DNA of 64,000 bases, taken from positions 887,634 through 951,633 of the forward strand of contig LDJB01000001.1 in the NCBI GenBank assembly GCA_001028815.1, given 5' to 3'. A program made the translations under genes and the position numbers. Below, in pieces: positions 1 to 64,000 of the stretch. Within the stretch, counting starts at the first letter, position 1. Each line of letters opens with the position of its first letter. The DNA is from Peptococcaceae bacterium 1109. GTDB taxonomy: Bacteria; Bacillota; Limnochordia; Darwinibacteriales; Darwinibacteriaceae. The notes under the pieces are model-generated. The model was not told the origin of the DNA. It worked only from the letters and a program-made list of their open reading frames with translations, and did not search any database.

Positions 1-870
1 GGCCGCAGGACTAAGTGATTCCCCAGGCAGCACCAGGGCTGATAGCACAGCACCGGATACGGGGATTACGAAGCGGTAAAGGGTAATTTCACCTGCCTTA
101 TTGTACTTCAGGAGATAGTACCAAAGGGAAAAGGCCGCTGCAGACAAGGCTGCGGAGTACATGAACAGCCCCCAGAACAGCGGAGTAAACTGAGGGGACC
201 GTCCCACCACTCCCGGCACCCCTACAGCCAGGAGGACTAGGGATCCAAAGAGCAGCTGGTACCCATTGATCAGGACCGGATCGAGAGTTCGGCCCAAGCG
301 CTTTGCTTGGAAGGTACCCGCGGTGCTCACTAAGCTGGATAAAACCAAAAAGCCTTCCCCACGGAAGGTCATGCCCCATGATATCCCTGCCTGGCCATGC
401 CAATTGATTAGGACGATCCCTGCAAAGCCGGTGGCGATCCCCACAAGCTTTCCCGGATTTATCCTGTCGTCTCGGTAGATGAAATGGGCCGCGATAACCA
501 CGAAGAAGTTGCCCACGGCGTTCAAGACCGCACCCTTCACGCCCTCAGTAAAGGCAATGCCATTATAAAAGAAATAGTACTGCAAGCCTGTCTGTAAGAG
601 TCCTAGTATTACAACTGGCCCCACATATTCCCTTGTGATGCCAACAGGACGGCGCAGGATCCATTTGATAAAACCAAAGAGCAACAAGGCCGCAAGAAGA
701 AACCGCCCTCCCGCAAGCACGACTCGGCTCGCTGTATCATCGGGCCCTAAACCCAACTCTGCATAGGTGACCTTTAACACCGGGAAGGCGCTGCCCCACA
801 AGATACACGCTGCTACTGCCGCTACTCCTACGAAGTATTTGTTTGTCCAAAGGTTCGTTTGCTTATTCAT
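1..870 (-). CDS. DMT-family (EamA) transporter, partial
   Basis: The gene reads on the minus strand from the ATG at 870 off the left edge, giving about 290 residues with no stop inside the window. The product is very hydrophobic, with repeated transmembrane stretches. It opens with a short polar tail and then an ILWGSAFPVLKVTYAELG helix typical of the first EamA half of drug/metabolite transporters. A second EamA half begins near SWGMTFRGEGFLVLSSL. The family moves small metabolites across the inner membrane, usually outwards, but the substrate cannot be read from the sequence. An AAGGAGT ribosome site lies about 10 bases upstream. It is the last visible gene of the probable operon with rbsD and a sugar isomerase, so a sugar-related metabolite is possible. 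The C-terminal end is missing only because the window stops. Confidence 0.85.
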   Translation of the reverse strand, partial: MNKQTNLWTNKYFVGVAAVAACILWGSAFPVLKVTYAELGLGPDDTASRVVLAGGRFLLAALLLFGFIKWILRRPVGITREYVGPVVILGLLQTGLQYYFFYNGIAFTEGVKGAVLNAVGNFFVVIAAHFIYRDDRINPGKLVGIATGFAGIVLINWHGQAGISWGMTFRGEGFLVLSSLVSTAGTFQAKRLGRTLDPVLINGYQLLFGSLVLLAVGVPGVVGRSPQFTPLFWGLFMYSAALSAAAFSLWYYLLKYNKAGEITLYRFVIPVSGAVLSALVLPGESLSPAA

Positions 871-892
871 CCTCTTGTTTTACTCCTTAAAT

Positions 893-916
893 ATGGAGGG
901 CGGATTCGCCCTCCAT
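893..916 (-). other. Intercistronic hairpin between rbsD and the DMT transporter gene
   Basis: Perfect 10-base arms (ATGGAGGGCG and its complement) surround a 4-base loop, just after the rbsD stop and before the ribosome site of the transporter gene. Only an AT-rich ATATTT run follows on the minus strand, so this could be a weak terminator, an attenuator or an mRNA-stabilising hairpin. Confidence 0.6.
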
Positions 917-920
917 TTCG

Positions 921-1313
921 CTAGAAAACAACTCCTGCTTTGAGAATCACGTTCGCATAGGGAGTAAACTCTCCCGTCCGGATAACCGCTTTCACGTCAT
1001 TAAGCTGCTCTTTAAACTCCGTGTGGCTTACGAGCTCCACATCCTTAGTGGGCAGCACTGCCAGCACTTGATTGTAGAAATCAGGGTTTGCGGTGAGCTC
1101 TTGTGCGACTACTGCGGCCTCGACCGCAAGCTCCTCCAAGACCGTTTCCAAGACAGTCAGGAACCCCGGTACCCCAGGTTTCACCGCGAGGTCTATCCGC
1201 TGAACGTGATCGGGAATGGGGAGCCCCGCATCGCCGATGCAGATGGTGTCGCAGTGTCCTAGCTCTGCCACCAGTGCCGCGATTTGAGAGTTAATAATTC
1301 CTGTCTTCTTCAA
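921..1313 (-). CDS. rbsD: D-ribose pyranase RbsD
   Basis: This is a 130-residue protein of the RbsD/FucU family, which converts pyranose and furanose forms of ribose or related sugars so that the kinase receives the usable form. The length equals the family norm. The N-terminal stretch KTGIINSQIAALVAELGH and the following GDAGLPIP segment are the family signature, with the conserved catalytic His in the first segment. It acts in the cytoplasm. No ribose kinase or ribose ABC transporter lies next to it. Its neighbours are a sugar isomerase/epimerase 16 bases upstream and a DMT exporter downstream, so the actual sugar may not be ribose. The fold assignment is firm; the substrate is open. Confidence 0.93.
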   Translation of the reverse strand: MKKTGIINSQIAALVAELGHCDTICIGDAGLPIPDHVQRIDLAVKPGVPGFLTVLETVLEELAVEAAVVAQELTANPDFYNQVLAVLPTKDVELVSHTEFKEQLNDVKAVIRTGEFTPYANVILKAGVVF

Positions 1314-1329
1314 AGCTGTCCCTCCTGCA

Positions 1330-2196
1330 TCATTCTATACTCTTAAGGTACCTCCGGAGGTTGGCCAGACCGATGCGCACTGCTTGTACAGGCTCTTCCA
1401 TGCCCTCAAACTCGATGGACAGCGCCCCATCATAGCCGTAGGTTTTCAGAAGCCTAAGGCACTGTACCACCGGCACTACTCCGTGGCCAACCACGGCACC
1501 TCGCAAGTAGTTCCCTGAACGGGTCGGAAACCAACCCTCCCCGGGATCAGGTTCTAATCCCGTCTTGAAATGGAAGTCTTTCACATGAACATGAAACACA
1601 TATGGCAAGAGCTTCCCCACTGCCTGGGCAGGGTTTTCATCTACACACAGGAAGTTGCCCACATCCAGTAGGAGGCCGAAGTTGGGATGGTCCACTGCAT
1701 TGATTAGCTTCTCCACCCTATCGCTGTCCTGGGCAAAATAACCGTGGTTTTCCACCATGGTATAGATCCCCAGATCCGCGGCAAACTCTGTAACAGCCCT
1801 GCAGCCCTCGGCCAGGATGGGGAGGGCATCATCAAACCCCCGTGCACCCTGCTTGCCTTTGGGAAAGCCCCAGGCAGCATCGTGGCGCATCCTAGAGCAA
1901 CCTAAAGCCTGTGCGATCCTGACCTCATCTTTTAGGCGTTCCACTTCCGCCCGCCAATCGCCACCGGATCCGTTGAGAAAATCTGCGCCAATGGTGTAGC
2001 TAACCACTGGAAGGCCAGCGGCATCGCACGCCTCCTTCACCTGCGAGGCAAAACTCACAGGCGTTTCACCGGGAGGAAGCTTGGGAAGCCCGGCAAACTC
2101 GATAGCATCAAAGCCTAGTTCCTTCACCTTGGCGATTACCTCGAAAACATCAAGGCTCGCCCGGCTGAAACTGTATGAACTTACGCCTAACTGCAC
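1330..2196 (-). CDS. Sugar phosphate isomerase/epimerase (xylose isomerase-like TIM barrel)
   Basis: This 288-residue protein belongs to the AP-endonuclease-2/IolE-type TIM-barrel superfamily. Visible markers are the start MQLGVSSYSF, the metal-ligand Glu in MVENHGYF, the LLLDVGNF strand that supplies an Asp, the HVHVKDFHF segment with metal-binding His and Asp, and the terminal Glu in SIEFEG. Family members isomerise or epimerise sugars or inositols with a divalent metal. The start is a GTG placed 5 bases after a GGGTGAGGTG ribosome site. It lies 14 bases after the ferritin-like gene and 16 bases before rbsD, so it is co-transcribed with both. The substrate cannot be deduced. A second, distantly similar protein is encoded at 41189-42100. 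Confidence 0.85.
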   Translation of the reverse strand: MQLGVSSYSFSRASLDVFEVIAKVKELGFDAIEFAGLPKLPPGETPVSFASQVKEACDAAGLPVVSYTIGADFLNGSGGDWRAEVERLKDEVRIAQALGCSRMRHDAAWGFPKGKQGARGFDDALPILAEGCRAVTEFAADLGIYTMVENHGYFAQDSDRVEKLINAVDHPNFGLLLDVGNFLCVDENPAQAVGKLLPYVFHVHVKDFHFKTGLEPDPGEGWFPTRSGNYLRGAVVGHGVVPVVQCLRLLKTYGYDGALSIEFEGMEEPVQAVRIGLANLRRYLKSIE

Positions 2197-2210
2197 TCTA
2201 ACACCTCACC

Positions 2211-2696
2211 CTAATATTCTTCCCTGCGGCCAAACTCGGCAGATTCCACCCACTGCTCTGCTTTGCGCAGGTGCTCCACTACCTGGGCGAACACCTCTTG
2301 GTGTTGGCGTTCCTGCTCTACCAAGAATGTAAACAGGCGCCGTGCCCCCTCATTTTCCGCCTCAGCTAGCATCTCTTGGTAAAGCTTGATGCTGGCCTCT
2401 TCCATCTTCAGGGCCTGTTCGTAAACATCAAGGTGTTCTGGGATGCTCTTAATCTCCACCTCGAAGGCGGCCAAGTTTTGGAACACGCTCTGAAAGGCAG
2501 GGTAAGCTTGCCCCTCCTCTAGAGAGTATTCTAGCTTACCTTTGTGCCGCTCCAGAATGCGGGCGTGTTCCTGTTCATCTCGGGCAAGCATACGAAATAC
2601 TTGGGCGAGATGGGTGCCTTTGTAGAGCTCTGCCTGTTCCAGATAGTACTTCTCCCCATCCCGCTCCATCTGGATGGCATATTCCAGAGACTTCAT
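2211..2696 (-). CDS. Ferritin-like diiron protein (rubrerythrin domain without rubredoxin)
   Basis: This is a 161-residue four-helix protein. The expected diiron ligands are visible: Glu in ERDGEKYYLEQ, the ExxH in DEQEHARIL, Glu in EEASIKLYQEM and a second ExxH in EQERQHQEVF. No CxxC rubredoxin domain is present, so it is a stand-alone erythrin-type domain. Such proteins reduce peroxide or handle iron in anaerobes. The ATG at 2696 follows an AGGAGG site by 8 bases. The gene starts 18 bases downstream of the flavodiiron gene, and the pair forms an oxygen/peroxide-defence module. Electrons would have to come from a rubredoxin or similar carrier encoded elsewhere. Confidence 0.88.
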   Translation of the reverse strand: MKSLEYAIQMERDGEKYYLEQAELYKGTHLAQVFRMLARDEQEHARILERHKGKLEYSLEEGQAYPAFQSVFQNLAAFEVEIKSIPEHLDVYEQALKMEEASIKLYQEMLAEAENEGARRLFTFLVEQERQHQEVFAQVVEHLRKAEQWVESAEFGRREEY

Positions 2697-2714
2697 GATC
2701 CAGTCCTCCTTGAT

Positions 2715-3908
2715 TTATAAGTTCTGGACAAACTCCTTCCCAAAGCCGTGGCACTCCTGGAGCACCTCTTCACTTGGCATCCAGGTTGTCCTAAACCCTT
2801 CATGCACCACTTCAAAGCCACAAGCCTTGAGCTCTTCTGTGAGAAGCTTAACGCTTTCTCCGCTCCAGCCGTAGCTGCCGAAGGCAGCTGCTTTCTTGTT
2901 CTGGAACTTGAGGCCCTTTACCATTTCCACGAGGCCGCCAATAGAAGAGAGGAAGCGGTTATTGATGGTGGGCGAACCCAGAAGAATGGCTTTTGAGCGG
3001 AAGATTTCCGTAACGATGTCATTCTTATCCTGTTTGCCCGCGTTGCACAGTTTCACAATAACGTCCTTGTCTACCATCTGGATCCCGGCTGCAATGGCTT
3101 CTGCCATGCGGCGAGTGGCATTCCACATAGTGTCATACACAATCGTGATTTGGTTTTCTTGATAGTTATCGGCCCACGCGAGGTACTGGTTCACGATCTG
3201 CAGGGGATCCTTCCGCCAGATCACACCGTGGCTGGTGCAGATCATATCGACAGGCAGGTTTAGTGCGAGCACCTCTTCGATCTTCTTTTTCACCAAGCGG
3301 CTGAATGGTGTGAGGATGTTCGCGTAGTACTTGATGGCCTGTGCGTAGAGTTCACACTGGTCTACAGTGTCATTAAAAAGGGACTCCGTGGCATAGTGCT
3401 GGCCGAATGCATCATTGCTAAACAGGATGTTCTCTTCGGTCATATAGGTGAACATGGTGTCAGGCCAGTGGAGCATGGGGGCTTCCACAAAGATGAGCTT
3501 AGTGGAACCTAAGTCGAGAGTATCCCCGGTCTTCACCGGGACGAAGTTCCAGTCCCCGTGGTAATGGCCTTGCAGAGATTTGATGCCGTTGCGGGTGCAG
3601 TAGATGGGCGTATCTGGAATTTCCCTCATCAGCTCGGTCAAAGCGCCGCTGTGGTCGATCTCTCCGTGGTTGATGACGATGGCATCAATCGACTTGAGAT
3701 CCACTTCGCTCTTGAGGTTCGCCACAAACTCCTTAGCATAGGGGAGCCAGACCGTATCGATGAGCACTGTCTTTTCATCACGAACCAGATAAGAGTTGTA
3801 CGTGGAACCAGCCCAGGTGGAGTACTCCTCCCCGTGGAAGGTCTCAAGCTCCCAATCCACTTTGCCAACCCATGTAACCCGGTCAGTGATTCGCTTGCTT
3901 TGCATCAT
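2715..3908 (-). CDS. fprA: Flavodiiron protein FprA (oxygen or nitric oxide reductase)
   Basis: This 397-residue protein matches the size of clostridial FprA. The N-terminal metallo-beta-lactamase-like domain carries the full diiron ligand set: His81, Glu83, Asp85 and His86 in NHGEIDHSGA, His147 in MLHWPD, Asp166 in SNDAFG and His227 in TSHGVI. The C-terminal flavodoxin domain (about residues 255-395, starting at ITIVYDTMWNATRRMAEAI) binds FMN. There is no rubredoxin tail, so this is the class A form that needs external rubredoxin or F420-type electron supply. It reduces oxygen to water, or NO to N2O, in the cytoplasm of anaerobes. It lies 6 bases downstream of an AI-2E-type permease gene and is followed by a ferritin-like gene. 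All ligands are intact. Confidence 0.95.
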   Translation of the reverse strand: MMQSKRITDRVTWVGKVDWELETFHGEEYSTWAGSTYNSYLVRDEKTVLIDTVWLPYAKEFVANLKSEVDLKSIDAIVINHGEIDHSGALTELMREIPDTPIYCTRNGIKSLQGHYHGDWNFVPVKTGDTLDLGSTKLIFVEAPMLHWPDTMFTYMTEENILFSNDAFGQHYATESLFNDTVDQCELYAQAIKYYANILTPFSRLVKKKIEEVLALNLPVDMICTSHGVIWRKDPLQIVNQYLAWADNYQENQITIVYDTMWNATRRMAEAIAAGIQMVDKDVIVKLCNAGKQDKNDIVTEIFRSKAILLGSPTINNRFLSSIGGLVEMVKGLKFQNKKAAAFGSYGWSGESVKLLTEELKACGFEVVHEGFRTTWMPSEEVLQECHGFGKEFVQNL

Positions 3909-3914
3909 TGCTGC

Positions 3915-5021
3915 TCACTCCTTTAACGAGTTATTCAGTACCTTACCACGCCGCATATCCCGAACCAGTTTTACAACTTCGGTTACCAAGACCTTTGCCA
4001 CGGCGAAGATGGGCACTCCCAAAACCAATCCCAGGATCCCTGCCATGCTCCCTGCAGTGAGGAGAATGACGATTATCGTGACAGGGTGGATGTTCAGTTT
4101 CTTCCCCAAAACCAACGGCGATACTAAGTGGCTCTCCAACTGCTGCACGATGATTACCACCACCAACACCTGCAAGGCGGTCCACGGTGACACAAGCAAG
4201 CCCACAATCAGGGCGGGCAATGTACCCAGCACCGGCCCCAAATAGGGAATCACATCGGTGACCATCGCAACTGCCGCAAGGAGAAGTGCGTAGTCCAGGC
4301 CAATAAGGCGAAGCCCTATGTAGACCGACACGCCCACGAACAGGCAGACCACGATCAGTCCCTGTACATATGAACTGATGGTCTCGCTGACGGTGTGAAA
4401 CAGATCAACAACCCGCCCCCGGTACTCCTCAGGAAAGGCCTGAGCCACTAAGGGAGGAAGCTTGTGTCCATCCCGCAGCAGGTAGAACAACAAGAAGGGC
4501 ACTGTAAACAAGGCGATGGCAATGTTCGCAATGGATCCCACAACGTTTAAGAGGTTCACCGCAACTGTATCTAAGACAGTATCCACCAAGACCGTGTAGT
4601 CGATTTCGCTCCAACGCCGGAAAAACTCAAACTGGGTGAACCGGGAAAACAGCGCTGAATGCTGAAACTCATGGATATACTCATCCAGTTGCCGCAGAAT
4701 TGCCGGGATGTTCACCACGAACGTACTCAGCTGGCGCTCCAAGAGCGGCCCTAGCCACAAGACTGCAGCCAAAAGCAGCCCTCCCAAGAGCACGTATACA
4801 ATCGCGATGGCCGCAGTGCGGGGCAGGCCTAGGCGCTGAAGCGCTGATACCGCCGGATCCGTCAGATAGTAAAGGAGGCCTGCTAACACAAACGGAAGAA
4901 AAATGGTGGTGATTAACACCACAACAGGGCGGAATACAAAGGAGACCTGCTGACCCAGCCAAAGGACAGCCAAAACTAACAGCAGCCAGACAGTAGCTTG
5001 AAAGGTTCTAGTTTCAAACAA
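3915..5021 (-). CDS. AI-2E family membrane transporter
   Basis: This 368-residue integral membrane protein has about seven to eight hydrophobic segments and the family layout: two N-terminal helices, a soluble central part (about residues 95-150, with RQLDEYIHEFQHS), and a C-terminal block containing DVIPYLGPVLGTLPALIVGL and QQLESHLVSPLVLGKKLNIHP-type motifs. The DxIPYxGP signature is intact. The family contains TqsA and many uncharacterised exporters, including sodium/proton antiporter-like members, so quorum-signal export should not be assumed. The gene sits between the alpha/beta hydrolase gene (20 bases upstream) and fprA (6 bases downstream), which implies one transcript. Its link to the oxygen-defence genes is unexplained. 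Confidence 0.9.
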   Translation of the reverse strand: MFETRTFQATVWLLLVLAVLWLGQQVSFVFRPVVVLITTIFLPFVLAGLLYYLTDPAVSALQRLGLPRTAAIAIVYVLLGGLLLAAVLWLGPLLERQLSTFVVNIPAILRQLDEYIHEFQHSALFSRFTQFEFFRRWSEIDYTVLVDTVLDTVAVNLLNVVGSIANIAIALFTVPFLLFYLLRDGHKLPPLVAQAFPEEYRGRVVDLFHTVSETISSYVQGLIVVCLFVGVSVYIGLRLIGLDYALLLAAVAMVTDVIPYLGPVLGTLPALIVGLLVSPWTALQVLVVVIIVQQLESHLVSPLVLGKKLNIHPVTIIVILLTAGSMAGILGLVLGVPIFAVAKVLVTEVVKLVRDMRRGKVLNNSLKE

Positions 5022-5041
5022 AACTCGCGCCTTCTTCCTGC

Positions 5042-5725
5042 CTAGAGGCGGTCATTAGGCAAGCGCTGCTCCAACAGCCATGTGTAGAGCTCCGGGTTGG
5101 CGTAGGTTTCGGTCCAGGAATCATGGCCCGCCTCGGGATACACTGTAAACCGGACATTTCCCCCGACTTTGCGCAGCTCTTCTACTAGTATCTCCGATTC
5201 CCGCAGAGGAACTACTTCATCCTTTGCGCCGTGGAACACCCACAGTGGCACATCCCGGAGGGCGTGTACTCTGGTTGGAAAACCAAAGAATTGGAGCCCA
5301 GCGCCGCAGATGGGCACAACGGCTGCGAAGCGCTTGGGAAAGATGGTTGCCAGGTGCCAAGAGCCATAGGCGCCCATGCTCAGGCCCGTGAGATAAACCC
5401 GGCTTTTGTCTACCCTGTACTCTTCCTCCAAGGCATCCAACAAAAGCCCAAGCTCTTCCACATGCAGGTTCCACCACGAGTTTGCAGGGCACTGGGGAGA
5501 GGCCACAATGAAGGGCAGCTCCTTACCTTCTTCGAGCAGCCTGGGAGGGCCGTGGTGCTTCAAAAGCTCCAAGTCTTCTCCCCGCTCTCCCGCTCCGTGC
5601 AGAAACAGCATCAGCGGCCATTTCTTCTCCGGGTCGGCATCGTAGTCCTTGGGCAAGTAGAGCAGATAGTCTAAGCTCACGGTCTTAGCAATGGTTTTTT
5701 GGAAACGTTTCTTTGCTTGGCTCAT
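5042..5725 (-). CDS. Alpha/beta hydrolase, phospholipase/carboxylesterase type
   Basis: This 227-residue cytoplasmic-looking protein has no clear signal peptide. The alpha/beta hydrolase markers are visible in order: the oxyanion segment LMLFLHGAGERGED, the nucleophile elbow GLSMGAYG with its Ser, the acid Asp in HGAKDEVVP and the catalytic His in EAGHDSW. The closest groups are prolyl-oligopeptidase-like and PHB-depolymerase-like esterases that act on small esters or acyl chains. It is the first gene of the minus-strand operon leading to fprA. The ATG at 5725 has a GAGGTGA ribosome site. The intergenic space to 5881 is divergent and should hold both promoters. The substrate is unknown. Confidence 0.85.
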   Translation of the reverse strand: MSQAKKRFQKTIAKTVSLDYLLYLPKDYDADPEKKWPLMLFLHGAGERGEDLELLKHHGPPRLLEEGKELPFIVASPQCPANSWWNLHVEELGLLLDALEEEYRVDKSRVYLTGLSMGAYGSWHLATIFPKRFAAVVPICGAGLQFFGFPTRVHALRDVPLWVFHGAKDEVVPLRESEILVEELRKVGGNVRFTVYPEAGHDSWTETYANPELYTWLLEQRLPNDRL

Positions 5726-5880
5726 AGACTCACCTCGTTTAATTAATAAAAGTTCGCTCTCTAGTAACTTTTCCCTTCCAGGATGGGAACTCCGCCCAAA
5801 AGTCGCGGCAGGAATCTCAGGCAGTTTTCGGGAATTTTACTCGAAATGCGAGCCCTGGCCATGTAGGAGGAGTCAAAGCG

Positions 5881-8800
5881 GTGTATGTTTCCCGTGTTGG
5901 ACTCGATGTGGGGTCCACTACTGTAAAAATCGCCGTATTGGATGATGAAGGGCGGATCATGTATTCTGATTACCGCCGCCATTATGCGGATATCCGCACA
6001 TCGGTGTTGGCGCTATTAGAAGCAGCCTTGATGGAGCTGGGGAATATCCCTGTCTCGGTCATGGTGACGGGCTCAGGAGGTATTGCCCTCGCGGAAGCGT
6101 GCGGAGCGGGCTTTATCCAGGAGGTAATCGCGGGCACCACCGCCATTCGGGCCGTGTGCCCTGACACCGATGTGGCCATCGAGCTTGGGGGTGAAGATGC
6201 GAAGATCATCTACCTCAGCGATGGCTTGGAACAACGCATGAACGGCACCTGTGCCGGTGGTACTGGCGCGTTTATCGATCAGATGGCGGTCCTGCTCAAC
6301 ACCGATGCCCAAGGCCTAAACGAACTGGCTAAGAGCCATACCACCCTCTACCCCATCGCAGCCCGCTGTGGGGTGTTCGCTAAGACTGACATCCAACCCC
6401 TGCTCAATGAAGGAGCTGCCAAAGCAGATATTGCCGCTTCTGTCTTTCAAGCCGTGGTTATCCAAACCATCAGCGGCTTGGCTTGCGGCCGCCCCATTCG
6501 GGGAAATGTGGCTTTTCTAGGCGGGCCCCTGCACTTTCTCTCAGAACTGCGGAAACGGTTCATTCAAACTCTCCAGCTCAAGCCAAGCCAAGTAGTTTTT
6601 CCCGAACACTCCCAGCTCATCAACGCCCGAGGCGCTGCGCTGGCCTCGGACGGGCGGCCCCCCGTGATGCTGGCGGAATTTATCGAAACTGCCCAAGGTG
6701 CTGTGGGATTGACTAGAGAAGAGGCGCCCCGCCTCGCCCCTCTCTTTGCGGACGAGGAAAGCTGGGAAGACTTCCAGCGTGCCCACCGCGCTCACCAAGT
6801 GAAGCGCGGCTCCCTCGCTGACCATGTGGGAGATTGCTACCTTGGTATCGATGCTGGCTCTACCACAACCAAACTGGCCTTAATCGATGAGCAAGGCAGG
6901 CTTTTATATTCCTATTACAGCAGCAACCACGGCAGTCCCCTCAACACAGCTATATCCGCTCTGCTGGATCTCTACAAACGCCTACCTAGGGCCACGTGCC
7001 TGCGGAATGCCGCTGTCACTGGTTATGGCGAAGGCCTAATCAAAGCAGCCCTCAAGGCGGATATAGGCGAGATTGAGACCATTGCCCACTATAAGGGGGC
7101 TGATTTTTTCAACCCTGGCGTAGACTTTGTCCTGGATATCGGCGGCCAAGATATGAAGTGCATGCGTATTCGGGACGGGGTCATAGAGAACGTACTGCTC
7201 AATGAGGCCTGTTCCTCAGGATGTGGATCCTTCCTAGAAACGTTCGCCAAATCCCTCGATCTAAGCATCGCGGATTTTGCCAAGGCTGCCCTAACCGCAG
7301 AGCGCCCTGTGGACCTTGGGTCGCGCTGCACCGTCTTCATGAACTCCCGGGTTAAGCAAGCCCAGAAGGAAGGGGCTAGCGTAGGGGAAATATCTGCGGG
7401 GCTCTCCTATTCTGTGGTCAAGAACGCGCTTTTCAAAGTGATCAAGATCCGTCAGCCTGAAGAGCTCGGAGAAAGAATTGTGGTGCAGGGCGGGACGTTC
7501 TATAACGATGCAGTGCTCCGGGCCTTTGAACTTCTCACTGGCCGCAGGCCTGTCAGGCCAGATATTGCAGGGCTTATGGGCGCCTATGGCGCTGCCCTCA
7601 TCGCGAAGGAACGCTGCCCAGCTGGGCATCGCTCCACCCTGTTAGGGCCGAAGGAACTGGAGCAGCTGGACGTTAAGACCGCGAAGGCCCGCTGTGGTTT
7701 GTGCGGGAACAACTGCTTGCTGACCATCAACCGCTTTGGCAAGGATGGCCGCTTCATCTCTGGGAACCGCTGCGAACGGGGCGCGGGTGGCGAACCTAAT
7801 CCCCGCAAACTGCCCAACCTCTACCGGGAGAGGTCTGACAGGCTGTTTGCCTACACTCCTCTGCCCATAGAAAAGGCCCCCCGGGGCCGAATCGGGATCC
7901 CTAGGGTACTGAACATCTATGAAGACTATCCCTTCTGGTTCACGTTCTTTACTAAGCTCGGCTTTCGCGTAGAGCTTTCCCCGGCCTCTTCCAAAGAAAT
8001 CTACGAACAGGGCATCGACAGCATGCCCTCAGAATCGGTGTGTTATCCGGGGAAGCTGGCCCACGGCCACATTGTCAGCTTGATTGACCAGGGATGCAAC
8101 GTCATCTTCTACCCATGCGTCCCCAGGGCCCGCATGGAACAGCGGGAAGCAGATAATCACTTTAACTGCCCCATCGTCTCCTCCTACCCTGAGGTAATCA
8201 AGAATAACGTGGAGCGCCTCCAGGAAGGGAACATCATCTTTCTCCACCCCTTCCTCCCCCTCAATCACAAGGCGCGCCTGAGCAAGCGCCTTTACGAAGA
8301 GCTAGGGCCCACCTTCCACCTCACTCCCGGAGAAGTGGAGGAGGCTGTGGCAGCGGCCTGGCAAGAACAGGCCAGATTTCGCCGGGATGTGCAGGCCATG
8401 GGGGAAAAGGCCTTAGCCCGCATTCAGAAGGAAGGCCTCACGGGCATTGTCCTCGCAGGGCGTCCCTACCACATCGATTCTGAGATCCACCACGGGATCC
8501 CCGAACTCATAAACTCTCTCGGGATGGCAGTGCTCACAGAGGACTCCGTTGCACACCTGGGGAAAGTCCAGCGCCCCCTCCGGGTGGTAGATCAGTGGGC
8601 TTATCACTCCCGCTTGTATGCCGCGGCAGATTTCGTTACCACCCAGCCCAACCTGGAGCTAGTTCAACTCAACTCTTTCGGCTGCGGACTCGATGCCATC
8701 ACCACTGATCAAGTCCAGGAAATCCTTGAAGCCAAGGGTAAGCTCTACACCTGTCTCAAGATCGATGAAGGCAGCAACTTAGGCGCGGCCCGAATCCGCC

Positions 8801-10119
8801 TGCGATCCCTGCAAGCTGCAATTAGGGAGCGGGCCCAGGTGATGCCGGCAAAGTCCGAGCCTTACACCTTCCCCAAACGGCTCTTTAAGAAATGGATGAG
8901 AAAGGCTCACACCATCCTAGCGCCGCAAATGTCACCGATCCATTTCGACCTTATTGAAGCCGCGCTGCGGCATTCAGGCTACAATGTGGAGGTCTTGCCT
9001 TCAGTGGATCATGCTGCGGTGGAAGAGGGACTCAAATACGTCAACAACGATTCGTGCTACCCAGCGATCATAGTGGTTGGGCAGATCATTTCTGCCCTCC
9101 GTTCGGGGCGCTACGACCTAAGCAATACTTCCGTGATGATCACCCAGACAGGGGGCCAGTGCCGGGCCACGAACTACATCGGCCTCCTGCGCCGTGCCCT
9201 CTCAGATGCGGGCTTCGGGGAGATTCCTGTGATCTCTATCAGCGCCCAGGGTTTGGAGAAATCTGGCTTTAAGCTCACTCCGGGATTAATTCACCGCGCC
9301 ATAATGGCAGTAGTGTACGGCGACTGCCTCATGCAACTCCTCTACCGGGTCCGCCCCTATGAAGCGGCTCCTGGGGCAGCAAGCAACCTTTACCACAAGT
9401 GGGCGCAGATCTGCAAAGGGTCTCTGGCCAAGGTTGATCTCAGGGCCTATGCAGCGAACATCCGGCAGATGGTGCAGGAGTTTGATACCTTACCCGTATT
9501 ACCCCGGGTAAAACCCCGGGTTGGGATTGTAGGCGAAATCTTGGTGAAGTATCATCCCACAGCCAACAATCAGGTGGTTGAAACGGTGGAAAACGAAGGC
9601 GCGGAGGCGGTGGTTCCGGGAATCGTGGACTTCCTCAACTACTCCCTCTTTGGACTGGACTTTAAGTACCGCTACCTATCTGGCACGAAGCTGGGCCAAA
9701 TCCTGGCAAATGCAGGGATTTACGTCTTGGAACTCTACCGCAGGCCACTAAAAGAGGCTCTTGCTCAGAGCAAGCGGTTCCACCCGCCGAAAACCATCTG
9801 GGAGCTCGCTGAGAAAGCAAAGGGAGTCCTAGGATTGGGGCACCAAGCAGGGGAGGGCTGGTTCCTTACTGGGGAGATGATCGAGCTAATTGAATCGGGG
9901 GTGGAAAACATCATCTGCATGCAGCCCTTTGCGTGCCTTCCCAACCACGTCACGGGAAAGGGCATGATCAAGGAGCTGAAGCGGCTCTACCCCAGGGCTA
10001 ACATTATTGCGGTGGACTACGACCCTGGGGCCAGCGAAGTAAACCAGCTGAACCGCATTAAGCTGATGCTCGCGGGAGCCTTTCACAATGCCAAGCATAA
10101 AGCAACCTCTACCAGCTAG
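5881..10119 (+). CDS. Fused 2-hydroxyacyl-CoA dehydratase activase / DUF2229 protein
   Basis: This is a 1412-residue protein with two ASKHA ATPase domains of the BcrAD/BadFG type. The first begins at DVGSTTVK (about residue 9), the second at [10 protein letters not shown] (about 321). Each carries a cluster motif and its partner Cys: [11 protein letters not shown] plus [10 protein letters not shown], and [11 protein letters not shown] plus [19 protein letters not shown] segment with a later CERG follows near 603-635. Next comes a DUF2229 domain from about 670, then HgdB-like parts with [17 protein letters not shown] and [14 protein letters not shown]. Known relatives use ATP to push electrons at very low potential onto iron-sulfur dehydratases or double-cubane-like proteins. 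Here activase and acceptor-like parts share one chain, and no separate dehydratase gene is adjacent. The GTG start follows AGGAGGAG by 8 bases. The substrate is unknown. Confidence 0.88.
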
Positions 10120-10128
10120 ATATAACAC

Positions 10129-10154
10129 AGCGGCTGCCTCAACGGGCAGCCGCT
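10129..10154 (+). terminator. Terminator after the activase fusion gene
   Basis: Arms AGCGGCTGCC and GGCAGCCGCT are perfectly complementary around a 6-base loop and are followed by TTTATG. It lies 10 bases after the stop codon, between convergent genes, and may serve both strands. Confidence 0.75.
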
Positions 10155-10169
10155 TTATGCATGGCATTC

Positions 10170-11039
10170 CTACCCTTTGACCGCTCCGCCCAGAATGCCC
10201 CGGACAAAGTACTTCTGCAGTGAGAAGAACACCACTAGCGGCACGAACATAGAGACAAATGCTGCTGCGGTCAAAAGGTGCCAGCTCTGGCCGTAAGATC
10301 CCACCAGACTGGAAAGGCGCATGGTAAGGGGTGCTACCGATTCATGCCCCCCAAGATAGATGAGAGCCACCAAGAGATCGTTCCACACAAACAAGAACTG
10401 GAAGATCACTAATGATGCAATGGCCGGTATTGACAGGGGAATGGCTAAGCGCACAAAGGTAGTCCACACCGATGCTCCATCGATGTATGCCGCCTGGAAC
10501 AGATCATCAGGGAGCGCATCGAAGAAGTTGTGGAGCATGAAGACGGCAAAGGGCAAACCGTATCCTGTATGCACCAGTGTCAACCCTAAGAAAGTACCGC
10601 TTAAGCTTAGTTTATTGTACAACCGCAAAACGGGGATAAAGGTCATCTGTGTTGGCACAACCAACATCATCACAATCAAACCGTAGAAGAACGTCCTGCC
10701 CCCAAAGTGCAGCTTCGACAAACCGAAGGCGGCCAAGGCGGCCACGAACACCGGGACGACCGTGCCTCCAATGGTAATGATAAAGCTGTTCCGGAAGGCA
10801 GTGGTCATTCCCCCTGTGGATAACACCGAGCGGTAGTTCTCTATGGTAAACTGGGTAAACTTCAGGGGGCTGGAAAGCACGGTCCACCAGCCGGAACTGG
10901 TCACTTCGCTGGCTGGTCGAAATGAAGTTATAAACAGGCCTAGGGTGGGCACAATCCATAGGGCCATAGCTAGGATCACTGCCCCATTGACGATCACCCG
11001 CGGCAGCATCCGCCTGAGTTTGGCTCTGCTCATCCTCAC
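10170..11039 (-). CDS. Sugar ABC transporter permease, MalG type
   Basis: This 289-residue inner-membrane permease has six hydrophobic segments. The EAA loop that docks the ATPase is visible at about residues 185-205 (DDLFQAAYIDGASVWTTF), the usual A-x-x-D-G-A form. The long first periplasmic region and C-terminal FVRGILGGAVKG are typical of MalG-type proteins. It works with the MalF-type partner encoded just upstream and the binding protein at 11964-13244. No ATPase gene is present in this locus. The GTG at 11039 overlaps the upstream stop by four bases (GTGA); an ATG two codons later at 11033 is an equally reasonable start. Confidence 0.93.
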   Translation of the reverse strand: MRMSRAKLRRMLPRVIVNGAVILAMALWIVPTLGLFITSFRPASEVTSSGWWTVLSSPLKFTQFTIENYRSVLSTGGMTTAFRNSFIITIGGTVVPVFVAALAAFGLSKLHFGGRTFFYGLIVMMLVVPTQMTFIPVLRLYNKLSLSGTFLGLTLVHTGYGLPFAVFMLHNFFDALPDDLFQAAYIDGASVWTTFVRLAIPLSIPAIASLVIFQFLFVWNDLLVALIYLGGHESVAPLTMRLSSLVGSYGQSWHLLTAAAFVSMFVPLVVFFSLQKYFVRGILGGAVKG

Positions 11040-11902
11040 TCTTCCCCCTTGAGCTTAGAGCGGATGTTGTAGTACATGATGGGGATGATAATTAGGAACA
11101 AGACCACAGCAATAGCGCTTGCCCGCCCTGTGTTGGCAAACTGGAACATCTCCTTGTACATGCGGTTCGCGATGACCTCAGTCCCGTAGTTGCCGTTAGT
11201 CATGACGTAGATGATATCAAAGATCTTTAGGACGTTGACCAACATTGTGGTAACTACAACGGACAGCGCAGGGCGCATTTCAGGGATGATAATGTGCCAA
11301 AACAGCTGTAAATCGCGGGCTCCGTCCACCTGCCCCGCCTCGAGGAGCTCCTTGGGAATCCCCTTGTAAGCTGCGGAAAGGATCACCATACAATACCCCG
11401 TCCAAATCCACAGGCCTACCACGATTAAGGCAAAGTTGTTGACGGGCGATTCAATTAGCCAGCCAATGGGCTTAAACCCCAGGACTTCTAAGATTTGATT
11501 CAAGAGGCCGATCTGAGCTGCACCAGGCGGCCGGTAGTTGTACATAAACTTCCAAACCACGCCGGCGCCTACAAACGAGACAGCCATGGGCATGAAGATT
11601 ACGGACTTGGCTAAGCTCTCATATTTCACCCGGTCTACCAAAATGGCAAGGAGCAGGCCGAACCCTACAGTGCCTGCAGTAAAGAACACCACCCACAAAA
11701 GGTTGTTCTTGAAAGCCCGCAGCATTGTGGGAGAAGTGAAGACGTACTTGTAGTTTTCCAAGCCCACAAAGCTTTCCGAGCGGCGATCGAGGAAACTGTA
11801 AATCACCGTCTGAACAGCAGGGTACAGTTGATATACAAGCAAGAAGGCCACAGCAGGCCCTACATAGGCAAGGGGGGTCAAAAACCCAGCTTTACGTTTC
11901 AT
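11036..11902 (-). CDS. Sugar ABC transporter permease, MalF type
   Basis: This 288-residue permease opens with a helix near AYVGPAVAFLLVYQLYPAV and has six membrane spans. The EAA loop lies near KGIPKELLEAGQVDGARD. I chose the ATG at 11902, which has a GAGGGG site at proper distance; the GTG two codons earlier would lie too close to it. The gene is separated from the binding-protein gene by a strong hairpin (11932-11953) and overlaps the MalG-type gene by four bases. It forms the heterodimeric membrane channel with that partner. The resemblance of the whole set to alpha-glucoside (AglEFG-like) systems is a weak inference from the binding protein. Confidence 0.93.
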   Translation of the reverse strand: MKRKAGFLTPLAYVGPAVAFLLVYQLYPAVQTVIYSFLDRRSESFVGLENYKYVFTSPTMLRAFKNNLLWVVFFTAGTVGFGLLLAILVDRVKYESLAKSVIFMPMAVSFVGAGVVWKFMYNYRPPGAAQIGLLNQILEVLGFKPIGWLIESPVNNFALIVVGLWIWTGYCMVILSAAYKGIPKELLEAGQVDGARDLQLFWHIIIPEMRPALSVVVTTMLVNVLKIFDIIYVMTNGNYGTEVIANRMYKEMFQFANTGRASAIAVVLFLIIIPIMYYNIRSKLKGEE

Positions 11903-11931
11903 TCCCACACCCCTCTTAGACTTGCCATAAG

Positions 11932-11953
11932 GGGCTGGCCATCAGGCCAGCCC
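11932..11953 (-). other. Intercistronic hairpin after the first sugar-binding protein gene
   Basis: GGGCTGGCC and GGCCAGCCC form a perfect 9-base-pair stem around a 4-base loop between the binding-protein stop and the MalF-type start. No T run follows on the minus strand, so mRNA stabilisation or partial attenuation is more likely than full termination. Confidence 0.65.
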
Positions 11954-11963
11954 GCAGTTGGCT

Positions 11964-13244
11964 TTAGTAAGCTTCTTGTGCTGCATGCTCCAAGAACTCC
12001 AGTACGGAGTCGATATCCTCGCCGCCGATGTACATCAGGGGCGCTTCAAAGAAGGCACCAGATCCAACAGCAGCTGGCATGGAGTCAGAACCGTCGAAGC
12101 GGAAAATCTCAGCTTGGGCCAGCGCTTCGGCCATAGCCCGGGTTACATCATCAGGATAAACGGCAGGATCGATCTTGGCATTGGTACCAAGCTTGCCCAG
12201 CTCTCCTACCCAGATGGCTTGGGCATCAGCTGTGGCCATGAACTTCATGAACTCAGCTGCTGCAGGTGAGTCGTTAAACTGAGCGAGCATGTCGCCAGCA
12301 CCGAGCATGGGGTTGCCGTGCTCTTCCTTGATGGGCGGAAACAGGAAGAAGTTCACATCTTTGCCGATCACTACATCAGGATTGGCATCCCGGATGAAGC
12401 TCGTGATAAAGCTTGCTTGGCGGTGCATGAAGGCCCGGGGCGGATCGGTGAAGAGATCGCTCACGGAATCGCCAAAGTTGGTAGACAGCACCGCTGCTGG
12501 GCCGCCATAGACATAATCACTGTTACGTACGATCTTGCCGAATACCTCAAAGGCTTCCTTTACCCGTGGGTCGGTCCAAGGAATCTCATGAGCTACCCAT
12601 TGGTCGTAGACCTGTGGGCCCGCTGTGCGGAGCATGATGTCCTCGATCCAGTCTGTTGCGGGCCAGCCACTGGCTGCACCAGACTCAACGCCGATGGCCC
12701 AAGGTGTGTCGCCATTGGCAACCATCTGGTCCATGAGGGCTTCCATCTCGGCCCAGGTGGCCGGTACTTCATAGCCCTTGGCTGCGAACTGATCTGGGCG
12801 GTACCACACAAGGCTCTTTACATCCGCGGAGATCATCAAGCCGTAGAAGCCATCGCCGTATGAACCAAGCTCGATCCATGCGGGGCCTAAGTCCGCTGCC
12901 AGGACATCCATGTCCAGATGCTTGCTGAGGTCCACCAAAGCTCCCCGCTCAGCATACTGCTTCATGGCTCCCGGGCCAGGAATGGCAGCTACATCAGGTG
13001 GGTTACCTGCCTGAAGGCGGGTTTCCAGCACCGTGGGAAGGTCCCGGGTACCTTCAAACTGCACTTCGATACCGGTCTTCTCGGTAAAAGCCTGCATCAC
13101 CTTCTGAAACGCTTCCAGCTCTTGCCCGCCCCATACGCCCAAGACAGTAACTACATTGCCCTGAGCCAAAGCCGCGCTCGGTGCGAGCATCAAGCCCACT
13201 ACGACGAAAAAGATGACTGTCCACAACCTGCTTCTCTTCAACAC
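11964..13244 (-). CDS. Extracellular sugar-binding protein of ABC transporter (family 1)
   Basis: This 426-residue exported protein has an N-terminal signal peptide (basic start, hydrophobic core about residues 8-20, Ala-rich cleavage region ending near ALAQ). The body follows the MalE-like fold: VVTVLGVWGGQELEAFQKVM at the mature start and GIEVQFEGTRDLPTVLETRL shortly after. The start is a GTG five bases after AAGGAGGT. A LacI-type operator lies about 30 bases upstream, so sugar-dependent repression by the LacI gene at 13373-14401 is likely. The C-terminal part resembles alpha-glucoside-binding proteins as I remember them; that substrate call is tentative. The two permeases follow directly, but the ATPase must come from elsewhere, probably the MsmX-type gene at 42112-43212. 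Confidence 0.9.
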   Translation of the reverse strand: MLKRSRLWTVIFFVVVGLMLAPSAALAQGNVVTVLGVWGGQELEAFQKVMQAFTEKTGIEVQFEGTRDLPTVLETRLQAGNPPDVAAIPGPGAMKQYAERGALVDLSKHLDMDVLAADLGPAWIELGSYGDGFYGLMISADVKSLVWYRPDQFAAKGYEVPATWAEMEALMDQMVANGDTPWAIGVESGAASGWPATDWIEDIMLRTAGPQVYDQWVAHEIPWTDPRVKEAFEVFGKIVRNSDYVYGGPAAVLSTNFGDSVSDLFTDPPRAFMHRQASFITSFIRDANPDVVIGKDVNFFLFPPIKEEHGNPMLGAGDMLAQFNDSPAAAEFMKFMATADAQAIWVGELGKLGTNAKIDPAVYPDDVTRAMAEALAQAEIFRFDGSDSMPAAVGSGAFFEAPLMYIGGEDIDSVLEFLEHAAQEAY

Positions 13245-13274
13245 AGACTACCTCCTTGTGTTAAGGAATTGACA

Positions 13275-13288
13275 TGCAACCGGTTGTA
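13275..13288. promoter_or_regulatory. LacI-type operator upstream of the sugar-binding protein gene
   Basis: TGCAACCGGTTGTA holds the perfect palindrome CAACCGGTTG, a classic LacI-family operator core. It lies 31 bases before the GTG of the binding-protein gene and downstream of the convergently oriented end of the lacI-type gene. A second partial copy, TTCAACCGGCC, begins at 13302. Confidence 0.75.
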
Positions 13289-13372
13289 TTCTTGACAATT
13301 ATTCAACCGGCCACCAGATATATTGGACGAAGTTCCTGTTATTTCCTGCTTATGCCGTAAACTTTTTACCAC

Positions 13373-14401
13373 CTACGAGAATTTTGGCGGGGCAGCCGTA
13401 TTGCCCACGTTCACCAACTGCACGGGAAGGGTAGCCTGACGCACTCCTTTACGTCTCCCCTTCTCCAACTGCTCTAGGAGCACCGCGGCGACCTCTCGGC
13501 CCAGCTCGTTGATGGGTTGCTGCACAGTGGTGAGAGGCGGAGACAAGTACCGGCCTACCTCAATACCATCGAATCCGATCACCGAGACGTCTTCTGGCAC
13601 CTGAAGGCCAACCTCGTGTAGCGCTTGAATCGCGCCAATGGCCATCAAGTCATTGCTGGCGAAGATAGCAGTGGCAGGGAATTTCGCACCTCCCTGCAGG
13701 TGGTTCCGGACCGTGTGGTACCCTCCTTCACGGGTAAAATCTCCTGCCCAAATAAGGTCTTGATTCACCGGGAGCCCTAGCTCCGTAAGGGCTCGCCGAT
13801 ATCCCCGAAGGCGGTTCTGCGCAGCAATAAGGCCCCGTTCGCCGGTAATCATGGCAATGCGGCGGTGTCCTAACCGGTAAAGCTCTTGTACTGCGAGATA
13901 GGCACCACCTTCATTATCTCCATCAACCCAGGCCACGCCCGGGACATTTGTCTGGCCCAAAAACACAAAGGGCATGTTGTTCTTCTGCAGGAAGGCAATG
14001 CGCCCATCATCAACGCGAGGTTCTGTCAGTACGACCCCATCGACCCTGCCGGGAGCCAGGAGCTGGCTCATGGTGCTATCCCCCTCACCCCAGCTCACCT
14101 GGGGCAAGAGCATACTGTAACCGTGTTCGAACAGGATCGAGCTGACACCGTTAAGATACTCTAGGAAGAACGGATCAGCAATGGTCCGTGGTGCCGCGGG
14201 AAACACTACCCCGATTGTCTTGGTCCGGCCACGGGCAAGATTGCTGGCAATAGGGTGGGGTTCATAGTTAAACCGCTTGGCAACTTCCTTGATATACTCC
14301 TTTGTTTCCGGCTTTACCCGTGGATCATCTGCTAAGGCCCGGGAAACGGTGGCTTTGGAGACCCCACACTGGCGCGCGATCTCAGCCATGCTGATCTTCA
14401 T
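13373..14401 (-). CDS. LacI-family transcriptional regulator
   Basis: This 342-residue repressor has an N-terminal HTH (MAEIARQCGVSKATVSRALA, residues about 5-24) with the LacI hinge region after it. A periplasmic-binding-protein-like effector domain follows from about residue 62 (TKTIGVVFPAAP). The inducer is probably a sugar carried by the adjacent ABC system. The ATG overlaps the yjbQ stop (ATGA-type overlap), so it is the last gene of the sensor-yjbQ-lacI unit. Operators with a CAACCGGTT core occur upstream of that unit (17401) and upstream of the ABC genes (13275). The simplest model is autoregulation plus control of transport. The length is normal and nothing is missing. Confidence 0.93.
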   Translation of the reverse strand: MKISMAEIARQCGVSKATVSRALADDPRVKPETKEYIKEVAKRFNYEPHPIASNLARGRTKTIGVVFPAAPRTIADPFFLEYLNGVSSILFEHGYSMLLPQVSWGEGDSTMSQLLAPGRVDGVVLTEPRVDDGRIAFLQKNNMPFVFLGQTNVPGVAWVDGDNEGGAYLAVQELYRLGHRRIAMITGERGLIAAQNRLRGYRRALTELGLPVNQDLIWAGDFTREGGYHTVRNHLQGGAKFPATAIFASNDLMAIGAIQALHEVGLQVPEDVSVIGFDGIEVGRYLSPPLTTVQQPINELGREVAAVLLEQLEKGRRKGVRQATLPVQLVNVGNTAAPPKFS

Positions 14402-14838
14402 TCCCCGTCCCCCTTCTTGCCATTGTCCGTTGGGATCACCTGCATGTGCACCTTGCGCGTCCGGGGGCCATCAAACTCACATAGGAAAATACCCTGCCAG
14501 CGCCCTAACACCAGGCTCCCTTGATCCACGATGAGCGTTAATGAGGTGCCCATCAAGGAAGATTTGAGGTGGGCCGCACTGTTGCCTTCGTAATGGCGGT
14601 AATGGGGGTCATCCCACGGTGCAACCCGTTCGAGTAAGTAGATGAGATCGTGGATTACATCGGGATCAGAGTTCTCGTTAACGGTCAGCCCGGCGGTGGT
14701 ATGTCCGGTGCTCAGGACACAGATGCCCTGCATCACGCCGCTGCCTCTGACTACTTCGCTCACTAGGTGAGTAATGGGTACAAACTCCGTCCGTTCTTTA
14801 GTGCGTACTTCAATCGTTTCCATGTTTACCCTCCCCAC
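14398..14838 (-). CDS. YjbQ/UPF0047 family protein (secondary thiamine-phosphate synthase-like)
   Basis: This 146-residue protein has the UPF0047 signature: HTTAGLTVNENSDPDV near residues 45-60, HLKSSLMGTSLTLIVDQG near 90-107, and a GRWQGIFLCEFDGPRTR segment at the C-terminus, all of which build the family's active site. Family members such as E. coli YjbQ have weak thiamine-phosphate synthase activity, but their true role is unsettled. The gene is tightly packed between the cyclic-di-GMP sensor protein gene (3 bases upstream) and lacI (overlap), an unusual partnership. The ATG start is conventional. The fold assignment is firm; the physiological role is unknown. Confidence 0.9.
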   Translation of the reverse strand: MGRVNMETIEVRTKERTEFVPITHLVSEVVRGSGVMQGICVLSTGHTTAGLTVNENSDPDVIHDLIYLLERVAPWDDPHYRHYEGNSAAHLKSSLMGTSLTLIVDQGSLVLGRWQGIFLCEFDGPRTRKVHMQVIPTDNGKKGDGE

Positions 14839-14841
14839 ACC

Positions 14842-17286
14842 TCACCGCAACTGCCCCGCAGCTTCATTGGCAGTCAGCTGAGGATAGACTCGTTCTAGAA
14901 AAACTTCTACCACCCGTGGGTCAAACTGAATCCCTGCGTTAGCCTTAAGCTCTGCTGCAGCTTCCTCCAATGTACGGGCAATCCTGTATGGACGCTCATG
15001 AGTCATGGCATCCCAGGCATCAGCCACCGCCAAGATGCGGGAATAGAAGGGGATCTGACGCCCCACTAACCCCCTGGGGTACCCACTGCCGTCAAAGCGC
15101 TCGTGATGGGAAAGGACGTACTCTGACACGTCCACCATGTCGCTCATCGCGCCAATAATTCGATAGCCCGTCTCACTGTGACGCTGGATCTCGGCAAGCT
15201 CCTCCTCAGTTAGCGGTTCAGGCTTCAGGAAGATCTCGTAGTCAATGGATAACTTACCGATATCATGGAGAAGGCCGAGGGTGTAAAGGCGCTGTACCTG
15301 CTCAGGATACATTTCCAACCCTTCCCCGAGCATGCGGCACAGTTCTGCCACTCGTTGGGCGTGCTCCTTTTCCCAAGGGATCTTGTCATACAAGGCCTGG
15401 AGGATCACAGCCATGGTCTGAGCTCTGTGATTGGGCCGATCAAGAAGCTTATGCTTATACATCCGGTCCTCCGCTCTCCGCAAGACATCAGACATGGACC
15501 TCGCCCCGTCAAGGCGCGTATCCCAACCCATGGCCACAGAGAGCGGCAAACCTGCGACCTTCCGCGACTTTGTAGCGGATAGCAGCTCCTTCGCAAGAGA
15601 GTCCACAGTCTCAGGGCCTGTGTTGGGCAGGAGCAGCACGAACTCGTCCCCACCCAAACGGGCCAAGCACCCCTTACCATCGGCAACACTTTTCAGCACA
15701 TCTGCCACGCTTATCAAAAGTTCATCTCCAACGGCATGGCCAAAAGCATCATTGGTGAGTTTAAGGCCGTTCACGTCCACCATCAGGATGCTCAAGGGAA
15801 GGTACTCCCCATCATCGTAGCTCTTGCAGGCAAGTTCAAAATAGCGCCGGTTGTACAGGTCAGTGAGGGGATCTCGGTAGCTCAGGTAGCGAATGCGCTC
15901 CTGGGACTCGACCCACGCGGTAATATCTCGAAAGACGACAATGCCTCCCCGCACTTGGCTCCCAGAATCCAGGATCGGGGCAAAGGAGCTGGCAACAGTG
16001 AGTTTCCGCCCATCCTTGGCGGCAATTGCTTCTTGCTTCAGCTCCAGGGGCACTTCTGTACTCATCACATGGGTTAAGGGATCAAGGGGTGACTCAAGGC
16101 AGAACACTTCGGGAAAATCTCTGCCGATGGCTTTTTCCGCGGGCCACCCAGTTAGGGCTTCCGCAGCGCCATTCATCATGGTAATGCAACCCATCCGATC
16201 TGTGACGATGATCCCATCCCCCACGGACATTAACGTAGTGCGCAGCAGATCCTTCTCATCAGCTAAGTCACGCTCTGCCTCCGCGAGGCGTTGGTAGTTG
16301 GCGCTTAGCTCGCTGGTGGTGTCGGTGAGCTGCTGCACTGTTCTTTCCAACTCTCGCTGCTGCTCAGCAAGGGCGGCATTTGCGGCGCGAATGTCCTTGG
16401 TGCGCTTGGCAACGGCCCGATGAAGAGACAGGCCCCAAAGGAACCCCCCGATGGACACTGTTACAAGGATTCCTACAGCCACCGCATACCGCCGCAAAAC
16501 CTTAACTAAGGGTGTAACCTCATAGACGCCAATCCACTTATCGTAGATTTCTTGAAAGCGCCCTGTGGCCTTAAGAATCTGGAGCCCTTCGTTGATGGCC
16601 AGGATCAAGCTCTCGTTGCCCTTCTTCACCGCGACTGAGTAGTTATGCTCTCCCAACGTCAAGCCGCTACCCTTGAGGTTCTTCAGGCCGTGGCTTTCGA
16701 TGGCGTAGTACCCCGGGACACGGAGCACAGCCCCATAGTCCACCTCGCCTGCGGCCACAAGCCGCAGCGCATCCAGGGGAGTGGGCCTGGTGACGAACTC
16801 AACATCAAGATTTTGGGCACGCAAAAACTCGTGGACTATGTCTCCTTCCTGCACAGCCACGCGCTGTCCCCGCAGGTCCTCCAGATCGCGCACCTGGTAC
16901 CCACTGCGGGTAAATACCTCGCCGCTAGCCACCGAATGGCGGATGGAAAAATCGAAATTGGCGGCCCGCTCAGGGGTATAAAACATGCCGGCCACCGCAT
17001 GGATTTCGCCGTTCTCCAGTTTGCCCACCACATCTGACCAGTGATCTAGGTCGAACCTGACCTCCCAGCCCATCACCTCACCGATGGCTTCAGCGAGTTC
17101 AATGGAAAAGCCCGCTGGTTGGCTGTTTGGGCCTAGGAAGCTGTAAGGGGGGTATGCAACATCGTCACCGAAGACCACCACCGAGCCTACCCCAACCTGA
17201 TCCGCGGAAGCAAAGCTGCCTGCTAGCAGCCTGGTGAAAATAACCGCCGCAATAAAAAAGAGCGGCACCAACTTACGCTGTTTCAT
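14842..17286 (-). CDS. Periplasmic SBP3 sensor / PAS / GGDEF / HD-GYP protein
   Basis: This is an 814-residue signalling protein. In order: signal peptide (1-28); an extracytoplasmic amino-acid-binding-type SBP3 domain (about 35-255, with AYPPYSF and AVKKGNESLILAIN); one membrane helix (about 268-288); a coiled coil (about 295-350); a PAS domain (about 350-460); GGDEF (about 465-620); and HD-GYP (about 630-800). The cyclase motif RLGGDEF is intact, with no obvious upstream RxxD inhibition site. The phosphodiesterase motifs HDIGK and HHERFDGSGYP are also intact. It should sense a small solute and make and/or break cyclic-di-GMP. I chose the ATG at 17286; a TTG two codons earlier has poorer spacing. 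It starts the unit ending in lacI, behind a LacI-type operator at 17401. Confidence 0.9.
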   Translation of the reverse strand: MKQRKLVPLFFIAAVIFTRLLAGSFASADQVGVGSVVVFGDDVAYPPYSFLGPNSQPAGFSIELAEAIGEVMGWEVRFDLDHWSDVVGKLENGEIHAVAGMFYTPERAANFDFSIRHSVASGEVFTRSGYQVRDLEDLRGQRVAVQEGDIVHEFLRAQNLDVEFVTRPTPLDALRLVAAGEVDYGAVLRVPGYYAIESHGLKNLKGSGLTLGEHNYSVAVKKGNESLILAINEGLQILKATGRFQEIYDKWIGVYEVTPLVKVLRRYAVAVGILVTVSIGGFLWGLSLHRAVAKRTKDIRAANAALAEQQRELERTVQQLTDTTSELSANYQRLAEAERDLADEKDLLRTTLMSVGDGIIVTDRMGCITMMNGAAEALTGWPAEKAIGRDFPEVFCLESPLDPLTHVMSTEVPLELKQEAIAAKDGRKLTVASSFAPILDSGSQVRGGIVVFRDITAWVESQERIRYLSYRDPLTDLYNRRYFELACKSYDDGEYLPLSILMVDVNGLKLTNDAFGHAVGDELLISVADVLKSVADGKGCLARLGGDEFVLLLPNTGPETVDSLAKELLSATKSRKVAGLPLSVAMGWDTRLDGARSMSDVLRRAEDRMYKHKLLDRPNHRAQTMAVILQALYDKIPWEKEHAQRVAELCRMLGEGLEMYPEQVQRLYTLGLLHDIGKLSIDYEIFLKPEPLTEEELAEIQRHSETGYRIIGAMSDMVDVSEYVLSHHERFDGSGYPRGLVGRQIPFYSRILAVADAWDAMTHERPYRIARTLEEAAAELKANAGIQFDPRVVEVFLERVYPQLTANEAAGQLR

Positions 17287-17400
17287 CGCCAATCATCCAC
17301 CATAGCACCCGTTAGAAAAACCAGGAGAACATTTATATTATGAATAATTTAACGGTTTACCGCGAAAATCCTGCCGCAAAATCCCGGGAACGACAAAAAA

Positions 17401-17414
17401 TGCAACCGGTTACA
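17401..17414. promoter_or_regulatory. LacI-type operator upstream of the sensor-yjbQ-lacI unit
   Basis: TGCAACCGGTTACA shares its first 11 bases with the operator at 13275. It lies about 115 bases before the ATG of the SBP3/GGDEF/HD-GYP gene and just after the HDOD gene stop, which fits autoregulation of the unit that encodes the LacI protein. Confidence 0.65.
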
Positions 17415-17425
17415 CCCCGCCGTCC

Positions 17426-18313
17426 TCAGACCATGAGCGTAAAGTCGATGGCATCGGTGGTTAGGAAGCGCATGGCCTCATCTACTTTCTGAGGAAGATC
17501 GTCCTCCACCTGCTGAGCATCAGCTTTGGTGAGCCCAAGGCTGGAAAGGACGGTGGGGTCCATGGCATACCGAAGATCATGGTTTCCTAAGAGCCGCTCA
17601 TAATAGTTCCAGCTGATAATGTCCCCCACATAAAGAATAGCCACGGCCTGCTCATCCTCTGCTGCCTTCCGGGGCGCATGGTGGTAAGCTACCACATTCG
17701 TAATGTCCCCAGGGAGCTGCCAGAGCCGGCAGACGTGATCCCCGATGGAGCTGTGGGTCAAATCCCCTAAGACCGCGCGCTCCGCCTGCAAGACGGGGAC
17801 GCTCTCCCGCTTAGCATAGGCGTAAATGCGGCTTAAGGTGATGGGCGCGCAGTAATCCATGGCCAGGGTGCCAATATCATGGGCGAACCCGTAGGTGCTG
17901 AGTCGATAGCGGTTGAGGCGGCTGTCCGCTCCCATCCTTTCCGCGAGCATCTCGCTGGCCAGGGCTGTCCCGATGCAATGGCGCAGGAAGAAATCGCGAT
18001 CAAAGTTTTGCACCAGTTCTTCCTTGGGGAAGAGGCCTTTAAGTACCACCCCAAGAACTACGCTTCGCGCAGCACTAAACCCTATCAGCAAGAAGGCATC
18101 TTGGGCGCTCCGGGCTTTACGACGGGTGCGGAAAAACCCCGAGTTGAGCATATCCAGGACGATGCCTTCCAGGTTGCCGCAATCAGCCACCAGGGCAGCC
18201 ACCTCTGCGATGGAATACTTCTGGGGTTGTTCTAGGGCATACAAGAGGGATCGCACCTTGGGCGGCATTTTTGGCAACTTCTGAGAAATAACTTGCAGTA
18301 ACACTTGGGACAC
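17426..18313 (-). CDS. HDOD-domain signalling protein
   Basis: This 295-residue protein is made almost entirely of an HDOD (metal-dependent-hydrolase-related output) domain. Visible markers are LPKMPPKVRSLLYALEQP at the start, DCGNLEGIVLDMLNSGFF, FGF-type core segments and FAHDIGTLAM near residue 148. VVAYHHAP follows near 215. HDOD proteins usually lack catalysis and act in stress, motility or nucleotide second-messenger signalling. The GTG start follows GGGAGGAAT by a good distance. The gene lies upstream of the cyclic-di-GMP sensor gene on the same strand but is separated from it by about 140 bases with an operator, so it is probably a separate unit. It is divergent from sodA. Confidence 0.85.
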   Translation of the reverse strand: MSQVLLQVISQKLPKMPPKVRSLLYALEQPQKYSIAEVAALVADCGNLEGIVLDMLNSGFFRTRRKARSAQDAFLLIGFSAARSVVLGVVLKGLFPKEELVQNFDRDFFLRHCIGTALASEMLAERMGADSRLNRYRLSTYGFAHDIGTLAMDYCAPITLSRIYAYAKRESVPVLQAERAVLGDLTHSSIGDHVCRLWQLPGDITNVVAYHHAPRKAAEDEQAVAILYVGDIISWNYYERLLGNHDLRYAMDPTVLSSLGLTKADAQQVEDDLPQKVDEAMRFLTTDAIDFTLMV

Positions 18314-18468
18314 TATACATTCCTCCCCTGTTTATCCAGTAAGCGGGACTGAGCTCCTGTGTTCTGCACGAATTGATAATCAAAGTTATTTCACCAATTT
18401 CTGGACAAATCCTGCCCTGGTACGATCTGATGCTGGGAATTTGCGCAAACAAACAGAGAGCTAGTTTT

Positions 18469-18483
18469 TGAGAATGAGAATCA
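18469..18483. promoter_or_regulatory. Fur/PerR-like box upstream of sodA
   Basis: TGAGAATGAGAATCA matches the 7-1-7 Fur/PerR consensus TGATAATNATTATCA at most positions. It ends just before the -35 element of the sodA promoter, a position suited to metal- or peroxide-responsive control. Confidence 0.5.
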
Positions 18484-18484
18484 C

Positions 18485-18513
18485 TTGCATTTGGATCCAG
18501 AATATGTTACACT
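18485..18513 (+). promoter_or_regulatory. sodA promoter
   Basis: TTGCAT (18485-18490) and TACACT (18508-18513) are separated by 17 bases and lie about 35 bases before the sodA start codon. A GAGGAG ribosome site follows. Confidence 0.6.
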
Positions 18514-18547
18514 GAAGGCACCATAAAGATAGTGAGGAGTTGAGCAC

Positions 18548-19174
18548 GTGTTTGAACAGCTGAAACTCACGTATGACTTTAGCGCTCTCGAACCCCACAT
18601 TGATACCTTGACAATGGAAACCCATTACGGCAAGCACCATGCCGCATATACCAACAACCTGAACGGCGCTGTAGCTAAGCTTCCGGAACTAGCAGGCAAG
18701 TCTATCGAGGACATCCTAGTGAACCTCGGGGCTATCCAAGACCCTGCCCTGCAAACAGCAATCCGAAACAACGGCGGCGGGTACTACAACCATAATCTTT
18801 ACTTCGCCATTCTCGCTCCAGGCGGCAGCAAAGCCCCATCAGGGAGCCTGCTGGAGCAAATCAACACTGATTTTGGCGGATTTGATGCCCTAAAGGACAA
18901 ACTCTCCGCTCTGGCCAACGGCCAGTTCGGCTCTGGGTGGGCCTGGCTCGCCAGTGATGCGGAAGGCAACTTGAGGGCAAGTTCGACGCCGAATCAAGAT
19001 AACCCACTCATGCAGGATGGAGGCAAGTTCATCCCCATTCTGGGCATTGACGTTTGGGAGCACGCCTACTACCTGAAGTACAAGAACCTCCGGGGAGAAT
19101 ACGTGAAATCCTTCTTTGAAGTGGTAAACTGGGATGAGGTGGCCGCCCGCTATCGTGCAGTAAGCGGACGGTAA
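18548..19174 (+). CDS. sodA: Superoxide dismutase (Fe/Mn type)
   Basis: This 208-residue enzyme converts superoxide to oxygen and hydrogen peroxide. All four metal ligands of the Fe/Mn family can be seen: His in METHYGKHH, His in YYNHNLYF, and Asp and His in the DVWEHAYY signature near the C-terminus. The catalytic core segments GGYYNHNLY and GSGWAWL are intact. It is probably cytoplasmic, as there is no signal peptide. The start is GTG at 18548 with GAGGAG upstream. A Fur/PerR-like box overlaps its promoter region. It is a monocistronic unit closed by a bidirectional terminator shared with speE. It fits the oxygen-defence set of fprA and the ferritin-like gene. Metal preference cannot be decided by eye. 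Confidence 0.95.
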   Translation: MFEQLKLTYDFSALEPHIDTLTMETHYGKHHAAYTNNLNGAVAKLPELAGKSIEDILVNLGAIQDPALQTAIRNNGGGYYNHNLYFAILAPGGSKAPSGSLLEQINTDFGGFDALKDKLSALANGQFGSGWAWLASDAEGNLRASSTPNQDNPLMQDGGKFIPILGIDVWEHAYYLKYKNLRGEYVKSFFEVVNWDEVAARYRAVSGR

Positions 19175-19192
19175 AAGCTCAGTATTGATCAA

Positions 19193-19217
19193 GGCAGAAG
19201 ACTCGCCGTCTTCTGCC
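19193..19217. terminator. Bidirectional terminator between sodA and speE
   Basis: GGCAGAAGAC and GTCTTCTGCC form a perfect 10-base-pair stem with a 5-base loop, followed by TTGTATTTTT on the plus strand. Convergent genes end on either side. Confidence 0.85.
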
Positions 19218-19225
19218 TTGTATTT

Positions 19226-20083
19226 TTATCGCCGCCTCACCTCTGCCAAGAGTTTCTCTACATATGCGGGAAGAGCGAAGGCCCCTTTGTGCAAACTGGT
19301 TGTATAGTGGCGGGTAGAAATCCCCAGCTTCTCCCATTCTTCTTCCCGCAGGTCCTCGATTGGGTCGAGTTTCTTCGATGCAAACCCAAAAAGCCAGTAG
19401 CCTGAGGCGTAGGTGGGGATGTTAGCTTGGTACACCTTACTGATGGGGAACACCTCGGAGATGCGAGCATGAGCCCGCTGGCACGCTCTAACATCGTCGT
19501 CATAGAATGCCCCTTCATGCTGGTTGACCATGATTCCATCCTCAGCCAGGGCCTTAAAGCAGCTCTGGTAAAACTCTCTGGTAAACAGTCCTTCTCCAGG
19601 CCCGATAGGGTCAGTGGAATCCACTATGATGAGATCATACTTGTCTTGACAACTGCCCATGAATTGCACGCCATCGGCGTAGTAAACGTTCACACGGGGA
19701 TCGCTAAGCCCACTGGTGGTGCTGGGGAAAAACTCTCTGCACACATCCACAACCAGTTGGTCAATTTCAATGAGGTCGATGCGCTCCACATCGGGATAGC
19801 GCACAAGCTCTCGGACAGTGCCGCCATCGCCTCCACCCACTACCGCCACTTTCCTCGGATTGGGATGGACCGCCATGGGAACGTGGGAAATCATCTCATG
19901 ATAGATGAATTCGTCTCGCTCAGTTAACATGATAAAGCCGTCAATTACTAACACTCTGCCGTATTCTTGGGTTTCCAGGACATCGATGCGTTGAAAGGGG
20001 CTCTCCCCACTGTACAGCTGCTTAGACACCCGCATGGAAAACCGCGCATGGTTGGAATAATACTCAGTGAACCACAACTCCAC
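19226..20083 (-). CDS. speE: Spermidine synthase SpeE
   Basis: This 285-residue aminopropyltransferase joins the aminopropyl group of decarboxylated SAM to putrescine. The N-terminal beta domain begins with LWFTEYYSNHARFSMRV. The Rossmann-type core has VAVVGGGDGGTVRELVRY (about residues 79-96), the acidic DLIEIDQLVV strand and the active-site DSTDPIGPGEGLF segment. The length is normal. The start is GTG at 20083, only three bases after the speD stop, and its GAGGGAG ribosome site lies inside the end of speD, so translation is coupled. SpeD makes the aminopropyl donor, so the two genes form a complete decarboxylated-SAM branch. Putrescine supply must come from elsewhere. Confidence 0.95.
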   Translation of the reverse strand: MELWFTEYYSNHARFSMRVSKQLYSGESPFQRIDVLETQEYGRVLVIDGFIMLTERDEFIYHEMISHVPMAVHPNPRKVAVVGGGDGGTVRELVRYPDVERIDLIEIDQLVVDVCREFFPSTTSGLSDPRVNVYYADGVQFMGSCQDKYDLIIVDSTDPIGPGEGLFTREFYQSCFKALAEDGIMVNQHEGAFYDDDVRACQRAHARISEVFPISKVYQANIPTYASGYWLFGFASKKLDPIEDLREEEWEKLGISTRHYTTSLHKGAFALPAYVEKLLAEVRRR

Positions 20084-20086
20084 TCA

Positions 20087-20857
20087 TTACACTCCCTCGT
20101 TGAAGACATTGCGGCCGCTGAAGATCTCAATCATCTCCTGCCGCAAGCTAGCCGCGATCTCCATCCTCTCCTTGGGCGGCAGTTCGTAAGCATCTGTGTT
20201 AAACAAGTAATTCTGCAAATCTAATTCCTTGATGAGCAGCTTCGTATGGAAGAGATTGGCCTCGTAGACGTTTAGATCAATGGCATCATACTTAATGAGG
20301 ATTTCTGGGCTGATGAAGTCTTGAATAGACGTGATCTTGTGGTCTAAGAACAGCTTTTCACCGGCGATGTCCCGAGTAAAGCCCCGCACCCGGTAATCAA
20401 TGGTGATGATATCAGAATCAAAGGAAGTGATAAGATAGTCAAGGGTCGAAAGGGGGGTTATTTCGCCACAAGTAGCTACATCTATGTCCACCCGAAAGGT
20501 GGCTAGGCTCGTCTCAGGGTGGTACTCTGGATAGGTGTGCACCGTGACATGGCTCTTATCCAGATGAGCCACGATTGTGTCGCCCACCGGAACCAGTTCA
20601 TCCTCGGCAATCAACACCGTTACTGACGCCCCTTGGGGTTCGAAGTCTTGCGTCGAGATGTTGAGTACTTTGGCCCCAATCATGTCCACCAACTCAGTGA
20701 GGATCTTAGTGAGCCGCTCGGAGTTGTACTGCTCATCAATGTAGTGCACGTAGTCTTGCTGTTCCCGTTGGCTCTTTGCATAGCACACATCATAGATATT
20801 GAAGCTAAGGGCCTTCGTAAGGTTGTTGAACCCATAAAGCCGCAGTTTTTCTTTCAT
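20087..20857 (-). CDS. speD: S-adenosylmethionine decarboxylase SpeD (long, E. coli-like form)
   Basis: This 256-residue proenzyme self-cleaves to generate a pyruvoyl group and decarboxylates SAM for spermidine synthesis. The cleavage site is in AHLDKSHVTVHTYPE, with Ser102 the expected pyruvoyl precursor. GFNNLTKALSFNIYD at the N-terminus and DSDIITIDYRVRGFTRDI in the middle are marks of the long class 1A form, about 264 residues in E. coli, rather than the roughly 125-residue Bacillus form. I chose the ATG at 20857, which has a GGGGAGGGG site; a TTG seven codons upstream is possible. A promoter at 21010-21038 and a leader with a strong hairpin precede it. speE follows directly. Confidence 0.94.
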   Translation of the reverse strand: MKEKLRLYGFNNLTKALSFNIYDVCYAKSQREQQDYVHYIDEQYNSERLTKILTELVDMIGAKVLNISTQDFEPQGASVTVLIAEDELVPVGDTIVAHLDKSHVTVHTYPEYHPETSLATFRVDIDVATCGEITPLSTLDYLITSFDSDIITIDYRVRGFTRDIAGEKLFLDHKITSIQDFISPEILIKYDAIDLNVYEANLFHTKLLIKELDLQNYLFNTDAYELPPKERMEIAASLRQEMIEIFSGRNVFNEGV

Positions 20858-20883
20858 CCTATACCTACCCCTCCCCAAATAAA

Positions 20884-20927
20884 GAACGCAAGTGACAGGC
20901 CCTTTGCTGCGCCAATCACTTGCGTTC
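20884..20927 (-). promoter_or_regulatory. Leader hairpin of speD mRNA
   Basis: GAACGCAAGTGA and TCACTTGCGTTC are perfect 12-base arms around a 20-base loop. On the minus strand the second arm is followed by TTTATTT and then the speD ribosome site. It resembles a leaky terminator or attenuator within the roughly 145-base leader. No known riboswitch class was recognised. Confidence 0.6.
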
Positions 20928-21009
20928 GGTAGTTAACTTCAACCCATTGTACTGATTTGGCGATGTGCAGTGGGCCAGATTCCTGGGACTTGACCCCAAA
21001 ACTGCCTTA

Positions 21010-21038
21010 AAAATAGCATATTGCCCAGGGGCTGTCAA
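21010..21038 (-). promoter_or_regulatory. speDE promoter
   Basis: On the minus strand a consensus TTGACA (21038-21033) and TATTTT (21015-21010) are separated by 17 bases. The -35 overlaps the stop codon of the upstream hydrolase gene. Confidence 0.7.
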
Positions 21039-21868
21039 CTCTCATGCCTGGAATCTAACCACGCCCTGAGAAAACCCAAGACCTTATCCTGGCCCAACTC
21101 ATTGTGGAGCTCGTGGTAAAAGCCGTCCCACTTCCGAAACGTACAGCTGGGCCCAATCCTGCGGGCAAGTTCCTCGCTGGCAGCCGGATCGGTGATGGCA
21201 TCGTCACTGCCGTGCATGAGTAGAAGAGGCCCTTTAATCTTCTCCGGATGCCCCATCACCCACTCCCCAGCTCGGGAGACCTCAGCAAAAGTCTGGGCAG
21301 TGATCATGTTGTGTACCAAAGGGTCTGCATCATAGCGGGCAGCCACTTCCGGGTCTTTGCTGAGGAGGGCACTACTGAGTCTGTTCGGTTGGGCAAAAGC
21401 AGGCCAGATCTTACTGATCACGCCCAGCACCCGCACAGCTCCTTTCGGTACAGGTACAGCCAGCCTCAACCACGGGCTGGTCACAACTGTTCCCGCGAGG
21501 GAAGGGTTCTCTCTCGCTAGGAAGTTGAGGACAATGCCCCCGCCCATACTGTGTCCGTACAGGAAGCACTGGGCGCCAGGCACTTGACGCTGAGCCTCTC
21601 TGATGGACTCCCTCACTACCTCCATGATACGCCTGAAGCTCCCAAGATGTCCCCTGGGGCCGGGAGAGCGGCCGTGGCCGGGCAAATCCACTCCCATAAA
21701 CCCGTACCCGCTGTTGGCAAAGAACTTCCCGACGTGCTCGTAGCGGCCAACATGTTCACCGAGGCCGTGGATAAGGCACACAACCCCTTTAGGTTCTCCA
21801 ATGGGGACCCATGCCTGGCCTAGTAGGGACTCCCGGCCGCATTTCAGCGAGACTTCCCGCAAAATCAC
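21035..21868 (-). CDS. Alpha/beta hydrolase, monoacylglycerol lipase-like
   Basis: This is a 277-residue soluble enzyme of the lysophospholipase/monoacylglycerol lipase group. In order: CLIHGLGEHVGRYEHV (oxyanion segment and family signature), GVDLPGHGRSPGPRG, the nucleophile elbow YGHSMGGGI with its Ser, MHGSDDAITDP supplying the Asp, and the catalytic His in WDGFYHELHNE. It should cleave monoacylglycerols or lysolipids at or near the membrane. The GTG start sits three bases after a perfect GGAGGTGAT site. It is followed directly by the speD promoter, so it probably forms its own unit. The preceding gene on the plus side is unrelated. The exact lipid substrate is unknown. Confidence 0.88.
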   Translation of the reverse strand: MILREVSLKCGRESLLGQAWVPIGEPKGVVCLIHGLGEHVGRYEHVGKFFANSGYGFMGVDLPGHGRSPGPRGHLGSFRRIMEVVRESIREAQRQVPGAQCFLYGHSMGGGIVLNFLARENPSLAGTVVTSPWLRLAVPVPKGAVRVLGVISKIWPAFAQPNRLSSALLSKDPEVAARYDADPLVHNMITAQTFAEVSRAGEWVMGHPEKIKGPLLLMHGSDDAITDPAASEELARRIGPSCTFRKWDGFYHELHNELGQDKVLGFLRAWLDSRHES

Positions 21869-21898
21869 TGTATCACCTCCATGGAATCCTAGCGAAAA

Positions 21899-22267
21899 CT
21901 AAAGCTGGGAGCCGCACCGCGGGCAAAACCTGTAATCGGGGCGGAGCACGGAGCCGCAGTTAGGGCAAGCTTCTCCTTGAGCGCCCGGCTGTGCCCGGAC
22001 AATATGCTCTGGGCGCAGCTGGATCCGTTCTCCACTCGCAATCCGCCTTCCCACATCTCCTTCTAGCTCCAGTGTACGCCGGCAGCACCGCGTCCGGACG
22101 AAGTAGCGCCTGTTCCACTTCCATATTGGGATAAAGAAAAAATGGAGATAAGTATACACCTCATCAACCACATAGCGGTCAAAGGCCTCACAGCTGGGGC
22201 AGATCCCCTGCCCCTCGCCTACTTCCTTTTTTCCTGGCTGAATCCCGAAGATACCGATGAAAAACAA
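21899..22267 (-). CDS. Zinc-ribbon protein of unknown function
   Basis: This 122-residue protein carries two probable zinc-binding clusters: an N-terminal CPSC near residue 23, partnered by the CC pair near 81, and a C-terminal CPNCG...CPRCG ribbon in the last 25 residues. The central YLHFFFIPIWKWNRRYFVR stretch is hydrophobic and resembles the zinc_ribbon_15-type family, in which the middle part lies against the membrane. Nothing shows an enzymatic role. It is divergent from the FtsA-like gene at 22348, with about 80 bases between the starts, and the two could share control signals. I cannot name a function. Confidence 0.75.
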   Translation of the reverse strand: MFFIGIFGIQPGKKEVGEGQGICPSCEAFDRYVVDEVYTYLHFFFIPIWKWNRRYFVRTRCCRRTLELEGDVGRRIASGERIQLRPEHIVRAQPGAQGEACPNCGSVLRPDYRFCPRCGSQL

Positions 22268-22347
22268 ATCTCGTTCCCCTTTCCGACACTCTATGCCTGG
22301 GCAGGAAAACCCCTCTTGGAGTTGAATTCATGGGTGAGGTGACCAGC

Positions 22348-24474
22348 ATGAGTCAAGGACCAGTGTTCGCTTTGGATATAGGCACCCACAAGGTTGCGGG
22401 GCTGCTCATAAGGAAGTGCGATGACAGCTATTGCATTGATCACAGCATAATGCTGGAACAGCTTCCCCAAGCCATGCGCGATGGCCAAATTCACCACATT
22501 GAGAAGGTTGCACGCACCATCAAGCAGGTTAAAGCCCACTTGGAAAAGGCAAGCGGCATAAGCCTGCACAGAGCTGCAGTGGCCGCCGCGGGCCGCTCCC
22601 TGAAGACAAGGGCCGGGAGTGCCAAGCGCATCCTGCACCCTGCTGACCCCCTGACCTTGGATGATGCAAAAGTCTTGGAACTCCAGGCTGTGGCCAACGC
22701 CATGGCAGACCTCGCGCATTCAACGCCCCGGAGTGCCCTGGAAAACTACCTCTGTGTGGGCTGCAGCGTTGTCAGGAGTTACCTTGATGGGGAACCCATC
22801 GGCTCCCTTGTGGGCCATCGGGGTAGTGAGGCGGGAATGGACGTGATCGCCACCTTCCTCCCGCGGGTAGTGATTGACTCCCTCATCACCGCGTTGCAGC
22901 TCGCTGGCTTGGACATCGCCTCCATCACACTGGAACCTATTGCTGCCATGCATGTAGTGGTCCCTACCACAATGCGCATGCTCAACATCGCACTGGTAGA
23001 TATCGGCGCAGGTACCTCTGATATTGCGGTAGCCGCAGAGGGGACCATCACCGGGTACGGCATGGTGGCATGCGGCGGAGATCGGATTACCGAGGCGATT
23101 GCCAAGCACTTTCTCTTAGACTTTACCGCGGCAGAAAAGGCTAAACAACTACTGGCTCCAGGAACAGCTGCCGCCTGTGAGGATGTGCTAGGCAATACCC
23201 TCCACCTGGACTATGAAGAAGTCATGGCCGTTATCAGGCCTGTCGTGCAGGATCTCGCGGCAGAAATCACTGCGCAGATTACCGCTCTAAATGGCAGCAG
23301 CCCCAAGGGCGTCCTCCTGGTTGGAGGGGGCAGTCAAACACCTGAACTTGCCACCCTGATCCAGGAAAATCTTGGGCTCTCCCCCAATCTCGTACGCATC
23401 CGGGACCGCACAAGCTTACAGAGGGTAGAGGGTCACTTGGAACGCTCTGGGCCTGATGTAGTTACTCCCATAGGCATCGGCTGTTCATACCTAGATGGCA
23501 TCACTATGGAACTGGTCAAGGCGACCATAAACGGCAGAGCACTGCAATTCCTCAAGCTGCCTTCATCCACTGTGAGCAATGCCCTTCTCTACGCTGGTTA
23601 CACCCAAGAGGATCTCACCACAGTAGGAGGAGAGTTCATCACCGTATCCATTGGAGGCAAAGCGGTAGAACTCCCGCCAACCTCTGGTGCAGCGGCCCAA
23701 GTGCGGGTGAACGGCGAACCCGCTGATCTCTCCACTCCGGTCAGGGATGGGGACATAATAGAAGTGCTGCCCCCTGATGAAACCACCGCGGCCCCCACCA
23801 CCCTTGCTGACCTGGTAGATGGGGATGCAGCCTGTTTTGCCGTTTCCGTAAACGGCGAAGAAGTATTAGTCCAGCCACAAATCACGGTTAACGGCGTTCC
23901 CCAAAGGCTTGACTACCAGATCGGCCACGGGGACAACATCGAAATAACCCATGTTCAGACCGTGGGCGAGCTCCTCGAGTCCCGAGGTGTGCAGCAGTAC
24001 CGCACCCTAAGCTTCACGGTAAACGGTGAAGAGCGCACCCTAAGCCGGCCGGTAAAGCTCATCATTAACGGCGAGGCTGCCCCGTACACCAAGACCCTCC
24101 GCCCAGGGATGGAGATCACCTGTGGAAAACCCCAGGTCACCTTGGGAGAAGTGCTGCCCAGGGCGGCCACTGCGCCCATCAGCATCAAGGTCAACGGCGA
24201 ATCGCTTCAGCTCACTCCTACCGTCACAGGTATACTTGTCAATGGGACGCCCCAATCCCTTGATTACCTAGTGCAGCCGGGAGATATTATCCAGTTTGAT
24301 TCCCGCAGCTTTGGCTTCATCGTTACGGACATCTTCCGAGTTTACCAGCCGGACCCAGAGTTCTTGGCCCGAGGCGGCCAGATCACCGTCAACGGGCTCT
24401 CCGTTGGCTTCACCGCTCCCCTCAAGGACGGTGATGTGGTGGAGCTCCGGGCAGCTGCCCCGCTCACTGAATGA
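22348..24474 (+). CDS. FtsA/PilM-like ATPase with C-terminal VNG repeat region
   Basis: This is a 708-residue cytoplasmic protein. Residues 1 to about 395 form an actin-like FtsA/PilM fold: FALDIGTHKVAGLL (phosphate 1), ALVDIGAGTSDIAVA (phosphate 2) and VLLVGGGSQTPEL (adenosine motif). From about residue 395 to the end there are repeats of the pattern V-x-V-N-G-E...L...V-x-D-G-D-x-I-E, seen at VRVNGEP, VSVNGEE, ITVNGVP, FTVNGEE, IKVNGES, ILVNGTP and ITVNGLS. They look like small beta-grasp units. Similar large FtsA-domain proteins occur in clostridia, but their role is not established. The ATG at 22348 has a GAGGTGA site; an in-frame ATG at 22330 is less likely. Its end overlaps the convergent DUF1858 gene by 11 bases. 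Confidence 0.82.
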   Translation: MSQGPVFALDIGTHKVAGLLIRKCDDSYCIDHSIMLEQLPQAMRDGQIHHIEKVARTIKQVKAHLEKASGISLHRAAVAAAGRSLKTRAGSAKRILHPADPLTLDDAKVLELQAVANAMADLAHSTPRSALENYLCVGCSVVRSYLDGEPIGSLVGHRGSEAGMDVIATFLPRVVIDSLITALQLAGLDIASITLEPIAAMHVVVPTTMRMLNIALVDIGAGTSDIAVAAEGTITGYGMVACGGDRITEAIAKHFLLDFTAAEKAKQLLAPGTAAACEDVLGNTLHLDYEEVMAVIRPVVQDLAAEITAQITALNGSSPKGVLLVGGGSQTPELATLIQENLGLSPNLVRIRDRTSLQRVEGHLERSGPDVVTPIGIGCSYLDGITMELVKATINGRALQFLKLPSSTVSNALLYAGYTQEDLTTVGGEFITVSIGGKAVELPPTSGAAAQVRVNGEPADLSTPVRDGDIIEVLPPDETTAAPTTLADLVDGDAACFAVSVNGEEVLVQPQITVNGVPQRLDYQIGHGDNIEITHVQTVGELLESRGVQQYRTLSFTVNGEERTLSRPVKLIINGEAAPYTKTLRPGMEITCGKPQVTLGEVLPRAATAPISIKVNGESLQLTPTVTGILVNGTPQSLDYLVQPGDIIQFDSRSFGFIVTDIFRVYQPDPEFLARGGQITVNGLSVGFTAPLKDGDVVELRAAAPLTE

Positions 24475-24691
24475 CTTCATACCCTCGCTGCTCAAAAGCG
24501 GCGATGATTTTATCGAGCTTAATCCCGCGCATGCGAGCCCCTTTTGGGATGGTCATCACCCGCCCCACGGTGGCCAGCATGCCTGGTTTGGCTATTTCGG
24601 AAAAACCCACTTCCGCTAGGATCTCCACAGCTTCGGGATGAGCCTGGCAGATATCATATACCGATTTGCGCAGATCGATAACCTTCTCCAT
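24464..24691 (-). CDS. DUF1858 domain protein
   Basis: This is a 75-residue stand-alone DUF1858 domain. VIDLRKSVYDICQAHPE at the N-terminus and the GRVMTIPKGARMRGI segment are characteristic. In other bacteria the domain is often a hybrid-cluster- or redox-associated module, alone or fused. No CxxC pair is visible, only one Cys, so a disulfide role is unlikely here. The ATG follows GGAGG closely. The gene is 12 bases downstream of the nitroreductase gene and probably co-transcribed with it. Its last codons overlap the end of the convergent FtsA-like gene. Its function is unknown. Confidence 0.85.
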   Translation of the reverse strand: MEKVIDLRKSVYDICQAHPEAVEILAEVGFSEIAKPGMLATVGRVMTIPKGARMRGIKLDKIIAAFEQRGYEVIQ

Positions 24692-24702
24692 AGGAGCCTC
24701 CT

Positions 24703-25230
24703 TCAGGAACGTGGTTTAGGAAGTTCATTCCAGCTCACAACGTCCTCAAGCTCCAACCGGCGCCTCTCAGGCTGAGCCCCTTGAGCGGGATAGCCCAACG
24801 GCAATAGCACCGAAACCTCAAGGTGTTCGGGGAGCTGAAGCACCTTAGCACAGTGGGCAGCATCAAAGGCACACACCCAACAGGTGCCAAGCCCTAAGGC
24901 TGTTGCCGCCAAGGTCATGTGATCAACGGCAATGGCCACATCAATGTCACAGTGGTCTTTCCCATCTTTCCGCTTCCAAGACACGCTGTGATCACCCACC
25001 ACTGCAATGATCACAGGTGCGGCCTTGAACCACTCCCTGGGATAGGCCTGGCCGATGGCTTCCTTCAGCTCTGGATCAGTGATCACCACAAAGCGGCGAG
25101 GTTGATAATTCACAGCGGAAGGAGCAAGCCGCCCTGCCTCCAGCACTTTGATGAGCTTATCTTCCTCAACAGGGCGGGGATCGAATGAGCGTACAGAGTA
25201 GCGTTTATTGATTACCTCAAAGAAGTCCAC
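24703..25230 (-). CDS. Nitroreductase family flavoprotein
   Basis: This 175-residue FMN enzyme of the nitroreductase superfamily begins DFFEVINKRYSVRSFD, which contains the RxSxRxF phosphate-binding signature. LAPSAVNYQPRRFVVI gives the second FMN-contacting segment, and ALGLGTCWVCAFD lies in the C-terminal half. Such enzymes reduce quinones, nitroaromatics or related acceptors with NAD(P)H. I chose the GTG at 25230, six bases after an AGGAGGGTG site, because it gives the standard N-terminus; upstream in-frame codons extend the reading frame without family similarity. DUF1858 follows 12 bases later. The substrate is unknown. Confidence 0.9.
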   Translation of the reverse strand: MDFFEVINKRYSVRSFDPRPVEEDKLIKVLEAGRLAPSAVNYQPRRFVVITDPELKEAIGQAYPREWFKAAPVIIAVVGDHSVSWKRKDGKDHCDIDVAIAVDHMTLAATALGLGTCWVCAFDAAHCAKVLQLPEHLEVSVLLPLGYPAQGAQPERRRLELEDVVSWNELPKPRS

Positions 25231-25300
25231 TGCTTCACCCTCCTGTAACCAATATGTGCCAATCACTTCTACCAAGGCGGAAATGATTCCTGCCTAGAAA

Positions 25301-25342
25301 AAAACCATGGCCCCCGGGAAAATACCAGCAGGGACCATGGTT
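25301..25342 (-). terminator. Terminator after the FMN-binding-like gene
   Basis: On the minus strand, AAACCATGGTCCC pairs with GGGGGCCATGGTTT with one mismatch and a bulge, and a run of T residues follows. It lies about 20 bases after the stop of the gene at 25358. Confidence 0.75.
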
Positions 25343-25357
25343 TACTTTTGCCTATGA

Positions 25358-25882
25358 TTACTGAGCTGCCTTAGCGGCTTCAAGGATAGCGGTGAGATAG
25401 CCTTGTGTGTCAACGAGGGTTGCGCCTGTAACGGTGTCAACCAGCTCGGTGGCGCTGTAGCTGGCAAGAACGCCTTCCAGTTCAGCAATGGTCATGCCTT
25501 CAGCAAACTTCTCGATAGCGATGAAGTTGTCAAGGATAGTAACGGTGGAGCCGGCTTTAGCCATGTTGTTGCTGTAGTAGTCGTTGTTAAGCCGCTTGGA
25601 AGCGAGTACACGCTCAGGGTTTGCGAAATCAGCAGCAAAGCCGTTTTCTACATCGGAGTTAGGTACGCCAACAGCCTCAGCCTTGGGCAGGAACTGATAC
25701 TCATCGATGAAAGCCCGGATGATTGTATCGCCATCAAGGACAACAAAAGCAACGGTAAAGCACTTTGTTCCGTGAGCAGCCCATTCAACCTTGCCAACCT
25801 TCAGGTCAGCCGCGAAAACGCTAGTGGCAAACAAGCCGAGCACGAGCACAGCTACGAGCAAAAAGCTAAAATACTTCTTCAT
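25358..25882 (-). CDS. Secreted FMN-binding-like protein with flavinylation motif
   Basis: This 174-residue protein has a classic signal peptide (MKKYFSFLLVAVLVLGLFAT, cleaved near SVFA). Near the C-terminus Asp149-x-x-Thr152-Gly-Ala-Thr155 matches the Dxx(S/T)GAT motif on which ApbE attaches FMN in RnfG/NqrC-type domains; Thr155 would be the acceptor. The rest does not clearly match a named domain to my eye, though an FMN_bind relationship is likely. The ATG at 25882 has an AAAGGGG site; earlier in-frame ATGs lie upstream of it within the leader and are rejected. A perfect-consensus promoter drives it and a terminator closes it, so it is a strongly expressed single gene. A role in extracytoplasmic electron transfer is inference. 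ApbE is not encoded in this window. Confidence 0.75.
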   Translation of the reverse strand: MKKYFSFLLVAVLVLGLFATSVFAADLKVGKVEWAAHGTKCFTVAFVVLDGDTIIRAFIDEYQFLPKAEAVGVPNSDVENGFAADFANPERVLASKRLNNDYYSNNMAKAGSTVTILDNFIAIEKFAEGMTIAELEGVLASYSATELVDTVTGATLVDTQGYLTAILEAAKAAQ

Positions 25883-25947
25883 TGTGGACCCCTTTCTGCA
25901 CCTTTTCTTAGTGGTATGAGTGGAATAAACATGTTTATCCGGAGACA

Positions 25948-25976
25948 ATTATATAACCCTACCCCAGGGGTGTCAA
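25948..25976 (-). promoter_or_regulatory. Perfect-consensus promoter of the FMN-binding-like gene
   Basis: On the minus strand TTGACA (25976-25971) and TATAAT (25953-25948) are both exact consensus hexamers separated by 17 bases. The spacer contains the palindrome ACCCCAGGGGT, which could be an operator. Confidence 0.8.
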
Positions 25977-26066
25977 TAGGGATAGTGATAGCAATCACGT
26001 TTTTTATCAATTCCTTCAAATGTATGTTTTCCCAAGGGGCCTTGGGAAGGCTGCGCGGAAAGGTAA

Positions 26067-26095
26067 TTGCACCACAAGGCAGAGTGAGTTAAAAT
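26067..26095 (+). promoter_or_regulatory. plsC promoter
   Basis: TTGCAC and TAAAAT are separated by exactly 17 bases. The -10 overlaps the first in-frame ATG (26094), which supports the downstream ATG at 26124 as the real start of plsC. Confidence 0.6.
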
Positions 26096-26123
26096 GGGAG
26101 CATACCGCTTTGGAGGTCAGGCC

Positions 26124-26888
26124 ATGCGCAAACAACTGTTTTTCGGTTTGGGTTGGATATATGTAATCCTTGGGCTTCCCCTCTTGGGAGTTGCCACTCT
26201 CTTGGACAAGCTCCGTTTGACGAAGGTGAGCTTCACCATTGCCCATAGATACATGGCGGCCTTGGCTGGATTACTACTGCGCCTAGCGGGAGCCAAGGTC
26301 AAGGTGGAAGGCAAAGAGAACCTCCCCACCGACCTGCCAGTGGTGTTTATCAGCAGCCATCAAGGGCACTTTGACAGTGCAGTCATTCTTGCCCATATCA
26401 GAGTCCCCTTGACCTTTGTGGCAACCAGCAATGCGGCGAAATTCCCTGTCATCAGCCAATGGTTTAGGCTGGGCTCCACAATCTACATGGAGCGGGGCAA
26501 TCTCCGGCAAAACTACCAAGCCATTAAGGAAGCGGAAGCGGTACTGGCTGAAGGAACAAGCGTGGTCATCTATCCAGAAGGGATTATCAGCGGCGGCCCG
26601 CACATGGGCGAGTTTAAACGGGGCAGCTTCCGGCTTGCGACTGACACAAACGTGCCCATTGTCCCGCTTGTAATTGACGGTTCCTGGGCCCTTATGGGGC
26701 CAGATGGGAACGGAATTGAACCAGCCCATGTCGTACTGCGCATCCTCCCCCCTGTGCCCACCGCTGGATTGTCCAGGGATCAACAGCATGCCCTTCCTGA
26801 AGAAATATACGGCCTTATCTCCCAGAATCTCAATGAGATTCAGTCTCGTAGGGTTGGGGTGAACGGGCGGCACCGCCAAGCTCAGTAG
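26124..26888 (+). CDS. plsC: 1-acyl-sn-glycerol-3-phosphate acyltransferase (PlsC family)
   Basis: This 254-residue membrane-associated acyltransferase has an N-terminal hydrophobic segment (about 5-30). The catalytic HX4D motif is visible in SSHQGHFDSAV, and the glycerol-phosphate-binding motif in YPEGIISGG, where PEG stands for the usual EGT. VERGN-like and IVPLVIDGSW segments follow as in the family. It adds the second acyl chain to lysophosphatidic acid in phospholipid synthesis. I chose the ATG at 26124, seven bases after GGAGG; the ATG at 26094 falls in the promoter -10. The next gene, a secreted phosphatase, follows 79 bases later, with no close functional tie. Confidence 0.9.
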   Translation: MRKQLFFGLGWIYVILGLPLLGVATLLDKLRLTKVSFTIAHRYMAALAGLLLRLAGAKVKVEGKENLPTDLPVVFISSHQGHFDSAVILAHIRVPLTFVATSNAAKFPVISQWFRLGSTIYMERGNLRQNYQAIKEAEAVLAEGTSVVIYPEGIISGGPHMGEFKRGSFRLATDTNVPIVPLVIDGSWALMGPDGNGIEPAHVVLRILPPVPTAGLSRDQQHALPEEIYGLISQNLNEIQSRRVGVNGRHRQAQ

Positions 26889-26967
26889 TGCGACAAGGAA
26901 AAGGGCCTTTCTGGGAAGAATAACAGAATAGCGAGCTTCAGCAATACCTAGAAAGGATTGGTGGTTT

Positions 26968-28110
26968 ATGCAGCGCTTTGTGAAGGCAGTGTGTCTTGCT
27001 CTCCTAGTGGCCCTAGCAGCCAGCCTGGTGGGGACCGGGGCGGAGGCCCGCCAGATCACAGGAACAGTCGTCACGGTGGATAAGTACGGCAACCTCACCC
27101 TGGATCTGAAGACACAGGCTTTGCTCGATGCAGGGTTTGAGTTCGGTGATCTGGTCAGCGTCCAAGTTGGCGAAAACTCCTTGATCGCACCCTTTGTCAC
27201 TGCCTACAGCGATGTTGACGTAGGTTCTGAACTGGTGCGGGGCCCTGGAGGCGATGGCGAAGCCAATGTGATGGTAGCCGTAAACATGGGCAACTTCGCG
27301 GCCACCTACGGAGCTGAGGCTGGCAGCGCAGTTATCCTCGCCCTAGCAGAAAAAGGCACCTATTTAGGGGAATGGCTCATCCGCCAGCTGGTGCGTTCAA
27401 ACAACCGGGAAGACTATTCGTCAGATGAAGTCTTTGCTAACTTCAGGAATGTTGCCGTAGGCCGTATGGGAACAGGCATCTACTACCGCAGCAGCAGCCC
27501 CATCAATGATGAGCTAGGCCGTGCTTACTACGCGGACTCCCTGACTAAGGCTGCAGGCGTTAAGACCGTGATTAACCTAGCCGATTCCCAAAGCGAACTG
27601 GAGGAGTACTTGGCCGCGGAGGGCTTTAACTCCCCGTATTACAAAGCACTCTATGAACAAGGCAAGGTTGTGCTCCTTAACATGGGTGTGGATTTCCGCT
27701 CCCAGGACTTCCAGGCAAAACTCAAGCAAGGCCTAGAGTTTCTCATGGCCAATGAAGGCCCTTACTTGATTCACTGTAACGAAGGGAAAGACCGGGCCGG
27801 CTTTGTTTCCGCTCTTTTGGAAGCCCTAGTTGGAGCCACCGTTCAAGAGATCAAGGACGACTACATGGTGACCTTTATGAACTACTACGGCGTGGAGTTT
27901 GGCTCAGAGCAGTATGAAAAAATCGCCGAAAGTAATGTGCTGGAATCACTACGTTACGTTGCAGGCCTACCTAAGGGAGCTGACCTAGAGGGTGTGGATC
28001 TGGAGAAAGCGGCAGAAAGCTACCTTTTAGGGATTGGGCTCACAGCCGAACAGGTGCAAACGCTAAAGAGCAAACTTACAACTGATGCTGTGGCTGCAGA
28101 TGCAGCCTAG
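26968..28110 (+). CDS. Secreted tyrosine/dual-specificity phosphatase with SAM-hydroxide adenosyltransferase-like N-terminal domain
   Basis: This 380-residue protein has a signal peptide (about residues 1-28, ending AEARQ). The C-terminal half is a PTP-like phosphatase: HCNEGKDRAGF holds the CX5R loop with Cys270 and Arg276, and Asp224 or a neighbour in NMGVDFRSQDF could be the general acid. Residues about 30-140, ITGTVVTVDKYGNLTLDL through YSDVDVGSE to VAVNMGNFAATYG, resemble the C-terminal beta domain of SAM hydroxide adenosyltransferase (DUF62), a tentative call. It would act outside the membrane on phosphorylated proteins, inositol phosphates or lipids. The Selenomonas phytases are a remote structural precedent. 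The gene is monocistronic with its own terminator. Confidence 0.8.
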   Translation: MQRFVKAVCLALLVALAASLVGTGAEARQITGTVVTVDKYGNLTLDLKTQALLDAGFEFGDLVSVQVGENSLIAPFVTAYSDVDVGSELVRGPGGDGEANVMVAVNMGNFAATYGAEAGSAVILALAEKGTYLGEWLIRQLVRSNNREDYSSDEVFANFRNVAVGRMGTGIYYRSSSPINDELGRAYYADSLTKAAGVKTVINLADSQSELEEYLAAEGFNSPYYKALYEQGKVVLLNMGVDFRSQDFQAKLKQGLEFLMANEGPYLIHCNEGKDRAGFVSALLEALVGATVQEIKDDYMVTFMNYYGVEFGSEQYEKIAESNVLESLRYVAGLPKGADLEGVDLEKAAESYLLGIGLTAEQVQTLKSKLTTDAVAADAA

Positions 28111-28117
28111 AAAGACC

Positions 28118-28157
28118 AAAGCGAGGCCGCTGCCTAACTAGGTAACAGCCTCGCTTT
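28118..28157. terminator. Bidirectional terminator between the phosphatase and PfkB kinase genes
   Basis: AAAGCGAGGC and GCCTCGCTTT are perfect 10-base arms around a 20-base loop, with T-rich tails on both strands. It lies between convergent stop codons. Confidence 0.8.
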
Positions 28158-28162
28158 TTGCT

Positions 28163-29044
28163 TTATGAATACTCCCGCCGGATAAGCTCTTCCACTTCCT
28201 CGATGGGCCTTTTGAACGGGCCTTCAGCTTCCAACTTCAAGCTGGTGAGGGCGGCGGACCACACCAGCGCCTCTCCGGGAGAAGCTGATAGGCGTTTGCT
28301 CACATACGAAGCGATACACGTATCTCCCCTGCCACTCCGGCCGATCAACTTAGATGGCTTAAACTGGGTCTCCAGGTAGGTACCATCGGTATATAGTACG
28401 ATCCCAGAACGGTGTGTGAGGACAACTTCTCGCGGGCCAAACCCTGCTAGGATCTTAGCAGCCCGGAACATATCCTTCTCCCCTGTGATGAACTCCGCTT
28501 CCACCGCATCGGTTTTGAGGACATCTACCATGCTGAGGATCTCGCCCTGCTCGGGCCAGGGAGCATACACCAACCGTCCCCCATCTTCCACCCGAATAAA
28601 ACCCTGCACATCAAGGGCAAGGAGTTTTACGCGCGATTCGGCCGCCGCAATGACTTCCTTTGGCACTTCACCCCTAATTGATGCGCCGATGAGCATGACT
28701 TCCGCGGAAAGGCCCTCCACCTCTCCGAGGGTAAAAGGCCCCGCGGTACTGCTCACATACAGCACCCGGTCATCGGGATCTGCCGAAGGATACTCAAGGG
28801 TAAGGCAGGTGGAAGAGGGCGTGTAGGTGGCATAGACATCCACCCCAAGATCCCGCAGCCCATCCAAAAAGCCGCTGTCTTCCTCAGCGAGGCGCGTTAC
28901 CGCCGCAGTCTTGAGCCCCATGCGGGCTGCCGCATTAGCACCGTAGTTAAAGGCACCGCCATCCACAACCCGCTTCCCTGCAGCAGAGATAATCGTATCC
29001 TTGGTATAATGGCCTAACAGCACAATATCGTACTTTGTTGTCAC
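28163..29044 (-). CDS. PfkB-family carbohydrate kinase
   Basis: This 293-residue ribokinase-superfamily enzyme phosphorylates a sugar with ATP. Visible marks are VVDGGAFNYGANAAARMGLK (sugar-binding Gly-rich start, about residues 25-45) and GRSGRGDTCIASYV near the C-terminus, the PfkB signature with the catalytic Asp in GRGDT. I chose the GTG at 29044, preceded by GGAGGG; a TTG 19 codons earlier would overlap the permease gene. It is the last gene of the ABC importer unit at 29079-32164, so it most likely phosphorylates the imported sugar or its hydrolysis product. The GxGDT form and the small size are normal. The substrate is unknown. Confidence 0.9.
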   Translation of the reverse strand: MTTKYDIVLLGHYTKDTIISAAGKRVVDGGAFNYGANAAARMGLKTAAVTRLAEEDSGFLDGLRDLGVDVYATYTPSSTCLTLEYPSADPDDRVLYVSSTAGPFTLGEVEGLSAEVMLIGASIRGEVPKEVIAAAESRVKLLALDVQGFIRVEDGGRLVYAPWPEQGEILSMVDVLKTDAVEAEFITGEKDMFRAAKILAGFGPREVVLTHRSGIVLYTDGTYLETQFKPSKLIGRSGRGDTCIASYVSKRLSASPGEALVWSAALTSLKLEAEGPFKRPIEEVEELIRREYS

Positions 29045-29078
29045 GGTACCATCTTCCCTCCATGTTTGCTGTAACGTC

Positions 29079-29933
29079 TTAGTGCACCCCGCGCATTCCA
29101 AAGCCCCGCAGTAAGTGCCGCTGTACCACTGCAGTGAACAGCAAGAGCGGCGCAGAGGAAATCAAGCCTCCTGCGGTCAAGCTGCCCCACAGCGTCTTGT
29201 ATTCTGTGAGGAAGCTGGCAATCCCGATGGGCACTGTGAAGTCGCTGGGCACTCTGGCGAAGATCAGGGCGTAGGTAAACTCATTCCAACTCTGGATTAC
29301 GCAGAAAATCGCGGTGGCCGCCAGCCCTGGCATCACCAAGGGATAAACAACCCGAATGAGGGCCCTAAACCGGGACGCTCCATCCACCATGGCCGCAAAC
29401 TCCAACTCCTTCGGGATTTCCCGGAAGAAGCCGATGAGCATCCAAATGGCAAGGGGCAGCGTATAAACCTGATATGCCAAGATCAAGATCACCCGCACGT
29501 TGGTCAGCCCCAGTTCCCGGAACATAACAAACAAGGGAATGACCAACACAATCGGCGGGATAGTCCGAATCACCAATGCCCACACAAGGAACACCGCATC
29601 CAGCTTCCTAGGAAAGCGGAAGCGGGTCAAGGCATAGGCAGCCATGGAGCCTGCCCCTACGGCCAAGATCGTTGTGACTAGGGAGACTGAGGCGGTGTTA
29701 CCCAGAAACCGCAAGAAGCCCCGCTCCACAATGACATCATAATAATGCTCCCACGTGATAGTGCTAGGCCACAGCCCTAAGCGCTGTGACATGAACTCCA
29801 TCTGGGTTTTTAGGGATGTGCTCACCATGATCAAGATGGGAAAGAGCGCCACAGCTAAAACCATCAAGGCGAGGACGTGAGTTACAACAAGTTTGGGTGT
29901 GATCCGAGGCAGTTTCTTTTCCTTAGGCTTCAT
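29079..29933 (-). CDS. Sugar ABC transporter permease, MalG type (second importer)
   Basis: This 284-residue permease has six hydrophobic helices. The EAA loop is FREIPKELEFAAMVDGASRF near residues 170-190. It overlaps the MalF-type gene by 11 bases and has a GGAGGGAAATGAGCG ribosome region before its ATG. It works with that partner and the binding protein at 30917-32164. No ATPase gene is in this unit. The end of the gene is followed closely by the PfkB kinase. The sequence is not close to the other two MalG-type proteins of the window, which suggests separate origins rather than local duplication. Confidence 0.93.
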   Translation of the reverse strand: MKPKEKKLPRITPKLVVTHVLALMVLAVALFPILIMVSTSLKTQMEFMSQRLGLWPSTITWEHYYDVIVERGFLRFLGNTASVSLVTTILAVGAGSMAAYALTRFRFPRKLDAVFLVWALVIRTIPPIVLVIPLFVMFRELGLTNVRVILILAYQVYTLPLAIWMLIGFFREIPKELEFAAMVDGASRFRALIRVVYPLVMPGLAATAIFCVIQSWNEFTYALIFARVPSDFTVPIGIASFLTEYKTLWGSLTAGGLISSAPLLLFTAVVQRHLLRGFGMRGVH

Positions 29934-30843
29934 CGCTCATTTCCCTCCACATCCGCTTGGTATAGACAAGGCTCACCGCGAGGATCAGCAGGAGCATAAC
30001 AAGAGAGGCTGCAGCTGCATACCCCAGGTTAAAGTAGCGGAAGCCTTCCTTAAAAATGTACATGGTGATGGTCTCCGTCGCGTGCCCTGGGCCTCCGCCA
30101 GTTAGAGCATAGACCTTATCAAACAGGCGAAAGCCATCGATCACCCGGAGAAGGATGACCAGCTGCAGGTGGAATGCGATAACCGGAAGGGTAATGAAGC
30201 GGAACTGATGCCAGTCACTGGCCCCGTCCAGCTGCGCTGCTTCATAGAGATAGTCAGGAATCGACTGGAGCCCCGCAAGTACCACCAGGACCACAAAGGG
30301 CGTCCACTGCCAGATGTCCACCAACACGATGGATTCCATGGCAAACCTTGGGTCAGACAGCCAGCGCAGAGGCTCCAAGCCCAGGGAGCGCAGCGCGTTG
30401 CTGAAGAAACCGTATTCATAGTCATAAATGATTGCCCAAATGGCTGTGACAACCATGGTTGGGAACATCATGGGCAGGATTGTTAAGGGCAGGACCACCC
30501 TTTTCGCAAACAACCTGGCGTTAAGGAGGACCGCGATGGCAACGCCGACGATCACCTCTGCAATGGTGGCGGTCACTAAGAAGCGCAGTGTGTTTTTGAT
30601 GGCCCCGATGAACAGTTCATCTTCAAACAGAAAGCGGTAGTTATCCAGCCCGGTAAACTCGAAAATGCGCTGGATGAACGCGTAGTCAAAGAAGGAGATA
30701 TAAGCGTTGTAAAACAGCGGGAAGACGGTGAGGAATAGGAAAATCAAGCTTGCGGGCAGCAGGAGGAGCAAGCCCATGTGCTTTTCCAGCCAGCGGCTGA
30801 TTCGTTCCGCCGTTCCCACTGGAGGCGACATCGTCTTTGCCAT
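29923..30843 (-). CDS. Sugar ABC transporter permease, MalF type (second importer)
   Basis: This 306-residue permease has a cytoplasmic N-terminus (AKTMSPPVGTAERISRWLEK) and then six hydrophobic helices starting at LLLLLPASLIFLFLTVFPL. The EAA loop is QSIPDYLYEAAQLDGASDWH. I chose the ATG at 30843 because the ATG three codons upstream is adjacent to the AAGGA site, which is too close. A strong hairpin (30879-30904) separates it from the binding-protein gene. The MalG-type gene overlaps its end. The substrate follows from the binding protein and is unknown. Confidence 0.93.
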   Translation of the reverse strand: MAKTMSPPVGTAERISRWLEKHMGLLLLLPASLIFLFLTVFPLFYNAYISFFDYAFIQRIFEFTGLDNYRFLFEDELFIGAIKNTLRFLVTATIAEVIVGVAIAVLLNARLFAKRVVLPLTILPMMFPTMVVTAIWAIIYDYEYGFFSNALRSLGLEPLRWLSDPRFAMESIVLVDIWQWTPFVVLVVLAGLQSIPDYLYEAAQLDGASDWHQFRFITLPVIAFHLQLVILLRVIDGFRLFDKVYALTGGGPGHATETITMYIFKEGFRYFNLGYAAAASLVMLLLILAVSLVYTKRMWREMSDEA

Positions 30844-30878
30844 GATCACCATTCCTTTTCCAGTTGTGTGGTACGGGG

Positions 30879-30904
30879 GCCGAGGGGCCCTGTGGCCCCT
30901 CGGC
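30879..30904 (-). other. Intercistronic hairpin after the second sugar-binding protein gene
   Basis: GCCGAGGGGCC and GGCCCCTCGGC form a perfect 11-base-pair GC-rich stem with a 4-base CTGT loop between the binding-protein stop and the MalF-type start. It has no T run, so it looks like an mRNA-stability or attenuation element. Confidence 0.7.
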
Positions 30905-30916
30905 GAGTGCGACTAG

Positions 30917-32164
30917 TTACCGCAGAATCCGGCTAATTGCCTGATGGGCAGCTTCCATAGCCTCCTCGGGGGAGCGAATCCCTACCAGAGCCTCGTGGAG
31001 ATAGCCAGCCAACGTGTCTTCTACCCGGGACCACAGCGGTGTACGGGGGCGAGCCACTCCGCTCTTCAGTGCCTCGAGCTGGTCAGGATACCAGCGGTAC
31101 ATGGACACCAGCAGCGGATCCGTATAGAGGCTGGCCAGTGTGGGCGGGTTCCCTACCTCTACCGCAGCCATCTTCTGGATCTCAGGGCTGGTCACGAATG
31201 TGAGGAAGTCAAAGGCCACGGCCTTGTTCTTCGACTGTGCGTTAATACCCACCAACCATGGCCCGAGCATGGGCGCAGACTCAGCAACCTCGCCAGGATG
31301 CTTTACCAGTTCAAACTGGCCGACCACGCTGCTCACGCCAGGATCGTCCAGTTCCGGTACCCAAGCGGGCCAGACTTCCACAGCCATCGCGGCTTGGCCA
31401 GACATGAGCATTTCCCGGACGCGTGCTGCTTGGTAAGTATCCACGTCGCCAGGGGCATACTTCTTCAGCTCTAAGAACAGCTTAAGGGCAGCGAGGAACT
31501 CAGGAGAGTTTACACCCGATTGGCCATCGACGATAATGTCACCGCCGAAGGCCCACAGGATAGGCAGGAAGCTAACAACGATGTCGTTGCCCCGGGCACC
31601 CCGGAACACAACCCCGAAGGTGTCCTCATCTGAGAACTTCTCAGCAGCGGCCACCACATCTGTCCAGGTTGCAGGTGGATGCTCAAGGCCGTGAGCTTCA
31701 AACAGGTCCCGGCGGTAGGCAAAGAGCTGTACATTACCTACGATGGGCAGTGCATATTGAGAGCCATCAGGATACGGCCAGCGGCCCAACGCCAAGAGGG
31801 ACTCGATGAAGTCATCAGAGAGTTCCTTGCCCGTACTCTCAAACCAGGGCTCTAAGTTCTCCAAGAAGCCCGCGGGCAAAAACTCAGAGGTCCACGGATC
31901 ATCGAGGATGATGAGGTCAAAGTCCCCTCTCCCCTCTACCAGTTCCACAGTGATCTTTTCCCGAAGGCCAGACCAAGGCAGGCCCAGATACTCAATGTCT
32001 ACGTTGGGATGAAGTCTTTCATAAGCGGCTATGGCAACCTTCATTGCTGCCTCGTAAGTTCCGTCACGTCCTAAGAAGACCAAGTTGACCTTTTCTTGAG
32101 CAAAAGCCGTGCTGCTGAGCAGCACCAAAGACAGCAGGCAAATCAAGAGCAAGCTTTTTCTCAT
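30917..32164 (-). CDS. Extracellular sugar-binding protein (family 1), second importer
   Basis: This 415-residue exported protein has a signal peptide (MRKSLLLICLLSLVLLSSTA, cleaved near AFAQ). The MalE-like fold is indicated by KVNLVFLGRDGTYEAAMKV at the mature start, DIEYLGLPWSGLREKI and the DFDLIILDDPWTSEF strand. Later SAPMLGPWLVGINAQSKNK and DFLTFVTSPEIQ are typical of family 1 carbohydrate-binding proteins. The ATG follows AAAGGAGG. It opens the unit binding protein-MalF-MalG-PfkB and is divergent from an RpiR-family regulator, which probably controls it. The ligand may be a mono- or oligosaccharide; no further call is possible. Confidence 0.9.
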   Translation of the reverse strand: MRKSLLLICLLSLVLLSSTAFAQEKVNLVFLGRDGTYEAAMKVAIAAYERLHPNVDIEYLGLPWSGLREKITVELVEGRGDFDLIILDDPWTSEFLPAGFLENLEPWFESTGKELSDDFIESLLALGRWPYPDGSQYALPIVGNVQLFAYRRDLFEAHGLEHPPATWTDVVAAAEKFSDEDTFGVVFRGARGNDIVVSFLPILWAFGGDIIVDGQSGVNSPEFLAALKLFLELKKYAPGDVDTYQAARVREMLMSGQAAMAVEVWPAWVPELDDPGVSSVVGQFELVKHPGEVAESAPMLGPWLVGINAQSKNKAVAFDFLTFVTSPEIQKMAAVEVGNPPTLASLYTDPLLVSMYRWYPDQLEALKSGVARPRTPLWSRVEDTLAGYLHEALVGIRSPEEAMEAAHQAISRILR

Positions 32165-32437
32165 TCGGTATTCCTCCTTTGTCTTTGCTTAGCCAACCAC
32201 AAGTTCTGGTCCACGCTGTCGTTCTCTTCCGCCACTCCCCCCTTGATAAGCTTTTCACGATCACAACACCTCATAACAACTCATTAAATACTGATCGCTA
32301 GAATATACTTTTCCCCATGAATGTCGGATTTCCTTCAACTTCTTGCAGTTTTTGGACAGGAATCCTGGGAGCGAGAAGGAAATTTTTCATCAACGTCCAA
32401 TTGTGATTGTAAACCAAGGCTCTCGAAGGAGAATACT

Positions 32438-33253
32438 ATGAACACTCTGCAACTGATCCGCAGTGTCTTTGATTCTTTAAGCAAAAGCGAAGCACAAGTG
32501 GCAACTTATCTCCTGGCTAATCCCCAGAACCTCAATGTCCTATCCATTTCTGACCTGGCTATAAGCGCGGGAGTCAGTGAGGCCACGGTGGTGAGGTTTG
32601 CCAAGAAACTGGGCTTCCAGGGGTTCATCGACTTTAAGCGCACCATCCTTCAGGACCTTCTCACAAACTCAGGAGGAGACAATGTCTCCATATACGAAGA
32701 GATCGATCTGGGGGACGACCCAGGAACGGTTGTGGGTAAGCTTTTCTACTTGCACAAGCAGACCATTGATGCCACTTCCCAAGCCATGGACAAGGCCGGG
32801 TTCGCAGCGGCAGCAGAGGCCATCGCCAGATCGATGAATGTGGTGTTGTACGGCCACGGAGGATCGGGCTACATTGCTCAGAGCGCTACGTTTCAGTTCC
32901 TCACCGCGGGAATTCAGTGTTCAGCCCGGGTGGACGAGACTATCCAGGAGCGGTCCGCACGCATGCTTCAGCCGGGAGATGTGGTTATCGCCCTCTCCCA
33001 CAGCGGGGAAACCCCCAGCATCATCCAAGCGGTCAAGATTGCCAAAGCTCATCATGCAATTACCGTTGGGATCACCAATGACCCCGCCTCCCCATTGGCC
33101 AAGGAAAGCGATATCTCCCTCTGCACTAGGGTTGCTCGAACTGCGATTGGAGCTGAGGCCGGGGCAGTGCGTATTGCCCAGATGGGCATTTTGGACTCCT
33201 TGATTGTGGCAGCCACGTTGATTAACAGACAGCGTTCCAGAGTGTTCGTATGA
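32438..33253 (+). CDS. RpiR/MurR-family transcriptional regulator
   Basis: This 271-residue regulator has an N-terminal HTH_6 domain (about residues 1-75: ISDLAISAGVSEATVVRFAK, then GFQGFIDFKRTI) and a C-terminal SIS sugar-phosphate-binding domain (about 115-260, with VVLYGHGGSGYIAQS and VIALSHSGETPSIIQA). It should sense a phosphosugar. I chose the ATG at 32438, six bases after AAGGAG; an upstream in-frame ATG at 32321 adds residues unrelated to the family. It is divergent from the ABC importer whose PfkB kinase could produce its phosphosugar effector, a common arrangement. A terminator follows directly. Confidence 0.92.
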   Translation: MNTLQLIRSVFDSLSKSEAQVATYLLANPQNLNVLSISDLAISAGVSEATVVRFAKKLGFQGFIDFKRTILQDLLTNSGGDNVSIYEEIDLGDDPGTVVGKLFYLHKQTIDATSQAMDKAGFAAAAEAIARSMNVVLYGHGGSGYIAQSATFQFLTAGIQCSARVDETIQERSARMLQPGDVVIALSHSGETPSIIQAVKIAKAHHAITVGITNDPASPLAKESDISLCTRVARTAIGAEAGAVRIAQMGILDSLIVAATLINRQRSRVFV

Positions 33254-33258
33254 AAAAA

Positions 33259-33277
33259 CCCAGGAGAGATTCCTGGG
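33259..33277. terminator. Terminator between the RpiR and CorC/HlyC genes
   Basis: CCCAGGA and TCCTGGG form a 7-base-pair stem with a 5-base loop. An A run precedes and CTTTCTT follows, so it can act on both convergent transcripts. Confidence 0.7.
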
Positions 33278-33282
33278 CTTTC

Positions 33283-34527
33283 TTACCTATCCTCGCCTAT
33301 CCGCCTTAGCTTGACACTCTTGATGCGCCGCCTTTCCATCTCCGCCACCGTTAGTTCCCACCCGTTGTGACGGATCTTGTCCCCCACTCCAGGCAAGCGC
33401 CCTAAAACACAGAAGACAAAGCCGCCCACGGTATCAGCTGTGTTCGTGGGTAGGCTAAGGCCTAGTTCCCGGTTAACAACTTCCACCGCCAGGCTGCCTT
33501 CCACAAGGCTAGCTTCCTCATCCAAAGCTTGAATGGCTTGGTGTGACTCATCGTACTCATCGATGATTTCACCGACGATCTCTTCCACGATATCCTCAAT
33601 GGTGACGAGCCCCTGCGTTACGCCGTACTCGTCCAAGACAACCGCCAAGGAAACCCGCTCCCCTTGCATGCGCTGAAAAAGCTTCGCGATAGCCGCTCCT
33701 TCGGGGACAAAGGTTACCGGGCGCATGATGCTCTTTAGAGGTACCCCCGGATCATCCAGGACTTTTTCTAAGAGATCCTTGGTGTGGATAACGCCTACGA
33801 TGTTGTCCAAACTGCCGGCGTAGACAGGTACGCGCGAATAGCGTCGCTCTACGACTGCCGCCGCTGCCTCCACAGCGGTCAGGCTTTGCTCCAATGCGAA
33901 CATATCTACCCTGGGGACCATGATCTCCCGCACCAGTGTATCCCGGAACTCAAAGATACTAGCCAGCATGTCCCGCTCCTCTGGAGCAAGGACCCCCTCA
34001 GTGTGCCCTAAGCTGATCACCGTCTTGATTTCATCTTTCGTCACAAGGCCGCTGTGTTTTCCCCCGTCTCCCACTGCCTTGAGGGCAATGCGGGTCAGCC
34101 ACGCAAAGGCCGCTGCCAGAGGCGAAAACACTGTCATGCACAACCGTATGGGCCTTGCCGCCCAGAGAGCCCATTTTTCCGGGGCAGCGTTTGCCCAAGT
34201 CTTGGGGATGATCTCCCCCACCGCCAGGACAAGCAGGGTGGTTACCACGACAGCAACAGGAGCACCGTATGTGCCTCCCAGCAATCCTACGAAGAGGAGC
34301 GTTGTCAAGCTGGAGCTGGCAATGTTGACTACATTGTTTCCAATGAGGAGAGTGGCCAAGAGGCGTCCCGGGTCTTTCTGCAAGGCTTGGACTAGCTCCG
34401 CTTTGGGGACACCCTTCCCCACCATATTCCTTACCCGGATCCCGCTGAGAGACATGAGGGCTGTCTCAGCTCCAGAGAAAAAACCTGAGACAAACAGCAG
34501 CGCGAGTATTAGTAACCCGTACCCCAT
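33283..34527 (-). CDS. CNNM/CorC/HlyC-type transporter protein with CBS domains
   Basis: This 414-residue membrane protein consists of an N-terminal CNNM domain with about three to four helices (residues 1-190, including ALMSLSGIRVRNMVGKG and GEIIPKTWANAAPEKWAL), a CBS pair (about 200-325, with FRDTLVREIMVPRVDMFALE) and a C-terminal CorC_HlyC domain (about 335-410, with YGVTQGLVTIEDIVEEIVGE before it). The family is linked to magnesium or cobalt efflux and not to true haemolysis. The ATG has AAGGAGG upstream. The gene is convergent with rpiR and divergent from the exonuclease III gene. Family and topology are firm; the ion is inferred from relatives. Confidence 0.92.
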   Translation of the reverse strand: MGYGLLILALLFVSGFFSGAETALMSLSGIRVRNMVGKGVPKAELVQALQKDPGRLLATLLIGNNVVNIASSSLTTLLFVGLLGGTYGAPVAVVVTTLLVLAVGEIIPKTWANAAPEKWALWAARPIRLCMTVFSPLAAAFAWLTRIALKAVGDGGKHSGLVTKDEIKTVISLGHTEGVLAPEERDMLASIFEFRDTLVREIMVPRVDMFALEQSLTAVEAAAAVVERRYSRVPVYAGSLDNIVGVIHTKDLLEKVLDDPGVPLKSIMRPVTFVPEGAAIAKLFQRMQGERVSLAVVLDEYGVTQGLVTIEDIVEEIVGEIIDEYDESHQAIQALDEEASLVEGSLAVEVVNRELGLSLPTNTADTVGGFVFCVLGRLPGVGDKIRHNGWELTVAEMERRRIKSVKLRRIGEDR

Positions 34528-34659
34528 GGATTGCCTCCTTCCCGATCGTTATTATTCTACACTGTCCGGAGGGCTGTAATGCGCCGGAAGGGGTCTGGGC
34601 CGTGGATGGCGAAGAATCTGCTTACCAGTGATGGAGGTATTATTTCAGGAGGGGATTAT

Positions 34660-35418
34660 TTGCGGTTTATATCATGGAATGTGAACGGCCTGCGAGCTTG
34701 CGTTAACAAGGGGTTCCTCGACTTCTTTCGCGAAATGGATGCAGACTTTTTCTGTGTCCAAGAAACCAAGCTCCAGGAGGGGCAAATCGAGCTGGACTTG
34801 CCTGGCTATGAACAGTATTGGAACAGCGCAGAAAAGAAGGGCTACTCAGGTACGGCCGTTTTCACAAAACACGCACCGCTCGCCGTGGAAAAGGGGCTCG
34901 GAATCCCTGAACACGACCAAGAAGGGCGCCTGATTACCCTTGAGTACGACAACTTCTTCCTGGTGACCGTTTACACCCCCAACTCCCAGAGGGGGCTTGC
35001 CAGGCTAGATTACCGCATTGCGTGGGAAGATGCCTTTCGCAGTTACATTTCTGGCTTGAACAAGGCTAAGCCGGTTATCATCTGCGGCGACCTCAATGTG
35101 GCTCATCAGGAAATTGACATTGCCCGCCCGGAAGCGAACCGTAAGAACGCGGGTTTCACCGATGAAGAGCGGGAAAAATTCTCTTTACTGCTTGAGGCGG
35201 GGTTCATAGATACGTTCCGCCACTTCTACCCAGACAAAGCTGATGTATACACTTGGTGGGCATATTTCGCCAAGTCTCGGGAACGGAACATTGGCTGGCG
35301 GATTGACTTCTTCCTCGCCTCGAACGCTCTCCGGGACAGGCTAATCGACGCCTACATCTACGACGATATAATGGGCAGCGATCACTGCCCCGTGGGCCTG
35401 GAAATCGAACTGCCGTAA
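34660..35418 (+). CDS. xth: Exodeoxyribonuclease III
   Basis: This 252-residue enzyme of base-excision repair cuts at abasic sites and trims 3-prime ends with magnesium. The catalytic motifs are intact: FISWNVNGLRA (Asn), CVQETKLQ (metal-binding Glu), YSGTAVFTK, CGDLNVAHQEID (Asp and Asn), and the C-terminal GSDHCPVG with the Asp-His pair. I chose the TTG at 34660, seven bases after AGGAGG, because it gives the standard start just before RFISWNVNG; upstream in-frame ATGs would add 43 unrelated residues. It is a single gene with its own terminator. Confidence 0.93.
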   Translation: MRFISWNVNGLRACVNKGFLDFFREMDADFFCVQETKLQEGQIELDLPGYEQYWNSAEKKGYSGTAVFTKHAPLAVEKGLGIPEHDQEGRLITLEYDNFFLVTVYTPNSQRGLARLDYRIAWEDAFRSYISGLNKAKPVIICGDLNVAHQEIDIARPEANRKNAGFTDEEREKFSLLLEAGFIDTFRHFYPDKADVYTWWAYFAKSRERNIGWRIDFFLASNALRDRLIDAYIYDDIMGSDHCPVGLEIELP

Positions 35419-35420
35419 AT

Positions 35421-35456
35421 AAAACACCACCGCCGTGTGAAAGGCGGTGGTGTTTT
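35421..35456. terminator. Bidirectional terminator between xth and the purine permease gene
   Basis: AAAACACCACCGCC and GGCGGTGGTGTTTT are perfect 14-base arms around an 8-base loop, with A and T runs at the ends that suit both directions. Confidence 0.9.
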
Positions 35457-35479
35457 GCTTTGCTGGCCCTCTGCGGAGC

Positions 35480-36835
35480 CTAGATGATCGCCAAGATTAC
35501 GAAGTTGATGATAAACAAGATGGTGGAAACAGCCAGGATGGGATGAATCTCCTGGGCTTTCCCCTTCATGATCTTAACCAAGCAGTAGAAGACAAAGCCC
35601 GCAGCGATACCATAGGAGATGCTGTAGCACAGCGCCATGAACACGCCGGCAAAGAAGGCTGGTACTGCTTCTTCGAAATCGGTCCAGTTAATCTCAGCGA
35701 AGGCAGACAGCATCATGATGCCTACCACGATCAAGGCCGGTGAGGTTGCAGCGGAAGGCACAGCGCTTACCAGCGGTGCAAAGAATGCACTCAAGAAGAA
35801 CATGACCGCCACTACCACGCTAGTGAGCCCGGTGCGCCCACCTGCGCCGATCCCAGCTGCACTCTCAACATAGGTGGTGGTATTGGAGGTACCGAAGATA
35901 GCACCGATGGAGGTGGCTGTAGCATCAGCAAACAGGGCCCTGTCCATCTTCGACTTAAAGCCTGAGCTTGTCTCCAAAGACCGCTGGTCTTCTTCGGAGA
36001 AGATGCCTGTCTTCCGGCCGGTACCGATGAAGGTGCCGATGGTGTCAAAGGTGTCAGACAGACTGAACGCAAAGATGGTCATGAGCACCAAGGGGATCTT
36101 CGCCGGGTCGCTGAACAACGACACAAGCCCTGGATTGCCAAAGGCTGCAAAGATAGTGGTCTTCAATTCAGAGACAGCTTGTCCCAAACCAACGGTGGAG
36201 CCAACCTGGGTGACGCCAAAGGGGATCCCCAGCAGGGTTGTGACCACGATACCGATCATGATTGCGCCTTTGACGTTGTTGATGAGCAGAATCACCGTCA
36301 AGGCCAGGCCGAACAGGGTAAGCAGAACGCTGGGGTGATTTAGGGGAACCAGTTCAGGGATGCCTGCATCGAAGCTTAGCAAGCCAGCATTCTTGATGCC
36401 GATGTAGGCGATGAAAATACCGATGCCGCCGCCGATGGCATTTTGCAGGCCTTCAGGGATGGACTTGATGATCAGCTTCCGAATGCGGGTAGCGGTAATC
36501 ACGATGTTGATTATGCCGCAGACAAACACCATTGCCAGGGCTTCCTGCCATGTAAAGCCCAAACTGAAAACAACCGTAAACACAAAGAATGCATTGAGGC
36601 CCATGCCAGGAGCCTGCGCATAGGGAACATTAGCGAAAAGGCCCATGACAAGTGTACCGATGATAGAAGCGATGATTGTGGAGAGGAACACCGCGCCCCA
36701 GGGCATACCAGAGAGAGACAGTATGTCGGGGTTGACCATGATGATGTACGCCATGGCAAAGAACGTTGTAAGCCCGGCAATCACCTCGGTACGGACGTTA
36801 GTACCATTCTCCTTCAGTTTGAAAAAATTCTCCAT
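35480..36835 (-). CDS. NCS2-family guanine/hypoxanthine permease
   Basis: This 451-residue AzgA-type purine permease has 12 to 14 hydrophobic segments. Marks include EVIAGLTTFFAMAYIIMVNP at the N-terminus, YAQAPGMGLNAFFVFT, GGGIGIFIAYIG, and the substrate-site region FDTIGTFIGTGRK and GTSNTTTYVESAAGIGAGGR. It brings guanine or hypoxanthine in with protons. I chose the ATG at 36835, which follows GGAGGAGTAAAG. A guanine-type purine riboswitch and a terminator hairpin sit in its leader, so uptake would be shut off when guanine or hypoxanthine is plentiful. No purine salvage enzyme is adjacent. Confidence 0.95.
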   Translation of the reverse strand: MENFFKLKENGTNVRTEVIAGLTTFFAMAYIIMVNPDILSLSGMPWGAVFLSTIIASIIGTLVMGLFANVPYAQAPGMGLNAFFVFTVVFSLGFTWQEALAMVFVCGIINIVITATRIRKLIIKSIPEGLQNAIGGGIGIFIAYIGIKNAGLLSFDAGIPELVPLNHPSVLLTLFGLALTVILLINNVKGAIMIGIVVTTLLGIPFGVTQVGSTVGLGQAVSELKTTIFAAFGNPGLVSLFSDPAKIPLVLMTIFAFSLSDTFDTIGTFIGTGRKTGIFSEEDQRSLETSSGFKSKMDRALFADATATSIGAIFGTSNTTTYVESAAGIGAGGRTGLTSVVVAVMFFLSAFFAPLVSAVPSAATSPALIVVGIMMLSAFAEINWTDFEEAVPAFFAGVFMALCYSISYGIAAGFVFYCLVKIMKGKAQEIHPILAVSTILFIINFVILAII

Positions 36836-36913
36836 CTTTACTCCTCCATCCTCTAGTTTGTAACTGCTATACAAGAATAGGAACTGGTTCCTAAGTCCCC
36901 CAAAACTGGAAAT

Positions 36914-36945
36914 AAAAAAACAGCTGTCGAGTGCTCGACAAGCTG
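36914..36945 (-). terminator. Riboswitch-controlled terminator hairpin
   Basis: On the minus strand CAGCT-T-GTCGAG pairs with CTCGACAGCTG around a 2-base loop and is followed by TTTTTTT. It lies between the purine aptamer and the permease gene and is the likely expression platform. A second hairpin, CACAAGG/CCTTGTG, lies between the aptamer and it (36954-36979). Confidence 0.85.
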
Positions 36946-36995
36946 TAAGATCCACAAGGCGACGCCTTCACCCCTTGTGTACGCGCTTCGTTAGC

Positions 36996-37064
36996 ACTCA
37001 TAGCGTAGGCAATATAGGTTGCCACGTAGAAACTCCTGCACCAAATTTGCAGGCTTATATGAGT
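36996..37064 (-). promoter_or_regulatory. Purine riboswitch aptamer, guanine class
   Basis: On the minus strand the 69-base aptamer has P1 ACTCATA/TATGAGT, P2 GCCTGCA/TGCAGG with loop AATTTGG, J2/3 TTTCTAC, and P3 GTGGCAA/TTGCC with loop CCTATA. L2 and L3 can form the usual kissing pairs. The base before the final U and P1, equivalent to position 74, is C, which predicts guanine/hypoxanthine and not adenine binding. A likely promoter, TTTACA-17-TACCGT, lies upstream at 37094-37122. The region 36836-37140 therefore consists of this leader. Confidence 0.92.
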
Positions 37065-37140
37065 CGCATATCACATATTCAATTCACATACTTACGGTAC
37101 CACACTTTACAGCAGATGTAAAGCTTGGATGCATCAAAAA

Positions 37141-37515
37141 TTACCGCGCTTCCCGGATCGTCCTCACCTTAAACAGGAAGTAAAACAGATGCCCAAGCCA
37201 CACGGTGAGGAGAATAAGGTGTCCCAGTAACATGGGTCCCAGCATGTAGCAGCCAATACTGATGGTCAAGGTTACGCTGGCAATCAGGCGGAGTTTGGCC
37301 TTAAGGGTCATACCTCTCCCCTTAAGGTAACTCTCGAAATTCTCCTTGTAGAGCTTGGTGGAGAGAAACCACTGATGCAGCCGCTCCGAGCCCTTGCCGA
37401 AGCCGAAGACTGTCAAGACTACGAAGGGAAATGCGGGCAAAAGGGGCACAATCGCTCCTACAACCGTTAGGGCCAGGCCAACAAACCCTAGGGCCAGGTA
37501 AAACACTTTTCTCAT
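37141..37515 (-). CDS. ybaN: YbaN/DUF454 family small membrane protein
   Basis: This is a 124-residue inner-membrane protein. The N-terminal part LALGFVGLALTVVGAIVPLL, then PAFPFVVLTVFGFGKGSERL, and LKAKLRLIASVTLTISIG are the DUF454 pattern, with about three to four hydrophobic segments and a conserved P-x-x-P-F region. The function of the family is unknown. I chose the ATG at 37515, six bases after GGAGAG. It stands between the purine permease leader and the lactate dehydrogenase genes on the same strand. It may be transcribed with the latter, but it has no evident tie to them. Confidence 0.87.
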   Translation of the reverse strand: MRKVFYLALGFVGLALTVVGAIVPLLPAFPFVVLTVFGFGKGSERLHQWFLSTKLYKENFESYLKGRGMTLKAKLRLIASVTLTISIGCYMLGPMLLGHLILLTVWLGHLFYFLFKVRTIREAR

Positions 37516-37608
37516 GAAACACTCTCCAAACGCCAATTATTACCTAAGAACTATTCTACTCTTTTGCCCCTTCTCCTCCCAAAGAACCAGAACTTCTTGG
37601 GACAGCGC

Positions 37609-38037
37609 CTATGCCAACACGACCTTCCCGGGGTTGAGGATGTGTTTCGGATCAAAGGATGCCTTTATTGCCTTAAGCAGGTCCAACTGCTCGGGGCCCA
37701 AAGACTCTGCCAAATACTCCCTCTTGGCAAACCCAATGCCGTGTTCCCCAGAAACCTGCCCCGTAAGCTCTTTGGCCTTGGCATAGATCCTCTCCATAGC
37801 TTGCTCCATAAGTACCAGCCATTCTTCCCGGGAGCGCTCACCCCGGAGAATGTAAACGTGGAGGTTACCATCTCCCGCGTGCCCGAAGCTAAGAATGGGG
37901 AGATCGTATTCTTTCGCTAAGGCTTCAGTGAAGCTCACTAGCTCTGCGATACGGCTGGGGGGCACCACCACATCTACCTCGTCCAGTTCACCCATACCCT
38001 TAATGGCCTCCAAAAAGGCGCCGCGGCACTCCCACAA
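37609..38037 (-). CDS. C-terminal fragment of LctD/GlcD-type dehydrogenase
   Basis: This 142-residue frame continues the FAD-oxidase C-terminal domain (PPSRIAELVSFTEALAKEY, GHAGDGNLH, DPKHILNPGKVV). It has no convincing ribosome site of its own. It is best read as the second half of the frameshifted gene and not as a separate protein. Confidence 0.7.
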   Translation of the reverse strand: MWECRGAFLEAIKGMGELDEVDVVVPPSRIAELVSFTEALAKEYDLPILSFGHAGDGNLHVYILRGERSREEWLVLMEQAMERIYAKAKELTGQVSGEHGIGFAKREYLAESLGPEQLDLLKAIKASFDPKHILNPGKVVLA

Positions 38038-39007
38038 CCCCCCCTTGGCGGTCAGCAGTATTGGCGATGAGGACGTCCATTGCCCCCTGAGCTAAGCATA
38101 CTTCCGCCACAACCTCATAGGCCCGCTCCAACTCACCTAGATCGTTTCCTAGGAACGTGAGGAGAAGGTATGCAGGAGCTGTAGAATGAGGGAACGTTCT
38201 GCCCAGGTACTTCTCGGCCGCCTGAATGATCTCCCGCTGGAAAAACTCCAGTGCCGCGGGGACCTCACCGCTGCTCAAGATCTTAGGGACCGCAGCCACC
38301 GCTTCTTCGAGTCCGGTAAAGGGTACAAGAAGGCTCACCTGCCGTCGCGGCAGCGGCAAGAGCTTCACGGTAATCTTGGTAATTACCGCGAGGGTACCCT
38401 CGGAGCCGATCAGTAGATCAGTCAGGCTGTAGCCTGAGCTGTTCTTCACCACTTTCCCGCCGCAGTTAATGATTTGCCCGTTAGGCAGTACGGCCTCCAA
38501 CCCCAGGACCCAATCCCTAGTAACGCCGTACTTAACGGCTCGCATGCCCCCAGCGTTAGTGCTGACGTTTCCGCCTATGGTGGCGGTCTTTTCACCAGGA
38601 TCCGGTGGATAAAACAGCCCCACACCTTCTACCGCCTTTTGAAAATCCATCAACAGTACACCAGGCTCAACCACCGCCATAAGATTCTCCTCGTCAATCT
38701 CGAGGATACGGTTCATCCGGTCTGTGACAAGTACGACGCCGCCATAGAGGGCCACTGCACCTCCGCACAGCCCAGTCCCTGCCCCCCGGGGAGTGACTGG
38801 AATGTTCCGTTCCCAGCAGTAGGCCATGATCTCCGCGACCTCCGTGGCGCTTCCTGGGCGGGCCACAGCCTCAGGAGGCCGCCCCTCAAGGGAGAGCTCG
38901 TCGTGGTAGTAATCGGGACTGATGTCCTCCCCCCACATTACCCAGTCATCACCGCATATCTGTCGAAGGTGGGAAATGTCATCAGCTGTTATGGGCGAGT
39001 ACTGCAC
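38000..39007 (-). CDS. N-terminal fragment of LctD/GlcD-type dehydrogenase
   Basis: This 335-residue frame begins at a GTG nine bases after AAAGGAGG. It has the FAD-binding domain through about residue 225 and the first part of the C-terminal domain, and it leaves the family frame at the G7 tract, ending in about 12 unrelated residues. If the frameshift is real, the product lacks the end of the substrate domain and should be inactive. Confidence 0.75.
   Translation of the reverse strand: MQYSPITADDISHLRQICGDDWVMWGEDISPDYYHDELSLEGRPPEAVARPGSATEVAEIMAYCWERNIPVTPRGAGTGLCGGAVALYGGVVLVTDRMNRILEIDEENLMAVVEPGVLLMDFQKAVEGVGLFYPPDPGEKTATIGGNVSTNAGGMRAVKYGVTRDWVLGLEAVLPNGQIINCGGKVVKNSSGYSLTDLLIGSEGTLAVITKITVKLLPLPRRQVSLLVPFTGLEEAVAAVPKILSSGEVPAALEFFQREIIQAAEKYLGRTFPHSTAPAYLLLTFLGNDLGELERAYEVVAEVCLAQGAMDVLIANTADRQGGVVGVPRRLFGGH
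38038..38044 (-). repeat. Homopolymer tract at the frameshift site
   Basis: Seven consecutive G on the minus strand lie exactly where the two GlcD frames must be joined. A six-base tract restores one continuous family-length protein. Confidence 0.85.
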
Positions 39008-40190
39008 CGTCTGTGCCTCCTTTCAGATCCTGGATCAGCCCCTGTACGATTGGGTAAAGATCGCCCACGAGCCCGTAGTGGGCCGTGCGGAAAATCGGTG
39101 CACTGGGATCGCTGTTGATCGCGACGATCAGCTCGGCACCAGTTACTCCAGCGGTGAACTGCACTGCGCCAGAGATGCCTGCAGTAATCAGGAGTTTGGG
39201 CCGGATAGTCCTGCCGCTGAGCCCGATCTGTCGAGTGTGGCCTGCCCAACCTGCTTCCACCAAGGGGCGGGTTACTCCCAGCTGGCCACCGAGGAGTTCT
39301 GCTAGTTCCTCCAGCATAGCTAGGTCCGCCTTGCTCCGCACGCCGCGCCCAGCAGCCACCACTACCTCTGCATCGGCCAGGCTGGTTTGGGGCGGCTTCT
39401 TCTCCGACTTGATCACCGTCACCCTGGATCGGAGCTCTTCGGAATTAAGCTGACAGTGCTCCACCCTAGCCCCAGGCATGCGCTGAGGGACGGCCCGCTC
39501 CATCACCTTGTAGCGCACCGTGGCCATTTGGGGGCGGCGCTTGGGGGTTATGATCTGAGCCATGATGTTGCCTCCAAAGGCAGGCCGGATCTGTACCAAT
39601 TCCCCATCTCCCCTCACTTCCAAACGGGTGCAATCTGCCGTCAAGCCGGTGCGGAAACGCACCGCTACCCGGGGGGCCAAAGCCCGTCCCATAGGGGTCG
39701 CGGCAAGGAGCACTATCCCAGGGTTCACCCGCTCAATGGCATTGGCGATGGCACTGGTGTAAGGCTCAATCCGCATTACTTCCAGTTCGGGGTGGTCATA
39801 GGCCAAGCAATGGTCTACCCCGTACTCCACAATCTCGCGGCAGGCCTGATCGATTCCGCTCCCCACCACCACGCAGTAAAGCTTTTCGCCGAGCTCGTCA
39901 GCGAGCTCTCTACCTTTACCCACCAGCTCAAAGGTGACGGGGTGAAGACCCGCGGCGGTCCACTCTGCCACAACCATTACTCCCCGCCAATGAGCCCTTG
40001 AGTCGAGCTGCTCCTCCCCTTCCCCCGCGACAAAGATAGCCCCTTCTGGGCAGCGCTTAACGCAAATCTTGCACAGCCTGCAGCTCTCAAGGACGACGAT
40101 CCGGTTCCCTTGGCGCATCAGCGCAGCAAAGGGACAGGCAGCGATACAGGCTTCACATAGAGTGCACTTGCCGTGGTTAATTTCGATCAC
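38982..40190 (-). CDS. etfA: Electron transfer flavoprotein alpha subunit with N-terminal ferredoxin domain (LctC/EtfA-like)
   Basis: This is a 402-residue protein. Residues 1-55 form a 2[4Fe-4S] ferredoxin module with Cys9, 12, 15, 19 and Cys37, 40, 43, 47. The rest is EtfA: an N-terminal Rossmann-like part (about 70-190), and a C-terminal FAD-binding domain with GLSGRTIRPKLLITAGISGA and ELIVAINSDPSAPIF. The same fusion occurs in LctC of Acetobacterium woodii. There the Etf-lactate dehydrogenase complex drives NAD reduction by lactate at the cost of reduced ferredoxin. The GTG start overlaps the etfB stop (GTGA), and the dehydrogenase gene overlaps its end. Electron confurcation is inferred from the gene set. 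Confidence 0.9.
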   Translation of the reverse strand: MIEINHGKCTLCEACIAACPFAALMRQGNRIVVLESCRLCKICVKRCPEGAIFVAGEGEEQLDSRAHWRGVMVVAEWTAAGLHPVTFELVGKGRELADELGEKLYCVVVGSGIDQACREIVEYGVDHCLAYDHPELEVMRIEPYTSAIANAIERVNPGIVLLAATPMGRALAPRVAVRFRTGLTADCTRLEVRGDGELVQIRPAFGGNIMAQIITPKRRPQMATVRYKVMERAVPQRMPGARVEHCQLNSEELRSRVTVIKSEKKPPQTSLADAEVVVAAGRGVRSKADLAMLEELAELLGGQLGVTRPLVEAGWAGHTRQIGLSGRTIRPKLLITAGISGAVQFTAGVTGAELIVAINSDPSAPIFRTAHYGLVGDLYPIVQGLIQDLKGGTDGAVLAHNS

Positions 40191-40987
40191 AGCCCATCTC
40201 CCCCCACAAACTTCAGTTTTCTGAGCTTCTCCCCAAGCCTCGCCTGGAGCTCCTCGGGGCTTCCCTCCCAGATCTCTTGGCCAGCAAGCCCCTCAGGGGC
40301 AAAGATCCGCTCTACCTGTGTGGGCGACCCCTTCAAGCCGAACATCCCCACATCTTTACCCAAATCCTGGGCCGCCCAGTGGACGACCTCCGCCTCAGCC
40401 ATGGCCAACTTCCGCCGGTAGGATAGCAGGCGAGGTTCGCCAATGGCCTTGGACACCGTAATCAAGCAGGGCAGTCCAACTGCCACCGTATCAACTGTGG
40501 CCCCTCCGTCTCGCACCAAATGGAGCCTGCCTTCCACGAGGCCCCCAACTGAGAGGACGTTAGATTCGTGAGGCAGGCCCAGGATCTCCGCGATACCCGG
40601 ACCCACCTGGGCCGTATCTCCATCTGTGGTTTGCAGGCCGCAGATGATTATGTCGTACGTCCCGATCTTCTCGATGCCCGCGGCCAAGGCCAAAGCTGTT
40701 GCGAGGGTGTCTGCACCAGCAAAAGCCCGGTCCGTCAGAAGAAAACCGCGGTCCGCCCCCATCATGTAGGCTTCCCGTATGACTGCTTCCGCCTGGGGCG
40801 GGCCCATGGAAATCACCGTAACCCGGCCGCCGTACCGCTCCTTCAAGCGGATGCCCGCTTCCAGTGCATATAGATCAAAGGGATTGAGGATACTCACTAC
40901 TCCTTCCCGGAGGAGCACGCCTGTTTCTTGGTCCACCCCCACATCCCGCGTTTCCGGAACCTGTTTGATACACACAACAATCTCCAC
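40187..40987 (-). CDS. etfB: Electron transfer flavoprotein beta subunit (LctB/EtfB-like)
   Basis: This 266-residue protein is the partner of the EtfA at 38982-40190. EIVVCIKQVPETRDVGVD at the N-terminus and the GLQTTDGDTAQVGPGIAE segment (about residues 120-137) are typical. The DGDTAQVGP form is the one found in flavin-based bifurcating Etfs, which bind a second FAD instead of AMP. LPCLITVSKAIGEPRLLS is the C-terminal family signature. I chose the GTG at 40987, seven bases after GGAGG; an ATG two codons earlier abuts that site. It is the first gene of etfB-etfA-glcD. The bifurcating type is inference from motif and context. Confidence 0.9.
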   Translation of the reverse strand: MEIVVCIKQVPETRDVGVDQETGVLLREGVVSILNPFDLYALEAGIRLKERYGGRVTVISMGPPQAEAVIREAYMMGADRGFLLTDRAFAGADTLATALALAAGIEKIGTYDIIICGLQTTDGDTAQVGPGIAEILGLPHESNVLSVGGLVEGRLHLVRDGGATVDTVAVGLPCLITVSKAIGEPRLLSYRRKLAMAEAEVVHWAAQDLGKDVGMFGLKGSPTQVERIFAPEGLAGQEIWEGSPEELQARLGEKLRKLKFVGGDGL

Positions 40988-41140
40988 AGCCATCCCTCCA
41001 GCATGTACCTGCTAGAAGTGTTCAACGCAGGTGTTCAAATTCCTTCCCTAATCCCCCTGCGAAGTAAACAAATTTTACTATGGCTCCGGATAGCGTATAT
41101 GCCCTTAAGGAGTATCGGGAGAATGCTACGAACAGCAAAA

Positions 41141-41164
41141 CCCCCAGCCAATTGCTGCTGGGGG
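41141..41164 (-). terminator. Terminator after the isomerase gene
   Basis: CCCCCAGC and GCTGGGGG form an 8-base-pair stem around an 8-base loop and are followed on the minus strand by TTTTGC. It closes the importer unit that ends at 41189. The next 150 bases, to etfB, should hold the etf promoter, but I could not place it with confidence. Confidence 0.8.
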
Positions 41165-41188
41165 CTCCGCACTGGAGGTAAGCAGTGC

Positions 41189-42100
41189 CTAGAGCAAACA
41201 TCCTCTGAGGTTTTCCACAATGGAGCGGAGCTTCTCCAGATTCTGATACCTAGGGTTCAGCTCCACTAAAGCCACTGCCGCGCAGTCTCGGAGATCTGCA
41301 TTCAGGAGGTGGTATGGAATATTCCCGTCCCCTGGCGCCAGGTGCAGATCACCGAAACCGAAGGGAAGCCGGTTGATGTTGCTTGTGTGTGCGATAGGCT
41401 CGAAAAGGCCGAAGTTATCGTGGATATGCAGGTGCCTAATGTAAGGCTTAGCTTTCCGCACGGCGGTGGCTAAGTCAAATCCCAAAACGTTGGCAGAAAT
41501 GTGGGCATGCCCAACGTCTAAGCAAATCTTGACGTTTGGGTGGCCGATTTCCGCTATGTGAGCGATAAGCTGGTCGACCCGAGCAGCGGAAAACTCATCT
41601 TCAGGACTGTAGTCACCAGGCGTATACAGAGCGTTTTCCACACAGATGGTAACTCCCAGCTCCTGGGCCCGGTCCCCCAGGCGAACGAGGGATTCTTGCT
41701 CCCACTTTTTCCGCTCCAAAATGCGATCCCAAGTGGCCTCTCCAAAGCGCCGAGGCACATGTCCGCAGTGGTAGACCAGGACACTGGCTTCAAGCTCCCC
41801 AGCCAGGTCCAGGGATGCACGGAGCACTTTCTCATGCAAGCTCCCGTACTCCGGATCCATAAGATTCGTTGGATCCGGGCCGTGGAGTGTATACTTCAGG
41901 CCATAGGCCTTCACGAGCTTGCTTACTTCCCTAAGCCTGTTTGGGATGAGCTCGCCGTGGATGATCACATCCAAGCTGTGAGCCGCGATCTCAACGTAGT
42001 CGAAACCAGCCTCTTGGAACTTTGCCAGGTCTTCCCGGAGGACTGCGAGGTTGCCATCGGTGCGGTTTGAGTCAGCATTAATTCCAATTCCCTGAATCAC
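41189..42100 (-). CDS. Sugar phosphate isomerase/epimerase-like TIM-barrel protein
   Basis: This is a 303-residue AP-endonuclease-2-type TIM barrel. Metal-ligand segments are visible: FDYVEIAAHSLD, LKYTLHGPDPTNLM (His), VCVEN-like ICVENALYTPGD (Glu), ICLDVGHAHIS (Asp and His), IRHLHIHDNFG (His and Asp) and VALVELNPR (Glu). The full His/Glu/Asp set points to an endonuclease IV-like three-metal or two-metal site as well as to sugar isomerases. Its place at the end of the binding-protein/permease/ATPase unit favours a sugar role. The start is a GTG behind GGAGGGTAAGAA. A terminator follows. The substrate is unknown. Confidence 0.83.
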   Translation of the reverse strand: MIQGIGINADSNRTDGNLAVLREDLAKFQEAGFDYVEIAAHSLDVIIHGELIPNRLREVSKLVKAYGLKYTLHGPDPTNLMDPEYGSLHEKVLRASLDLAGELEASVLVYHCGHVPRRFGEATWDRILERKKWEQESLVRLGDRAQELGVTICVENALYTPGDYSPEDEFSAARVDQLIAHIAEIGHPNVKICLDVGHAHISANVLGFDLATAVRKAKPYIRHLHIHDNFGLFEPIAHTSNINRLPFGFGDLHLAPGDGNIPYHLLNADLRDCAAVALVELNPRYQNLEKLRSIVENLRGCLL

Positions 42101-42111
42101 TTCTTACCCTC

Positions 42112-43212
42112 CTAGCCTGCGAAACGGACCGCTCTGCGCTCCTCTTTGTCAAAGAGGTGGATGCGGTGAGGCTGGGGACGAACCCACTTTTCTTCTCCTT
42201 CGTGGATGTTCACTTCCGCGGGCACCAGAGCCCGAATGGCCACGTCGCCAAACCTAAAGTCCACAAGTTTATCCCGGCCGAGGAGCTCCACCATTGAGAC
42301 CGTTCCTCTAAAGGCAAGCTCCTGTCGTTCGTCCAAGATTTCTAGGTGCTCAGGGCGAATCCCCAAGATGAACTCCTTGGCCCGGCGCTGTTCCAGAGAT
42401 ACTGCAACCTGGGGCGGGATGGGAATATGCAGTTCAGCCCCGCAGCGGAACACAGGGCGTCCTTCATGAGAGGTTACCTCTGTCTCCAGCAAATTCATAG
42501 GGGGATCACCGATAAACGATGCCACAAACATGTTGGCGGGTTTGAGCAGCAGGTCTTCGGGAGTGCTGTACTGTTGGATTACTCCCTTGCGCATTACGGC
42601 CACGTGGTCAGCCATGGTAACAGCTTCCACTTGGTCATGGGTAACCAGAATGGTGGTAATCCCTAGTTCTTGCTGAATCCGCTTGATTTCCGCCCGGGTC
42701 TCGATCCTGAGCCGGGCATCAAGGTTGCTGAGAGGTTCATCCAAGAGGAGTAGGTCAGGATTCTTTACCAGCGCCCGGCAAAGGGCAACCCGCTGCTGCT
42801 GTCCACCGGAGATCTGCCCTGGCTTGCGCTGCAACAGGTCATCGATTTGCACGATCTTTGCTATTTCCTGGACCCGCGCCCTAATCTCATCCTTGGGAAC
42901 CTTTTTGAGCTTCAGGGGGAAGGCGATGTTGTCGTATACTGTCATATGGGGATACAACGCATAGCTTTGGAACACTAGGCCCACGTTCCGAAGTTTCGGC
43001 GGGATGCCGTTCACCATGACCTCATCGAAGTAGATCTCCCCTTTGGTAGGCTGGTAGATCCCGGCAAGCATCAAGAGCATGGTGGTCTTGCCGCAGCCGC
43101 TTGGCCCCAGGAGTGCCGTTACCTTCCCATCGGGGATCTCCAGGGTCACATCGTTAACTGCGATAACAGAGCCGAACGCCTTGGTGATATTCTTCAGAAT
43201 AACAGCCGCCAC
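42112..43212 (-). CDS. Sugar ABC transporter ATPase (MsmX/UgpC/MalK type)
   Basis: This 366-residue ATPase has all nucleotide-binding motifs: Walker A GPSGCGKTT, Q-loop LVFQSYALYPHMTV, signature ISGGQQQRV, Walker B LLLLDEPLSNLDA and the switch His in TILVTHDQ. The C-terminal TOBE/regulatory region (about residues 240-366, with LGIRPEHLEIL) is of MalK type. It energises the permease pair encoded just upstream. It is the only such ATPase in the window, while two further importers lack one. In Bacillota one MsmX-like ATPase often serves several importers, so sharing is likely but not shown. The GTG start has AAAGGATG upstream. Confidence 0.95.
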   Translation of the reverse strand: MAAVILKNITKAFGSVIAVNDVTLEIPDGKVTALLGPSGCGKTTMLLMLAGIYQPTKGEIYFDEVMVNGIPPKLRNVGLVFQSYALYPHMTVYDNIAFPLKLKKVPKDEIRARVQEIAKIVQIDDLLQRKPGQISGGQQQRVALCRALVKNPDLLLLDEPLSNLDARLRIETRAEIKRIQQELGITTILVTHDQVEAVTMADHVAVMRKGVIQQYSTPEDLLLKPANMFVASFIGDPPMNLLETEVTSHEGRPVFRCGAELHIPIPPQVAVSLEQRRAKEFILGIRPEHLEILDERQELAFRGTVSMVELLGRDKLVDFRFGDVAIRALVPAEVNIHEGEEKWVRPQPHRIHLFDKEERRAVRFAG

Positions 43213-43218
43213 GATGAA

Positions 43219-44127
43219 TCATCCTTTCGTGCCACCAACGGTGACTGTCATGAGATATTTTTGCGTGAAGATGAAGAACAACAGCACGGGCAGGATATAA
43301 AACAGAGCCGTCGCTGACAGCAGGCCATAATCTATGAACTGGAAGTCGCCGATAATGGAGTTTACGTAACTGGACAGTGTCCAGCTCTCCTTCTTCTGGA
43401 TGAAGGTAATTACGTAGATATACTCGGACCAGCCGTTGATGAAGGAGAAGATGGCCATGGCAGCGATGCCCGGCTTCACTTGGGGCAAGACGATCTTGTA
43501 GAGTGTCTGCAATCGTGATGCCCCGTCCACAAGCCCTGACATCTCCACGTCCCAAGAAACATTGTCGAAAAAGCCCTTCATGATCCAGATTCCCAAGGGG
43601 AGCATCAGCCCCGCCTTCACCAGGAAAACGCCTACAATGCTGTTTAGAAGATTGAGGCTGCGCAGCACGTAATACAGGGAAATAAGCAGCGTTACTCCAG
43701 GGAAGGAGTGCAGGATTAAAGTCATAGCCAGCATCATACTGCGACCTGGAAACTTCATCCTGGAAATCACGTAGGCGGCGGGTGTAGCGATGAGGATCAT
43801 GATCACGGTCATGCCCACTGCAAGAAGGAGCGTGTTCCAGGTGGTCCTCCATAGATCAGGGTAGTATCGGGACGGCAATTCCCACAGGAACCGGAAGTTC
43901 TTGATAGTCCACCCCTTGGGCAAGACGCCGTAAGCCAAGGTCTCGCTGAAAGAGTTGAGCAGCAGCCACCCGTAGCCTAAGATGATGGGCAGCGAGGCCA
44001 CGATCAGAAAGGCATAAATGAACACCGTCAAGGCACGGTCCTTGCTCTTTTCCTTCCTAGCCTCGACCCTGAGCCTCTCCGGGCTAAAACGGGAAAGCTG
44101 GGCACGTTCCGTCTTGAGCTGCGCCAT
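43219..44127 (-). CDS. Sugar ABC transporter permease, MalG type (third importer)
   Basis: This 302-residue permease has a long cytoplasmic N-terminal part (KTERAQLSRFSPERLRVEAR) followed by six helices. The EAA loop is GFFDNVSWDVEMSGLVDGAS near residues 182-201, and the C-terminus is QKYLMTVTVGGTKG. The ATG begins exactly after the stop of the MalF-type gene and has GAGGTGATATAG before it, so translation is coupled. The ATPase gene follows six bases later. Confidence 0.93.
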   Translation of the reverse strand: MAQLKTERAQLSRFSPERLRVEARKEKSKDRALTVFIYAFLIVASLPIILGYGWLLLNSFSETLAYGVLPKGWTIKNFRFLWELPSRYYPDLWRTTWNTLLLAVGMTVIMILIATPAAYVISRMKFPGRSMMLAMTLILHSFPGVTLLISLYYVLRSLNLLNSIVGVFLVKAGLMLPLGIWIMKGFFDNVSWDVEMSGLVDGASRLQTLYKIVLPQVKPGIAAMAIFSFINGWSEYIYVITFIQKKESWTLSSYVNSIIGDFQFIDYGLLSATALFYILPVLLFFIFTQKYLMTVTVGGTKG

Positions 44128-45045
44128 CTATATCACCTCGATCTTCGGTTCTGACATCATTTCACGGAAGCGGAATACACGCCAATAAATGATCGACGCA
44201 ACCATGCTGATGACTACAAGCACGAGTGTAAGAGCTGTCGCATAGCCGAAGCGGTAGGAAGCATAGTAACCGCCGAATGCCTCGTTGTAAGCGTACAGCG
44301 ACCATACCGTCGTCCTGTAAAACGGCCCTCCGCCAGTGATAATCAGGATGTACTCATATGATGTGAGCAGCGACAGTGTCTGGTAAGCTGTAACGAACAT
44401 CAAGGGCCAGCGAATCAGCGGCAGCGTTACATAGCGAATGCGCTGCAGCCAGCCAGCACCGTCTACCGCAGCAGCCCAGTTATACTCCTTCGAGATGGAC
44501 GTGATTGCCGAATAGAAGAGAATCATGCCGAAGGATGCTCCGATGACGCCATTGGTCAGAACAATGACCTGTACAGGGTACTTGCTGATCCAGCTCACCG
44601 GTTTTCCGCCAAAGAAGTCGAGCACGCCGTTGAGCAGGCCGTTGCGGGTCGGGTCCAAGATCCACAACCAGATCACACCGTAGACAATGGGCGGCGTGAA
44701 CCGGGGAAGAAGCCAGAGTGCCCTAAAAAACATGCTGGTCCGTTCACCCTGCCGCTCCGCGATGTACGAAGTAGCCAAGGCAAGCAAAAGGCCAAAGGTG
44801 ACATTGAAGCACAAAAGGGTGCCAAAGACATACACAATTGTGTTCCAGAAGACCCGGCTGAGGATCGTATCCTGGAGCATCTGTTTGTAATTCTGCAGGC
44901 CAACGAAGTTCCAGCTCAAGCGGTGGTCCATGTTTGTCAGGCTCATGGTGCCTGTGAGCACCGCTGGAACTACGTAAAAGGCTAGGATAATCAATAATGC
45001 GGGGAGCAGCAGCAAAAAGACCATACCGTAGCCCCGTCTCTTCAC
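44128..45045 (-). CDS. Sugar ABC transporter permease, MalF type (third importer)
   Basis: This 305-residue permease begins with a hydrophobic helix (YGMVFLLLLPALLIILAFY). An EAA loop lies near SISKEYNWAAAVDGAGWLQR. I chose the GTG at 45045, five bases after GAGGTGA; a TTG eight codons upstream is a weaker choice. A hairpin (45069-45099) separates it from the binding-protein gene. It pairs with the MalG-type protein and the ATPase of the same unit, which makes this the only complete ABC importer in the window. Confidence 0.92.
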   Translation of the reverse strand: MKRRGYGMVFLLLLPALLIILAFYVVPAVLTGTMSLTNMDHRLSWNFVGLQNYKQMLQDTILSRVFWNTIVYVFGTLLCFNVTFGLLLALATSYIAERQGERTSMFFRALWLLPRFTPPIVYGVIWLWILDPTRNGLLNGVLDFFGGKPVSWISKYPVQVIVLTNGVIGASFGMILFYSAITSISKEYNWAAAVDGAGWLQRIRYVTLPLIRWPLMFVTAYQTLSLLTSYEYILIITGGGPFYRTTVWSLYAYNEAFGGYYASYRFGYATALTLVLVVISMVASIIYWRVFRFREMMSEPKIEVI

Positions 45046-45068
45046 GTTCTTCACCTCGCATTCCTGCA

Positions 45069-45099
45069 AGTGAGGGGCGTGCAGCCGCAGCCCCTCACT
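45069..45099 (-). other. Intercistronic hairpin after the third sugar-binding protein gene
   Basis: AGTGAGGGGC and GCCCCTCACT are perfect 10-base arms around an 11-base loop, between the binding-protein stop and the permease start. It has only a short T-rich stretch, so a stability or attenuation role is likely. Confidence 0.65.
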
Positions 45100-45111
45100 C
45101 TGCTGATTTTC

Positions 45112-46488
45112 TTACCGGATAATTACATCATCTCCAACCGCCTGGGTCACCCTCTGGATAATCAGGTCTACACCTTGAGCAGGTGTTAGAGCACCTGTCT
45201 CCACACCGCCAACGGCCTCATGCAAGGCAGAGGTGTAGCGTCCGAACGCTGCATGGGCGGCACTGAAGATCTGATGAGGCACCAACTTCGCGGCCTCAGC
45301 CAGGTACTCGCTCTCGGTGAAGCGTGGGAACGCTGTCTGCGAGCGCCGAATAGCCAGCTTAGCAGCTTCGAGCGCATGGCGGGTGTTGAGATCAACTTCC
45401 GACGCAAGGGTAATCAGTAGAGCTGCCAGCTCCTTGTGGCGAGAAGGAGCAGTGACCATGTACGCCAGTGGGTGGCCAAGCTGATTAGGCCGCCCCTGTT
45501 CGTTTCCAGCAGGAATCAAAGTCCAGGTGAGGTTCTCCCAAAGTTCGTCTTCGGTGATGCCGAAATCACGCTGCCACTCTGCCCAGAACCACATGCCACC
45601 GGTGATCTGCATGCCAGCAGTTCCTTCGATGGCGATTGCCCGGTGAACCGCAGGCCACGGCCAGGTGGTCATGCCATCAGGGGTGAGGCCTTCGTTGGCG
45701 TTATCCGCGAAGAACTTCAGCGTTGCTTCTAAGGCTGCCCGATCAATCACGAGCTTGTCAGCTTCAGCATCGTAATAGTCGCCGCCGAAAGCTACGACGA
45801 ACTGGAAGAAGTCAGGGCCGGAGGTTGGCCGGTGGACGATCGGATAGTCCACCAAGCCAGCATCCCGCATCTCCCTCGCAAGGGCTACGAGATCAGACAG
45901 GAGGAACTCTTTCTCCTCTACCCTTCTGGCCAGGTCTGCAATCTCTTCTTCAGTCCAGCCTAATGCCTGGAGGTGGTCTTTCCGATAGAACACCATCCGC
46001 ACCTCAATGTCCTGAGGCACGCCCCAGACCTTGCCATTGTAGGTCACGGAATCCCACAGATGCGGGAAGAAGTCTTCATAGGTAGATTCCCAATAGGGTG
46101 CAATAAGCTCATCTAGGGGCTCAAGCCAGCCAGAGGATGCCCATACGGGGATGTCCAGGTGGCTAGATACGAAGATATCAGGAACAACATTGGGATCCCC
46201 TTCTTCACTTGCCAGGATAACCCGGCGGCGGAAGCTGTCCCAATCGTCTGTCCAGAAGTCTGCATCCACCTCAACACGGATGTCGGCACCAACGGCTTCC
46301 AGCATCTGATTGAGGCGCTCTCCTGCAGTAACCAAGTTCTCGGCCCGGTGGAACGCGGGCGTATCAGGGCCAACTGTCCATGCCCGGATGGTAATGGTCT
46401 CTTTCGCCGCGACACCAAAGCTAAATGCCAACAGCATCACAGCAGCGGCCAACACCGCCAAAAAAGCCACTCGTTTCATCGTCCTCAA
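45112..46488 (-). CDS. Extracellular sugar-binding protein (family 1), third importer
   Basis: This 458-residue exported protein has a signal peptide (RVAFLAVLAAAVMLLAFSFG, cleaved near GVAA). The mature part begins KETITIRAWTVGPDTPAFHR and follows the family 1 fold, with GDPNVVPDIFVSSHLDIP and a later GGMWFWAEWQRDFG segment. At 458 residues it is somewhat longer than the other two binding proteins. The TTG at 46488 lies four bases after GGAGGT; the ATG three codons later (46479) is an alternative with longer spacing. A strong promoter flanked by an inverted repeat lies about 140 bases upstream. It opens the operon binding protein-MalF-MalG-ATPase-isomerase. The ligand is unknown. Confidence 0.88.
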   Translation of the reverse strand: MRTMKRVAFLAVLAAAVMLLAFSFGVAAKETITIRAWTVGPDTPAFHRAENLVTAGERLNQMLEAVGADIRVEVDADFWTDDWDSFRRRVILASEEGDPNVVPDIFVSSHLDIPVWASSGWLEPLDELIAPYWESTYEDFFPHLWDSVTYNGKVWGVPQDIEVRMVFYRKDHLQALGWTEEEIADLARRVEEKEFLLSDLVALAREMRDAGLVDYPIVHRPTSGPDFFQFVVAFGGDYYDAEADKLVIDRAALEATLKFFADNANEGLTPDGMTTWPWPAVHRAIAIEGTAGMQITGGMWFWAEWQRDFGITEDELWENLTWTLIPAGNEQGRPNQLGHPLAYMVTAPSRHKELAALLITLASEVDLNTRHALEAAKLAIRRSQTAFPRFTESEYLAEAAKLVPHQIFSAAHAAFGRYTSALHEAVGGVETGALTPAQGVDLIIQRVTQAVGDDVIIR

Positions 46489-46612
46489 ACTACCTCCTTC
46501 TTGTTGATGATCTTCTTACTGCCCAATTCCTACTGGAGACTTCCCCGTACCACCTCCTTATTCACGATCCAAATCAGGAGTTTTGGACGCGAATATGTTT
46601 TTTTGTGTTCAG

Positions 46613-46665
46613 TTTGGTTACATCATAGCACAAGCGACAGGTATCGTCAAACAATTGTAACCAAA
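46613..46665. promoter_or_regulatory. Inverted repeat flanking the third importer promoter
   Basis: TTTGGTTACA (46613-46622) and its exact inverse TGTAACCAAA (46656-46665) lie on either side of the promoter, with centres 43 bases apart, about four helical turns. One copy overlaps the -10 edge and the other lies just above the -35, a layout suited to repression by two bound dimers or looping. Confidence 0.65.
46622..46650 (-). promoter_or_regulatory. Promoter of the third sugar importer operon
   Basis: On the minus strand TTGACG (46650-46645) and TATGAT (46627-46622) are separated by exactly 17 bases. The elements lie inside the inverted repeat described for 46613-46665. Confidence 0.75.
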
Positions 46666-46810
46666 AATCGAATAACCAGCTAATACAGGGGAATTGCCGT
46701 CAAATCGCCGTTCTGAGCACACTCGGTGGTCAGCACATGTCCACAACATAATGTTCATTTTTGTTTATATAGGTCCTTTTAAGTTTGAAAATCCCAGGCA
46801 TGGCGGAGAC

Positions 46811-46836
46811 AAAAAAAGGGCGAGCATCAGCCCGCC
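46811..46836 (-). terminator. Terminator after the nucleoside hydrolase gene
   Basis: On the minus strand GGCGGGC pairs with GCTCGCC (one G-T pair) around a 4-base loop and is followed by CTTTTTTT. It lies about 40 bases after the stop. Confidence 0.8.
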
Positions 46837-46875
46837 AAATACGCACCATATATGTTAGTCTCTTCTTAGGAACTC

Positions 46876-47781
46876 CTACGACTGTGCCTTACCAGAGACA
46901 ACAGCAAAATATTCTCTGAAGAAAGCATCAGGAGTAACGCGCGCGGCAACCTTGTGCCGTCCGCAGGGGTCTTCCCCAAAGTTAGTCATCCCCGCAAGGG
47001 TGCTGCTCTGCAATTCTACTGCCACAGTCCCTGTCTCATACTCCATCACTTCAGGCCTAAAGATGGACACTGCAGCGAGGGGGTCGTGGAATGTGAGGAG
47101 CTCACTCTGTTTGAACCACACCTCCGCGGCATCTGCGATCAAGTCCAGGGCTCCACCCTGAAAACGAAGCCGGGACTCTACAGCGGAGAAGGTGCACTGG
47201 GTTGTCACGTCTAAACCCACTGAGACACTGCTGATGTGGGGATTTTGGTATACCATAGCCGCAGCTGTGGGGTCAAGATAGGCGTTCCACTCCACAAAGG
47301 TGTTGAGTTTCTTGTAGCCAAAGGTGCCGATCATCATAACCAGAGACTTCAGAAGCTTGGGAATCTCCGGGTCCACGGCAAAAAGTGCGGCGATGTTAGT
47401 GAGAGGCCCAATGGTGAGCAAAGTGATCTCTCCCGGGTACTTTCGAATGGTTTCCCGGAGGAAGTCCACCGCGGTATCTGCGGGAAAGTCACGCCTGTGT
47501 TCCCACCTATCCAAAACTGCTGCTTGCTGCGCTTTGGGCTGCCGCTGCACGCCTAACAGGGGGTTGGCTGCACCGCTGTGGATGGGAATCCCTTCCCGCC
47601 CGAATGCACGGCACAGTGCATCCGCGAGCATGGCCCGCCTCTGGGGCTCGCCGGAAACGGTAGTGATACCCAACAGATCGCAGCGCGGCTGGCTGAGCAG
47701 ATATGCCAGGCACACCGCATCATCAATATCAGAGCCAATGTCAGTATCCAACAGTACTTTGATTCTGTCTTGTGCGCTCAA
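46876..47781 (-). CDS. Inosine-uridine-preferring type nucleoside hydrolase
   Basis: This 301-residue enzyme cleaves the N-glycosidic bond of nucleosides to free base and ribose. The calcium-binding Asp cluster is visible at the N-terminus in VLLDTDIGSDIDDAVCLAYL, a variant of DTDPGxDDD. ITLLTIGPLTNIAALF and VEWNAYLDPTAAAMV follow, with a C-terminal FHDPLAAV segment that supplies the last Asp and His. I chose the TTG at 47781, eight bases after AAAGGAG, giving a normal family length; the longer upstream frame is not similar to anything. It has its own promoter (47828-47857) and terminator. Released bases could be a source for purine salvage with the permease at 35480. Confidence 0.9.
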   Translation of the reverse strand: MSAQDRIKVLLDTDIGSDIDDAVCLAYLLSQPRCDLLGITTVSGEPQRRAMLADALCRAFGREGIPIHSGAANPLLGVQRQPKAQQAAVLDRWEHRRDFPADTAVDFLRETIRKYPGEITLLTIGPLTNIAALFAVDPEIPKLLKSLVMMIGTFGYKKLNTFVEWNAYLDPTAAAMVYQNPHISSVSVGLDVTTQCTFSAVESRLRFQGGALDLIADAAEVWFKQSELLTFHDPLAAVSIFRPEVMEYETGTVAVELQSSTLAGMTNFGEDPCGRHKVAARVTPDAFFREYFAVVSGKAQS

Positions 47782-47827
47782 ACTGCTGTCTCCTTTCACA
47801 ACTCTCCTATGGGGATTCCCATCTATT

Positions 47828-47857
47828 ATAATACGAAAATGGCCCACCTGCAGTAAA
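47828..47857 (-). promoter_or_regulatory. Promoter of the nucleoside hydrolase gene
   Basis: On the minus strand TTTACT (47857-47852) and TATTAT (47833-47828) are separated by 18 bases. An overlapping TATAAT lies three bases further downstream. Confidence 0.5.
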
Positions 47858-47947
47858 TTAACCCGCTCCTTACAACCTTGTGGCAGCGGCAGGATCTCCG
47901 CCCCCTTAGTGGAAGTAATTAGCACCACCACTGAAGGGGGCACGGAG

Positions 47948-50900
47948 ATGGGAGCGCGTTGGGGGAAAATAGGTTCACTAGTGTTCCTTTTGGGACTGCT
48001 CGTACTCGTTGCAGGCTGTGAACAGCCAAACCAGCCAGGGTTCCAGTTGTCAGGTGACAGCTTGGAGATCACCCACTTGACCTCGGGCACGATCGATGCC
48101 CACACGTTGATCGCGGTGCGGTACAAGGACGCTCAGGTCACTGAAGACCTGTACCGCAAGGCACTGCCAGTTGATGTTTTCAGTTTTTCGCCAGAAATCA
48201 AGGGGAAAACCTATTGGCAGGATTCCCGCACTCTAGTATTTGAGCCCGACCAACCCCTATACAGCAAAGCCCAGTACCAGGCTGTATTGGATCACGCCAA
48301 ACTGCTGCCTGAGGGTAAGCGGGCTGCGGCCGCATCAGTGGGATTCCAGTTTGAAACGCCTGGTCAAGAACTAGTGGCACTAGATGGTGCCTTTGTCCCC
48401 ACCCAACAAGGCCAGCTAGACCAGGTGTATTTCACCAGCACCTTGGAGTTTGGGCAAAAGGTCAGCCTCGAGGTGCTCAGCAGCGCCCTTCAGCTTACAT
48501 TAGATGGACAGCCCCTGGAGTTTGCTGTGGAAACTGCGGACGGATACAGCTTCACAGCAAAGTCCGCGGAGCTAGAGCGCCTGTCCCACACCGAGCGGAA
48601 GGTTACCATCACTCTCGAAGGTGGCCCCCTTAGCCTTGAAAAGGACGTTGCCCGCCAGTTTGTCCTTCCTGCCCTCATGGAGCCCCTCGCGGTAGAGCGT
48701 ATCGAAGAGGAACGGGTGGGGGACTTCTCTCAGCTGCGCCTGATCTTCACCGAACCCCTCAAAGAAGCTAAGGATTACGCCGGTTACATGAGCATTCTAC
48801 CCACCATGAGGTACGGGGTTGCCGTGGAGGGGAACAGCCTGGTTGTCACAGGGGAGTTCCGCCCAGGCGAGAAGTACAGCCTCCGCCTCTTCCCCGGAAT
48901 TGAGAGCGTTTCCGGGCAAAAGCTCTCTGAGCAAACAGAGCTTTTCTGGGAAGTACAGATCTCCGATCGGAAGCCCGCAGTGGAGTTTGTGAACTCGGGT
49001 ATGTTCATGACCACCAGCAGCAACCAGAAAATCGCCTTCCGCACCATGAATGTAGAGCGTATCCGCCTCCAGGTAAAACGGGTTCCCCAGGCCAACCTGA
49101 TAGAATTCTTCGAAGAAAACTCCTACTATCCCCAGAGTTCATCCTTCAGTGCCTACAACCGCTACGGCTTCCAGCGTTACGGCGAAGTCTTAGTGGACTC
49201 CATCATTAACATTGGCCGAGAGATGAACAAGTGGGTCTACTCTGAACTAGACTTGGCCGATGTGCTCACTGATAATGGGGGCCTTTACATCGTCCAGCTG
49301 AGTTTTGATGAAAACCACGCGCTATACTTCCCGGAAGAGTACGACTGGTATGACATCAGCAGCTACACCGCGGCCCGTGGACAGGCAGTAAAGCATGTCC
49401 TGGTGAGCAATATCGGCATCACCGCGAAGGAACTCCTTGGGGAGATGCATGTGTTCCTCACCGATCTGCTCACAACTGATTTACTCCCTGGTGCAGAAGT
49501 CATGCTCAAAGACGGCAGCGGCAAAGTGCTGGACAGGGCAGAAACCAATGATTCTGGCTGGGCCGTGCTAAAAACAAACAGCCACGCTCGGTACATTGAG
49601 GTGAACGCAGACAGCGGTTATGCCATCCTCTCCCTCTCCTCTTCGCAGCTGAACAACTCTCTCTTTGACATCGGCGGAGTGCAGCGGCAGGATGGAATCG
49701 ATGCCTTCATCTATACTGAGCGAGGTGTCTACCGTCCCGGCGATCCCATCCATCTAGGGGCGATCGTCCGCAATGACGAGCACACATTTCCCGAAAATCA
49801 TCCCATTACCCTCTATCTCTATAACCCCTTGGGACGCTTGGTTCACGAGGAGGTCTTAACAAGAAGCGAAGACGGCTTCTATGCGGCAACCGTTGCCACT
49901 GACCCCAGTTCCCCCACGGGTACCTGGGAAGTGGTATTGGACATCGGTGGCCGGCTGTTCACTCACCCTGTCAGGGTGGAGACCATTGTGCCCTACCGCA
50001 TCCGGGTACAGCTTGAGGCGTCTGCCGCACAGCTTGGCCCTAATGATGAGTACGTGGACATGGCCATTAAGTCCGAATACCTCTTTGGAGCCCCTGCTAG
50101 CGGGCTCACTCACGAAACCACTGCCGTAATCGAACCAGTAGATGTAAGCTTCTCCCGGTATCAGGGCTTTGTGTTCGGAAATGAGAGCATTAACTTCCCT
50201 CGCATGGAAACTGCAGCGATCCGCGATGCCTTAGACGATGCGGGTGAGTACACCATGCGAGTAGAGGTCCCCAACGTGGATGGCATTCCCAGCGCTTTGC
50301 GCCTCCGCATTGATACCAAGGTCTACGAAAGCGGCGGCCGCTTTGTACCAGCAACTGCTTTCCTTCCCATCGAGGTTTATCCCAGCTACGTGGGGATAAT
50401 GCCCGATGGCGGCTCAGAAATGGGCATGGGAGATCAAGCTGGCTTCCACATCGTCCATGTTACCAGCAGTGGTGAGCCCATTCCCAACTCCGAGCTAGAA
50501 TACACCATCTACCGCTACCGCTATTACTGGTGGTGGGAGTATGACAGCCAAGCAGATTTTAGACGGCACTACAAGAGCAACGGGGAAACGGTCATCTTGG
50601 AGCAGGGCAAAGTGTCCACTAACGAGGAGGGGGTGGCCTACCTTCGGCACACCTTAGCAGACTACGGAGAGATCCTTGTTGAGGTAAAGGACCCACAAGG
50701 AGGGCATAGCGCGGGGTACTTCTTCCGCTCCTATTGGTTTGGGGGCAGCTACGAACCGCGCACAGCGGATATCGTCAACCTGAAACTTGATCGGCCTTCA
50801 TACTATCCTGGCGAGACAGCCCTGGTAACTTTGAACACCCCAGCCCAGGGGCGAGCGTTGATCACCCTAGAAAAAGAAGGGCAGATCCTCTACCAAAGCT

Positions 50901-53386
50901 GGGAGGAGCTGACTGGTACAGAGTCCACTTTCGCCGTTCCTGTGGACGAAAGGTGCATCCCCAACGCGTATCTATCGGTAATGGCCTACCAGCCCTTTGA
51001 CCAAAAGGACAATGACCTCCCCCTCAGGGTGTACGGAGTGGTGCCTCTTTATGTAATAAGCGAGGGCACGAAGTTCTCCTTCCAGATTAACGCCCCAGAG
51101 GCAGTGCGGCCTGAAGAGGAGTTCACGGTAAAGGTTCAGACTTCCGATGGAAGCCCTGCACAATTTACCTTGGCCGTGGTCGATGAAGGTATTCTGGACA
51201 TCACTGGATTTGAAACCCCTGAGCCGTGGGATCACTTCTTCGCTAAACAGCGCCTTTTGACCAAGACGTACGATAACTTCTCCGATGTCATCGATCTCTA
51301 CTACGGATACATGCACAACACGCTGTCCGTGGGGGGCGGGATGGAGGCAGATTACCGAGAGCAGCGGGTTGGCGCTGACGATGCCAAGCGTTTTGAACCG
51401 GTAAGCATCTTTAAGGGCCCCTTCAAGACCGATGAATCGGGCTCAGCAGAGGTTACGCTAGAGGTTCCCAACTATATCGGGAGCCTGCGAGTGATGGCAG
51501 TAGGAGCTCACCAGGGGCGCTACGGCAGCGGCGAACAGAGAGTCGCTGTAAAGTCCCCGGTCATGGTCCTCCCCACTCTGCCCCGAGTTGTGGGCCCTGA
51601 GGACCAGTTTGTGGTACCCGTGACCGTGTTTGCCCTGGAAGAAGGCGTGGGCGAGGTTCTGGTAACTCTTGATGTGACAGGGCCCATCGCTGTGTCGGGC
51701 CCCACGGAGTTCACTCTGGACTTCAGCAAGGCGGAAAGCCAAGAGATCCGGTTTGACCTAGAAGCTCAAGGTGCTATCGGCACTGCCCAGATCACTGTCT
51801 CGGCCCATTCCCCTGCTTTCCAATACAGCAATATCAGTGAGACCGAACTGGCTGTCCGGCCCTATAACCCAGTGATCTACTTCAGCGACGAACGCCTGGC
51901 GAATCCCGGTGAGTCACTTGTGCTTTTCCCTCCACGGGAAGGAGTGCCGGGAACCGAGTCCCTGCAGCTTACGGTCTCTGCTTTCCGGGGACTCAACATC
52001 AATCACCGCCTGAAGTGGCTCATCCGCTATCCCTACGGGTGCCTCGAACAGGTGACATCCACGGTGTTCCCCCAGCTCTACCTGCCTGAAGTGTTTAACC
52101 CAACCTCGGAAGAGCTGCAGGACATTGACGAGAACATCAACGCAGCCATTCAAGCCTTCAGGGAATACCAACTCGGGAGTGGGGGCTTCTCCTATTGGCC
52201 CAACCAATCCACAGCGGATTACTGGTCCACTAACTACGCGGGCCACTTCCTCTTAGAGGCACGGGCGAAAGGCTACCACATCCCCCGGAACATGTTGGAG
52301 ATGTGGGCACAGTACCAGCAGCAGGCGGCAAGGGAAAACCTGGGCAATACGCTCACGAGGGCCTATCGACTCTACCTCTTAGCCTTAGCCGGACGTCCAG
52401 AGCTCAGTGCCATGAACTACATGCGTGAGAGCGAGCTAGAGAACTTAGGCAATCCTGGGAAGTATCTTCTGGCAGGAGCTTACCACCTCCTGGGATATGG
52501 GCAGATTAGGGATGAGATCTTAGCAACGGCAGATCTCCGTGTCCCTGATTACTTCGAGTTTGGGGACACCTTCGGCTCCACCTTGCGAGACCGGGCGGTG
52601 ATCTTGCACGTCTTAACCCTGATCGGTGACTACAACAAAGGAGCAGCCCTTTACGATGTAATTGCCCGAGCCATCTCGTCAAATGAGTGGTACTCCACCC
52701 AGGCCACTGCCTACTCCCTCATGGCTTTAACCAAGTACATCGCGGCTGTAAAAGCAGATAGCCCTGGGATCAGCGGGCGGCTTGTCACAGACAGCCTTCA
52801 TCAGGAGCTAGCCATCAGCGATGTGGTAGGAATAGTGCCTCTCCCTGCGGGAGAAGCTGTGGTGTACTTCGAAAACACCAGCGAGGTGCCGCTCTTTGTC
52901 ACTCTCGAATGGGAGGGTATACCCAAGCGGGACGACCTCGCACCAGTCCAGCAGGGGTTGGCCCTTAGGACCGGGTACTTCAACGCCGCGGGCGAGCCCG
53001 TTGACATTTCCCGGCTGCGGCAGGGCGACAGCTTCTACATGGTTTTCCGAGTGGCCCAAGAAGACTGGGAGTACATCGACGAGGTAGCCTTGGTACAGAT
53101 CCTCCCCGCGGGTTGGGAGATCGAGAACCCCCGGCTCTCCACAGAAGGCCTCCCGGATTGGGCCATGGAGTACTTCCTAGGACTGGAAGATTATGTGGAC
53201 ATCCGGGATGATCGGATCATGTGGTTCTTTGACAAAGCACCTTACTACAGCTACGACTTCATGGTGAAGATCAATGCAGTAACCGTGGGCAAGTTCTACC
53301 TACCCCCCACCCTCCTGGAGGCCATGTATAACAATGACTATAAAGTGGTCACAAGAGGGCGGATCGTAGAGGTATTACCACGATGA
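47948..53386 (+). CDS. Alpha-2-macroglobulin family lipoprotein with thioester motif
   Basis: This 1812-residue protein is the bacterial alpha-2-macroglobulin (YfhM type), a protease trap on the outer face of the inner membrane. A lipobox VAGC with Cys24 follows a hydrophobic signal. The body holds Ig-like MG domains; GVYRPGDPIHLGAIVRND is the conserved MG2 region near residue 600. VVDEGILDITGFETPEPWDHFF near the middle is the usual A2M core. The thioester motif CLEQ is intact (Cys1365 to Gln1368, in YPYGCLEQVTS), followed by a helical thioester domain with GSGGFSYWP. I chose the ATG at 47948; the frame stays open far upstream but only as the antisense of the nucleoside hydrolase. It overlaps pbpC by four bases, the same pairing as in E. 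coli. Confidence 0.93.
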   Translation: MGARWGKIGSLVFLLGLLVLVAGCEQPNQPGFQLSGDSLEITHLTSGTIDAHTLIAVRYKDAQVTEDLYRKALPVDVFSFSPEIKGKTYWQDSRTLVFEPDQPLYSKAQYQAVLDHAKLLPEGKRAAAASVGFQFETPGQELVALDGAFVPTQQGQLDQVYFTSTLEFGQKVSLEVLSSALQLTLDGQPLEFAVETADGYSFTAKSAELERLSHTERKVTITLEGGPLSLEKDVARQFVLPALMEPLAVERIEEERVGDFSQLRLIFTEPLKEAKDYAGYMSILPTMRYGVAVEGNSLVVTGEFRPGEKYSLRLFPGIESVSGQKLSEQTELFWEVQISDRKPAVEFVNSGMFMTTSSNQKIAFRTMNVERIRLQVKRVPQANLIEFFEENSYYPQSSSFSAYNRYGFQRYGEVLVDSIINIGREMNKWVYSELDLADVLTDNGGLYIVQLSFDENHALYFPEEYDWYDISSYTAARGQAVKHVLVSNIGITAKELLGEMHVFLTDLLTTDLLPGAEVMLKDGSGKVLDRAETNDSGWAVLKTNSHARYIEVNADSGYAILSLSSSQLNNSLFDIGGVQRQDGIDAFIYTERGVYRPGDPIHLGAIVRNDEHTFPENHPITLYLYNPLGRLVHEEVLTRSEDGFYAATVATDPSSPTGTWEVVLDIGGRLFTHPVRVETIVPYRIRVQLEASAAQLGPNDEYVDMAIKSEYLFGAPASGLTHETTAVIEPVDVSFSRYQGFVFGNESINFPRMETAAIRDALDDAGEYTMRVEVPNVDGIPSALRLRIDTKVYESGGRFVPATAFLPIEVYPSYVGIMPDGGSEMGMGDQAGFHIVHVTSSGEPIPNSELEYTIYRYRYYWWWEYDSQADFRRHYKSNGETVILEQGKVSTNEEGVAYLRHTLADYGEILVEVKDPQGGHSAGYFFRSYWFGGSYEPRTADIVNLKLDRPSYYPGETALVTLNTPAQGRALITLEKEGQILYQSWEELTGTESTFAVPVDERCIPNAYLSVMAYQPFDQKDNDLPLRVYGVVPLYVISEGTKFSFQINAPEAVRPEEEFTVKVQTSDGSPAQFTLAVVDEGILDITGFETPEPWDHFFAKQRLLTKTYDNFSDVIDLYYGYMHNTLSVGGGMEADYREQRVGADDAKRFEPVSIFKGPFKTDESGSAEVTLEVPNYIGSLRVMAVGAHQGRYGSGEQRVAVKSPVMVLPTLPRVVGPEDQFVVPVTVFALEEGVGEVLVTLDVTGPIAVSGPTEFTLDFSKAESQEIRFDLEAQGAIGTAQITVSAHSPAFQYSNISETELAVRPYNPVIYFSDERLANPGESLVLFPPREGVPGTESLQLTVSAFRGLNINHRLKWLIRYPYGCLEQVTSTVFPQLYLPEVFNPTSEELQDIDENINAAIQAFREYQLGSGGFSYWPNQSTADYWSTNYAGHFLLEARAKGYHIPRNMLEMWAQYQQQAARENLGNTLTRAYRLYLLALAGRPELSAMNYMRESELENLGNPGKYLLAGAYHLLGYGQIRDEILATADLRVPDYFEFGDTFGSTLRDRAVILHVLTLIGDYNKGAALYDVIARAISSNEWYSTQATAYSLMALTKYIAAVKADSPGISGRLVTDSLHQELAISDVVGIVPLPAGEAVVYFENTSEVPLFVTLEWEGIPKRDDLAPVQQGLALRTGYFNAAGEPVDISRLRQGDSFYMVFRVAQEDWEYIDEVALVQILPAGWEIENPRLSTEGLPDWAMEYFLGLEDYVDIRDDRIMWFFDKAPYYSYDFMVKINAVTVGKFYLPPTLLEAMYNNDYKVVTRGRIVEVLPR

Positions 53387-55710
53387 AGGCAAGGCTCTGC
53401 AGGAAGAAATGGGCTGCTCCCGCAGCCCTTATTGCCCTCTTAGTGGGGACAATGATCGCGGCAGTTGCTTATGCCTGTGTGACTCTCCCTAGTCCCCTCT
53501 TCACTACTGATTACAGCACCGTGGTCTTGGATGAACACGGTGCTATACTGCGCGCCTTCCTAAACAGTCAAGAGCAGTGGATTCTCCCTGATGACGGCAG
53601 CCCTATCCCTGAGAAGCTCAAGATAGCGGTCATCACTTTCGAAGACAAGCGTTTTGAAAGCCATCTTGGGGTCGATCCCTTGGCCGTACTCCGTGCAGTG
53701 TACCAAAACATCCGCCATGGTGGGCGGATCAGTGGCGCAAGCACCATTACCATGCAGGTGGCCCGGTTGATGCGCCCCAAGGAACGGACTGTGAGGAACA
53801 AGCTGTTGGAGATGACCCAAGCGGTGGCCATTGAACTTTCCTACAGCAAGGACGAGATCCTCAAAGCATACCTCATGCACGCGCCCTACGGCGGCAACAT
53901 CATCGGATACCGCACCGCTTCCCTGCGCTACTTCGGAAAGGAACCAGGAAAGCTCAGCTGGGCTGAGGCGGCAACGCTGGCAGTGCTCCCTAACAACCCA
54001 GGGCACATCAATCCCAAGCAAAACCCCGAAGGGCTGAGGAGAAAGCGGGATGGTCTCCTCCTCGCCCTGCACCAGGCTGGCCACATCGATGAAGCCACCT
54101 ACAGCCTGGCAGTGGCAGAGCCCGTGCCCCAGGGGCAGCATGCCTTCCCCCTCTCCGCACCTCACCTGGCGGAGCGCCTCGCTAGGAACTCCTCAGACAC
54201 CATTATCCGCACAACTATCGATAAAGACATCCAAGACCTGGCAACCGTGCTGTTAAAGGCCCACATCGGGGGCCTAGCACGTCACGGTGTAGAGAACGGC
54301 GCGGTACTCATCGCGGACACTGCCACCGGCGCAGTTAAGGCATATGTGGCCTCCCATGACTACTTCGATAAGGAACGGGCGGGCATGGTGGACGGAGTGC
54401 AAATGAAGCGTTCTAGCGGCTCCATCCTCAAGCCATTCCTTTATGCCCTTGCCATGGATGAAGGCCTAATCGTACCAGAGAGCGTCCTTCCAGATATCCC
54501 CACTAGCTACGGAGGCTTTACTCCCCATAACGCGGATGGTAGTTTTGCTGGAGTGGTGAGGGTGCGGGAGGCCTTGACCCGTTCCTTGAACGCTCCCGCT
54601 GTGCACCTCCTTAGCGAGTATGGCGTTGAGAACTTCTACTCCTTTCTCACAAAAGCAGGTTCAAGGTTAACCCGCCAGCCCCATGAGTACGGCCTGTCCC
54701 TGATTTTGGGCAGTTCGGAAAGCAGCCTGTGGGAATTGGCCTGTCTCTACCGGGGTTTGGGTACTATGGGCAGGTCTTGGGATATCCACGTCCTCCCAGG
54801 CGCCGCAGGAAATAGGGAAAAACAGCTCATCTCCCCAGGGGCGGCTTACCTCGTCCTTGACATCCTTAAAGATGTGCGCCGGCCTGGGCTAGAGGGGAAC
54901 TGGCGGGCATACCCTTCCAGTTCCCCCCTGGCATGGAAAACCGGGACAAGCTACGGAAGCCGCGATGCCTGGGCCGTTGGGGTCTCGCCCCAGTGGACTA
55001 TCGCGGTCTGGGTGGGGAACTTTTCTGGAGGCAGCGTATCGGGCCTTACAGGCGTGGACTCTGCAGGCCCCCTTCTGTTCCAAGTGTTCAACAGGCTGCC
55101 CAAGGATCCATACGGCCTGTGGTTTGCCAGACCTGAGGCAGACTTGGTTGAAGTGAGCGTCTCCCCTGCCACGGGCTACCGCCTTCAGGGAGTGGCTCAG
55201 AACACCGCCCGTGCACAAGCCCCAGCCTCCGCCAAACCACTGCGCTATTCACCCTATGAGCGCACCCTCTTTGTTACTGGGGATGAGCGCATGATGGTCT
55301 GCTCCCTCTGCTGGGATCGGCAGGACGTGAAGACAATCCAGAAAGTGGTTTATCCCCTTGAGATCGCGCGCCACTTGGGCGGTGCGGCTAGGCAGTACGT
55401 CCTCCCACCCCATAACCCCGATTGTCCGGCCCTGGCTGGGGAAAACCCCATCAGCATCACGTATCCCCAACCCTCCAGCTTGCTTTTCATCCCCCGGGGC
55501 GCTGATGGCCAGTACCAGCAGATTAAGCTTGAGGCTGTCCACGCCAGCCAAGGGAAGGGTCTATTCTGGTACCTGGACGGAACATACCTCGGCCAGACCA
55601 GGGGCATCCACCATCAGGCAGTGTCCTTGGAACCGGGCTCTCACATACTGTATCTCGTGGATGAAGATGGGTACGCAAAGACGGTAAGCTTCCGCACAGA
55701 AAGACGCTAA
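53383..55710 (+). CDS. pbpC: Penicillin-binding protein 1C
   Basis: This 775-residue bifunctional cell-wall enzyme has one N-terminal membrane helix (about 12-30). The GT51 glycosyltransferase motif EDKRFESHLGVDP begins at Glu87, followed by GASTITMQVARL. The transpeptidase has SILK (Ser347, Lys350), SLN (Ser401-Asn403) and KTGTS (Lys519). The C-terminal BiPBP_C domain (about 685-770, with DGTYLGQT and VSLEPGSHIL) is specific to the PBP1C type. A pair of Cys in MVCSLCWD is also typical. The ATG overlaps the macroglobulin stop (ATGA). In E. coli the partners are thought to defend and repair the wall when the outer membrane is breached. All catalytic residues are present. Confidence 0.95.
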   Translation: MKARLCRKKWAAPAALIALLVGTMIAAVAYACVTLPSPLFTTDYSTVVLDEHGAILRAFLNSQEQWILPDDGSPIPEKLKIAVITFEDKRFESHLGVDPLAVLRAVYQNIRHGGRISGASTITMQVARLMRPKERTVRNKLLEMTQAVAIELSYSKDEILKAYLMHAPYGGNIIGYRTASLRYFGKEPGKLSWAEAATLAVLPNNPGHINPKQNPEGLRRKRDGLLLALHQAGHIDEATYSLAVAEPVPQGQHAFPLSAPHLAERLARNSSDTIIRTTIDKDIQDLATVLLKAHIGGLARHGVENGAVLIADTATGAVKAYVASHDYFDKERAGMVDGVQMKRSSGSILKPFLYALAMDEGLIVPESVLPDIPTSYGGFTPHNADGSFAGVVRVREALTRSLNAPAVHLLSEYGVENFYSFLTKAGSRLTRQPHEYGLSLILGSSESSLWELACLYRGLGTMGRSWDIHVLPGAAGNREKQLISPGAAYLVLDILKDVRRPGLEGNWRAYPSSSPLAWKTGTSYGSRDAWAVGVSPQWTIAVWVGNFSGGSVSGLTGVDSAGPLLFQVFNRLPKDPYGLWFARPEADLVEVSVSPATGYRLQGVAQNTARAQAPASAKPLRYSPYERTLFVTGDERMMVCSLCWDRQDVKTIQKVVYPLEIARHLGGAARQYVLPPHNPDCPALAGENPISITYPQPSSLLFIPRGADGQYQQIKLEAVHASQGKGLFWYLDGTYLGQTRGIHHQAVSLEPGSHILYLVDEDGYAKTVSFRTERR

Positions 55711-55731
55711 GGGGAGGCTGCTTGCCTCCCC
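55711..55731. terminator. Bidirectional terminator between pbpC and the FGGY kinase gene
   Basis: GGGGAGGC and GCCTCCCC form a perfect 8-base-pair stem with a 5-base loop between convergent stop codons. The T tails are short, so strength is uncertain. Confidence 0.65.
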
Positions 55732-55737
55732 TTCCAG

Positions 55738-57183
55738 TTAGATGATCCCTTGCGTTGCGTGGTAGAACTCGAGATACTTCTCGTACCGCCTCCGGTACTG
55801 GCTTGCTTTTTCTGGTGAAGATGGCGAGCATATGATCCTAGGATGGACATAACGCTCCCCGTCCAAGCCGCCGTTGATGCTGGCCAGAGCCACCAAGACC
55901 GCTCCCATTGTGGAGTCATTCTTCGTCCCCGTTGTCCACAGTTCCCTGCCCAAGAGGTCGCAGGCCAACTGGAGCCAGAAAGGGGAATGCATGATGCCCC
56001 CTGAAACGAGGATGCGCTCCGGGACATCGGCCACTTCAGTTAGAATGGTGTAGCACTGGTAGAGGTTAAACAGCACCCCTTCCAGGATTGCGTAGTACAT
56101 TTCTGGAGGCCCATGGCTGGATTTCAGCCCCACAAATCCCCCGGGACGGTTCTCGTCCCAACCGGGGCACCGTTCGCCATAGATGAAAGGCAGAAATATG
56201 GGTGCAGATTCCACATCCACCTCCGCAGCGGCCCGGTCGAAATCATCGTAACGGCGGGAACGGTGCCCGCACCGGTCTAGGTACCAATCAATGCAGTTAG
56301 TGGCCCCGTTGGTGGCGGCCCCTGCCAAGCGCTGGCCATCGTAGAGGTAGTAGCACCATGTGGATGGCTCTTGGGGAAGCTTAGGGGCATCCACAGCCAT
56401 GCGCATGGCGCCGCTGGTACCCACAGAGAAGGACATGACCCCTTGGCGTGCGCCGCCGATGGCTACCTGATTCATGGCGCCGTCCGCGCCCCCCACTGTG
56501 ACTGGGGTGCCTGCTTTAAGGCCCACCTCTCGGGCAATGGATTCCTGCAGCCCGCGGTGGTGAAACACTTCCTCAAGGTCACTCAGCTGATCCCTGCGCA
56601 GGCCCACGAGGTCCAGGAGCCGTTCGTCCCAATCTAGCGTATGGATGTTGAGCAAACCCGTTCCTGAAGCGGTACAGCGGGAGGCTGCTTGACCGCCCGT
56701 GAGCACTTGGAACAAGTATTCCACCTGGGACGATAGATAACACACCTCCTCAGCCAACTCAGGGTTCGTCCTAACCAGATGGTAGAACTTGTACGCAGGG
56801 TACATCGCGTGGACCATGCAGCCGGTTCTCTGGTAGCAGTCCTGCACAAACTTCTGGTCTTGCTTTAGTGCTGCCACCGTTGGGGTGGCACTGAGATCTG
56901 CCCACATGCTGATGGGCCTGAGGGGACGCCTGTCCTTATCTAGCAGTAACAGGCTGTGCCACGTACCAACCAGCCCAATGGCCGCGATGTCCCTTTGGTT
57001 CCGCCCCGCTACGCTCTTTAGGGCCTTCAGGGCAACGGCCACCATACCCTCAGGATCCTGGGTAATCTTATCCGTCACATCCCGCTGGAAAGGGATCTCG
57101 ATAGAATCGATAACTCCCTCCCGTGCGGAATAAAGGGCGCACTTAGCCGCGGAGGTGCTTACCTCGAGACCGATAACATTCAA
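55738..57183 (-). CDS. FGGY-family carbohydrate kinase (xylulokinase/gluconokinase-like)
   Basis: This 481-residue ATP-dependent sugar kinase has an N-terminal ATPase lobe with VIGLEVSTSAAKCALYSA. DTS-type phosphate binding is replaced by EVSTSAAK. AIGLVGTWHSLLLLDKDRRPL is the substrate region. The C-terminal lobe has PVTVGGADGAMNQVAIGGA, with the catalytic Asp, and a late ERILVSGGIMHSPFWLQLACD FGGY signature. It phosphorylates a pentulose, hexulose or aldonic acid. The start is TTG, behind AGGTGATG. It is the last gene of the TRAP/SDR/LarA-like cluster, separated from the SDR gene by about 50 bases. An aldonate or ketose substrate is inferred from context. Confidence 0.9.
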   Translation of the reverse strand: MNVIGLEVSTSAAKCALYSAREGVIDSIEIPFQRDVTDKITQDPEGMVAVALKALKSVAGRNQRDIAAIGLVGTWHSLLLLDKDRRPLRPISMWADLSATPTVAALKQDQKFVQDCYQRTGCMVHAMYPAYKFYHLVRTNPELAEEVCYLSSQVEYLFQVLTGGQAASRCTASGTGLLNIHTLDWDERLLDLVGLRRDQLSDLEEVFHHRGLQESIAREVGLKAGTPVTVGGADGAMNQVAIGGARQGVMSFSVGTSGAMRMAVDAPKLPQEPSTWCYYLYDGQRLAGAATNGATNCIDWYLDRCGHRSRRYDDFDRAAAEVDVESAPIFLPFIYGERCPGWDENRPGGFVGLKSSHGPPEMYYAILEGVLFNLYQCYTILTEVADVPERILVSGGIMHSPFWLQLACDLLGRELWTTGTKNDSTMGAVLVALASINGGLDGERYVHPRIICSPSSPEKASQYRRRYEKYLEFYHATQGII

Positions 57184-57234
57184 GTGGCATCACCTGCTTC
57201 TATGCTGCACACCAGGGTCCACAACCCTGCGGCG

Positions 57235-57966
57235 TCAATCCATCAAGAATCCTCCGTTGACATCTATTATTTCGCCGGTGATGAAGCCTGCACCTTCCGA
57301 GACTAGAAAGCGCACACAAGCAGCTACATCTTGGGGCTGGCCCAGGCGCTTCAGGGGAATAGCATCGATAATCGCTGCCCGCCTTTCCGGCGACCACTGC
57401 GCGCTCATATCCGTTTCAATGGCGTGGGGGGCTACCCCGTTCACCGTAATGCCGTAAGGGGCCAGTTCCCTCGCGAAGGTTTTGGTCAAACCGTCCATGG
57501 CAGCCTTAGAGGGCCCATAGCCCGGAGCGGAGGTGATGTCCCCCAGCTTGGCCGCGACTGAGGAGATGTTCACGATCCGGCCTGTGCCTTGCTGCTTCAT
57601 AACCTCTGCAACGTACTTACAGAGCAGGAACGCACCACGAACGTTTACAGTAAAGACAATGTCCCAATCAGCTACACTAATCTCTTCAGAGTGCCGCCTG
57701 CGGATGATCCCCGCGTTGTTCACCAGCACATCAATGCGCCCAAACTCCTCCACAACGCCTCGGACGAGTGCCTGCACGCTCTCTTCATCAGCTACATTGC
57801 ATTTCCTGAAAACCAGCTTGCCAGGGTTGCGTTCCTCAACGGCCTGGCCCCGTTCCTGGTTTATGTCACACACAACAACCTTGTAGCCATCATCCGCCAG
57901 GCCTAAGGCGATAGCTTCGCCGATCCCAGCCACACCGCCAGTTACCAGTGCTACTTTGACACTCAT
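57235..57966 (-). CDS. Short-chain dehydrogenase/reductase (SDR)
   Basis: This 243-residue classical SDR has the cofactor motif TGGVAGIGEAIA near the N-terminus, VVCDINQERG (its Asp suggests NAD), NNAGIIRR, and the catalytic Ser-Tyr-Lys set in NISSVAAK and YGPSKAAMDGL. The C-terminus FITGEIIDVNGG is typical of the FabG/gluconate dehydrogenase group. I chose the ATG at 57966, six bases after GGAGG; the upstream frame runs into the dctM gene. It lies 23 bases after dctM. In this cluster it probably oxidises or reduces a sugar acid or polyol, but the precise substrate is not readable. Confidence 0.9.
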   Translation of the reverse strand: MSVKVALVTGGVAGIGEAIALGLADDGYKVVVCDINQERGQAVEERNPGKLVFRKCNVADEESVQALVRGVVEEFGRIDVLVNNAGIIRRRHSEEISVADWDIVFTVNVRGAFLLCKYVAEVMKQQGTGRIVNISSVAAKLGDITSAPGYGPSKAAMDGLTKTFARELAPYGITVNGVAPHAIETDMSAQWSPERRAAIIDAIPLKRLGQPQDVAACVRFLVSEGAGFITGEIIDVNGGFLMD

Positions 57967-57989
57967 ACTAAGCCTCCTCTCAAACTGGA

Positions 57990-59270
57990 TCAGCCAAAGA
58001 GCAAGTTGGGCAAGAACAGCACCAACTGGGGAAACAGCACTAGGAGCACCACCACAAGCAGTACAGCCACCAAGAACGGCCAACCTTCCCTGAGGTACTC
58101 ACCTACGGAGCACTCCATGATGGAACAGACAGAGTACATGGAGATGCCCACAGGCGGGGTCAAGAGGCCAATGGCACAGGAAAGGACCATGACAACCCCA
58201 AAGAACACAGGGTTGATCCCTAGTGTCTTAATCACAGGGACTAGTATAGAGGTGAGTAAGAGGATCATCACGGTCGAATCCATGAACATCCCGAAGAACA
58301 ACAAGAACAACAAGATGACCGCCGTGATCACGGTGGGATTATCGCTAATCCCCAACAAGAACCCAGAAAGAGTTTGGGGGATCATCTCCCACTTAATCGC
58401 ATAGCTAACCAAGGCAGAAAGGGCTATGAGGAGCATAATGGTCCCTGTATCGCCCACGGAAGCCTTCGTAGCACGCCAGAATCCTTTCCAATCCATTTCT
58501 CGGTAGATCAAGGCGCCCACTACCACTGCGTAAACCGCGGCCATTGCTCCCGCTTCAGACGGGACCAAGAGGCCGCCCCGGAGGGTCACAAGGAGGAAGA
58601 TAGGGAACAACATGGCCCAGATACTGCTCATGAAGGTCCGGCCAACATCCTTCGCCGGTGCTCTCTTCTCCCGCTCTGGCATATAGCCCTTTTTGCGCGC
58701 CGTAATACTCACTGTAGTCCCGAATGCAAGAGCCATGAGCAAACCCGGCACCATACCGCCGGCGAGGAGCCGACCCACTGAAACTTCCCCGATGCTTCCG
58801 TAGAGGACAAGCCCAATGGAAGGAGGGATAGCAATGGTTATGAGCCCGGTAAAGCCGTTTACCGCAGCAGAGTAACCCCGGGCATATCCCCGGGCCGTCA
58901 TGGATGGCCCAAGGATACGTGATTGCATGGAAGCGTCGGCAATAGCGGATCCCGAAACTCCCCCCATCAAGGTACTGAGCACCACACTCACTTGGGCGAT
59001 CCCACCGTGCATGTGTCCAGTGAGCACTGAGGCAAACTCCATCAGACGTTTGGTAATCCCAGTCTCATTCATGAGATTGCCCGCAAACACAAACATCGGA
59101 ATAGCCAGCAATGCAAAAGCCTGCGTCTCTGAGAGGATTAGCTGCACCGGCATTGTGAGGGGCAAGTAACTCTCCTGCAGGAAAAAGGCAAAGCCAGCGA
59201 TGCCGATGGCAAAGGCAACAGGCATACCTGCAAGCAAGAACACGAAGAAAAGAATCAGAACCAGAGTCAT
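57990..59270 (-). CDS. dctM: TRAP transporter large permease DctM
   Basis: This 426-residue membrane protein of the DctM family has about 12 hydrophobic helices. It opens LILFFVFLLAGMPVAFAIGI, the family start, and carries GGVSGSAIADASMQSRILGP and the NGFTGLITIAIPPSIGLVLYG-type central segment. TPPVGISMYSVCSI near the end is the second half of the inverted repeat. It forms the ion-coupled channel with DctQ. The ATG has GGAGAG upstream. It is 12 bases after dctQ and 23 bases before the SDR gene. The substrate is set by DctP. Confidence 0.95.
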   Translation of the reverse strand: MTLVLILFFVFLLAGMPVAFAIGIAGFAFFLQESYLPLTMPVQLILSETQAFALLAIPMFVFAGNLMNETGITKRLMEFASVLTGHMHGGIAQVSVVLSTLMGGVSGSAIADASMQSRILGPSMTARGYARGYSAAVNGFTGLITIAIPPSIGLVLYGSIGEVSVGRLLAGGMVPGLLMALAFGTTVSITARKKGYMPEREKRAPAKDVGRTFMSSIWAMLFPIFLLVTLRGGLLVPSEAGAMAAVYAVVVGALIYREMDWKGFWRATKASVGDTGTIMLLIALSALVSYAIKWEMIPQTLSGFLLGISDNPTVITAVILLFLLFFGMFMDSTVMILLLTSILVPVIKTLGINPVFFGVVMVLSCAIGLLTPPVGISMYSVCSIMECSVGEYLREGWPFLVAVLLVVVLLVLFPQLVLFLPNLLFG

Positions 59271-59282
59271 GGTCTTCTCTCC

Positions 59283-59804
59283 TTAACCTTGGATTGACTG
59301 CTTCGGATCAACAGTATCCGCCCTGGCAGCCCTATACTCAGCTATCAAGTCTCTCAGCTTGAGTACGGCGGTAATGAGAAGCAGGGTGCTGCCAATGGGA
59401 ACAGTAATTGTGGCCCAGGTGTAACTGAAGCCAGGAATGCCCTGATACGTGCGGAAACGCGTAATCCAGGACATACTAATTCCATAGCGGATCAATAAGG
59501 CCAAAAAGATACCAATGATCACATGGTTACACATGTGCACGATGAGCTGAGCTCTCTTGGGAAGCAGCCGCACCAAGATATCTAGGCTGACGTGTTTGTT
59601 GTCCCGCCATGCGGCATCAGCCGCGAAAAAGACGGTCCAGGCAAAGAGAAACGTGGCCATGTCCATGGACCATCCCAGTGGATAGCCGATGATTCTCCCC
59701 ACAGCCCCAGCCATGACCACTAACACGCTAGCCACCAAAGTGATGCCGGCCAGCCGCTCTTCCCACTCAATGATGAACTTGTAAGCCTTTTTCAAGAAAT
59801 CCAC
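59283..59804 (-). CDS. dctQ: TRAP transporter small permease DctQ
   Basis: This 173-residue protein has four membrane helices. GYPLGWSMDMATFLFAWTVF with the conserved FAWTVFFAADAAWRDNKHVS stretch is the DctQ signature. I chose the GTG at 59804, whose GAGGTGAACGCT ribosome region is well spaced; the GTG three codons upstream lies inside that site. It pairs with DctM. A hairpin at 59836-59868 separates it from dctP. Confidence 0.93.
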   Translation of the reverse strand: MDFLKKAYKFIIEWEERLAGITLVASVLVVMAGAVGRIIGYPLGWSMDMATFLFAWTVFFAADAAWRDNKHVSLDILVRLLPKRAQLIVHMCNHVIIGIFLALLIRYGISMSWITRFRTYQGIPGFSYTWATITVPIGSTLLLITAVLKLRDLIAEYRAARADTVDPKQSIQG

Positions 59805-59835
59805 AGCGTTCACCTCACCACGGGGATGGTTTCAG

Positions 59836-59868
59836 AGCCCAACCTTCACCTAAGGCGAAGGTTGGGCT
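59836..59868 (-). other. Intercistronic hairpin between dctP and dctQ
   Basis: AGCCCAACCTTC and GAAGGTTGGGCT are perfect 12-base arms around a 9-base loop. No T run follows on the minus strand, so it most likely protects the dctP mRNA 3-prime end or lowers dctQM expression. Confidence 0.7.
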
Positions 59869-59879
59869 GGGCGAAGAAA

Positions 59880-60866
59880 CTAGTTTACCTTACCGAGCTG
59901 TTCATAGATCATATCACGCACCTCAAGAAGGCCCATCTTCTCGTAAGCTGCAAGGCCAGCCTCCTTGAAGGCTGCAATGTCGATGTCGGTGTGAATTGTC
60001 ATGCCTGCCTCAGCAACACGCTTCTTCAAAGCTTCGGTATTCTCTTGGATCTGGTAGGAGACTTCCAGGCCAGCCCGGTCGCATTCTTCTACGAGGATCT
60101 TCTGATACTCTTCCGGTAAGCTCTTGAACCACTGCGCGCTGATCACTTCGAAGTTAATCAAGAGGAAGTGGCCTGTCTCGTTCACGTAGTCCAGGACCTC
60201 ATGGAGGCTCTGGTCGAAGATGTTGTCATAGACGAGCTCCGCACCTTCAATGGCACCCTGTTGGATCGCCGTGTACATCTCACCAAAATTCATCGCGATA
60301 GGCGTTGCGCCCAGAGCCCGGACCGATTCTTGCCAAATCGGGGCAGGTGCAGTACGGATGCGCTGTCCGGCAAGGTCTGCTGGTTTGCTGATGGGCTTGT
60401 TGGTCATAAAGTGCCGGAAGCCCTGTACCCATTGGATGGAGAGCACTTGGAAACCAAACTCATCAGCAAGGCGCTGTTTCCATTCCTGAACAACGGGCAG
60501 GTCATTGACCTTAATCACTTCTTCAATGCTGTCCACGAAGTAAGGAGCGTTCATGACAGCGATCTCAGGGATATAGTTACCCATGCGGGCTGAGTCTGTG
60601 TTCTGCCCCACAGGTACACCTTGGCGCATCTGCTCGAGGATGTCTTCCTCTACACCGAGCTGAGCACTATGGAACACCAAGATCTCCAGCTCACCGTTTG
60701 TCCGTTCTTTTACCCTTTCGGCCCACTTCTCCAAGCCCGCATGATAGGGGTGGTTTGGCCCCAGCACATGGTTAAACCGGAGAGTGTACTTCGCCGCAAA
60801 TGCACTCGGCCCAAAGGCCGCCAAAGCCAACACGACTACTAAACTCAGAACAAGAAGTTTTCTCAT
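59880..60866 (-). CDS. dctP: TRAP transporter substrate-binding protein DctP
   Basis: This 328-residue exported protein has a signal peptide (MRKLLVLSLVVVLALAAFGP, cleaved near SAFAAK). The mature start YTLRFNHVLGPNHPYHAGLE is typical. The conserved substrate-binding Arg lies in LAGQRIRTAPAP (about residues 165-176), which in the family holds the carboxylate of the ligand. MNFGEMYTAIQQGAIEGAEL is the next signature. The ligand is thus probably an organic acid such as a sugar acid, in line with the LarA-like and SDR genes beside it. The ATG follows GGAGG. It is downstream of the LarA-like gene, about 85 bases away. Confidence 0.95.
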   Translation of the reverse strand: MRKLLVLSLVVVLALAAFGPSAFAAKYTLRFNHVLGPNHPYHAGLEKWAERVKERTNGELEILVFHSAQLGVEEDILEQMRQGVPVGQNTDSARMGNYIPEIAVMNAPYFVDSIEEVIKVNDLPVVQEWKQRLADEFGFQVLSIQWVQGFRHFMTNKPISKPADLAGQRIRTAPAPIWQESVRALGATPIAMNFGEMYTAIQQGAIEGAELVYDNIFDQSLHEVLDYVNETGHFLLINFEVISAQWFKSLPEEYQKILVEECDRAGLEVSYQIQENTEALKKRVAEAGMTIHTDIDIAAFKEAGLAAYEKMGLLEVRDMIYEQLGKVN

Positions 60867-60952
60867 GGATAAGCCTCCTTAATCTGTACTCAGAGATCTA
60901 AGAAGAACTAGGGCCAATCATCACCAAGCCTTCTCCACGGCACCACCTCTCT

Positions 60953-62230
60953 TTAGCTCCACTTCTCCTCCGCAACCCACAGGCCCGTTGCGGGGTTGTT
61001 GATGTAGTACACGCCTCCTTCAGCCTCGTCCACGAACCCCTGCTGCCACTCATGTACTGGATACCTATGCAGTGCCTCCTGGAGAGCCATGTAGCTGAAG
61101 TTAACGCCTTCGATCTCTTCCTTACTCATGTGCTGCGAAGCCACCACAACCTCAAAGCGGCCGTCCACCGATCCGTGGATGAGATGAGCCGCAGCTGAGA
61201 GGTTCTCCTGCAGATCTTCTTGGGCTTCAGTCCAGGCTAGAATACTCTCCCGCCCAGCATAGCCGTATTTACGGATCAGCCCATCGATTACGGCGTCTTC
61301 CCCAAAGCGAACTAGGCCAGGTGCGATGATCACGAGCCGTCCCCCATCCGCCATTGCTAAACGGGTCCGATAGATGGCCTTGCAGCCAAGCCACGTGGTC
61401 TTAAACTCGTGCTCATCCAGGTAAACAACGGCCTCCTGGAGAGGCTCTTTCAGAAAAGTTATGTTGAGCTTCTGGCTGAGGGCTGCGGCCTTTTCGAATG
61501 CCCCCCGATCCTGGCCGATAAAGATCCCGTGCAAATCAGTTAAGCCTGTACCTGGGTTGACCCCGGTTGAGTTTACGTTGAGAACATAGACGATGGGGAT
61601 ACCCCCGAGGAACTCTGCCTGGGCATAGTCGTAAACTCTCCGTACCGGCGTCTCTGCCCTGCCAAGGATCCTCTCCAATCCATAGGCCGCACCTAGGTAG
61701 TGAGACTTGTTTATCATGTCGGGCCCGCCGCAGCCCACAAAGATGTTTTTGTTGTAGTTGGCCATCCCCACCACTTCGTGGGGAACCACCTGGCCAATGG
61801 ATATGATCAAATCGTAGCTGCCTTCCACAAGTATTTTGCTGATGGATACACTAATGGGAAAGCGCACCCATCCCTCTGATACTTCCTCCACAAAACCTGG
61901 GGAGGCTGTACCCAAAGCCACAGTGTCCTTCCTCCAGTTGTGCACAAGCATGCGGCTCAAAGGGATCTCGGGGCCAAACATGTCACTAAACTCCGCCTCA
62001 GTCATGGGGCTGTGGGTGCCCAAAGCAGGCAGCACATCGATCTCCCGGCTTCCCAAGAGTTTATACAGCAGCGCGGTAATCTTCCCCGCTCCCGAGTGCT
62101 TGCGGGTATAATCTGGGGGGATGAGGAGCACTTTCTTGATAGTTCCATCCAGCGAACTTGCAAACTGCTGCAGTAAGGCGTATGCATCTTCCCAGCTAAT
62201 TGGGGCATCCTGGCTACAGACTTCCAGCAT
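60953..62230 (-). CDS. LarA-family nickel-dependent racemase/epimerase homologue
   Basis: This 425-residue protein is a homologue of lactate racemase LarA (DUF2088). Known catalytic and nickel-ligand positions are kept: His73 in LGTHSPMTEAE, His151 in VPHEVVG, Lys161 in NYNKNIFVG (attachment of the nickel-pincer nucleotide) and His177 in NKSHYLG. The distances 151-161-177 equal those of LarA (174-184-200). PPDYTRKHSG is the family's nucleotide-end motif. The reaction is a racemisation or C2-epimerisation of a 2-hydroxyacid by hydride transfer. In a cluster with TRAP, SDR and FGGY kinase, a sugar-acid epimerase is more likely than lactate racemase; that is inference. The cofactor enzymes LarB, LarC and LarE are not in the window. 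The ATG has a GGAG site. Confidence 0.88.
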   Translation of the reverse strand: MLEVCSQDAPISWEDAYALLQQFASSLDGTIKKVLLIPPDYTRKHSGAGKITALLYKLLGSREIDVLPALGTHSPMTEAEFSDMFGPEIPLSRMLVHNWRKDTVALGTASPGFVEEVSEGWVRFPISVSISKILVEGSYDLIISIGQVVPHEVVGMANYNKNIFVGCGGPDMINKSHYLGAAYGLERILGRAETPVRRVYDYAQAEFLGGIPIVYVLNVNSTGVNPGTGLTDLHGIFIGQDRGAFEKAAALSQKLNITFLKEPLQEAVVYLDEHEFKTTWLGCKAIYRTRLAMADGGRLVIIAPGLVRFGEDAVIDGLIRKYGYAGRESILAWTEAQEDLQENLSAAAHLIHGSVDGRFEVVVASQHMSKEEIEGVNFSYMALQEALHRYPVHEWQQGFVDEAEGGVYYINNPATGLWVAEEKWS

Positions 62231-62257
62231 AAAGCTTTCTCCTTTACCTGATCGCTC

Positions 62258-62905
62258 TTAGGCCAAGCTCTCTTCCACAGTGATGCTGTCCAGGGTCGAA
62301 TCTCGCACGCTGTCGAGATGCTGCTTGAGATATGTAAGGGAAAGGGCCTTATCCCCCTTACGAATTGCGTCCACAATCTGCCTGTGTTCCGCGTGAGAGT
62401 AGTCTATCCGGCCTAGGTCTAAGTGGCGGATGAGAATAATGAGGTCCTTTACATGGTTGTACGTTTCCATCAGGAAGCGGTTTTGAGACGCTGCGATCAA
62501 GAGATCATGCAAGGCTTCATCAATGGAGTCAAAGGCCTCCCGGGACGGGTTGGACTCGAAGGAGTCCATAGCTTCCGCTATCTGCTCCAATTGAGCGATG
62601 TCGATTTGGTGGAAGTAGCGCTCCATGCAGTACATTTCATGGAGGCGGCGAACCTCAAATATCTCACGTACTTCGGTCGGGGTGAACTCCCGGGCAAAAA
62701 AGCCCACCCGGGGCCGGATCGTCACAAGCCCGAAGCTTGCCAGCCTGGTCAAGGCATCCCGGACAGGCATAACGCTCACACCATGCTCCTCGGCGATCTG
62801 GCGCGGGTTGATTTGCTCCCCTGCCTTGATCCGCTGCCTAACGATCTCTTCCTTGAGGACGCTGAACATCTGATCTGTAATGCTTTTTTTCATGATCTTC
62901 ATCAT
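62258..62905 (-). CDS. GntR-family regulator (FadR/FCD type)
   Basis: This 215-residue regulator has an N-terminal winged HTH (about residues 5-70, with RIKAGEQINPRQIAEEHGVS and VMPVRDALTRLASFGLV) and a C-terminal FCD ligand domain (about 80-205) with metal-binding His and Asp residues in LHDLLIAASQN and HAEHRQIVDAI. Such proteins sense organic or sugar acids and usually repress a neighbouring catabolic operon. I chose the ATG at 62905 with AGGAAGTCC before it; the longer frame lies within the promoter. It is the first gene of the cluster down to the FGGY kinase, so it probably regulates the cluster and itself. Confidence 0.92.
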   Translation of the reverse strand: MMKIMKKSITDQMFSVLKEEIVRQRIKAGEQINPRQIAEEHGVSVMPVRDALTRLASFGLVTIRPRVGFFAREFTPTEVREIFEVRRLHEMYCMERYFHQIDIAQLEQIAEAMDSFESNPSREAFDSIDEALHDLLIAASQNRFLMETYNHVKDLIILIRHLDLGRIDYSHAEHRQIVDAIRKGDKALSLTYLKQHLDSVRDSTLDSITVEESLA

Positions 62906-62941
62906 AGCGGACTTCCTATCTGTGAATAATCTCCATAGATA

Positions 62942-63001
62942 TCTTATATACCATATCTGATATATCACGTTGTAAACTCTGATAGAATGTTTTTAACATT
63001 C
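62942..63001. promoter_or_regulatory. Palindromes in the GntR-DUF362 intergenic region
   Basis: GAATGTTTTTAACATTC (62985-63001) is a perfect 7-3-7 palindrome, and ATATACCATATCTGATATAT (62945-62964) is an imperfect one. Both lie upstream of the GntR gene and are candidate operators. The region 63002-63160 shows nothing else apart from the ribosome site of the next gene. Confidence 0.45.
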
Positions 63002-63160
63002 TCCTTCCATGTATGAATTCCTCCTAAGGAAAGGGACGAAATAACATTTTTCTTATTTACTGACATGAAGGCTCTCCCCTCCGCTAGGAGGATCCATCCT
63101 CTACCAGCCGAAATAATCACCAAACGCAGCAATCACGCAACTGAGAAAGGAGTAAAACCA

Positions 63161-64000
63161 TTGCCCATCACAGTGATCTACGGCAGTGACGGCAAGGACA
63201 TGGTGCGGCAAGCCCTCGCCCACCGCCGCTGGGAACTAGCCCTTGATCCCCACCGTACTTACGGCATCAAGCCAAACTTGGTGTTGGCCCGGCCTTCCCA
63301 TTCAGGGGCTACCACCGATCCCAGTGTCGTTGAAGGGATAATCACCTTCCTCAAAGACCATGGCTGTCACAAAATCAAGATAATGGAAAGCTCCTGGTTA
63401 GGTGATTCCACCACGAGAGCCTTTCGCATCTGCGGCTACGAAGTACTGGCCCAGCGCTACCAGGTGGAGCTTATCGACCTTAAGAAGGACCGCACGGTCA
63501 CCGCAGAGCAAGGCGGCCTTCAGCTTGAGATCTGCCGCAGTGCCCTCGATGTAGACTGCCTCATCAACGTCCCGGTGCTCAAAGCCCACTGTCAAACCCG
63601 CCTCACCTGCGCGCTGAAGAACCTCAAGGGCTGCATCCCTGACCGGGAAAAGCGCCGTTACCACTCCTTAGGCCTACACAGGCCAATCGCCGCCCTAAAC
63701 AAAGCCCTCCCCCAGCATCTTGTGGTGGTGGATGGCATCATCGGAGATCTCACTTTCGAAGAGGGGGGCACCCCTGTGCACATGCACCGCGTGATAGTGG
63801 GAACCGACCCGGTGGCAGTAGACAGCTATTGTGCATCCCTCCTTGGACTAGGGCCGGAAGACGTCCCCTACATTACGATGGCTGCGGAGCTCGGGGTTGG
63901 AAATACTTATTGCGAGGTGGAAGAGCTTAATGAAGGCCGCCAAAGCCTGTTTGCTCCGAGCCAGACTGCTGACGCCCTCAAGCTGCACTTTACGGAAGCA
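63161..64000 (+). CDS. DUF362 family protein, partial
   Basis: The frame opens at a TTG eight bases after AAAGGAG and runs off the right edge after 280 residues. It matches the DUF362 domain: GIKPNLVLARPSHSGATTDP near residue 38, CLINVPVLKAHCQTRLTCALKNLKG near 135-158, and PVAVDSYCASLLGLGPEDVP near 218. Some DUF362 proteins carry an additional ferredoxin domain; none is seen in the visible part, but the C-terminus is missing. The function of the family is unsettled. It is divergent from the GntR regulator of the TRAP/LarA-like cluster and could belong to the same regulon. The short start LPITVIYGSDGKD agrees with the chosen codon. Confidence 0.88.
   Translation, partial: MPITVIYGSDGKDMVRQALAHRRWELALDPHRTYGIKPNLVLARPSHSGATTDPSVVEGIITFLKDHGCHKIKIMESSWLGDSTTRAFRICGYEVLAQRYQVELIDLKKDRTVTAEQGGLQLEICRSALDVDCLINVPVLKAHCQTRLTCALKNLKGCIPDREKRRYHSLGLHRPIAALNKALPQHLVVVDGIIGDLTFEEGGTPVHMHRVIVGTDPVAVDSYCASLLGLGPEDVPYITMAAELGVGNTYCEVEELNEGRQSLFAPSQTADALKLHFTEA

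Follow-up and report, generated by a model that had tools for sequence, protein, structure and literature searches.

A type I alpha-2-macroglobulin and PBP1C gene pair in a Bacillota genome with outer-membrane genes and without detected LpxC or LpxA

The adjacency of bacterial genes for alpha-2-macroglobulin (A2M) and penicillin-binding protein 1C (PBP1C), as well as the proposal that their products trap proteases and repair the wall, are established (PMC3328433, PMC4498604), and the pair described here is a further example of an arrangement already known in bacteria. The closest described systems, E. coli YfhM (ECAM) with PbpC and the Salmonella A2M (PDB 5a42, 4rtd, 4ziq, 4u48), resemble it in gene order, lipoprotein anchor, MG and bait domains, the YPYGCLEQ context of the thioester and the PBP1C partner. 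The window, by which we mean the whole stretch of 64,000 nucleotides that was analyzed (G000:C1:887634-951633), lies on a 1.13-Mb contig of the Peptococcaceae bacterium 1109 assembly (2.7 Mb in 11 contigs). Its two products share about 24% (A2M) and 33% (PBP1C) identity with those of E. coli. The A2M has a longer N-terminal part, with 1812 residues versus about 1653 in E. coli and Salmonella, and carries Glu at position +2 after the lipid-bearing cysteine, where the latter two have Asp. A preliminary description of the locus had likened it to the enterobacterial yfhM-pbpC layout, including a four-base overlap of the genes; order and strand are indeed those of E. coli, whereas the overlap is not an enterobacterial trait, as the K-12 genes abut (2647326/2647325). 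Unlike E. coli and Salmonella, the host lacks the genes of a lipid A pathway.

The two genes (Table 1) translated exactly into 1812 and 775 residues, and the intact reading frames, thioester and lipobox reported in the preliminary description were all confirmed. In the A2M, residues V21-A22-G23-C24 close the signal peptide, the processing of which is predicted from the sequence, and the thioester reads GCLEQ within YPYGCLEQ (residues 1361-1368) as in E. coli YfhM. The open reading frame called mechanically begins further upstream, with a GTG at 47324; we preferred the ATG at 47948 because the lipobox is then at the right distance and AAGGGGG stands just before this ATG. Above the Pfam cut-offs, the protein matched, in this order, bMG3, MG2, bMG5, bMG6, BRD, A2M, TED (PF07678; 23.5 bits, cut-off 22) and bMG10, with an additional sub-threshold match to PF21142 (A2M_bMG2; 21 bits, cut-off 25.5). 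The solved structures that matched it best in phmmer were those of E. coli and Salmonella YfhM (5a42/4rtd/4ziq; E 4e-93, residues 486-1799). With CxEQ in the TED, bait and MG domains, a lipobox and an adjacent pbpC gene, the protein is predicted to be a type I A2M of the YfhM/ECAM class.

Table 1. Positions of the A2M and PBP1C genes and of their domains and motifs in the window.
Feature	Position	Strand	Basis
Bacterial alpha-2-macroglobulin (type I, thioester-bearing), lipoprotein, 1812 aa	47948..53386	+	Pfam domains; phmmer to YfhM structures
Lipobox V-A-G-C; Cys24 predicted lipidated, +2 residue Glu	48008..48019	+	Read off sequence
MG2 domain (PF01835)	49700..49978	+	Pfam
Bait-region domain (PF07703)	50777..51199	+	Pfam
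Thioester (TED) domain, matched part (PF07678)	52004..52291	+	Pfam
Thioester motif CLEQ (C1365-Q1368), two shielding tyrosines YPYG ahead of it	52040..52051	+	Motif reading
bMG10 domain (PF17973), conserved EAMY tyrosine near C terminus	52955..53332	+	Pfam; motif reading
Penicillin-binding protein 1C, 775 aa, hydrophobic N-terminal anchor	53383..55710	+	TIGR02073, above cut-off
Glycosyltransferase (transglycosylase) domain PF00912, EDKRFESHLG intact	53596..54060	+	Pfam; motif reading
Transpeptidase domain PF00905, SILK / SLN / KTGTS intact	54298..54999	+	Pfam; motif reading
PBP1C C-terminal domain PF06832 (BiPBP_C)	55435..55692	+	Pfam
ATGA overlap, A2M stop and pbpC start	53383..53386	+	Sequence; also in G165, G135, G342, G404

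The downstream product scored 727 bits against the equivalog model TIGR02073 (cut-off 494.2), and its catalytic motifs SxxK, SxN, KTG and that of the glycosyltransferase are complete. The ATGA overlap is common to the A2M-PBP1C clade to which the window belongs, being shared by the four other genomes listed in Table 1. Scans for promoters and terminators gave numbers of sites no higher than those in shuffled sequences. The same operon was present in a genome of the same genus, G405 (A2M 68%, PBP1C 77-79% identity), followed by the same kinase, SDR and TRAP genes, and it is therefore not an assembly artefact. Between the two genomes, over window positions 51542-59318, A2M (68%) and PBP1C (77%) diverge faster than the TRAP permease (90%) and the SDR (85%). 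Elsewhere in the window, an ordinary purine riboswitch (36981-37082, minus strand) immediately precedes a xanthine/uracil permease gene (35480-36955, minus strand).

Limnochordia, the class of this organism, have been described as diderm, and according to a passage in PMC11456536 each of the 46 genomes studied by Taib et al. 2020 has an outer-membrane cluster. The preliminary description had called the surrounding genes clostridial and had suggested a diderm-type or unusual envelope. Genes resembling spoIIID, Mbl and SpoIVB, named by eye, do occur elsewhere in the genome, but the genome is diderm by its gene content. On the contig of the window, where the Omp85 gene lies at 45 kb, the region G000:C1:41000-70000 codes for FlgA, FlgH, FlgI, FlgJ, a SpoIVB-like protein, BamA and two OmpH-like proteins, followed by LptF/G, an LptD-sized protein, LptC, LptA and a 719-residue membrane protein with an ABC ATPase, and ends with an LpxB-like protein, LptB and an SLH-domain OmpM-like protein. 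Pfam matches confirmed BamA, which carries POTRA domains, LptF/G, LptC, LptA, LpxB, SLH, FlgI and FlgH, and the rest were named by eye or by synteny; LptF/G, LptC and LptA were above the cut-off, whereas the sole match of the LptD-sized protein, to DUF3769, barely passed it (21.3 bits, cut-off 20.5). FlgH and FlgI form the rings that a flagellum needs for its passage through an outer membrane. The presence of BamA, OmpH, LptF/G, LptC, LptA, LptB, OmpM and the flagellar L- and P-ring genes on one contig with the operon thus makes the host diderm by its genes, and the intact protease trap and wall builder would be carried because the cell has a second, outer membrane. The 719-residue protein (L004:13789-15948) has no Pfam match and is followed by the ABC ATPase gene; both occupy the same place in lipopolysaccharide (LPS)-positive and LPS-less members of the class, the protein with 44-57% identity to its counterparts in G392, G165 and G101, and they are a candidate for an uncharacterized envelope transporter.

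LPS is the lipid that normally covers the outer membrane. LpxC was found neither in the window's own genome nor in any of the 37 genomes of its order, Darwinibacteriales, with a search that finds it in E. coli and other controls; 31 of the 36 remaining genomes of the class have it. Among 16 genomes of the class searched for LpxA, it was missing from all six inside the order and present in all 10 outside, E. coli and other controls being positive. Omp85 is retained in 36 of the 37 genomes of the order and LptF/G in 35. The genome check for outer-membrane and lipid A genes proposed in the preliminary description hence turned up BamA and an LptD-sized protein and failed to find LpxC, and the envelope, without LpxC or LpxA and so without a lipid A pathway, is unusual beyond what had been suggested.

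The organization of the cluster in G392, an LpxC-positive member of the class, served for comparison. It begins with TamB, BamA, OmpH, LpxD, LptF/G, an LptD-like protein, LptC, the 719-residue protein and the ABC gene, and continues with LpxC, a nucleotidyltransferase, FabZ, LpxA, LpxI, LpxB, LptB, a second LptF/G and an OmpM-like protein. The window's genome (G000) and two further genomes, G165 and G101, keep this gene order, but their cluster is without TamB, LpxD, LpxC, LpxA and LpxI, and one LptF/G match only was found per genome of the order, versus two in the G392 cluster. FabZ is still in the cluster of G165 and G101. All three genomes also still have LpxB, in which Gly replaces D98, the residue predicted to act as catalytic base in the E. 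coli enzyme (PMC5785501), and the GEASGD-type motif is lost, with R201 retained. The simplest reading of these gene contents is that the order lost lipid A but kept its outer membrane, the remaining LpxB being repurposed or decaying.

Three genomes of families f69 and f79 (G078, G148 and G114) likewise have Omp85 and no LpxC; their A2M is of a different type (CVEQ) and no pbpC was found nearby. The LPS-less diderm state may thus have arisen more than once, and f69/f79 possibly represent a second such lineage. A survey of atypical Gram-negative Bacillota (PMC11448272) reports species that have neither LPS genes nor BamA, whereas the order of the window keeps BamA and is in a different state. 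No description of an LPS-less order that keeps its outer membrane was found in the literature searched; the key survey of Taib et al. 2020 lies outside that search, so that the state may already be known.

Distribution of the pair was analyzed in 398 genomes drawn evenly across the phylum. A2M was present in 38 and Omp85 in 102, with 37 genomes having both (Fisher p 1e-23 by genome); the only A2M genome without Omp85, G366, has LpxC and its genus-mates bear Omp85. With families counted by hand, A2M occurs in 12 of the 36 families that have Omp85, and the other families, about 105, are all without it (Fisher p 1.6e-8). PBP1C scored above the cut-off in 17 genomes, all of them Omp85-positive and all with the gene beside that of A2M. 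Since A2M and PBP1C are confined to Omp85- or LpxC-bearing genomes, the pair marks an outer membrane within Bacillota, A2M being a near-perfect marker (37 of 38 with Omp85, 38 of 38 when LpxC is counted), and this match favours the view that A2M is of use to bacteria only behind an outer membrane. No joint mention of A2M and diderm Firmicutes was found in the literature searched.

Outside the window's clade, pairs were found in five other diderm Bacillota families (f28, f48, f102, f110 and f132), which have adjacent genes, CxEQ and Omp85- and LpxC-positive hosts; their A2M carries a membrane span and not a lipobox. A second Bacillota A2M type (f57, f69 and f79; about 1240-1740 residues, CVEQ) has CxEQ and a homologous bait-to-TED region in common with the window protein, with 21-26% identity over part of the length, and no PBP1C-like gene was found in the flanks examined. 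Within the order itself, a full or nearly full A2M gene was found in seven of 37 genomes and a broken remnant in an eighth, and in the rest of the class none was found in 10 sampled genomes. The patchy presence in the order could reflect losses or repeated transfers. The remnant (G415:C156:5398-5655), from the same family as the window's genome, has internal stops and is a sign of recent loss.

The mode of anchoring differs among A2M proteins of the clade. Those of the window, G405 (LTSC-Q) and G342 have a lipobox, and in G165, G135, G404 and apparently G426 the lipobox is replaced by a membrane span at the N terminus, as is also the case in the other Bacillota families. Because the type of anchor changes while anchoring is kept, A2M probably needs to be located at the cytoplasmic membrane, alongside PBP1C. 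The lipidated N terminus would tether A2M to the outer face of this membrane next to PBP1C, itself held there by its membrane span. A protease that has passed the outer membrane would cut the bait region, upon which the cage would close and the freed CLEQ thioester would bind the protease covalently, and PBP1C would polymerize and cross-link glycan, mending damaged peptidoglycan. Of this mechanism, the sequence itself shows the intact motifs and the gene linkage; protease trapping, partnership with PBP1C and localization we infer from the E. coli and Salmonella proteins. The direction of the transfer discussed below is putative.

As for the origin of the operon, the window A2M shares 52-68% identity with its homologs within the order, 54% with that of G342, from another class, and 37-38% with those of two Calditrichota, compared to 27-31% with the A2M of pairs from the remaining diderm Bacillota families, no nearer than Bacteroidota. 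The full-length PBP1C shares 50% with Calditrichota and 35-38% with other Bacillota. Both trees joined the window clade to Calditrichota, Bacteroidota, Fusobacterium and Treponema (100/100) and kept it separate from the remaining Bacillota pairs. In these other phyla (Calditrichota, Bacteroidota, Fusobacteriota and Spirochaetota) gene order is the same, and about 7-48 bases separate the two genes, versus the overlap in the window. The phylogeny of both proteins, proposed as a check in the preliminary description, rejected a single Bacillota clade by AU tests (PBP1C, p 1.6e-9; A2M, p 6.9e-10 with Proteobacteria in the set); with the A2M set without Proteobacteria, which leaves too little outgroup, a single Bacillota side was not rejected (p 0.09). 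The trees and AU tests resolve two separate Bacillota lineages of the pair. Calditrichota are the sister in the A2M tree with 82-89% support, and the PBP1C tree puts the long-branched Fusobacterium nearer, the non-Bacillota sampling being thin in both (two Calditrichota, plasmid-borne homologs and E. coli). G342 was placed within or beside the order's clade, so the operon has moved between Bacillota classes too. The comparison of codon use, also proposed beforehand, brought out no foreign signature: neither codon use, which is host-like (z = 0.64 and 0.28), nor GC3 deviated as a sign of recent transfer. A transfer would therefore be old. The origin of the pair is best explained by transfer from one diderm to another long ago, with later losses: the operon would have entered the ancestor of the order laterally from a non-Bacillota diderm, with Calditrichota as nearest sampled kin, and would often have been lost since, both direction and donor being putative.

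Collectively, these results make it very probable that the locus is a genuine type I A2M-PBP1C operon of a diderm Bacillota, acquired laterally and encoding a periplasmic protease trap with wall repair. Descent of the pair from the ancestor of diderm Bacillota with massive loss would fit its occurrence in five families outside the window's clade and the native codon use, and the pattern of the trees would also result from an ancient duplication with differential loss; such descent is rather unlikely, given that neither gene is compatible with one Bacillota clade in the AU tests, that both proteins are nearer to Calditrichota than to other Bacillota, and that A2M is missing from the 10 genomes sampled in the rest of the class. 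The preliminary description had also considered a transfer into a monoderm, where the module would work on the cell surface. Both protein trees bear out the transfer, but the recipient is diderm: clostridia-like neighbours and sporulation-type genes speak for a monoderm, and against it stand the genes for BamA, the Lpt proteins, OmpM and the flagellar rings specific to an outer membrane, all on the contig of the operon, together with A2M being essentially missing from Omp85-negative genomes, so that we consider a monoderm host highly improbable. Even less credence, almost none, can be given to a contaminating or misassembled contig. The assembly was reported to be 4.48% contaminated, but the 1.13-Mb contig holds both the outer-membrane cluster and the window, with a GC of 0.548 in both, codon use is that of the host, and operon and downstream genes recur in G405.

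Function offers a further alternative, namely that A2M mainly controls proteases made by the cell itself in the periplasm, or that it acts structurally at PBP1C while the wall grows. Apart from the operon, the window encodes TRAP and sugar ABC transporters as well as central metabolism and gives no hint of a host-associated life, and the strict coupling to pbpC by the conserved overlap would suit such a role. The members of the clade that were examined, however, retain the thioester motif and both shielding tyrosines, a conservation that a covalent trap for cutting proteases would lead one to expect, and we regard this alternative as improbable in comparison with a trap for proteases that pass the outer membrane.

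The LPS-less setting is of greater interest than the A2M-PBP1C pair itself. Because the order, by its genes, makes no lipid A, its outer membrane may be leakier, and this might explain why the trap was retained; a full or nearly full gene is, however, present in only seven of 37 genomes. That A2M gain follows LPS loss as a rule was rejected, since most A2M-PBP1C hosts in the phylum are LpxC-positive and so few members of the LPS-less order have the gene. Tentatively, it is possible that the order lost lipid A and kept the outer membrane with the LptF/G-LptC-LptA-LptB bridge, which would now carry a different lipid; that the LpxB-like glycosyltransferase was recruited to make this lipid or is a relict; and that A2M-PBP1C was acquired as extra protection behind the changed membrane. 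It is usually assumed that LPS and the outer membrane disappear together, and the origin of monoderms from diderm Bacillota is debated. If the outer membrane of this order is real, loss of LPS would be separable from loss of the outer membrane, and the cargo of the leftover Lpt bridge would become a direct question.
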